Source: a virus. From it: a DNA stretch of 30,063 nt. This document shows, one piece after another, positions 1-30,063 of this stretch. The translations under genes and the position numbers were made by a program. Below the pieces are notes generated by a model. That model ran no database searches, was not told the origin of the DNA, and saw only the letters and a list, made by a program, of their open reading frames with translations. Within the stretch, counting starts at the first letter, position 1, and each line of letters starts with the position of its first letter. The stretch lies in the IMG/VR virus record IMGVR_UViG_3300008012_000108, positions 1-30,063 of that record, one strand, 5' to 3'.

Positions 1-286
1 CAGTTTTATTCTCTTCATCATGGATATACAATTGAATCAATGTATAGTGCAAGATCTTCATCAGGTCTTTTCTGGCATCACAGGCACTACCCTTGTTGCC
101 GTATCTCTTGGCATACTTGATTACATTGCCCAAGCAAAAACCAGTACCATGCCCACTGTCAATAATAACATCCGTGGCTTGATACTTGTCGGTCGCGTAG
201 TGTTGGTCGTATGTTTTATCAACATATTGTTGCAACTCCTTGATTAATTTGTCTTCGTAGAATTTATAATTAACTCTGGTTGTCAC
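1..286 (-). CDS. DUF3310-like small phage protein, 5' part (runs off the window)
   Basis: Reads open from a GTG at 284-286 to base 1 (95 codons) with no stop, so the C-terminus is outside the window. A GAGGAG Shine-Dalgarno lies about 8 nt upstream. The start overlaps the end of the cytidylyltransferase gene by 17 nt. Residues 44-63 (DSGHGTGFCLGNVIKYAKRY) followed by a DL..ILHY segment at 74-81 match the pattern of the DUF3310/SaV-like family (phage proteins with a GN.IKY..R core and a DL.KA.wY helix). The molecular function of that family is unsettled, so none is assigned. A plus-strand open frame at 20-247 is its shadow. Confidence 0.72.
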   Translation of the reverse strand, partial: MTTRVNYKFYEDKLIKELQQYVDKTYDQHYATDKYQATDVIIDSGHGTGFCLGNVIKYAKRYGNKGSACDARKDLMKILHYTLIQLYIHDEENKT

Positions 287-683
287 TGACTCTTCTCCTC
301 AAATCACTTGTCGAGAACCTGTGGTCTCGTTTATTAAAATAAATTTCTATACCTCTACTGGCACAAATTGCACGGCCTGTAAAAGTTGCATCTTTGTATT
401 CTTCACCTATAATTCTAACATTAATATCTACCATTGTCAAGATATCTTCTAGGTCTTGTTCTGTAAGGTATGGTATAATTTCATCTACATAACGTAACGA
501 ATTGAGTTGAGTATATCTCTCCACCACGGTTTGTATAGGTTTGTTTTTTTCTGGGCGATCAACAGTCGGGTCTACTTGCAAACCACATATGAGATAGTCA
601 CATTGTGATTTTGCTTCACGCAACATAGAACAATGTCCTGCGTGTAACAAGTCAAATGCGCTTGCAGTAAACCCAACAATCAT
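270..683 (-). CDS. Cytidylyltransferase-like nucleotidyltransferase (glycerol-3-phosphate cytidylyltransferase type)
   Basis: A 137-residue single-domain protein. An N-terminal Rossmann strand and the HxGH nucleotide-binding motif (HAGH, residues 14-17) are followed by an FSTSDLR motif (123-129) corresponding to the ISTxxIR signature of the TagD/RfaE cytidylyltransferase family. The family transfers CMP (or AMP) from NTP to a phosphorylated alcohol or sugar, giving CDP-glycerol-like or ADP-heptose-like donors for surface polymers. Length matches stand-alone TagD proteins. The ATG lies 2 nt after the stop of the small membrane protein gene and has no clear Shine-Dalgarno. The true substrate cannot be read from sequence; a role in modifying host envelope or precursor pools is inference. 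Confidence 0.8.
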   Translation of the reverse strand: MIVGFTASAFDLLHAGHCSMLREAKSQCDYLICGLQVDPTVDRPEKNKPIQTVVERYTQLNSLRYVDEIIPYLTEQDLEDILTMVDINVRIIGEEYKDATFTGRAICASRGIEIYFNKRDHRFSTSDLRRRVSDNQS

Positions 684-685
684 AA

Positions 686-889
686 TTAATTAAGTGTTTC
701 TTTACTATCGTCGTTATAGGTTACTATGAGTGAACCTTCTTCATTTAGTTCGATTTCTTTGGCGTCAAAAGCTTCAAGAATAATTCCCCAAACATGAAGT
801 ATGCCAGCCTCTTTTCCAAAAAACCTACCCAAATAAAACGAAAATATCAATAAACCAGTTGCGATTAAAGTATGTATATACGGATCCAT
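686..889 (-). CDS. Small single-span membrane protein, unknown function
   Basis: A 67-residue protein with one hydrophobic segment at about residues 7-24 (a predicted transmembrane helix), a short basic/glycine stretch, then an acidic C-terminal half. It starts from an ATG behind a good AGGAG Shine-Dalgarno made by the end of gp41 and follows the gp41 stop by 9 nt, so it is the next cistron of the uvsX-gp41 operon. I do not recognise a family. The position beside the helicase might suggest a membrane link for replication, but nothing in the sequence shows this. Confidence 0.7.
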   Translation of the reverse strand: MDPYIHTLIATGLLIFSFYLGRFFGKEAGILHVWGIILEAFDAKEIELNEEGSLIVTYNDDSKETLN

Positions 890-898
890 ATTTTTCTC

Positions 899-2275
899 CT
901 ATGTGAACTTAATATTTTTTAATCTTTCACCAGCTCTAGATTTTTCAAATACAGGAATGTCATCTTCTTCAATAAGAGTCTGTTCTTCCTGTGCCACATC
1001 ATACAACCTCATTTTAGACCGATCAATGCCGACAATAAATCGTTTATTGTTGTTAGGATCATTGTAACGGTTCTTCAACTGTTTCACCATAATCTGACCG
1101 AGTTTATCCATCTCTTCATTAGCTACTAGAGCAAACATTAAATCCGCAGTCGCCGGCAAACCGAACGATTCAGAAGTGTCTTCCAAACCAGGATCAGAAT
1201 TACTGAAACCTGATCTAGTTGTCTGTGTCGCAGATACGATAGGAACATTAAATTCTACCGCCAACCCTCGCATTTCTTCAGCAATTGCCTTGATATACGA
1301 ATATGAGTTGATAGCGCCACCCATACCCTTCATTCTTGAAGATGCACATATATTTAGGTAATCTATAAACACAATTTCTGGAACAAACTTTTTCTTTAAT
1401 TTTAACTCATTTAACAGTGCCCGGAAGTGTCCTATATGAGCAGCACCTGTTGGGTATTCCTTGATTATCAGTTTCCCTTGTGTGCTTTCGGCAATCTTAC
1501 TAACACGGTCTTTAAACATTTTCTCTGACATGTGATCTAATTGATCCACGTTAACATTCATTAGATTGGCGTCAACACGTTCTGCAATACGTTCTTCAGC
1601 CATTTCCATAGTAATGTAAAGGACATTACGACCTTGCGATAGGGCACTGGCGGCGACATGACACATGAACAGAGACTTACCTACGCCTGTACCTGCCAAC
1701 GCGATGTTCAGCGTCTTATTTGGCAAACCACCTTTGGTAATGGTATTAAAGTACTCAAGGTCGAACGGAATACGTTCTTCCTGTTCATGATAAAAGGCGA
1801 AGCGTTCATCAACGTTTTCAAGATAATCATGACCTACGTTGGTGTCAAAACACACCGCCAGTGCATTCTGTAGGATATCAGGTAAGGCATCTTTGGTAAA
1901 CGTATTATGTTTACCATCAATAATTTGAATCGATTCCATAATCGCCAAATAGACTGCCCTATCCTGACACCATTTTTCAGTTTTATCCAACAACCATTCT
2001 TCGTTCTCAGGTTTGAACTCAAATATTGTAGGAAGAATATCGAGTGCAGAAGTATAGTTCTGTTCAGTAAAAAGATCTGACTGATCTATCTCAACCTTAA
2101 AAGCTTCCATGGTTGGAAGTTTATTATATTTGGTTGTAATTTTGGTTAGTTCAATGAACAATGATCTATAAATACCTTCAAAATATTCTTTCTTAATGAA
2201 AGGTATTACTTTACGCATATACGTTTCATTAGTCAAAAGATTTCTCAGTATTTGTTGTTCAAGATCAATCTTCAT
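899..2275 (-). CDS. 41: Replicative DNA helicase gp41 (DnaB family)
   Basis: A RecA-fold hexameric helicase that unwinds DNA 5'-3' on the lagging strand and works with the primase and clamp-loaded polymerase. The N-terminal helical domain (about 1-150) precedes a DnaB-type ATPase with Walker A AGTGVGKS and Walker B IVFIDYLN about 105 residues later. The length (458 aa from this start) is close to T4 gp41. Three in-frame ATGs lie at 2293, 2284 and 2275. The third is chosen because its product begins like T4 gp41, but it overlaps the preceding gene by 11 nt and its GGAG is 12 nt away, so the exact start is uncertain. It sits downstream of uvsX and one small gene in a tight operon. Confidence 0.95.
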   Translation of the reverse strand: MKIDLEQQILRNLLTNETYMRKVIPFIKKEYFEGIYRSLFIELTKITTKYNKLPTMEAFKVEIDQSDLFTEQNYTSALDILPTIFEFKPENEEWLLDKTEKWCQDRAVYLAIMESIQIIDGKHNTFTKDALPDILQNALAVCFDTNVGHDYLENVDERFAFYHEQEERIPFDLEYFNTITKGGLPNKTLNIALAGTGVGKSLFMCHVAASALSQGRNVLYITMEMAEERIAERVDANLMNVNVDQLDHMSEKMFKDRVSKIAESTQGKLIIKEYPTGAAHIGHFRALLNELKLKKKFVPEIVFIDYLNICASSRMKGMGGAINSYSYIKAIAEEMRGLAVEFNVPIVSATQTTRSGFSNSDPGLEDTSESFGLPATADLMFALVANEEMDKLGQIMVKQLKNRYNDPNNNKRFIVGIDRSKMRLYDVAQEEQTLIEEDDIPVFEKSRAGERLKNIKFT

Positions 2276-2576
2276 TGTTATCATCGTCTCCATAAATTAA
2301 CGAACCATCGGATGCTGCGGATTCAAGAATACTCTCTAATACATCAGCTGCAAAGTTTTGAAGGTCAACATCATCTACATCTAAACTTGAATCTGGTGTA
2401 GATTGTATCACAAAATTAAATTTTAAGCAATCATCTTCGAAAGAGATATTACCGAAACGGATAACCGTCTCAGTAAACCTTCCTTCCAAAAACCTAACAT
2501 CCCAGGCTTGAACGTTATCCTCATCTGCAGGAATCAGTTCATAATGAACGCCTTCATTTACAATTTGTAAACTCAT
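2265..2576 (-). CDS. Conserved-looking acidic protein between uvsX and gp41, unknown
   Basis: 103 residues from the ATG at 2574-2576, which has a GGAGG Shine-Dalgarno 6 nt upstream located in the last codons of uvsX. An earlier in-frame start at 2600 lies within uvsX and is less likely. The protein is acidic, with alternating beta-like strands in the first 65 residues and an Asp-rich C-terminus. No known motif is recognised. It is coupled to uvsX (1-nt gap) and overlaps the start of gp41, so it is co-expressed with the recombinase and helicase; a helper role in helicase or recombinase loading would be only a guess. Confidence 0.75.
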   Translation of the reverse strand: MSLQIVNEGVHYELIPADEDNVQAWDVRFLEGRFTETVIRFGNISFEDDCLKFNFVIQSTPDSSLDVDDVDLQNFAADVLESILESAASDGSLIYGDDDNNED

Positions 2577-2577
2577 A

Positions 2578-3600
2578 CTATTCCTCCAATTCGATTCCAA
2601 GGTCTACGGTTTCAGCTCCGACTGTAAATGCTTTTTTGACAAACTCTTGAAAAACTTTATCTTCCAGTATACTCGACCAGAAGTTTTTGTCAAGGTCTGC
2701 GAGACGATATTTTTTATCCTCGTTAACTTTCTGATACCATCCATTAGATGGTTTGACAACATGGCCACTTGCCATAGCAACATCAAGTAGTCCAGACATC
2801 TCATTGATACCACCTTCCCATGAGACAGAGATTGGAATTTTAGATTGTTCTTTTACGTAACGAGACTTCTCCACCTTGATCACGAAGTCATAACCCGTGA
2901 CCTCAGTACCAGTCTTATTCTGTCTACGACCAATAATCCAAATTGTGTTGGCGCTGTAATAGATCCCTGTGCCTCCACCAACAACATCTTTAGGGAACAA
3001 ACCGATCTCTTTGTAAGTATGGTTGATGGCAATCAAAGGGATGTTTTTCATCGCAAGATACGGAGTAACCATGCGGAACAAACCTTTGAATGCCTTTGCA
3101 CGAGACATGTCTGCAGCAGAATTTTCATTCATTGCATCGTCAAGTTCTTTCTTAGAGGCAAGGTTGCCGATCGAATCAACCACTACGATAACATCATCTT
3201 CTTTATCCATCCCTTCTAGTTGGCCTACCAGATCAAACTTCAATTGTTCAGCATCAGTAATAGGTACATGCAACACTCGCGATGTGTCAATACCGAAGTT
3301 GTCAAAGTAAGATTGTGGCGAACCAAACTCCGAATCATAAAACAACATGACGGCATCGGGTTTTGCATTAAGATATGCGGCTGCAATCTTGAGCGCGAAC
3401 GAAGTCTTGAAGTGTTTAGATGGTCCCGCCAATACTGTCAGGCCGGCCGTGATCCCACCATCAAGAGATCCTGTTAACGCGACATTTATCATAGGCACAT
3501 CAGTTTGTACCACTTCCTTTTCTTGAAAAAATTCTGACTCATCCATTTGGGAAGTCAGTTTAATCTTAGAGTTCTTTTTCAATTTAGCCATTAATGACAT
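2578..3600 (-). CDS. uvsX: UvsX recombinase (RecA/Rad51 family)
   Basis: The phage strand-exchange protein, forming ATP-dependent filaments on ssDNA for recombination-dependent replication and repair. Visible elements are Walker A GPSKHFKTS (residues 59-67, the T4-type GPSK.FK variant), a DSEFG segment (89-93) carrying the likely catalytic Glu91, Walker B VIVVVDS (137-143), and an acidic C-terminus. At 340 residues the length is normal for UvsX. The start ATG at 3600 has an AAGGA 7 nt upstream formed by the end of the preceding gene. Its mediator UvsY is encoded at 18,604-19,047. Confidence 0.96.
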   Translation of the reverse strand: MSLMAKLKKNSKIKLTSQMDESEFFQEKEVVQTDVPMINVALTGSLDGGITAGLTVLAGPSKHFKTSFALKIAAAYLNAKPDAVMLFYDSEFGSPQSYFDNFGIDTSRVLHVPITDAEQLKFDLVGQLEGMDKEDDVIVVVDSIGNLASKKELDDAMNENSAADMSRAKAFKGLFRMVTPYLAMKNIPLIAINHTYKEIGLFPKDVVGGGTGIYYSANTIWIIGRRQNKTGTEVTGYDFVIKVEKSRYVKEQSKIPISVSWEGGINEMSGLLDVAMASGHVVKPSNGWYQKVNEDKKYRLADLDKNFWSSILEDKVFQEFVKKAFTVGAETVDLGIELEE

Positions 3601-3603
3601 ATA

Positions 3604-4497
3604 CTAATCCTTTAAGTTTCGTAAGTTTATACATTCATCTAGTACAGAAAGTTTATCTGTCATCCCAGACAACAGTCTAACATCTGAATTAGCATACTCT
3701 CCACTATATGATATGGTTTGTTTATATGATGCGGAAGCATCCGATTGTGCCTTAACAAAAGTCGGTAACGTGACTGATGCATCCATCATGATCGGATGTT
3801 TCAACATTAACCGGCGAACAGCTGTCGGGTTAGATCCTCCAACATCTACTATGGTTTGGTGTAGTTGATTGAAGAAAGTTTGTTTGACAGCTCTATATCC
3901 AGACAGTCCCAATTTAGCAAACACAACATTGTGTATGGTGTCCATAACAACCTCTTTCATTTGAAAGAAACTATGCATGTATAGAACATCTCTCAAGGCC
4001 GCTGTCGCGTTAGGAGAACCACCCAAAAAAACGAAATCTGAATTAAGAACACTTTCTGTATCCTCATACAACTCTGGGGAATACACCACTTTATTATCCA
4101 TAAACTCTTTACCAACAGCGGAAATCAATTTGTTCAGAGTATCGATATTAATTGAAGTTTTAATACAGATACCAGATTTTGTAGTTTTAGATATACGCAA
4201 TATGGTATCAACGAATTCTGCATCATCAGAAGAACCATTCTTTAGAAATGGAACATCTAGACATATAAAGATCACCTGTGGTTGCCACTCAAACAAGGAT
4301 TCGATATCTTTGTAGATGACTTGTTTGTGTTCAGATGTTTTAGAATCTAATCCAGCTCTAATACTATCCGCTAAATAATTATCACCAATAATTCCCAACT
4401 TCCTAAGAGTGGGTACTGCTGACTTTTTAACTTTTTGATTCTTTGACTTATTGGGTTCAATCTCTTCCCAAGAAACAATGTTATCATCTTGTTCCAT
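3604..4497 (-). CDS. UDP-sugar dehydrogenase-like (6PGDH fold) protein, probably catalytically degenerate
   Basis: A 297-residue protein. After a charged tail of about 30 residues there is a Rossmann-like strand-loop (LGIIGDNYLA, 34-43), then a central segment resembling the UDP-glucose/GDP-mannose dehydrogenase NAD domain (YSPEL...LGGSPN) and a helical region (AKLGLSGYRAVKQTFFNQL) like their middle domain. The NAD fingerprint GxGxxG reads G-D-N-Y-L-A. No GGSCFPKD-type catalytic cysteine motif is present; the corresponding place reads GGSNP. It has a TAGGAG Shine-Dalgarno and lies between the primase-like gene and uvsX. The fold assignment is moderate; loss of enzyme activity is inferred from the missing residues. 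Confidence 0.55.
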   Translation of the reverse strand: MEQDDNIVSWEEIEPNKSKNQKVKKSAVPTLRKLGIIGDNYLADSIRAGLDSKTSEHKQVIYKDIESLFEWQPQVIFICLDVPFLKNGSSDDAEFVDTILRISKTTKSGICIKTSINIDTLNKLISAVGKEFMDNKVVYSPELYEDTESVLNSDFVFLGGSPNATAALRDVLYMHSFFQMKEVVMDTIHNVVFAKLGLSGYRAVKQTFFNQLHQTIVDVGGSNPTAVRRLMLKHPIMMDASVTLPTFVKAQSDASASYKQTISYSGEYANSDVRLLSGMTDKLSVLDECINLRNLKD

Positions 4498-4505
4498 ATT
4501 ATCTC

Positions 4506-5438
4506 CTATACGTTTCTGTAAGCATATTCAACTGCACGATCTGCTTCTTTTTCTAAAGGTCTATTATCATACCACATTCCATTGTCTCTGTCAAGTTGAC
4601 GACATAACTCGGCAACCTGATTTGCTGTGATTGGATAGTTACGTTTGATGGCGTTACCAGCAATCGCCACCATTATTTGGTACATTTTATGGTACCATCC
4701 AGTTTCAGTTATTGATTGATATTCTACTCCAAGCTGTTTAGGGAAAAAGGGACAGTCCCGATAATCTGACCAAACAATATCAGAGTTATCCATCTGTGAT
4801 TTCCTATGTTCAATAACTGCTTTAGCCATTGCTGGTGGCAATCTGTCTAAAAAAGAATTTCCGGTTGATGGTTTATAACTCCATTGGGACATTATATAAT
4901 CAGGATCTACATTTTCACCAACGTTATCGAAAATAAAATTCATAGCTTCTGGGTACTCAGCTGGAACATAGTACATTCTCGACAAATCTTTGGTTTGTTT
5001 ATCACCAATATCCTCTAATTGTTTATTAAACGCATACCAGAAATGTGGTATCTCATCCTTATCAATTTCTCTAGTTAAAGGAAATACGAGTCTGAACTTA
5101 GGTTGAATCGGAGTGCTTGAAGCAGTAGAATAACAAACGAAATTATATTTGCCACAGATTCTTTGAATGTTGTTACGGTAGTCTCCGGTATGTATGTCAA
5201 AATCATCAACATCAACAGCACACCAACGACTCCAACGAACAACGTTTTTATTACTTCTCGTGCCATTTTTGACATACACAGCAGGAGAAATAAGAGGACT
5301 AGAATTATTTCCACCTTTTGATCCTTGTTTCACTGATAAGTTTCGGAACATTTGAACGAATTCTGGCCATGATTCGTATTCCATTCTTCTATGAGTTTTA
5401 TTATCGAATGTGTTTTTGAATATAGTAATCTGATACAT
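4506..5438 (-). CDS. AEP-like (archaeo-eukaryotic) primase domain protein, candidate DNA primase
   Basis: 310 residues from the ATG at 5438. Motifs in order resemble plasmid/phage AEP primases: AVDVDDFD (74-81, acidic motif I), YSTASSTP followed by KFRLVFPL (103-121, the motif II region), and DLSRMYYVPA (151-160, motif III region, D..R...vP). The C-terminal part is helical, like a primase C-terminal domain. Its place between gp43 and uvsX/gp41 fits a replication role, and no gp61-type primase is seen in this window. There is no Shine-Dalgarno: a perfect sigma70 promoter ends 6 nt before the ATG. A TTG at 5477 also opens the frame but lies in gp43. Family call is from motif pattern only. Confidence 0.55.
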   Translation of the reverse strand: MYQITIFKNTFDNKTHRRMEYESWPEFVQMFRNLSVKQGSKGGNNSSPLISPAVYVKNGTRSNKNVVRWSRWCAVDVDDFDIHTGDYRNNIQRICGKYNFVCYSTASSTPIQPKFRLVFPLTREIDKDEIPHFWYAFNKQLEDIGDKQTKDLSRMYYVPAEYPEAMNFIFDNVGENVDPDYIMSQWSYKPSTGNSFLDRLPPAMAKAVIEHRKSQMDNSDIVWSDYRDCPFFPKQLGVEYQSITETGWYHKMYQIMVAIAGNAIKRNYPITANQVAELCRQLDRDNGMWYDNRPLEKEADRAVEYAYRNV

Positions 5439-5444
5439 GATACT

Positions 5445-5473
5445 ATTATAAAGTATTTTTTTATGTATGTCAA
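5445..5473 (-). promoter_or_regulatory. Sigma70 promoter of the primase-like gene, leaderless geometry
   Basis: TTGACA (5468-5473), a 17-bp spacer and TATAAT (5445-5450), both perfect consensus. Six bases separate the -10 from the ATG at 5438, so a start 7 nt after the hexamer falls on the A of the ATG. No Shine-Dalgarno is present. The -35 overlaps the gp43 stop codon. Confidence 0.85.
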
Positions 5474-7911
5474 CCAAAAAAACTTTCTAATGTGGCTCTG
5501 GGTTCAGAGTCCCAACCAACCGCATCTAGGATTGGTGTAAGTGGGTCGAGGAAGGTTTTCTTAAACATCATATCATAATCTATTTTTGAATTAAGATCGA
5601 ATTCCTTAGGCAGTTGTTGTGGAAACGATATAACATTTTCCTTTAGGCGATTGGGCATTTTAAGATAAACGAATTTAATTTTTTCGCCGTTTTGGATCTT
5701 TTCGTACTTGTCTGTCAGACCAAGTTTGTCAATGTGGTGATTATAAAGTAAGGAACCTCGAACATGAATTGGAGTGCCCTTACCATAAATGGAATGTCGT
5801 TCAGAAAATTTAGTTATGTCACTAACCCCTCTAGGGAAAGAAACTTCTTCAGCTGACAGTGATCTGAATTCTTGTTTAAAATCGGCAATAAATTTTTGAG
5901 TATCAGACTCGGTACCTTCAATAATAACACGAAACACCTTTTTGAATTTATCACGAACGACTTGAGGCGTACTTGACTTGACAGCTTCAATACCCATCAT
6001 CTTTAGTTTTGGTTCTGCATACTGAACGCCTTCACTGTTATGAACGTTAAGAATGTATCTTTTCTTCGCCATCCAAATACCACGATCGGCAATAACCTCA
6101 CGTTTCATAACCATTCGATCTACATAAGCATTGGTATCTTCTGCAAGTTTAGCATATGCTTCTGCAATTTTTTCCTCAAAATGTTCGCAAACCTTATCAA
6201 GAAATTTAACGGGGTTCGCAGGGTTGTGTATTTTCACTAATTGTGACATGTTGATATACACAGAGTCGGTGTCAATTGCAATTACATAGTCATCTTTGGT
6301 GCCTAGTATCTGTTGTAATTCATTATTAACAGCAGTCTCTGCACATTTAATAGCACGTTGACCACTAGTTGTTACTGCCTCAGCAACTCTCTGATCGAAG
6401 TAACGAAAATACTTGTTAGCTAACGCACCATATAATGAGTTCATTAGAATCTTAATACCAGTCTGTTCAGTGTCAAGATTATCAATTTTTTTAGCAAGAA
6501 CATCAGATGGTTCTTGTTCGTATTGTTGTTTTACTTCGAGCATGTCTTTCTTGATTCTGACTCGGCGATCATAAAATTTACGAATAACTCGTGGAATAAT
6601 GCCTTCACGATCCAAACGATACTTAGTACCGTTGTTTGCCAAAGCACAGTTTTGACTATCAGAATAATCTAAAGTCTCAGGAGAAATGTTGTATTGAACC
6701 ATAATGTTAGGATACAGAGAGTTAAGATCAAAAGAACACACCCAATCATGTGAACCAACAAATGGTTCCTTAACATATCCGCCGACGATCTTAGGAAGAG
6801 TTTCTGGAACAGGTGGTTTAGGTGGAATGACAATTTTATCATTCATCAATTCGTTGTATATTGTTGCATCCCAAATTGCAGTTGTACCCAAAGCATCTTC
6901 TAATTTTGAATGAGCACCGTATGCCATTGTCATGACCAAGGTTATAATGCCAAGTTTTTCTTCTAAACGTTCAACTAACTCAACGTCTTTTATATTATAG
7001 TCAATAAACTTTTGATGATCTTGTTTGTACAACGAATGGAGGCTACCATACTCATCGTAAGATAATTTTCGTTCACCCAACACAACGTTTGCAATGTGAT
7101 CGAGTTTATAGGATTCTTGTTGACCATAGGTGTTCCATGTAAACTTTTTAAACAGATCAAAGTAATCGAGTTGTACAATACCTTCTATGTCATAGGCCTG
7201 TTGTTGACGGTTCATGATAGTCACATTACGTTCTATGATGTTCCCCCATGGAGAATACATTTTTACAGACTCAGAACCTACAAGTTTAGTAGTACGGTTA
7301 ATCAAATAAGGTATATCGAACAGATATGTGTTCCATCCTGTAACTATGTCGGGCGGATCATTAAACCACCAAGACAAAAACGATTTCAGAAGCTCGGTTT
7401 CATTTTCACATTGTCGATACGCAACATCATATTCTGATTTAGAAACATCATAATCATCAAGACCCCAAACTTCATAGGTATCAGAATGGTTCGTTTTGTA
7501 TGCAATTGATATAACTGGATGTCTTGCTTCTTGGGGTAAAGGAAACCCTTCGTCTGATGCAACCTCAATATCGATAGTGGCAACCTTAACCAAGTTACGT
7601 TCGAAGGTAATGTTTTCAGCAAAATCTGTCGATAAGAACTGCAGAACGAAATTGTTTTGACCATGGATAGGTTTACCACTAACATTTTGATAGTCGCGAA
7701 TATGATTATTAGCCTCTCGCATGTTATCGAAACCAATTGGTATTAGTTTTTCTCCATACAAACCACGGTAACCCGTGTCTTCCTTACCATGGTACATTTC
7801 GAAAAGAGTTGGTTGGTAGAAAACTTTTTCTTTAATGGCCTTTCCGTCATTGCCATAACCGCGCCAGTGGATATAATTGTTTTTTCTAGATACTGATGTG
7901 TAAAATTTCAT
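5470..7911 (-). CDS. 43: DNA polymerase gp43 (family B, with 3'-5' exonuclease)
   Basis: The replicative polymerase. Counting from the ATG at 7911 (813 aa, a little shorter than T4 gp43): ExoI TIDIE (112-116, metal ligands D114 and E116), ExoII around D199 ([12 protein letters not shown]), ExoIII YNIKD (305-309), polymerase motif [10 protein letters not shown] (393-401), motif [10 protein letters not shown] (487-495) and motif C IDTDS (546-550). The C-terminus ATLESFFG looks like a sliding-clamp-binding peptide. An upstream TTG at 7929 is rejected: the ATG is the normal family start and lies directly behind a consensus promoter. No Shine-Dalgarno is visible. No intein or split is seen. Confidence 0.97.
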
Positions 7912-7917
7912 GATGTA

Positions 7918-7946
7918 ATTATAAACCAAATTTCAGTCATTGTCAA
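7918..7946 (-). promoter_or_regulatory. Sigma70 promoter of gp43, leaderless geometry
   Basis: TTGACA (7941-7946), a 17-bp spacer and TATAAT (7918-7923), a perfect consensus promoter. The -10 ends 6 bases before the gp43 ATG, so the predicted start is the A of that ATG. It overlaps the 3' end of the glycosyltransferase gene. The layout is identical to the promoter at 5445-5473. Confidence 0.87.
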
Positions 7947-8712
7947 GGGATATCCATTCAACGTCAGGATGACTTTTACGATTGTATATTATGTTTTTAT
8001 CATACTTCCCATTTTTATCTTTTGTTTTTTTCCTATCAATTACTGTACCACCGTATTTTTCATCGAGTATCTGTGTGATAGGCGAATCAATTATTATTTT
8101 TGGTCTTTGGTGACAAGCGTGACAACTAACGTCAACACCCGTCTTGTTGGTCCATTCTACATGTTTAAATCTATTTGCAGGCCAATAGATATTTCTTTTT
8201 TGATTATCGTGTCTTTTAGACCACTGATCGGTTGCTGAATGCATAATACCCATAGGACCGAGGTGTGTACCTGAAAGAAACGTATCTATCCAAATCTGGG
8301 CAATTTCTGAGTTCATTGTATAAAACTCAAATGCAGTACCTATTCCTGCAGCTGGAAACTGTTTCCACTTACTCATCAACATTCTGAAAACATCTTCGTG
8401 TTGAGGTCTTAGGTATGCATCATGTTCTAACACCCAAAACTTTTCGCCTTGTGATAAACGTTTGATCATGCGGTAGTTAGAATGCAGAGAACCAATTTCT
8501 TGAGGTGACCTATTCCTCAGAGGCGTGTTTTCTTTGTTGTGTGTTATTAAGATATTATCTGTTAGTTCAGGTAGTAATGTTTCCGGCGTTATACATTGCA
8601 CAACTTCGATTTCAAATATATCTTTAACTGGTTCATACGATTGTAAAGCACGTTCCATGTAACGAACAGCTAGTTCGTTATTTAAATCGACTTGCATATA
8701 TGCTTTTATCAT
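7933..8712 (-). CDS. GT25-like glycosyltransferase
   Basis: 259 residues from the ATG at 8712; GTG at 8724 and ATG at 8718 are alternative starts. The segment from about residue 70 runs EIGSLHSNYRMIKRL and then FWVLEHDAYL, matching the GT25/LPS-glycosyltransferase layout in which an E.GC..SH..... helix precedes a .LEDD. nucleotide-sugar/metal motif (here EHD instead of EDD). The C-terminal region has a Cys-His stretch (CHACH) and is very basic near the end. Such enzymes add sugars to envelope or phage structures; the acceptor is unknown. It lies between the hsp20 operon and gp43 and probably is an accessory gene. The variant EHD leaves some doubt about activity. Confidence 0.6.
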   Translation of the reverse strand: MIKAYMQVDLNNELAVRYMERALQSYEPVKDIFEIEVVQCITPETLLPELTDNILITHNKENTPLRNRSPQEIGSLHSNYRMIKRLSQGEKFWVLEHDAYLRPQHEDVFRMLMSKWKQFPAAGIGTAFEFYTMNSEIAQIWIDTFLSGTHLGPMGIMHSATDQWSKRHDNQKRNIYWPANRFKHVEWTNKTGVDVSCHACHQRPKIIIDSPITQILDEKYGGTVIDRKKTKDKNGKYDKNIIYNRKSHPDVEWISLDND

Positions 8713-8749
8713 GTTCATTCTCACAAATTGGTCCGACGTTTTTATTATC

Positions 8750-8771
8750 CGTTCCGTAGGACTAGGGAACG
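8750..8771. other. Hairpin between the hsp20 operon and the glycosyltransferase gene
   Basis: CGTTCC (8750-8755) and GGAACG (8766-8771) form a 6-bp stem with a 10-base loop. No T tract follows on either strand, so it is not a clear intrinsic terminator; it could be an RNA processing or stability element. It lies 19 bases after the stop codon of the last small gene. Confidence 0.4.
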
Positions 8772-8789
8772 CCGGTAAACCCTGATACG

Positions 8790-8930
8790 TTACATCAAAT
8801 AATCTGCCGTGAAAGGCATCGGTACCATCTGATGTTGTTCAGGAGTGTAGAAGAATGGTGCAACCATTCCTCCGACAATTAGAAATGCAAACAGTGCGAT
8901 TCCTGTTGCTTCTTTTAATTTCTTAATCAT
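8790..8930 (-). CDS. Small membrane protein C of the hsp20 operon (46 aa)
   Basis: Starts MIKKLKEATG, followed by a hydrophobic stretch at about residues 11-28 and a short C-terminal tail rich in Pro and Met. The basic N-terminus favours an N-in single-span membrane orientation. The ATG at 8930 has an AAGGAG 5-6 nt upstream and overlaps the stop of the preceding small gene (ATGA). I do not recognise a family. The good ribosome-binding site, coupling and coherent hydrophobic segment argue that it is real in spite of its size. Confidence 0.68.
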   Translation of the reverse strand: MIKKLKEATGIALFAFLIVGGMVAPFFYTPEQHQMVPMPFTADYLM

Positions 8931-9079
8931 CTTTTCTCCTTAACATACCAGTTACGACATTCCTGTACTGATTCAGAAACACCATCTAAAACCTCTTGAG
9001 CACAACGCTCATCGAGTTTACGGTTGCTATCTCCGACTAGAAGGATGCCGACTAGTGTCATCGCAATTATCATACCCAT
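8927..9079 (-). CDS. Small membrane-anchored protein B of the hsp20 operon (50 aa)
   Basis: Residues 1-15 (MGMIIAMTLVGILLV) form a signal-anchor-like hydrophobic segment, followed by a charged tail of about 35 residues with two cysteines (CAQEVLDGVSESVQEC). The ATG at 9079 overlaps the preceding stop as TAATG and has no Shine-Dalgarno of its own, which implies translation by coupling. The two cysteines in a presumably periplasmic tail could form a disulfide; this is inference. No lipobox is present, so it is not an Rz1-type spanin. Family unknown. Confidence 0.66.
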   Translation of the reverse strand: MGMIIAMTLVGILLVGDSNRKLDERCAQEVLDGVSESVQECRNWYVKEKR

Positions 9080-9204
9080 TAGAAGAACCAACTAATGGCG
9101 ATCATAACGGGTGCTACTGCGAGTACGCCAAACAGTTGCGCGATTGCAATCATCTGGTCTTTTTTAGAGGAAATCCATTCCTCGCTTGTTGCTAAGTTTT
9201 TCAT
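9079..9204 (-). CDS. Small membrane-like protein A of the hsp20 operon (41 aa)
   Basis: Begins MKNLATSEEWISSKKDQ, an amphipathic N-terminus, then a hydrophobic segment from about residue 18 to the end (ending AISWFF), so most of the protein could span or lie in the membrane. The ATG at 9204 has an AAGGA Shine-Dalgarno and starts 10 nt after the hsp20 stop, placing it in the same transcript. Its stop overlaps the start of the next small gene (TAATG). No family is recognised. Confidence 0.68.
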   Translation of the reverse strand: MKNLATSEEWISSKKDQMIAIAQLFGVLAVAPVMIAISWFF

Positions 9205-9214
9205 TTGAGTGTCC

Positions 9215-9643
9215 TTAATGAGAATTGATTTCTATTTTTCTCGGACGCTTCTCTTCGGGTAGTTCTACTCTGAGTTTAATCACTAGTAGTCCGTTGACGA
9301 ATTCAGCTCCATCAACGACAACGTGGTCTGCGAGTCGAAATGTTTCCACGAATTTCTTCGTAGTAATCCCTTTGTGAAGATACTCACGAGTATCCTCTTC
9401 AGGATTTCCCTTGATGACTAGCACACCGGGTTTTGCTTCGATGTCTAGATCTTTCTTTTTGTAACCACCAAGGGCAAATTCCATGGCGTATTCCGTGTCA
9501 GAATATTTGATAATATTGTGACGAGGAAAACCCTTCTCGTTTGCGCCAGCGGCAGTTAGTCTTTCTATCTCATCCCATACATGGTCGAAACCAATGAAAC
9601 GAGAATGGGGGAACGAAAACACTTTAGTTCGTGTATTAACCAT
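9215..9643 (-). CDS. hsp20: Small heat-shock protein Hsp20 (alpha-crystallin domain)
   Basis: 142 residues. The N-terminus (FSFPHSRFIGFDHVWDEIERL) is followed by an alpha-crystallin domain from about residue 43 to 130 with the recognisable GVLVIKG strand (GxLxI.G signature) and a C-terminal RKIEI motif of the I-x-I type used for oligomer contacts. sHSPs hold unfolding proteins in an ATP-independent way; Hsp20 genes are common in marine T4-like phages, where a role in virion assembly or host proteostasis is proposed. The ATG at 9643 has an AAGGAG Shine-Dalgarno that is base-paired in a predicted leader hairpin. It has its own promoter and heads an operon with three tiny genes. Confidence 0.95.
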   Translation of the reverse strand: MVNTRTKVFSFPHSRFIGFDHVWDEIERLTAAGANEKGFPRHNIIKYSDTEYAMEFALGGYKKKDLDIEAKPGVLVIKGNPEEDTREYLHKGITTKKFVETFRLADHVVVDGAEFVNGLLVIKLRVELPEEKRPRKIEINSH

Positions 9644-9647
9644 TGCT

Positions 9648-9704
9648 ATCTCCTTATTTAATTAAGCAAGATTGTTGTCTATCGACCGGACAATTCCGCA
9701 TCGA
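9648..9704 (-). promoter_or_regulatory. Candidate ROSE-like RNA thermometer in the hsp20 leader
   Basis: The 63-nt leader can form two hairpins. Hairpin A (9682-9704): UCGA-UG-CGGA, AUUG loop, UCCG-G-UCGA. Hairpin B (9648-9672): AUCUUGCUUA pairs with UAAGGAGAU across an AUUAAA loop, nine pairs including one U-G wobble and one bulged G, which buries the whole Shine-Dalgarno. The anti-Shine-Dalgarno strand contains UUGCU, the conserved U(U/C)GCU motif of ROSE thermometers that control bacterial hsp20 genes. Structure is drawn by hand, not computed. Confidence 0.6.
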
Positions 9705-9712
9705 CACTATTA

Positions 9713-9741
9713 TATATACCACAAAACATCTTAAGAGTCAA
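9713..9741 (-). promoter_or_regulatory. Promoter of the hsp20 operon
   Basis: TTGACT (9736-9741), a 17-bp spacer and TATATA (9713-9718); an overlapping TATAAT lies at 9709-9714 with a longer, 21-bp spacer. The predicted start near 9706 gives a leader of about 63 nt. It looks like sigma70; no sigma32-type -10 is seen. Confidence 0.7.
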
Positions 9742-9773
9742 GAAAAATTTAACAGAGGAACATAAAATTTAAT

Positions 9774-10145
9774 CTATTTCGAACCTATGTTATATTTTGG
9801 ACAGAGTTCCCATTGATTCTTATCTTTATGGGATATGATTTTAACTTGACGTAATGGAGCTTGTTCGGCCATCATATTTTTATTAATAACAGATATCAAT
9901 CCCCAATCGCACAATAGTTGTGCAATGGTATTTCTTCTAAAGATATCGTTGTCTTCTAAATTAGATTTTTTACCGTCAAGTAAAAACAATTCTTTGAAAT
10001 GGACAATGAAGTATCGGCCTTGTTTGTGTAATATGTGACAGGATTGGAAAAGTTTATTTTCTTTCCTAGAGGCAACGCCCATACGTGTCAATGTTTCACG
10101 AACCTTTAAAAAATCATCAGGTTCATTTAAGACAATTTCCAACAT
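9774..10145 (-). CDS. regA: RegA translational repressor
   Basis: 123 residues from the ATG at 10145; the product aligns from its first residue with T4 RegA (122 aa): DFLKVRETLTRMG, QSCHILHKQGRYFIVHFKE and DWGLI are the diagnostic stretches, and the end PKYNIG matches too. RegA binds ribosome-binding regions of many early mRNAs and shuts off their translation. An upstream GTG at 10178 would overlap gp62 and add 11 residues unlike the family, so the ATG is preferred. No Shine-Dalgarno is visible before it and it starts 19 nt after the gp62 stop, so initiation may be weak or coupled. Confidence 0.95.
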   Translation of the reverse strand: MLEIVLNEPDDFLKVRETLTRMGVASRKENKLFQSCHILHKQGRYFIVHFKELFLLDGKKSNLEDNDIFRRNTIAQLLCDWGLISVINKNMMAEQAPLRQVKIISHKDKNQWELCPKYNIGSK

Positions 10146-10164
10146 TTCTGCTGGAGACCACAAT

Positions 10165-10542
10165 TTATTTTCTTCCACCCTTATTAATCCTTATTCTTAA
10201 GTGTTGTATATTTTGGGTGGTAAGTAAGGATAAAACTTGTTTTGCCTTTTCATTGCTGTAACCATAATACTCTTTTACCACTTCCAAATCATCAACGATT
10301 TCAGGTTTCAACCATTTTGAAAATCGTTTTCTTTTTCTTACAATATTTATAAGAAAATCGAATTGAAGTTTATTATCGAGCATGTATTGACTGTTCATAG
10401 CATTTGCAACAGCAACGGTGTCTTGAAAATAAGATAAAGATCTATTAACCATATAGGGCTGATATGCGGATTCTGTTTCATCATCCACAATCATATTTTT
10501 TTTAGTGTAAGTTATTGCAGTTACATAATCAAAGGGATTCAT
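10165..10542 (-). CDS. 62: Clamp-loader small subunit gp62
   Basis: 125 residues from the ATG at 10542, which overlaps the stop of the sulfotransferase gene (TAATG) and has a GGTGG Shine-Dalgarno within that gene's end. An upstream GTG at 10551 is less likely. The beginning NPFDYVTAI and the central SYFQDTVAVANAMN stretch fit the gp62 family; the order gp44-gp62-regA-gp43 also supports it. It is shorter than T4 gp62 (187 aa). With gp44 it forms the ATP-driven loader that places the gp45 clamp on primer-template. The C-terminus is basic. Confidence 0.85.
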   Translation of the reverse strand: MNPFDYVTAITYTKKNMIVDDETESAYQPYMVNRSLSYFQDTVAVANAMNSQYMLDNKLQFDFLINIVRKRKRFSKWLKPEIVDDLEVVKEYYGYSNEKAKQVLSLLTTQNIQHLRIRINKGGRK

Positions 10543-11201
10543 TAACACCACCCATTATCGTAATCTATTTTATATACTTTTTTTATTTTTTCTTCTAGAT
10601 CATCTGTAAGTTCCAGTGATAAAGATTTTATACTTTTATTTTTGTGTAGATCAGCTACCGGATACTTTTTCATTCTTTTCATGTTATAATTACATATTTC
10701 TTTTATATGTAACAACGCATCATTGATATTATTAATATCGTATATATGATCATACTTGTTCGGATCATTACCATAGAAGTATGTTTGTGGAAGCAAATGA
10801 ACATTCATTAACACCCCACGTTCCATTGCTGAAACAGCCCTATCTAAAGAAGAAAATCCTGTTGCAGGATAATCTCTATTAGTAAGTTTGACAATTTTTT
10901 GTGTCTGCAAATAATCAATTGCAGATAAGAACCTTTTTACTGGATCACGTTTAATGACAAATCTTATACTATTTTTTCGGAATGGAATATCCATAATATC
11001 ACCATGGACCCACCACTCATAATCTCGCCAGTTCTGAGGACCACCTTTAACATGAGTATATTTTAACCCGCCGGGGTGGTCTTTAAAACGAGAATTTCCT
11101 AACATAATAAGATGAAACTGCATCGTACTCTGCCAACCACATTTCGGTGCAATTCTCAAATCTACTAAGTTAGGAAAATATAATATATTATCTTGGCTCA
11201 T
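10542..11201 (-). CDS. Sulfotransferase-family protein inserted in the clamp-loader operon
   Basis: 219 residues. Two PAPS-binding signatures are visible: the 5'-phosphosulfate loop PKCGWQST (residues 19-26, compare PKCGSTS) and the 3'-phosphate motif KRDPVKRFLSA (84-94, the R-DP-xxR-xxS pattern). These define the Sulfotransfer_2-like fold, which moves a sulfuryl group from PAPS to a carbohydrate, lipid or protein. Both ends overlap their neighbours as TAATG (gp44 upstream, gp62 downstream), so it is translationally locked into the clamp-loader operon although it has no replication role known to me. Likely an acquired accessory gene that modifies a surface molecule; the acceptor is unknown. 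Confidence 0.75.
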   Translation of the reverse strand: MSQDNILYFPNLVDLRIAPKCGWQSTMQFHLIMLGNSRFKDHPGGLKYTHVKGGPQNWRDYEWWVHGDIMDIPFRKNSIRFVIKRDPVKRFLSAIDYLQTQKIVKLTNRDYPATGFSSLDRAVSAMERGVLMNVHLLPQTYFYGNDPNKYDHIYDINNINDALLHIKEICNYNMKRMKKYPVADLHKNKSIKSLSLELTDDLEEKIKKVYKIDYDNGWC

Positions 11202-12133
11202 TATTTAAAATCTACGTTCGCCATAATTTCAGTCATACAAGCAACCACGTTCAATTCATGATCAGCAACAAAAGCTGCCTTATACTGATAGTCTGCAAGA
11301 ATCAACACTAGTTGTGGAATAGAAGACGATTCAACAACGTCAAACATGTGATCGTATATGTTCCTAAAAATTGTAGAAGTGTCAACGTCTACATTATTAG
11401 CAACCCAAGTTCTCATAGACTTAAAGTTTTTATCTTTCAGAGACTTAAATAAGACATCATAATTATCACTAGTTACGACAACATTAGTACTGACACCACC
11501 AATTGATATTCTCTGCAGTTCATTAATAACTCGCCGCCAGTCTGGAGCGAACCGCATTATCAGATCTATCAAATCCTGTTTTGATATAAAATCTATAGAT
11601 TCATTATCAAGAATTGTTAATGCTCTAGTAAAGAAATCAGCACAAAGTTGTTGCATGTCTTTCTTTGTTGTATTAAATTCATAAACACTGCAACGGGAAT
11701 GTAACGGTTCAATGATTCGATTCTTAAAATTACATGTGAAGATAAAACGACAGTTGTCGGAAAATTCTTCAATGAAATTTCTAAGAGCTGGTTGTGTTGA
11801 ACGTGGATTCAAGTAATCAGCTTCATCAAGAATGACAACCTTTGTTCCACCCTGCAACGAAACTGACGAAGCAAACCTTGTAATTTTGCCACGAAGAGTC
11901 TCGATATTACCCTCATCAGAACCATTGACCATTATATAATCAAGTCCTAATTCGTTACAAAGGGATTTAGCTACAGTAGTTTTACCCAGACCAGCAGTTC
12001 CGGTGAACAGCATGTTAGGTAGTTCGCCTTTGTCTATGAGTTTTTGAAATGTTTCTTTAAGATGTTTTGGTAATATTGTATCAGATATTTTAGTCGGTCG
12101 ATACTTTTCGACCCAGAGAAATTCTTCTCTCAT
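11201..12133 (-). CDS. 44: Clamp-loader ATPase large subunit gp44 (AAA+)
   Basis: 310 residues, close to T4 gp44 (319 aa). EKYRP (9-13) is the usual clamp-loader start motif, Walker A is GTAGLGKT (45-52), Walker B VVILDEAD (99-106), sensor 1 lies at IFTCN (131-135) and the SRC motif at 146-148 supplies the arginine finger. A collar-like helical domain follows. gp44 forms a tetramer which, with one gp62, opens and loads the gp45 ring. The ATG has a GAGG 7 nt upstream and comes after a 100-nt gap that holds a tRNA-like structure. Confidence 0.96.
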   Translation of the reverse strand: MREEFLWVEKYRPTKISDTILPKHLKETFQKLIDKGELPNMLFTGTAGLGKTTVAKSLCNELGLDYIMVNGSDEGNIETLRGKITRFASSVSLQGGTKVVILDEADYLNPRSTQPALRNFIEEFSDNCRFIFTCNFKNRIIEPLHSRCSVYEFNTTKKDMQQLCADFFTRALTILDNESIDFISKQDLIDLIMRFAPDWRRVINELQRISIGGVSTNVVVTSDNYDVLFKSLKDKNFKSMRTWVANNVDVDTSTIFRNIYDHMFDVVESSSIPQLVLILADYQYKAAFVADHELNVVACMTEIMANVDFK

Positions 12134-12156
12134 TCACATGCCTCATTATATAAAAT

Positions 12157-12227
12157 TGGAGCGGGGTGACTGAACCGCCCAGTCCACGATGAGAGGAACT
12201 CATCGTCTGTTCTAATCACACCCCCGC
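12157..12227 (-). ncRNA. tRNA-Gly(UCC)-like structured RNA with encoded CCA, abnormal D and T arms
   Basis: 71 nt filling most of the gp45-side gap before gp44. The ends pair GCGGGG with CCCCGC, followed by U and an encoded CCA, as in bacterial tRNA-Gly (G1-C72, C2-G71, G3-C70, U73). A 5-bp stem (GATGA/TCATC) closes a 7-base loop GTTCCTC that would read UCC after U33. A third arm, GACTG/CAGTC, has loop GGCGGTT. The T-loop consensus TTCRANY is absent, the D arm appears to lack its 5' strand, and position 37 is U, so an ordinary functional tRNA is doubtful. It may be a decayed tRNA or a structured intercistronic element. Confidence 0.45.
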
Positions 12228-12233
12228 AAAAAC

Positions 12234-12431
12234 TTAGGATTCAGATTCGTTAGAGTTAGAATCTTGAGTCTCAACCATTTGAATCAGTTCGATACACTGA
12301 TCTCTAAGTTGACCAATGGTAGCAAGTTCTTCACCTCGAAAACCACCACGGCCAGCAACTGTGTCAATTACAGCAACTGTACTTCTCGTTACTCTATTAA
12401 CCAGATCAATAAACAATTCATTATCTTCCAT
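12234..12431 (-). CDS. Small acidic protein between gp45 and gp44, unknown
   Basis: 65 residues, mostly helical and acidic, with a glycine-rich turn (VAGRGGFRGEE) in the middle and a Ser/Glu/Asn-rich tail. It starts 2 nt after the gp45 stop and so belongs to the clamp operon. I do not recognise a family. Position beside the clamp suggests a clamp-associated or regulatory role, but nothing in the sequence proves this. Confidence 0.65.
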   Translation of the reverse strand: MEDNELFIDLVNRVTRSTVAVIDTVAGRGGFRGEELATIGQLRDQCIELIQMVETQDSNSNESES

Positions 12432-12433
12432 AA

Positions 12434-13111
12434 TTATACTCCAAAAGTACTAGTTTTTTCAAGTGCAACCCAGTATTGAATACTGGTTTCTTTATTCACA
12501 AAATGTGAAATAAGTTTAGATGATATATTAACATCATAATCACCGTCAACCATCTTCAGATTAGAAATGTTGAAAATAAAATTGAAGTTACTACCTTCTG
12601 GAAATTTACCATCAACATCAATTGAAAACGCATTAGATGTATTATCGTTATTATCTATAACATTTAAACTCATAACATTATTAGCAATAGATACAGAAAC
12701 TTCATTATGACCCAATACTGAAGCCGCACGTTTAATTTTCATAAGAGTCGTTCGATCAAGAGAGAAACTTACTTCTGACTCAGGCATAATAACATCTTCT
12801 TTAGGCGTTGTTAAAATGTCCGTATCTGCATAGTGATATTTAATTCTAGATCTGCCACTACCATCAGAAACCACAACGTAATTATCTTCGAACTTAAGTC
12901 TGGGAGAATCTAAAAGAGTCAACGTACTTAGAAACTCATTGAGATCGTAAATACCAAACCTTTTGGGAAAGGAAACATCTAGATCAGATGCACTAAGTAC
13001 ATTTCTAGCTTCAGACATAGTTTTAATTACATTACTTTCATTAAACACAATGTTAGAATTGATAGAGGCAAAGTTTTTTAAAACTTCTAGAGTTTTATCA
13101 GTTAGTTCCAT
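12434..13111 (-). CDS. 45: Sliding clamp gp45
   Basis: 225 residues, matching T4 gp45 (228 aa). The repeated beta-alpha-beta pattern of the trimeric clamp is visible, with the family start (LTDKTLEVLKNFASINSNIVF) and the end (QYWVALEK). gp45 tethers the polymerase to DNA and in T4 also activates late transcription through gp55, so it links replication (gp43/44/62) with late-gene expression. It has an AAGGA Shine-Dalgarno and its own strong promoter; the promoter region carries a direct repeat. Confidence 0.95.
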   Translation of the reverse strand: MELTDKTLEVLKNFASINSNIVFNESNVIKTMSEARNVLSASDLDVSFPKRFGIYDLNEFLSTLTLLDSPRLKFEDNYVVVSDGSGRSRIKYHYADTDILTTPKEDVIMPESEVSFSLDRTTLMKIKRAASVLGHNEVSVSIANNVMSLNVIDNNDNTSNAFSIDVDGKFPEGSNFNFIFNISNLKMVDGDYDVNISSKLISHFVNKETSIQYWVALEKTSTFGV

Positions 13112-13131
13112 AATATATTCCTTGCATTTTA

Positions 13132-13172
13132 CTGCGGGTTAATTTACACTTATTATACACTTTTCTGCGGGT
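13132..13172 (-). promoter_or_regulatory. Direct-repeat candidate operator at the gp45 promoter
   Basis: On the plus strand the core CTGCGGGT occurs at 13132-13139 and 13165-13172 in similar flanks (TTTTACTGCGGGTTAA and TTTTCTGCGGGTAAA). The copies are 33 bp apart, about three helical turns; one lies in the -10/-35 spacer and the other in the leader. The GC-rich core stands out in an AT-rich region. No other copy of this core was noticed in the window. Confidence 0.5.
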
Positions 13173-13180
13173 AAAGTCAA
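13152..13180 (-). promoter_or_regulatory. Promoter of gp45
   Basis: TTGACT (13175-13180), a 17-bp spacer and TATAAT (13152-13157). The predicted start is about 13145, with a leader of roughly 34 nt. It lies at the end of gp46 and would drive gp45, the small acidic gene, gp44 and the genes behind it. Confidence 0.85.
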
Positions 13181-14883
13181 GCAACCTTTGAAAAGTTTTT
13201 GTGCTTGATAAACTCAATTTTACGATCAAATTTATTATCAAGAAGTTCACCTTTGTGTGAAATGATAAACACATTGGTCTCATTGTCTATTGTGTCAAGA
13301 ATCTTGAGTAGATTCTCAACCCCATCCGCATCGAGAGAACTGTCGAAAGTCTCATCAAGAATCAGTAGGTTGGTGGCGATACTGTTCTTCATCTTAGCAA
13401 TCTGCCTCCAAGTAAACAGAAGTGCTAAGTCGATGCGTTGTTTTTCACCCTCGGAGAAACTGTCATAAGAGAACGCATCACGATGTCGCGAGCGAATTGT
13501 TTCTTTGAATGCTTCGTCTAGGTCAAAGTGGACATAAAAGTCCAACACTTGAAGATACTGGTTTGTCAACTGATTTATTACAGGCAGATATTGCTTGATG
13601 ATCTTAGTCTTAATGCCAGTATCTTTAAGGAGTTCAGTGATTACATTGTTGTATTCACGTTGTTCTGCTAGTTCTAGGCGCTCTTCGGTAAGAGCGTTTT
13701 TTTTACTTTCTTCACTTGAGAGAGTATCTCGTGCTTCGGACAGGCTATGTACACCTGTTTCGAGCTCGGATAACTCACTCTGTAAAGAATCAATTCTTCT
13801 TTGTGTCCATGTGATTTTCTCACGGACGGTTTTAACATCATCCAGTTTATTATTTTCGACATCGATATGTTCTTTAAGAATATTTTTTTCATGTTCTAAC
13901 TCTTCGATTTTTGACTCGGCATCGTTTCTCGCTTGTTCCAGTTCATCCCGCTTGTGCTTGGCGTTCTGTATCTTATCCAATCTGAAGGAGGTTTCGATAG
14001 TTTGTTGACAGGTGGGGCAGTCTTCGTTGTCTTCATAAAACTTAATCTCTTTGTTTGATGCTTTCTGCTTAGAGTTAAACTGAAAGACATACTTACCAAT
14101 TTCATTGATTTTTTTATCGAGACTTTGTTGTCGTTGTTGTAGATCTAATAACAAAGTATCTTCCCATTCTGTTACTTGGGTGTTAAGGCGGGCCAACTCT
14201 GATTGTTCTTCAGCAATTTGATCTAGTTTTTCTTGCTTGGCAGTCTCAGAGATTTTTGTTAACTCACATAGATGTCGCTTTTGTGAGTCTATTCTAGTCT
14301 GTACTAATTGTAACTCATGGCTGTTACCAGATATAGCTTCTTTAAGCATAGAAGTTTTTTCTTTTAAAATGGTATTCATTTTAGAAAACACATTAATATC
14401 AAGAAGATCTTCGATAACTTCTCGCCTCGTGGATGCAGGAAGTTGCATAAAAGGAATAAAACTGCTACTTCCTAACACCACGATTTGATGAAAAGTTTTG
14501 TGATTTAGTTTGAGTATATTCTGTTCTAGAATTTTTTGATATTCTTTGGCATGAGAGTCTTGATTGATCATGGTATCACCTTGCCAGATCTGAAACACTG
14601 ACGGTTTTAAACCACGAACAACTTTATAACGTGCACCGGCGACGGTAAACTCAACTTCAACAACAGTTCCTTTGTTGTTGACACTATTAATCAATTGTAT
14701 TTTATTGATATTACGATGTGCCTTTCCAAAGAGGGAAAAAGAAAGAGCATCAAGCATAGTGGATTTACCCGAACCATTTTGACCTACAATGAGAGAGGTT
14801 GCGGTCTCTTCTAAATTAAGGTTCGTAAAATTGTCGCCGGTGCTTAAAAAGTTTTTATATTTTAACGTATGAAATGTTATCAT
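13177..14883 (-). CDS. 46: Recombination nuclease ATPase subunit gp46 (Rad50/SbcC-like)
   Basis: 568 residues, close to T4 gp46 (560). Walker A GQNGSGKST (34-42) lies at the N-terminus, long coiled coils run from about 170 to 415 around a zinc hook CPTC (289-292), and the C-terminal half has the ABC signature FSEGEKQR (476-483), Walker B NLLILDE (505-511) and the ISHK switch (541-544). With gp47 it processes DNA ends and exposes ssDNA for UvsX, and it is needed for host DNA degradation in T4. The start overlaps the gp47 stop (ATGA), ensuring coupled synthesis. Confidence 0.97.
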   Translation of the reverse strand: MITFHTLKYKNFLSTGDNFTNLNLEETATSLIVGQNGSGKSTMLDALSFSLFGKAHRNINKIQLINSVNNKGTVVEVEFTVAGARYKVVRGLKPSVFQIWQGDTMINQDSHAKEYQKILEQNILKLNHKTFHQIVVLGSSSFIPFMQLPASTRREVIEDLLDINVFSKMNTILKEKTSMLKEAISGNSHELQLVQTRIDSQKRHLCELTKISETAKQEKLDQIAEEQSELARLNTQVTEWEDTLLLDLQQRQQSLDKKINEIGKYVFQFNSKQKASNKEIKFYEDNEDCPTCQQTIETSFRLDKIQNAKHKRDELEQARNDAESKIEELEHEKNILKEHIDVENNKLDDVKTVREKITWTQRRIDSLQSELSELETGVHSLSEARDTLSSEESKKNALTEERLELAEQREYNNVITELLKDTGIKTKIIKQYLPVINQLTNQYLQVLDFYVHFDLDEAFKETIRSRHRDAFSYDSFSEGEKQRIDLALLFTWRQIAKMKNSIATNLLILDETFDSSLDADGVENLLKILDTIDNETNVFIISHKGELLDNKFDRKIEFIKHKNFSKVA

Positions 14884-15941
14884 GCTATCTCTAGTGATTG
14901 CGCCTCAATCATTAATTCACGTACTTGTGTCTTAATTCGTTCTTTGTTTAGATCTGTATCTACCGCATCGATATAAGTATACAACAAATCGTCCGTAGAG
15001 TCAAGGTTTATTTTATCATCATCAACCTGTTTGCCTGCAAAATCTTGAAAATTTTCGGCAATCTGAAGACCATGGATCTTCTTCATGTTAATTCTGTCGA
15101 TAAACTTCTCAAACTCTTGAGGTTTAGTTTTGTTAATTACTATAACTTTAATAAACTTATTATCGAGATTGTTAACATTTATCAAAGACTGTTTCTGTTT
15201 AGTATCATCATAAAGAATCTTTTCGAATAATGTGATAGGGTTTTCCACAGCTGAAAGTTCCCTAGTGTCCGTATCTAAAATATGAAAATATTTTCTATCT
15301 TTAGCGTCCGACCAAAAAAATTCCATCTGACTGCCTAGATAATGTATGTTACCCTGATTACTTTTAGTATGAAAGTGTCCAGACAATACCATATCAAATC
15401 GTCTAAACGCATCTGCAGACATGCCATCATTACAGGTCACCCCTTTCTGCATTTCAAATCCAGTTAATTCTAGATGAGCACCAACAACATCTGCCTTACA
15501 GGTATTAAGAAATTGTTTGGTCTTTTCTTCATTCTCAGTATTGATCCAAGGGATTAACGCAACGTTCATTCCATCATAGTTAACCACTTCAGGTTTCTCA
15601 ATGATACGAACCTCGTTCATATAATGGCCAAGCAGTTCTTTAAGGGAGTTTAACTGATTGGTGTTTTTGTAGTAAACATCATGATTGCCTGGGATAATAT
15701 CCATATGGATCCCACGATCCCGAAGTTGATCAAGAAATATGCGGCGATTGTGGTTAAGTGCCTTGAAGTTAATTGAAGTACGGTTTTCATAATAATCACC
15801 TAAATGGAGAATTTTATTTATACCGTGTTCCTCTAAATATGGAAAAAATATTTCTGAATAAAATCTTTCTTGATAGTTCATAAAAATTTCTGAACTATTT
15901 CTAATACCTGCATGAGTATCATTTAAAATTGCTACTTTCAT
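14880..15941 (-). CDS. 47: Recombination nuclease subunit gp47 (Mre11/SbcD-like)
   Basis: 353 residues, near T4 gp47 (339). Metallophosphoesterase motifs in order: NDTHAG (7-12; D8 and H10), GDYYENR (48-54; D49), GNHD (85-88), GAHLE and GHFHT. These residues coordinate two metal ions. The C-terminal part binds gp46. It lies between gp55 and gp46 with 4-nt ATGA overlaps on both sides, so gp55, gp47 and gp46 form one translationally coupled unit from the promoter at 16,554-16,582. Confidence 0.97.
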   Translation of the reverse strand: MKVAILNDTHAGIRNSSEIFMNYQERFYSEIFFPYLEEHGINKILHLGDYYENRTSINFKALNHNRRIFLDQLRDRGIHMDIIPGNHDVYYKNTNQLNSLKELLGHYMNEVRIIEKPEVVNYDGMNVALIPWINTENEEKTKQFLNTCKADVVGAHLELTGFEMQKGVTCNDGMSADAFRRFDMVLSGHFHTKSNQGNIHYLGSQMEFFWSDAKDRKYFHILDTDTRELSAVENPITLFEKILYDDTKQKQSLINVNNLDNKFIKVIVINKTKPQEFEKFIDRINMKKIHGLQIAENFQDFAGKQVDDDKINLDSTDDLLYTYIDAVDTDLNKERIKTQVRELMIEAQSLEIA

Positions 15942-16528
15942 TTCATAAACCCCGTAAGATCTGAGTCCACATGACGAGTTCTTTTCTTTTTTATTTTTTG
16001 ACTCTTAGCAAATTCTTTAACTGTTTTATCTTTTTCCTTAACATAATCAATGCGTTCTCTGAGATCATCAACAAAGGCCTGAGTCTGTCTAGAGGCATGA
16101 TCATTATCAATTTCTTCAGCGACAAGTAATTCTATTCCTGACTCTGACAAGTATTTTAATTTAATGTCTTGTTGTTTCTTTTCCTTTTCAATACGTCTCA
16201 AGAAGGCGTACCAAGAGATCTGAGTGAAGTAAGCGAATGCATTGGGTTTCCCTGTACGTGTAGCCGTCTCCAGATTATAATTCTCAATTGCTTTCAAACA
16301 GTTCTCAACTGCGTCCATCACCATCTCTTCTCTGTAAGTATACCGCACAAAGTTTGCCTTGTGCGACAAACCCTCTGCAATTTTTAAGAAACATCTTGCA
16401 ATATAATCTGTTACGACAGGTTTTATTTCTTGTTTTTCTTTTGCTTCAAGCGCAGTTGTAACATAATCAACCACCGCTTGAGAAAATTCAGCATTGTTAA
16501 CGTAGTGTGGTTTATCTTTAGGTTTCAT
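15938..16528 (-). CDS. 55: Late-transcription sigma factor gp55
   Basis: 196 residues (T4 gp55 185). The helical core with NFVRYTYREEMVMDAVENCLKAIENYN and AFAYFTQISWYAFLRRIEKEKKQ corresponds to sigma region 2, which recognises the T4 late promoter box TATAAATA, three exact copies of which lie before structural genes in this window. The very C-terminus SDLTGFMK resembles the hydrophobic clamp-binding tail by which gp55 contacts gp45. A GAGGT Shine-Dalgarno precedes the ATG. Expression comes from its own consensus early promoter. Confidence 0.93.
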   Translation of the reverse strand: MKPKDKPHYVNNAEFSQAVVDYVTTALEAKEKQEIKPVVTDYIARCFLKIAEGLSHKANFVRYTYREEMVMDAVENCLKAIENYNLETATRTGKPNAFAYFTQISWYAFLRRIEKEKKQQDIKLKYLSESGIELLVAEEIDNDHASRQTQAFVDDLRERIDYVKEKDKTVKEFAKSQKIKKKRTRHVDSDLTGFMK

Positions 16529-16553
16529 AGGTATACCTCATAATATTTCATTC

Positions 16554-16582
16554 ATTATACAGTAAAAAAAATATTTTGTCAA
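16554..16582 (-). promoter_or_regulatory. Promoter of the gp55-gp47-gp46 operon
   Basis: TTGACA (16577-16582), a 17-bp spacer with an 8-T run, and TATAAT (16554-16559): perfect consensus. The start near 16547 gives a leader of about 19 nt. The -35 is one half of the palindrome TGTCAA-cgc-TTGACA (16577-16591). Confidence 0.88.
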
Positions 16583-16585
16583 CGC

Positions 16586-16615
16586 TTGACAAACATAATG
16601 TTTTTGTGTTATACT
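16586..16615 (+). promoter_or_regulatory. Antisense promoter facing away from gp55
   Basis: TTGACA (16586-16591), an 18-bp spacer and TATACT (16610-16615); TTATAC with a 17-bp spacer is the alternative -10. It shares a palindromic -35 pair with the gp55 promoter and would start RNA near 16622 running opposite to the Sm-like gene, uvsW and uvsY. No plus-strand gene is seen downstream. Confidence 0.6.
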
Positions 16616-16654
16616 AGAGCTTAACTCGCCGGGGAAAGAATAGAATATACTTAA

Positions 16655-17131
16655 TTAATGGACAGTATCATCTGTAGGGAATTTAATAATGTTGGATGCC
16701 GATTTATCAGAATCAATACGTTGATTTATATTTTTAGAGTCTTTTAATCCAAACAATTGTTTTAAAGATTCAGATAGTTGTTTAAGACCATTTAATTTAT
16801 ATTTTTCATACTCTTCTAATCTATTTTTAGTGACTATAGCAGATTCTTTTAATGCAATATTATATTGATCAACTAGATATTCAGTAGGCCGATTCATTGT
16901 TATAATATGATCACTGTTCATCATCACATAATCTTTATCATCTTCTAAGAAATGGATCCATGCTCTAAATGCATATGCTCGATCACCACCATCATATTCA
17001 TAATTAACAATAGTCATAGCATTACGAATAATCAATTGATTGGAGCCTTCATCAGGCCACTCCATAACCTCACAGACAATCTCGCTGCCGTTAGTTAATT
17101 TAAACTGTGCTAAGTCTTTTTGATTATCCAT
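16655..17131 (-). CDS. Small protein with predicted Sm/Hfq-like N-terminal barrel
   Basis: 158 residues. The first 85 residues are beta-rich with the layout of an Sm-like fold: FKLTNGSEIVCEVMEW (10-25) resembles an Sm1 first strand pair (ltNG.ei.g.v), and MMNSDHIITMN (70-80) resembles a short Sm2 strand motif. Then comes a helical, charged segment and a Lys/Asp/Ser-rich tail. Similar genes sit near uvsW and gp55 in marine T4-like phages. Its start overlaps the uvsW stop (TAATG). RNA binding or host-Hfq mimicry is inference; the fold call is by eye. Confidence 0.5.
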   Translation of the reverse strand: MDNQKDLAQFKLTNGSEIVCEVMEWPDEGSNQLIIRNAMTIVNYEYDGGDRAYAFRAWIHFLEDDKDYVMMNSDHIITMNRPTEYLVDQYNIALKESAIVTKNRLEEYEKYKLNGLKQLSESLKQLFGLKDSKNINQRIDSDKSASNIIKFPTDDTVH

Positions 17132-18603
17132 TATAGTTTTAACCTAGTTAACTTATGTTTAAACTTTTCACTATTATATATCTTAATTCTTTCTGCACTA
17201 TGCCGCAAAGTAAAATTAGGTTTGCCCTTTGACCTTAAATCATCTGCCAAGTCGTAAAGCTTCGTTGTTCTTCCATCATCTGACAATCGTAGACCTCTAC
17301 CAATAGACTGTAACACTCTGATTTGTGATTTACTGGGAGATGCGAAAACAATATTGTGAATGTTTTTAATATTGATACCAGTAGAAAAGGTACCAAGACT
17401 AGCAATAACAATTGAATTGTTCTGAGTTTCAACGATATTACGAATTGCTTCTCTGTCATTGGTTTTTGTTTCTCCTGACACATAGAACAGTTTTCTTGCT
17501 TCATCTATTTTATCCTCAACTAAATCTCTTAAAACTTTACCGTGTTTATCTACTAAATTAAAAAGTACAAGTGTATTGCCATCAAGAGACAAAGCAAGAT
17601 TTCTAATAAAGTTGTTGCGTTTTTTATTTCCCACTAAGAAATCAATTTCTTCCTGATACGTGCACCCGTATAATCTATCCGCATCTTCTTTCAAATGTTC
17701 CAAAAGAATAATATCTATATCTAAACTAGCTAGTTGGTTCTTCTCTTGTAAGGTGGATGTAGTGGTCACTCTGTGCACTGGACCAAACAGGCCTTCTAAA
17801 ACTAACTTATGTACCTGTGTTCCATCTAATGTGCCTGTTGTACCAAATCTATAATCAGCGTTGTATGATTTGTTCATAATAGATGATAATGATTTAGATT
17901 TAAAGCCGTGAACTTCATCCCCAAATATGCAACCAAAATCTTCAAACCATTTAGGCCCGAGTTTATAGATAGACTGCCATGTAGTAATGATTATTCGTTT
18001 ATTTGTTTCTTTAAGTTTACCACTGTATATTATATGAAACAAATCTGGGTCACAACCATAGTCAGTGAAGTCTTTCAACATTTGTTCTACCAAAGATGTT
18101 GTAGGAACAATAACTAAAACTTTCTTATCATGATTTTGTAAATACCAACGCATCAACAAATAAATAATAAGTGATTTGCCTGAACCTGTGGGTGATATTA
18201 AAATAGATCTTTTGAATTTAATTGCATGACAAACAGCATCATATTGATAGTCACGTGGAGCAAATGGCAGATTAAGAGTAGATATCCATTTCATTGTTTC
18301 TATATGATTGACTTTATTGGTATCATAAGGAAGACCATAAGGACCATCTAAAACCTTAATACCATAACCACGTTGCATACAAAATTTTTTAATTGACCAA
18401 TAAAGACCAGCATTAATTTCACCGTTGGTCCGGTTCAACATTCTAATCTTACCGTCCCAGCGCCTTGCTTTTACCGCAGGCATAAACTTAGCACCTGGAA
18501 CTTCGAATGTAAAATATTCAGATAACTCAGACGCAACGGATTGATCACAGTCTGTCAACTGCAACATCGCATGATCTTTTAATCTAAAAGTTATAGTTTG
18601 CAA
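17131..18603 (-). CDS. uvsW: UvsW RNA-DNA/DNA helicase (SF2)
   Basis: 490 residues (T4 UvsW 503). The N-terminal domain typical of UvsW (..KARRWDGKIRML.., 45-56) precedes SF2 motifs: Walker A SPTGSGKS (137-144), motif II DEVH (229-232), motif III region TGT, and motif VI QSIGRGLR. UvsW unwinds R-loops and regresses forks, moving the phage from origin-dependent to recombination-dependent replication. The start codon is TTG at 18603, immediately after the uvsY amber stop and in the same frame; no upstream start is possible and the next ATG (18567) would cut the conserved N-terminus. A GAGG lies 11 nt upstream. Confidence 0.93.
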   Translation of the reverse strand: MQTITFRLKDHAMLQLTDCDQSVASELSEYFTFEVPGAKFMPAVKARRWDGKIRMLNRTNGEINAGLYWSIKKFCMQRGYGIKVLDGPYGLPYDTNKVNHIETMKWISTLNLPFAPRDYQYDAVCHAIKFKRSILISPTGSGKSLIIYLLMRWYLQNHDKKVLVIVPTTSLVEQMLKDFTDYGCDPDLFHIIYSGKLKETNKRIIITTWQSIYKLGPKWFEDFGCIFGDEVHGFKSKSLSSIMNKSYNADYRFGTTGTLDGTQVHKLVLEGLFGPVHRVTTTSTLQEKNQLASLDIDIILLEHLKEDADRLYGCTYQEEIDFLVGNKKRNNFIRNLALSLDGNTLVLFNLVDKHGKVLRDLVEDKIDEARKLFYVSGETKTNDREAIRNIVETQNNSIVIASLGTFSTGINIKNIHNIVFASPSKSQIRVLQSIGRGLRLSDDGRTTKLYDLADDLRSKGKPNFTLRHSAERIKIYNSEKFKHKLTRLKL

Positions 18604-19047
18604 CTAGAACCCAGCCTCAAATTGTTTCCATTTTATAATATTACCGATTGTTTGATGACGCCATTTAAGATTTTCAACAATCTCTTTTAGAGTATCTATG
18701 AAAGTTTTTAAGTATTGTATTTTAGCTTCACTTGCTACAAGTTCAGGATCTGCTTCAACATAATGTTCCATCTCACCTTTTAGAATCTTCAGTCCGTCAA
18801 ACGGGTCTGGATCCCATCCCAATTCAAGAACTTCTTCATGTGCCATTTTACCTTGATACCATAACCACTTTTTTTTCATGAGTTCTTTCTGTTTAAATTC
18901 AGCATCTTTAAGACGCAACTTTACTTGACTCAAAAGTCCAAGATATTTTGCATGTAGTTCGGGAGTAATTCTAGATGATTCATCGATAGATGACAAGTCA
19001 ATACGACAATCTTTTGACCATTGTTCTAACACTTGTTCTAAATTCAT
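18604..19047 (-). CDS. uvsY: UvsY recombination mediator
   Basis: 147 residues (T4 UvsY 137). It is helical and charged, begins MNLEQVLEQWSKDCRIDLSSI and ends with KWKQFEAGF, which parallels the FEAG ending of T4 UvsY. UvsY helps UvsX displace gp32 from ssDNA. It has its own promoter (19,076-19,104). The amber stop is followed directly by the TTG of uvsW in the same frame. A GAGA-type weak Shine-Dalgarno lies upstream of the ATG. Confidence 0.87.
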   Translation of the reverse strand: MNLEQVLEQWSKDCRIDLSSIDESSRITPELHAKYLGLLSQVKLRLKDAEFKQKELMKKKWLWYQGKMAHEEVLELGWDPDPFDGLKILKGEMEHYVEADPELVASEAKIQYLKTFIDTLKEIVENLKWRHQTIGNIIKWKQFEAGF

Positions 19048-19075
19048 TAAGCAATCTCATAGTAAAATATATTTA

Positions 19076-19104
19076 ATTATATCATAAAAATTCAAAATAA
19101 TCAA
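19076..19104 (-). promoter_or_regulatory. Promoter of the uvsY-uvsW operon
   Basis: TTGATT (19099-19104), a 17-bp spacer and TATAAT (19076-19081). The start near 19069 gives a leader of about 22 nt. It overlaps the 3' end of the tail-tube-like gene and separates the early/middle uvs genes from the late module. No MotA box (TGCTT) is seen at the expected place. Confidence 0.7.
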
Positions 19105-19588
19105 ATCTGAATGTCATTGGGGCAGTTATATATGTGTCTTCGTTGGTCGATGCTAATTGCACATCACCTAAACTAATAGGGAATGCGTTAACGTACTGGA
19201 ATTGCCGGTTAGAATTATTTGAACTAGTTAATATTTGTACTCTAATGTCACAATAATCTGATAAAGACGTATCATTTTTTTTATAGAGAACTCCAGAATT
19301 TAAATTGTGTTTAGTTTCTACTATCTGTTCCATCCAATTATATATTTCTCCGTAAACATTCATCTGTTCGTCAAGGATAACATCTAAAGTTACAGATCCA
19401 AATTGAATTGCATCACCAATAAAAGGCACAGAACCTATTCTAGGTCTTCCAATTTCAGTAGCTTCTAACTCCATACTTGGGTGAGTAATAGACTGAGACA
19501 TAAAAGACAAATATGGTAACCTATTTTTCGACACAACAACCTTGAACCCTGTAGGTTGTAAGAAATTTGTTTGACAATAGTCTTGCAT
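19082..19588 (-). CDS. Tail-tube-like (gp19-family) virion protein
   Basis: 168 residues. The pattern FLQPTGFKVVVSK..LPYLSFMSQ, a basic central strand, FGSVTLDVILDEQM and EIYNWMEQ fits the beta-barrel tail-tube/baseplate fold of the T4 gp19 family as found in many marine myoviruses. It lies downstream of gp23, separated by a terminator, and has an exact late-promoter box (19,616-19,623) 28 bp before its ATG. Whether it is the major tube protein, a tube initiator or another baseplate part cannot be told without the rest of the genome. Shine-Dalgarno: AAAGGTG. Confidence 0.6.
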   Translation of the reverse strand: MQDYCQTNFLQPTGFKVVVSKNRLPYLSFMSQSITHPSMELEATEIGRPRIGSVPFIGDAIQFGSVTLDVILDEQMNVYGEIYNWMEQIVETKHNLNSGVLYKKNDTSLSDYCDIRVQILTSSNNSNRQFQYVNAFPISLGDVQLASTNEDTYITAPMTFRFDYFEFL

Positions 19589-19615
19589 ACAACACCTTTA
19601 GTGAATAACTAAAAT

Positions 19616-19623
19616 TATTTATA
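19616..19623 (-). promoter_or_regulatory. T4-type late promoter box before the tail-tube-like gene
   Basis: Exact TATAAATA on the minus strand, the gp55-dependent late promoter consensus, in the short gap right after the gp23 terminator. It gives a leader of about 22 nt. Confidence 0.82.
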
Positions 19624-19626
19624 CGT

Positions 19627-19650
19627 AAAAAAAAGGGCGCCGAAGCGCCC
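19627..19650 (-). terminator. Intrinsic terminator after gp23
   Basis: On the minus strand GGGCGC-UUCG-GCGCCC (19635-19650) followed by eight T (19627-19634). Perfect 6-bp stem closed by a C(UUCG)G tetraloop, 31 bases after the gp23 stop codon. Confidence 0.95.
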
Positions 19651-19680
19651 TAAAACATATTATTGTTTTTATTAGATATC

Positions 19681-21087
19681 TTAAGCGAGAATATTGTCTA
19701 CGCGGAAGATTCTGTAGTACTGGTTAGAACGAGCTGATCCTAAACCTACTCCATTAGCAGCGCCAGAAGCACCTTCAGAGTAAGGGTTAGATACCATACC
19801 ATAACGAGTCTTGAACCCGATACGTGGTTGGAAGTCATTCTCGCCAACAGCACGTACCATTTGGAGAGGTACGTAAGGGCAGTAGAATACACCAGCGTCA
19901 TAAGGATTGGTGCCTTTGTAACCAACAGTTACATAGTCAGCAACCGCATATGGGTCGATGTAAACTTTAGTGCGACCGTTGAGAACACCAGCGAAGGTGT
20001 TACCAGTGTCATCTACGTTCAAAGAAGTAGATAGAGCAGGTGCGTAATCAAGCATACCAGCTGCAGTCAAGGCAGTAGCAACATCTGAAGAACAGATGAT
20101 GAAGTTACCCTTACCACGACGAGTTTCTTTAGCGATTACGTTACACTCACGCTCCAATTGAACCAAAAGTCCCTTGAACTTCTCAACTGACCAACGACCA
20201 TCAGCGTCAGTAGCGAGGTCAAAGATACCAGCAGTCTGGATACCAGGCTGTCGTGAACCAATCTTCGCTTGGCTGTTGATAGTTCGGATAACTTCACGAT
20301 TAATTTCAGCAAGAATCTCAGTTGACAAAATGTTTGCCAATTCAGTTTCAGCGTCAAGACCGTGGATTGCCTTAAGATCTTGAGCAAGTTCTAAGGTGTA
20401 CTCTGCTTTCAATGCACGAGACTTAGCAACAACGCTAGTCTTGTCAATGGTGAAACCCATTTCATGGAAAGTGCGACCAGGATCCCCCGCCGCGTCAAGT
20501 GCACCAGTGCCTAAGTTTTCAGCAACAGTCGTTGACATTGCTCCACCAACCGTAGGTACGTAAAGATCGCCTGAGTCAACAATAGATGAATCAGCTTTAT
20601 CACCAGCTCCTAGGCCAGGATCAGAAGCACCGACCAAACCAGAAGGACCACGAGCATTGTGTCCATCTACAGTTGAGTCACCTGAGTAAGCAGTTTGAGC
20701 TTCGTTGAACAATGCTTCTGTACCAGCTGCACCAGCACCAGCACTTGGAGTCTGGTATTGTGAACGCATTGCAAAGATAAGACCAGTAGGACCAGTCATA
20801 GGTTGTACGCCACATACGTCATATGCCATCAAATTAGGCATAGCACGACGAACAAGGGCGATGAGTACAGGGTTCCAGTTATCAGCTGCACCACCAGTTG
20901 CAACTGAACCAGCACCAGCTGCGTTACCCGCAACTTCATTAATTACACCCTGTTCGATGAGGGCTTTTTCTTGGTTCTCAAGTACTGCAGCTGTTACACT
21001 ACGACGATGTGAGTCAACAATTTTACCAGCAGACTCTTCGTTAAGTACTGGAGACCATTTTTCTACTAATCGATCATACGATTCCAT
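19681..21087 (-). CDS. 23: Major capsid protein gp23
   Basis: 468 residues. The HK97-type T4 capsid protein is recognised by NWNPVLIALVRRAMPNLMAY followed by DVCGVQPMTGPTGLIFAMR (about residues 70-108), the most conserved part of the family. The first ~50 residues are the scaffold-interacting delta domain; INE at 49-51 fits the gp21 cleavage rule (I/L-x-E) and would give the mature N-terminus VAGNAAG. Strong AAGGAG Shine-Dalgarno. It follows gp22 by 11 nt and ends at a UUCG terminator, as expected for the most abundant late transcript. Codons look optimised for high expression (GC-richer than neighbours). Confidence 0.97.
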   Translation of the reverse strand: MESYDRLVEKWSPVLNEESAGKIVDSHRRSVTAAVLENQEKALIEQGVINEVAGNAAGAGSVATGGAADNWNPVLIALVRRAMPNLMAYDVCGVQPMTGPTGLIFAMRSQYQTPSAGAGAAGTEALFNEAQTAYSGDSTVDGHNARGPSGLVGASDPGLGAGDKADSSIVDSGDLYVPTVGGAMSTTVAENLGTGALDAAGDPGRTFHEMGFTIDKTSVVAKSRALKAEYTLELAQDLKAIHGLDAETELANILSTEILAEINREVIRTINSQAKIGSRQPGIQTAGIFDLATDADGRWSVEKFKGLLVQLERECNVIAKETRRGKGNFIICSSDVATALTAAGMLDYAPALSTSLNVDDTGNTFAGVLNGRTKVYIDPYAVADYVTVGYKGTNPYDAGVFYCPYVPLQMVRAVGENDFQPRIGFKTRYGMVSNPYSEGASGAANGVGLGSARSNQYYRIFRVDNILA

Positions 21088-21098
21088 AGAGATACTCC

Positions 21099-22139
21099 TT
21101 ATTTATTTGATTTCTTGATTGCGGAAAGGTACTGTGACATTGCAGAAGAGACTTCAACAGTATCATCAGACCAATCGTCACCTGTTTCTTCAGAAACTTC
21201 TTCAGTGATTTCTTTCTTAAAATAAGACTCTTTAACAGTCTTAACTTTATTGGCGAAAGATTCTTCATCTTCGAAGTCTAATGATTCAACTAATGACTTT
21301 AATTTTTCAACTTCAGTTTCGGCCATATCACGAGCACTTTCGCGAACGATTATTTCACGTTGATATGCTTCCAATTGTGAAGACATTTCAATTACAGAAC
21401 CAGTTTGAGCATTAAGTTTTTCTTCAAGCTCTTTAACAGTTTCTGCAAGTTCATCAACTAGGTCAACCTTAGTTTCAGGAACATCGATGTAAGATTCAAC
21501 AAACAGGTCTTTCAACGAGTTCATAAAACCTTCAGCGATCTCAGTGCGAAGACCAGTCTCCACAGCAAGTTTGTTTTCTTCCATCCACTGTTCAACTACG
21601 TAGTTGAGGTATGAATCAACCTTTTCCACGAGATCAGAACGAGTAGATTCAAGTTCTTCTTCGAGGCGAGTTTCATATTCATCTTCTAACCGAAGTACCT
21701 CTTCTGAGATTTTCGATTTGATAGCAGTTTCGAAAATTACAGCAGTTTTCACTTTAAACTCATCTGATAATGTGGCTTCACTTTCTACTAAAGCATTAAG
21801 GTCATCAGAAAAATCATAAGATGTTTCAAAAACTTCTTCATCTTCTTCTGTAATTTCTTCGACTTCTAATGCATTAAGAAGAGCTTCGAGATCTTCTTTC
21901 TTCATTGATGCCATTGCTTTGTAACCAGCGTTAACCATTGCTGCTTTGGATTTAGATCCATTACCTTGCGGTGCCGGTTCATCTTTTCCATCTTTATCAC
22001 CTTTGCGCTTGGGTGCTTTCTTAGTAGAAGCAGTTGCTGCTACTGAAGCCACACTTTGTGCTTCGGCGTTTTTCATATCGTGAGCTTCCTCGACTTGATT
22101 GTCCTCGTCGTGAAGTTCAACATTGTCTTGATCAGACAT
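21099..22139 (-). CDS. 22: Prohead core scaffold protein gp22
   Basis: 346 residues, very acidic, with long coiled-coil segments between about 95 and 290 and a low-complexity N-terminus rich in Glu, Ala and Lys. These traits and its place between gp21 and gp23 identify the main scaffold, around which gp23 assembles and which gp21 later cuts into small peptides. Starts at an ATG with AGGAGTC upstream. The gene ends next to a near-match of the late box (AATAAATA), which might serve gp23. Confidence 0.88.
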   Translation of the reverse strand: MSDQDNVELHDEDNQVEEAHDMKNAEAQSVASVAATASTKKAPKRKGDKDGKDEPAPQGNGSKSKAAMVNAGYKAMASMKKEDLEALLNALEVEEITEEDEEVFETSYDFSDDLNALVESEATLSDEFKVKTAVIFETAIKSKISEEVLRLEDEYETRLEEELESTRSDLVEKVDSYLNYVVEQWMEENKLAVETGLRTEIAEGFMNSLKDLFVESYIDVPETKVDLVDELAETVKELEEKLNAQTGSVIEMSSQLEAYQREIIVRESARDMAETEVEKLKSLVESLDFEDEESFANKVKTVKESYFKKEITEEVSEETGDDWSDDTVEVSSAMSQYLSAIKKSNK

Positions 22140-22148
22140 ACATGACTC

Positions 22149-22811
22149 CTATTTTTTAGACTTGAGCAACGAGAGGAAATTTTTAAACTCACGAACCTGC
22201 GTCTCATAAAGATGCTTTTTCGGAGCGACTTTAATTTCTGTCTCCATTTCTTCAATTACTTGAGGTTGAATAATGCCATTATTCCATACCCACTCTACGC
22301 CTTCCATTATGCCATTGACAAATGCGGCCGGAGCGGATGGATCTTGTACAATATCGATTGTATTTAACATAAAATCGTCACGTACATAATTGACACCATT
22401 TTTACTCTCAAGACTACCCATACCACGAGTTGACACTCCTAGTTGAACGCCACCTTCAAGAAGACCTTTTACAATCTGTCCCATAGGAGTATCCAAAATT
22501 TGTGCCTTTCCAACAACATCATTACCTTTCCATTCAAGGGCGGTAATGAGATGAGAAACTTTATCAAGATTCACTGTAGGTCCTTCAGGATGATTTAACT
22601 CACCGACAGACCTTTTTTGTGACACTTGTTCGGTAACATACTTATCTACAGCCTTTTCCATAATAGGACGAGGATAAATACGACCATTTCTATTCTTTTG
22701 TTCTGCTTGTGCAAATACACCTTCGATAGCAAACGATTTAGGTTTGCCATCTTTACCTTCAGTGATAACAGTCTCAATTGACTGATCAATGTATTCTGCC
22801 ATTAATTTCAT
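22149..22811 (-). CDS. 21: Prohead core protease gp21 (serine protease, S80 type)
   Basis: 220 residues (T4 gp21 212). Catalytic residues are visible in the family pattern: His74 in ELNHP, Ser127 in LGVSTRG and Asp157 in IVQDPSAP, with spacings close to T4 (85, 140, 168). The protease is activated inside the finished prohead, digests the scaffold and trims gp23, and finally destroys itself. The ATG directly follows the stop of the preceding gene in the same frame and has an AAGGA 7 nt upstream. Confidence 0.96.
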   Translation of the reverse strand: MKLMAEYIDQSIETVITEGKDGKPKSFAIEGVFAQAEQKNRNGRIYPRPIMEKAVDKYVTEQVSQKRSVGELNHPEGPTVNLDKVSHLITALEWKGNDVVGKAQILDTPMGQIVKGLLEGGVQLGVSTRGMGSLESKNGVNYVRDDFMLNTIDIVQDPSAPAAFVNGIMEGVEWVWNNGIIQPQVIEEMETEIKVAPKKHLYETQVREFKNFLSLLKSKK

Positions 22812-23012
22812 TTACATTTCCTTAGCAAAAGTAACACCCATCTTTTCAGCTTCTTTTTGGTTACGATAGGTATCCAATTTATCTCCGTCAATGTAAACAG
22901 AGAACCCTTTCTTATCTTTATGAATCATAACAGTATGTTTGTTAACCTTTCTCTGGAAAACATGTTCTCCATCAGGCATCTTTTTTTCTCGTATGTTCTT
23001 AAAAGATTTCAT
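22812..23012 (-). CDS. Small basic protein of the capsid core cluster, unknown (gp68 position)
   Basis: 66 residues, rich in Lys, with MPDGEHVFQRKVNKHTVMIHKD forming likely beta strands and YIDGDKLDTYRNQKEAEK a turn and helix. It occupies the place of T4 gene 68 between the gp67-like gene and gp21, but no clear similarity to gp68 is seen. The ATG at 23012 lies only 6 nt behind an exact late box, so its late mRNA may be leaderless; no Shine-Dalgarno is visible. An internal ATG at residue 12 is an alternative start. Confidence 0.7.
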   Translation of the reverse strand: MKSFKNIREKKMPDGEHVFQRKVNKHTVMIHKDKKGFSVYIDGDKLDTYRNQKEAEKMGVTFAKEM

Positions 23013-23018
23013 AACTAT

Positions 23019-23026
23019 TATTTATA
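23019..23026 (-). promoter_or_regulatory. T4-type late promoter box 6 nt before the gp68-position gene
   Basis: Exact TATAAATA on the minus strand. A start about 6 nt after the box is within one base of the ATG at 23012. It would serve the small gene, gp21, gp22 and gp23. Confidence 0.75.
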
Positions 23027-23031
23027 CAATC

Positions 23032-23307
23032 TTAATCTTCAACGGGTTCTTCACTTTCTTCAGGTTCATTGTTATAAATTTGACCGGCAATTCTTAATTT
23101 AGCTTGGTCTAACGCATCTTGCAACCTATCACTGACCATATCATCGAACTGTGTATTAGCCTTTGTAAACTCTTTGTTTTGAATTGCATTTATAAAATCA
23201 TTAATATTGTTTTTTTCTAAATCGATATCATTAGGGGTAACCTCACCAATAACACCATCTGGTCCTAAATCTATCTCATCAAATGTTTCTGTATCTACTT
23301 CACTCAT
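23032..23307 (-). CDS. Prohead core protein, gp67/gp68-like
   Basis: 91 residues, strongly acidic. The segment FINAIQNKEFTKANTQFDDM followed by VSDRLQDALDQAKLRIAGQIY matches the short helical module seen in prohead core proteins of marine T4-like phages (n..f......F...v.drv..aLe..k..iA..iy), and the tail is Glu-rich. Its place upstream of gp21 and the acidity fit gp67 of T4. It starts 1 nt after the stop of the preceding structural gene behind a GAGGA Shine-Dalgarno. Confidence 0.68.
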   Translation of the reverse strand: MSEVDTETFDEIDLGPDGVIGEVTPNDIDLEKNNINDFINAIQNKEFTKANTQFDDMVSDRLQDALDQAKLRIAGQIYNNEPEESEEPVED

Positions 23308-23308
23308 T

Positions 23309-23920
23309 TTATATCCTCGCTATGTAAGATGTTTTCTTCAAGTTATCTTTTAGTTTTTTACCAGTAGAACCTGCTATGTTGTGTTCTGAAAGTAACTCAT
23401 CCCAAACCTGATCCGCAGCTGCATTTGCTATTGCAGCAACATCATCAGGTGTGATCGCAACCGAAGCTGCTTCAATTGTAATTAAGTCGACGATGTTTGA
23501 TCTTACCAATGACACCGACACACCTTCAGCAAAAAAGAACGGTGTTTCTCCTGCTTCTCGTGTATATAGGTTTCCTTCAATCGTCAATGTATACGATGAT
23601 TTTGACGCAAAAGGTTGTATTCTCCATTTGTTTTCAAGGAAGTATGTAGTACCCAAATCTTGAGTATCAGTAATAGGGTCACCACCAACAGCAGTAAATG
23701 CTTTAGCCCAAACTCTAGGTTGGGGTGCCTCTTGTGCAGCAACATTCCATTCCTTCCACGCACTGTATAGATCTTCTTTTACGTCAAGTACTGTAACACC
23801 TTCATTAACAAATATTGTTCTTGTTGGTCCATCGAATGCAACCTTTTGATTCGGATATCCACCCTCATCAGCAGGAAGCCAATTCCATCGAGTCCCATAA
23901 AACTGGTGAATAGAAGGCAT
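23309..23920 (-). CDS. Virion structural protein (marine T4-like family)
   Basis: 203 residues. The N-terminal half has beta strands with EGVTVLDVKEDLYSAWKEW and TYFLENKWRIQPF, followed by a GNLYTRE...PFFFAEG stretch; this arrangement is shared by structural proteins of many marine myoviruses. The C-terminus (DDVAAIANAAADQVWDELL) is helical and may trimerise. The ATG overlaps the stop of the upstream gene (TAATG). Position among virion genes and shared style suggest a baseplate or fibre-associated role; the precise place in the particle is unknown. Confidence 0.6.
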   Translation of the reverse strand: MPSIHQFYGTRWNWLPADEGGYPNQKVAFDGPTRTIFVNEGVTVLDVKEDLYSAWKEWNVAAQEAPQPRVWAKAFTAVGGDPITDTQDLGTTYFLENKWRIQPFASKSSYTLTIEGNLYTREAGETPFFFAEGVSVSLVRSNIVDLITIEAASVAITPDDVAAIANAAADQVWDELLSEHNIAGSTGKKLKDNLKKTSYIARI

Positions 23921-26004
23921 TACTGAATAATCTCTTTCCAGTTTACAGTAACCATCAGTTTAACGTTATTGTGTAAAGCTGTTCTTGTCTTAGCATAGAA
24001 TGACCAGATAATTCTTGAACCTCTAAATCCTTTGATGTATGAGCTACCGCCCGGCCATGCTGGAAGACCTGAAGTATCAACTGGATTTGAGAATGTATCG
24101 GTAGTTCTGTCATAGTCATTGTAGACTTCAAACTGATTTGCTGCAATTGGCTTCACATAGTAGTAAACACCACCAAATGATTCCCAACCCGCTGGGGCGT
24201 CATAAACTTCGTACTGTTGGTTTTTGTCTACGTCTGATGCATACTCTGCAATGTTAAACGGAAATTCTGCAGCACCTGCCGCAATCGGGTCACGTACTTC
24301 GACTCTTTCACCCGATGCAACTGTAATCACAGCAGGAGAAGCATTTGTCACAGTTTGAATATTATTAACTACTGTACCGCCATCATCTGCAAAGTTTTTA
24401 ACAGCGCCGTATTGCCAGTTATTGAACGTATCGGTTGTTTCTGTTTCGTAACGCCCAGCGAACATTTCTTGAAGAAGAACTTTGCCGTTTTCGTAAGATG
24501 TAGCCGAAGAGTCTACCTCTACTGAAGTGCCAGGAACCGCTGAAAAATCAAATCCTGTGGCGACAGAGTTAATCTCTGCTTTGAGATCGAGTACTGCGTC
24601 TAAACTAAGACCTTTGCCCGTTGTGGCAATACCGCCGTCGAATCCAGCATCAAATGCGTATGCGGTAACCGATGTCGGCATATATAACGTATGGTTTACT
24701 TCTCCGTTTGGTAGTTCTACTTTTGGAGAAATAGAAAAGAGGTATTGCCAATTGTCTGAAATATTTGCAGTGATAGTTGCGTGTTGCGTTGCATAGGTTG
24801 CTGGTGTGCCTTTCTCATTAAGATCTAATGTTGTCTCAGTCCATACTGACGCAGACCATGTTTCAATAGCAGTATCATCTGTTGGGCCTGTGACTGCTTT
24901 TATGCTCCAACATGTAGGCAACGAAGCAGTTTGCGACATAGAAACTTCATAGTTGTTACCATGATAGTACGAATGCATTACAACACGAGCGCCGTTGATG
25001 TAGGTACCAAATCGTACTCGACCCGCACCATGCCATTGAACGTCAATCCAGTAGATGTTATCTTTTGATAAGTCTAATGTTGCCTGTGAATCACCAGATC
25101 CATCGACTTTATCACCGTTCCAAGTAGATCGTGCAATTACATTATCTACTCTACTGCCTGTAGTAGAACTTCTAATAACAACACTTAGATCATTGTTTTG
25201 GTCAAGTCTAAACATGAAACCGTTGTTTGCATCAAACATACCCCAGTTTCTCACACAACCTGACGGACCACCCGTGTTATTCAGTCGTGCAGTGGCCATG
25301 TAAAGGTGTGAACTACCAGCAACATAGTGGTGATATAGATTACTCGAACAAGAAGCAAATCCTTCGTTCGTTACATGTTCAGGATCAGTAGCTCCCGGCA
25401 CTTTTATTGTGACTGAGTTTCTGTCGTTATCATAAGTAACAGAACCGCCGTTCAATTGTGTGGGAGAGAAGTTATTGTCGAGAATTTCTTTCTGACCGAA
25501 TACATAATCACCAATGTGAGTAGCGCCTGATGTACGGAATTTACCCCATGCGTCTAACTGAGGAAGACCTTCTGCGAATCTAATATTCGCTGAACCTGTG
25601 ATGTCAACATCCATTCCGTATTCTGGATTGTCATAACCCATAATGTTCTGTGCTGGTATATAGACATCGTAGAATGCGGCTACTTGAGCAACTGGAGTGC
25701 CATTGTAAGAGATGTTAGCGTTAACGGTTGGCTCAAGATTTTCATACTTTGCAGCCTTATTGTAGTGAACAGCAAGAATACCAGTGCCATCACCTTTATC
25801 GTAAACGCCATGCACGTGCATCATTCCAGTACCACCGAAACCAGCAATCATATACATTTGGCCAATTTGCCAAGTATGATCGGTCGATCCACCAGATACA
25901 GAGTTGAATGTCTTGTACTCAATTTCGGCAGTGTGTATCATGTACACACGGTCGCCAGTACTCTCCGGTGGGATTCTAGTGTATCTTTTATCTCCGAGTG
26001 CCAT
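23920..26004 (-). CDS. Large virion structural protein with ConA/LamG-like middle domain
   Basis: 694 residues. The first 170 residues are rich in Gly, Tyr and His. Residues about 220-400 (SHLYMATARLNNTGGPSG, WGMFDANNGFMF, IYWIDVQWHGAGRVRFG) look like the concanavalin A/LamG-like jelly roll often found in marine phage tail or capsid-decoration proteins. The last 200 residues are beta-rich with an aromatic end. It has an AGGA Shine-Dalgarno and a late box 35 bp upstream. Adhesin or fibre function is plausible, since such lectin folds bind sugars, but not shown. Confidence 0.62.
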   Translation of the reverse strand: MALGDKRYTRIPPESTGDRVYMIHTAEIEYKTFNSVSGGSTDHTWQIGQMYMIAGFGGTGMMHVHGVYDKGDGTGILAVHYNKAAKYENLEPTVNANISYNGTPVAQVAAFYDVYIPAQNIMGYDNPEYGMDVDITGSANIRFAEGLPQLDAWGKFRTSGATHIGDYVFGQKEILDNNFSPTQLNGGSVTYDNDRNSVTIKVPGATDPEHVTNEGFASCSSNLYHHYVAGSSHLYMATARLNNTGGPSGCVRNWGMFDANNGFMFRLDQNNDLSVVIRSSTTGSRVDNVIARSTWNGDKVDGSGDSQATLDLSKDNIYWIDVQWHGAGRVRFGTYINGARVVMHSYYHGNNYEVSMSQTASLPTCWSIKAVTGPTDDTAIETWSASVWTETTLDLNEKGTPATYATQHATITANISDNWQYLFSISPKVELPNGEVNHTLYMPTSVTAYAFDAGFDGGIATTGKGLSLDAVLDLKAEINSVATGFDFSAVPGTSVEVDSSATSYENGKVLLQEMFAGRYETETTDTFNNWQYGAVKNFADDGGTVVNNIQTVTNASPAVITVASGERVEVRDPIAAGAAEFPFNIAEYASDVDKNQQYEVYDAPAGWESFGGVYYYVKPIAANQFEVYNDYDRTTDTFSNPVDTSGLPAWPGGSSYIKGFRGSRIIWSFYAKTRTALHNNVKLMVTVNWKEIIQ

Positions 26005-26038
26005 TTTTAGATCCTGTTAAATTCGGTTGTTATCTTTC

Positions 26039-26046
26039 TATTTATA
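26039..26046 (-). promoter_or_regulatory. T4-type late promoter box before the 694-residue structural gene
   Basis: Exact TATAAATA on the minus strand; the stop codon TAA of the 641-residue gene lies inside the box. The ATG of the next gene is 35 bp away, leaving about 30 nt of leader with an AGGA Shine-Dalgarno. Confidence 0.82.
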
Positions 26047-27967
26047 CTTCAAACGCATCGAAGTTTCTGTCAACAACTTGTGACAATGGAAACGAATTGT
26101 TTGTTGATGAGATTGTTTGATTCAATTGGTAAATGGGTAGACTACCCACTCTGAATGCTAAGATGTCTACTACTGTGCCCGTTGAAACCTCAAAGGTATA
26201 TGAAGCATCTACTTTTTCTACTGTGACTGTTTCGCCTGGAGAGTCTATTATATCGGGTAATTTACTAGTCGAAGATGCAACGTCAGTAACGTTGATTGCC
26301 GATGCCGTGGGTGTGCCCACTACCGTATAGGTATCAAAAATCCTAAGATCATTTCTTTGGGTTACTCGAACTTGGTCACCATCTACCAGATTCATCGTCG
26401 TGAAATCTGTCGTACCTGTTCTAAGTATTTGTGTTATATTTGCACCGCCACCAGTGTCTAACTCGATGTCTGTTCCTGTGACTGCTGAAAGAACGTCTTC
26501 ATCAAACAAAGTGGTGGGTGCTGCTACCGCAGATGAATAGGGTGATGGGTTTTGTAGAACTGAAACTTCTGTGTTGCCTAGAAGACCAGAGACTGTTGCA
26601 GTCACCGCAAAGACTACTGTTGTAGTCGATGAAGCGGCATTACGTACCGTAACGTTAGTGCCACCGACAACGTTAATTGTTACTGCTCCACCAGAGTTGT
26701 TGAATACCATCGCATCGGTGCTACCGCTTGCTGGTGTATTGTTTGTGCCTGGATTTGCAGTTGAGTAACCAGAAAAATTCCAATCGGTAAATGTATATGT
26801 ACCCGCCGCAGTAATCTCAACACCATGACCAGTACCATCACTGGTAAATGTCAAATTTGTCTGATTAGTTGAGTTGCCAGAAGCATCAAGTAAGATTGCA
26901 CCATTGGCATTACGACTACCATTAATTGAACAATTTGTAGCAGTAATTGTTGAGAAATCTATTTGCCCACAGTTAATAAATGTGCTGCCAAGTACTTGTC
27001 GAGTTGTTCCACCTGTAACTGGCCACGAGATTGTTCCCATGTCAATATACTGTGTGTCTTGAATGTTCATGATGTCCATGTTATTATCAGTATAATCCCA
27101 GATAGCAGGTTCACCCGAAGATACAAGTACGCAGTTGTTTAAGACAAAAGAGTTGGTGCCTGTTGTATTGCCTATCGTTCTAAAAATAAAATGACCCGTT
27201 CCTAACTGTTGACCATCGAAATAAATCTGAGAGTCACTTTGTTCAAAGTATGAATCCGATGTTCCTGCATCACCCCATTCCATAGACGCATAAAGTGTGA
27301 ATGATGAACCAACACCTCTACCGAATAACCCCCATCCACCCGTTGAAGGGTTATCATCCTGTGTTTGTAATGCGGCTAAAGTTATGGGTGTACCAGATGT
27401 TCCTGCATTAATTGTAAACGCATAAGACCCGTTGTTGATGAAGGTCATTCTATCAAGGAATAAGTTATCAACATTACCACGAGCGGCAATAGCGTGAATT
27501 GAACCATAACCCACCGAACCTATCGCAGTAAATGTTGGTGCACCATTACCTCGATGTTGAATTACGGTGAGACCTGTTCGGTTTGAGACATCTAATCTCA
27601 AACAGTAGAACTGCTTTCCTAATACCAGTCCGGGGTTATCGTTACCACCGATAACATACCCTTGGTTTGGATCATTGTTAGCGTCACCATTTCCCAAAAC
27701 AACTTGCATTCCATTAAGTGCTTCAGTTTGAACTAGGTTGTCTTTAATAATAACCCAAACAGTGGCATCGGACAAATCTAAGTTAAGGTTTGTTCCCGCT
27801 GAATTTTGATGTGCAATCAAAAATTCTTGAGCATTTGAAAACTGAGCAGAAATACTAGAAGTGCCTTCATAGAAGATTTCTGTATCGACAGCGCCCACAT
27901 CAGAACCATCGAATTCAGCTGTAGGTCCTTCGCAGTTATTGATTTGTGTTCGGTTATCGACAGCCAT
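26042..27967 (-). CDS. Large virion structural protein, beta-helix-like
   Basis: 641 residues, rich in Asn, Thr, Gly and Val. Many short strand-turn repeats between about 150 and 460 (for example NNCVLVSSGEPAIWDYTDNN, INCGQIDFSTITATNCSING) suggest a right-handed beta-helix, as in tail spikes and fibres; the following VTINVVGGTNVTVRNAASST stretch is common in marine myovirus virion proteins. The C-terminus has small beta domains. The ATG directly follows the upstream stop in frame (TAA-ATG) with an AGAGGA Shine-Dalgarno. Likely fibre, spike or baseplate wedge part; no enzymatic motif noticed. Confidence 0.62.
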   Translation of the reverse strand: MAVDNRTQINNCEGPTAEFDGSDVGAVDTEIFYEGTSSISAQFSNAQEFLIAHQNSAGTNLNLDLSDATVWVIIKDNLVQTEALNGMQVVLGNGDANNDPNQGYVIGGNDNPGLVLGKQFYCLRLDVSNRTGLTVIQHRGNGAPTFTAIGSVGYGSIHAIAARGNVDNLFLDRMTFINNGSYAFTINAGTSGTPITLAALQTQDDNPSTGGWGLFGRGVGSSFTLYASMEWGDAGTSDSYFEQSDSQIYFDGQQLGTGHFIFRTIGNTTGTNSFVLNNCVLVSSGEPAIWDYTDNNMDIMNIQDTQYIDMGTISWPVTGGTTRQVLGSTFINCGQIDFSTITATNCSINGSRNANGAILLDASGNSTNQTNLTFTSDGTGHGVEITAAGTYTFTDWNFSGYSTANPGTNNTPASGSTDAMVFNNSGGAVTINVVGGTNVTVRNAASSTTTVVFAVTATVSGLLGNTEVSVLQNPSPYSSAVAAPTTLFDEDVLSAVTGTDIELDTGGGANITQILRTGTTDFTTMNLVDGDQVRVTQRNDLRIFDTYTVVGTPTASAINVTDVASSTSKLPDIIDSPGETVTVEKVDASYTFEVSTGTVVDILAFRVGSLPIYQLNQTISSTNNSFPLSQVVDRNFDAFEV

Positions 27968-28258
27968 TTAGTCCTCTAAATCCAATGCAGTCTTAACTGC
28001 TTGTGACAGTTTCTCTGCACCTTCTGCTTGACGTTTCTCTTCCATTTCTTTTTTGTAAGCAAGAACTTCTTCGATTTCAAATTCCCACGAAGAATCGGGG
28101 TTGCCGTCCACAAACTGGACAGTACCGTCATCATTGTATATCATATCGGTAGGAGTAACGTAGTGTGCTGTTAGATTATCACAGGATTGTGATTTCATTA
28201 GAAGCTCGTCTTCGGTTAAAGACAAAATCTCAGCAGCATTAGAAATTGATATTCTCAT
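27968..28258 (-). CDS. Small protein upstream of the beta-helix gene, unknown
   Basis: 96 residues: a helical N-terminus (ISNAAEILSLTEDELLMKSQ), a short beta segment with MIYNDDGTVQFVDGNP, and a charged helical C-terminus (LAYKKEMEEKRQAEGAEKL). No family is recognised; it could be a chaperone or assembly partner of the adjacent structural proteins, given that it sits directly in front of one, but this is inference. AAGGA Shine-Dalgarno before the ATG. A terminator lies between it and the upstream gene, so it needs its own promoter; only a weak late-like GATAAATT is seen. Confidence 0.68.
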   Translation of the reverse strand: MRISISNAAEILSLTEDELLMKSQSCDNLTAHYVTPTDMIYNDDGTVQFVDGNPDSSWEFEIEEVLAYKKEMEEKRQAEGAEKLSQAVKTALDLED

Positions 28259-28273
28259 AATTTATCCTTTAGT

Positions 28274-28300
28274 AAAAAAGTGGGGGGAGAAACTCCCCCC
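28274..28300 (-). terminator. Intrinsic terminator between structural genes
   Basis: On the minus strand GGGGGGAG-TTT-CTCCCCCC (28282-28300), an 8-bp stem with a 3-base loop, followed by C, A, C and six T (28274-28279). It lies 15 bases after the stop codon of the right-end structural gene. Confidence 0.87.
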
Positions 28301-28315
28301 GTTCACGTTTATTTA

Positions 28316-30063
28316 TTAAGGCGCGTAGTTTCTTTCGAGCGGGGCAATGACCGAGAAGTCTTGACCAGACGCATCAGCAATTGTAAAGTTTGATGATATC
28401 CATTGTGCTTTATCCGTTCCTACCGCACGAATTGTGACAGGTACCTCAGTTTCAGTAATTCTGTCTTCTTCTGCACCTTGATTGGGTTGGGTATTAGCAG
28501 TGTATGCAAACGACCACTCATACTTACTATCAGCGTTCAAAGCCGGAGTACCAACTCCACTCGCAAGAGTTCCTTGAATTTCATTGTTCGTAGAATCCAA
28601 AACAATGACCGCATCAGGCGAATCGACAGGGTTGAACCGTAAGAATCCAGTTGCTGTCTGACTTGTTGCATAACCACCCTGATTAGACAAATCGTCAATA
28701 TATGATACACTTATCACATCACCACCACCAGCAGAAACACCGCTAGTTACTTTAAATACGCCGTCTAGTCCAGCATTAGTGAATCCGGTAAACTTCATAT
28801 ATGAATCAGTGTCGATGTCGTATGTGAAGTTTCCTGCATCACGAGTAATAGTACCAACACCCGCTGCGTTACCCGCATAAGTCAACCCTGTTGAAGCCGC
28901 TTCTTCGTGTTGTTGAGTGTAAGTAAAGAACATGGTGAAGGATGCAGCTGCATCTGCCAGTAAGTTACTTGTTGCAAGATCCCCAAAGGAAATGAATCCA
29001 GTTGCAATTTTCGGAAACGCTTCAAGGTCGCCATCATTGTCACGGAGTTTAACATTACCAATTACACCACTTGGCCAGTTGTAGAATAGTACACCAGTAC
29101 CATCTGTGACTGTTGCTCTATCTAAGTTACCGACACCCCATTGCGCAGAATTTGGCGTTAGAAGGTTTACTGATTCAAGAACAGCACCAACAAACTTCAA
29201 CATGGCATCAGAAGTCTTACCATTCTGGGTTCCAGTGTTACCAGCTTCAATATCTGAATCAAAATCAATAGAACCACTCTGACGTAATTGATATTGTACC
29301 CAAGAGTATAATTCTTTCAGAGTCAATTGACCATTTGCAGAAGAACCATCTCGTGCATTAATTGTAACACCGAATGATGAGTTTGCATTATTCAAGTCAG
29401 TAGTAAAGTACTGTCCTGATACTTGATCCAAGTTATGGAATATGATGTGAGGTCCGTTAATAAACTTAACGTCTTCAGCGCCAGCAGTTGTTACTTGGAT
29501 TGCTTTATTTAATGTGATTGTCGTCGCGTCATCTACAGAGTCTACTCTTGTACCACCAGCAAAAATTTCATTACCTCCAATTTGTTCACTGTATACATAT
29601 GAACCCACAACAATACCTGTGGTGTCGGCAACATTCAAAGTTGTTCCGCTGTTTACACCAGTAATTGTCGTATCAACAGTAACTGCATCATACTTTTGAC
29701 CAGCACCATTGGCAGCTTCAATCTGTACGTCTGTAACTGTAGGAGTAACACCATCTGCAGCCAAATAATCAAGGTCAGTCGCTTCACTCAATGGGAAACG
29801 ATATACTTGGAAGTTAATGTTACCAGTACCAGTACCACCAGCATCTGGAATACCAATGTCTGGAGTGGAAGATTTACCGTAAGTCTTTCCTTCTGTTCTA
29901 ATGAAAAGAGAAAGAACTTGATTAGTAAAATCACCAGCATCGTCAACTGCATTGTCAATTTGAATCGCTTCGTTGACTGGTCCAAGGAAATCAAAATCCA
30001 CAGGAGATGTCCAAGTTTCAGTAGAAGTGTCGTAGAATGCGTAGTAAACACGATCACCCATGA
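28316..30063 (-). CDS. Large virion structural protein, C-terminal part (runs off the window)
   Basis: At least 581 residues; the frame is open to the window edge and the ATG at 30061 is probably internal, because the visible N-terminus (GDRVYYAFYDTSTETW) looks like the middle of a domain. The composition is Thr/Asp/Gly-rich with repeated beta motifs (TTITGVNSGTTLNVADTTGI, YKF-type strands) and a conserved-looking segment LKELYSWVQYQLRQSG.IDFDSD.. that occurs in marine T4-like structural proteins. A tail-fibre, baseplate or decoration role is likely. It ends before a strong terminator. Confidence 0.65.
   Translation of the reverse strand, partial: MGDRVYYAFYDTSTETWTSPVDFDFLGPVNEAIQIDNAVDDAGDFTNQVLSLFIRTEGKTYGKSSTPDIGIPDAGGTGTGNINFQVYRFPLSEATDLDYLAADGVTPTVTDVQIEAANGAGQKYDAVTVDTTITGVNSGTTLNVADTTGIVVGSYVYSEQIGGNEIFAGGTRVDSVDDATTITLNKAIQVTTAGAEDVKFINGPHIIFHNLDQVSGQYFTTDLNNANSSFGVTINARDGSSANGQLTLKELYSWVQYQLRQSGSIDFDSDIEAGNTGTQNGKTSDAMLKFVGAVLESVNLLTPNSAQWGVGNLDRATVTDGTGVLFYNWPSGVIGNVKLRDNDGDLEAFPKIATGFISFGDLATSNLLADAAASFTMFFTYTQQHEEAASTGLTYAGNAAGVGTITRDAGNFTYDIDTDSYMKFTGFTNAGLDGVFKVTSGVSAGGGDVISVSYIDDLSNQGGYATSQTATGFLRFNPVDSPDAVIVLDSTNNEIQGTLASGVGTPALNADSKYEWSFAYTANTQPNQGAEEDRITETEVPVTIRAVGTDKAQWISSNFTIADASGQDFSVIAPLERNYAP

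Follow-up and report, generated by a model that had tools for sequence, protein, structure and literature searches.

The window analysed here is a stretch of 30,063 nucleotides from the genome of a T4-like aquatic phage (IMG/VR record IMGVR_UViG_3300008012_000108). It encodes a 142-aa small heat-shock protein, Hsp20, whose PF00011 match was also obtained in a genome search, and directly upstream of the hsp20 leader lies regA, the gene for a T4-type translational repressor; regA is also found upstream of hsp20 in many cyanophages. Direct reading of the minus strand from 9741 to 9641 yields a promoter-like TTGACT-17-TATATA, a leader of ~63-66 nt, and then the start codon AUG of hsp20. Behind the gene lie three small ORFs, mostly hydrophobic, and a Pfam scan of two of them gave no match. 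The features of the locus are listed in Table 1.

Table 1. Positions of the genes and leader features at the hsp20 locus of the window.
Feature	Position	Strand	Basis
regA, T4-type translational repressor	9774-10178	minus	PF01818, E = 4.6e-43
Promoter-like TTGACT-17-TATATA	9713-9741 (TTGACT 9741-9736, TATATA 9718-9713)	minus	direct reading
Hairpin 1, stable 5′ stem, loop AUUG, one bulged G (9699)	9680-9706	minus	minimum free energy fold, covariation
Hairpin 2, putative thermosensor masking the Shine-Dalgarno, bulged G 9667	9648-9672	minus	minimum free energy fold, covariation, hairpin energy
ROSE core UUGCU, anti-Shine-Dalgarno strand	9665-9669	minus	core counts in 153 dissected viral leaders
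Shine-Dalgarno AAGGAG of hsp20	9650-9655	minus	direct reading; fully paired in hairpin 2
hsp20 start codon AUG, directly behind the leader	9643-9641	minus	
hsp20, controlled gene	9215-9643	minus	PF00011, E = 4.3e-15
Three small, mostly hydrophobic ORFs behind hsp20	8791-9204	minus	

Promoter and predicted fold of the hsp20 leader

The promoter claimed in the preliminary description is present as a sequence, but it was not reported by a simple promoter scan, and an arrangement of the type TTGA[C/A]-N15-19-TATAWA is kept in only 32 of 66 relatives, about half. The late-type TATAAATA was found in 31 of the 66 relatives. A heat-shock sigma promoter was not identified for the phage hsp20 leader.

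The minimum free energy fold of the leader including the AUG (9706-9641) consists of exactly two hairpins with -16.1 kcal/mol. In this predicted fold, which has not been chemically probed, hairpin 2 pairs AUCUU(G)CUUA with UAAGGAGAU and leaves G9667 bulged. The Shine-Dalgarno hairpin with UUGCU and a bulged G was thus recovered with the coordinates and the pairing originally proposed, and the sequence reads as claimed. The 5′ hairpin is likewise present and interrupted, namely by its bulged G, but its extent is that given in Table 1 and not 9682-9704 as first described. Since the z-score of the fold is -2.1 and four out of 200 shuffled leaders folded equally well, folding energy alone represents only modest evidence. 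A pairing of UUGCU with AGCAA over the start codon, which had also been suggested to block initiation, is possible and nearly isoenergetic. However, only 22/64, 1/60, and 0/40 leaders in the three groups described below contain the required AGCAA, and this alternative was rejected for lack of conservation.

Covariation and distribution of the two-hairpin element

Eighty viral contigs encode an Hsp20 that is 63-100% identical to that of the window, and 30 distinct leaders of the window's relatives were aligned for covariation analysis. Compensatory changes on both sides were observed in 12 of the 20 pairs, with 93.5% of the cells paired. The covariation score of 0.408 exceeded all of the 500 shuffles (0.147 ± 0.013) as well as all controls with slid partners (≤0.097). 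For hairpin 1, eight out of 11 pairs changed on both sides; its stem varies freely (UA, AU, CG, and GC at one position), whereas the bulged G and the C that follows it are invariant. For hairpin 2, four pairs changed on both sides and 91.9% of the cells were paired; covariation is seen in the pairs on either side of the core (UA to CG, UA to AU), and the core and the Shine-Dalgarno are nearly fixed. A separate per-pair count is biased for hairpin 1, because this hairpin was located by pairing, and does not serve as primary evidence there. The pairing is thus conserved in related phages, and it recurs in distant ones.

Two further viral hsp20 groups were fetched with the Hsp20 proteins of cyanophage Syn33 and pelagiphage Mosig as seeds. 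As MAFFT alignments of all three groups, or of the two distant ones, misaligned the hairpins, group-wise models (A1/R1 and A4/R2) were used. Model R1, built solely from the window's relatives, was run on ten whole records; its best match was the hsp20 leader in all ten, no other match was better than E = 0.06, and it also found the leaders of C48C1 (1.7e-5) and Melnitz-3 (1.3e-4), which are not part of the model. Model R2, built from cyanophages and with covariation support of its own, likewise matched the hsp20 leaders in 17 phage genomes, including PA5oct from outside the model at 1.1e-4, but missed or weakly scored the more distant pelagiphage, DSL-LC02, and C48C1 leaders. The matches of both models are almost confined to hsp20; therefore, judging from sequence comparison, the element looks like a dedicated and conserved companion of phage hsp20 genes and not like a peculiarity of the window phage. 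A weak covariance match at 19656-19721 was rejected, as it spans the 3′ end of a coding ORF (19681-21087) and the bases after its stop codon. In another record (L239, minus strand), a hairpin resembling hairpin 1 (GUACGAU-G-CUGG..UCAGGUCGUAC, with a bulged G) and a following UUUGCAAAGGAG stand before a different small gene; the site lies upstream of an ORF starting at 1081 (reverse complement), near the sliding clamp, and the Shine-Dalgarno is not masked in the computed fold.

The core motif, defined as UYGCU or UYGCA followed by GGA at no more than 60 nt from the start, was detected in 169 out of 170 distinct viral hsp20 leaders from the three diverged groups, compared to 36 out of 574 (6.3%) Shine-Dalgarno-bearing leaders of other genes on the same contigs. 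Conservation of the core was equally evident in the 153 viral leaders that could be dissected, which carry UUGCU (104), UCGCU (48), or UUGCA (1); UYGCU accounts for 152 of them, and the core G is present in all 153. The same two hairpins were found in the annotated isolates C48C1, Mosig, Melnitz-3, HTVC115P, and Syn33, and furthermore in HTVC103P, PA5oct, DSL-LC02, S-PM2, and cyanophages of many genera, so that annotated cyano-, pelagi-, methylo-, and Pseudomonas phages carry the design. One-base changes of the core occur in two isolates, PA5oct (UUGCG) and DSL-LC02 (AUGCU). A blastn search with one cyanophage leader matched 291 phage records. The isolate survey did not extend to the Salmonella, Vibrio, and Escherichia phage records. 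Two UNVERIFIED records with ibpA-like genes, "Pseudomonas phage Y7" (L084, OQ572409.1; Pseudomonas-type) and "Campylobacter phage A11a" (L389, MG065691.1; E. coli-type), were not counted as phage isolates, since their ibpA genes look bacterial and probably represent contamination; the set of 170 leaders nevertheless includes the Y7 record.

Several single leaders deserve mention. A cyanophage-type hsp20 leader (L162) is the exception in that it has kept hairpin 1 and lost the U(U/C)GCU strand; translation of this hsp20 might not depend on temperature. In the freshwater cyanophage S-SRM01 (L397, MW015081.1), the annotated hsp20 start lies upstream of the element, which the covariance model places at 157099-157156, almost wholly within the annotated coding sequence. 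The start (L397 from 181) is probably annotated too far upstream, with the element preceding an internal Met. In the large Pseudomonas phage PA5oct (L391), hsp20 with its ROSE-like leader is followed by a gene for a ClpS adapter, possibly forming a protein-quality-control pair.

These comparative data bear on two other explanations. A structure arising by chance in mRNA around an AU-rich start site would be compatible with the only moderately unusual folding energy, but it is refuted by the covariation, by the frequency of the motif in hsp20 leaders versus controls, and by the matches in unrelated phage families, and we give it virtually no weight. The core string might alternatively be a DNA site for a host regulator, as the hsp20 gene of cyanophage S-PM2d (S-PM2d130) has been listed with a putative Pho box (PMC10976474) and this string overlies the ROSE core in S-PM2 (L424, AJ630128.1, 6150-6200). 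This reading is contradicted by the published gel shift of the same authors, who observed no PhoB binding and no differential expression of the gene (PMC10976474). Moreover, the string pairs with the Shine-Dalgarno, adjoins the start codon, and belongs to the covarying RNA fold, which leaves hardly any room for a Pho box.

Resemblance to bacterial ROSE elements and predicted response to temperature

The best Rfam match of the leader was ROSE_3 (RF02523), which aligned from end to end of the model with 29.9 bits and E = 3.4e-4 in the 601 nt searched. It was the only match with E < 1; freshwater-2 and the others in the leader all had E > 1. Thus, the best match belongs to a ROSE family, but ROSE and ROSE_2, the two models originally named for comparison, gave no listed match in these 601 nt, and the score does not meet the ROSE_3 gathering score of 43. 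The Pseudomonas-like leader L084 reaches 69 bits with ROSE_3. The failure at the threshold is explained by the diverged sequences of hairpin 1 and linker and reflects a model built on bacterial sequences, not the mechanism; the element is filed as ROSE-like.

In its construction, the leader resembles the ROSE-like thermometers of Pseudomonas ibpA (Krajewski et al. 2013, PMC3669281). Both have two hairpins, a bulged G in hairpin 2, pairing of U(U/C)GCU with the Shine-Dalgarno, G-C pairs flanking the core, and a length of ~60-70 nt before a small heat-shock gene, and the predicted energy of the phage hairpin 2 (about -4 to -8 kcal/mol) is similar to that of the Pseudomonas hairpins (-4.1 to -7.6 kcal/mol; PMC3669281). 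The phage version differs in its diverged hairpin 1 and linker, in being phage-borne, and in its sigma70-like or T4-late-like promoters, whereas a sigma32 promoter is used in Pseudomonas. Classical ROSE elements (Bradyrhizobium hspA, enteric ibpA) also precede small heat-shock genes and place U(U/C)GCU, the string by which bacterial ROSE elements are defined (PMC3669281), with an unpaired G opposite the Shine-Dalgarno, but they consist of three to four hairpins instead of two (PMC3669281). For the Pseudomonas ibpA elements, experiments have shown that hairpin 2 melts over the range of 25 to 42°C with hairpin 1 remaining closed, and that repression is locked when the core G is deleted (PMC3669281).

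The calculated energy of hairpin 2 in the window was -8.0 kcal/mol at 20°C, -5.8 at 30°C, and -4.3 at 37°C. A threshold of -5.5, about the strength quoted in PMC3669281 as needed to hinder initiation, is crossed at 32°C in the window and, by the same calculation, at 31°C in a Pseudomonas ibpA leader; the medians were 25°C for the pelagiphage-type and 26°C for the cyanophage group. For the isolated hairpin, these nearest-neighbour energies are compatible with temperature-dependent melting. In ViennaRNA ensembles including the coding sequence, the mean unpairedness of the window's Shine-Dalgarno was 0.40 at 5-25°C, 0.48 at 42°C, and 0.60 at 50°C; there was no clear low-to-high switch, and control genes showed a similar median unpairedness. 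The probability of the core C-G pair exceeded 0.5 at 15°C in only 41/60, 43/59, and 18/38 leaders. Energy models omit non-canonical pairs that are important in ROSE elements. Owing to this omission and to the ambiguous coding-sequence ensembles, thermal control of translation is inferred; it is likely but has not been shown. Thermal opening, set point, and effect on translation are all inferred from the like-built Pseudomonas elements.

According to the proposed mechanism, hairpin 2 with its U(U/C)GCU strand and bulged G would hold the Shine-Dalgarno at normal water temperature and thereby mask the ribosome-binding site. Upon warming, hairpin 1 would stay shut as a stable 5′ scaffold, while hairpin 2, with its predicted weakening near 30°C, would open and allow translation of the phage chaperone Hsp20. 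We conclude that the ~63-66-nt hsp20 leader is probably a short two-hairpin ROSE-type RNA thermometer. The preliminary description had arrived at this interpretation as well; Rfam, fold, and covariation favour it, but the effect of temperature on translation is only inferred. Its extension to the three small proteins encoded behind hsp20 is unsupported; at least two of the three ORFs have their own purine-rich Shine-Dalgarno-like stretch, and a ROSE element exerts its effect at the start site that it masks.

The small change of the coding-sequence ensembles with temperature might also be explained by a constitutive, temperature-independent brake, in which hairpin 2 lowers translation throughout and hairpin 1, which lies where the transcript is predicted to begin, protects the 5′ end of the mRNA. 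Nevertheless, the labile bulged G and the weak U-G/U-A core are kept though stronger pairing would be easy to evolve, and the hairpin energies lie within the range of working thermometers, which makes such a brake very improbable.

More serious, though still unlikely, is the possibility that the leader is mainly a protein-controlled operator, with Hsp20 repressing its own synthesis until drawn off by aggregates, or with RegA binding, and that temperature is secondary. E. coli IbpA represses its own mRNA via the 5′ UTR, which requires Arg93 and fails with Lys at this position (PMC10474464). At the equivalent position, all 64 pelagiphage-type and all 59 cyanophage-type Hsp20 proteins carry Arg, but the window's protein (GITTKKF) and 67 of the 68 proteins scored in its clade carry Lys and so lack the arginine expected of an IbpA-type operator. 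Self-regulation by Hsp20 is therefore possible in the former two groups and less likely in the window. The E. coli IbpA reference sequence used for this comparison was checked for length and Y34/R93 alone. Involvement of RegA would be in line with the position of regA directly before the leader in the window and in many cyanophages; however, the leader is also present where another gene precedes hsp20 (Mosig, HTVC115P, PA5oct). A pure operator would furthermore leave the fixed U(U/C)GCU and the bulged G unexplained. Control by a protein is compatible with a thermometer and does not exclude it.

Origin and significance of the phage element

Contigs binned as bacterial carry hsp20 genes with very similar leaders (Woeseiaceae, L384; Burkholderiales, L383). 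The Woeseiaceae leader reads GUGGAUGCC-UUCG-GGGUCCAC, then AACUUGCUU...AAAGGAG. Beyond these two, other weak R2 matches in gammaproteobacteria were not recognisable as hsp20 leaders. Based on the similar bacterial leaders, and without a phylogenetic tree, we infer a probable proteobacterial origin for the unit of hsp20 and thermometer, followed by divergence along with the phages.

In recent papers, the number of RNA thermometers known from phages is given as two or three, and ROSE-type elements are not among them (PMC10586365, PMC11182007). The known examples, lambda cIII, SPbeta blyA (PMC10586365), and a sigma70 gene of gut Caudoviricetes (PMC11182007), are, like the proposed element, temperature-responsive leaders in phage genomes; blyA and the sigma70 gene have fourU elements and cIII a two-conformation switch. 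In contrast to the element described here, none precedes hsp20 and none has been reported as spread over phage families. In the open-access literature, with subscription papers and preprints outside the scope, we encountered no report of a phage ROSE element, no paper joining cyanophage hsp20 with a thermometer, and no experiment on any phage hsp20 leader; two studies of cyanophage Hsp20 do not mention a thermometer. While the ROSE kind is already known, its phage-wide class and subfamilies appear to be new.

Phage RNA thermometers have been thought rare, whereas nearly every phage hsp20 leader examined here, including hundreds of cyanophage records, has a candidate. We tentatively suggest, as a possibility that falls somewhat short of even chances, that several phage families carry hsp20 and a dedicated RNA sensor together as a portable unit. 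The chaperone would then be made only when the host is under heat stress or when aggregates draw Hsp20 off the leader, independently of the host heat-shock sigma factor and even in cyanobacteria. If true, this would be the most widespread class of RNA thermometers known in viruses. Isolates such as S-PM2 and Syn33 make the thermometer reading testable. This reading offers an explanation, open to experiment, for the timing of chaperone synthesis by phages and for possible effects of warming on the infection of dominant aquatic bacteria.
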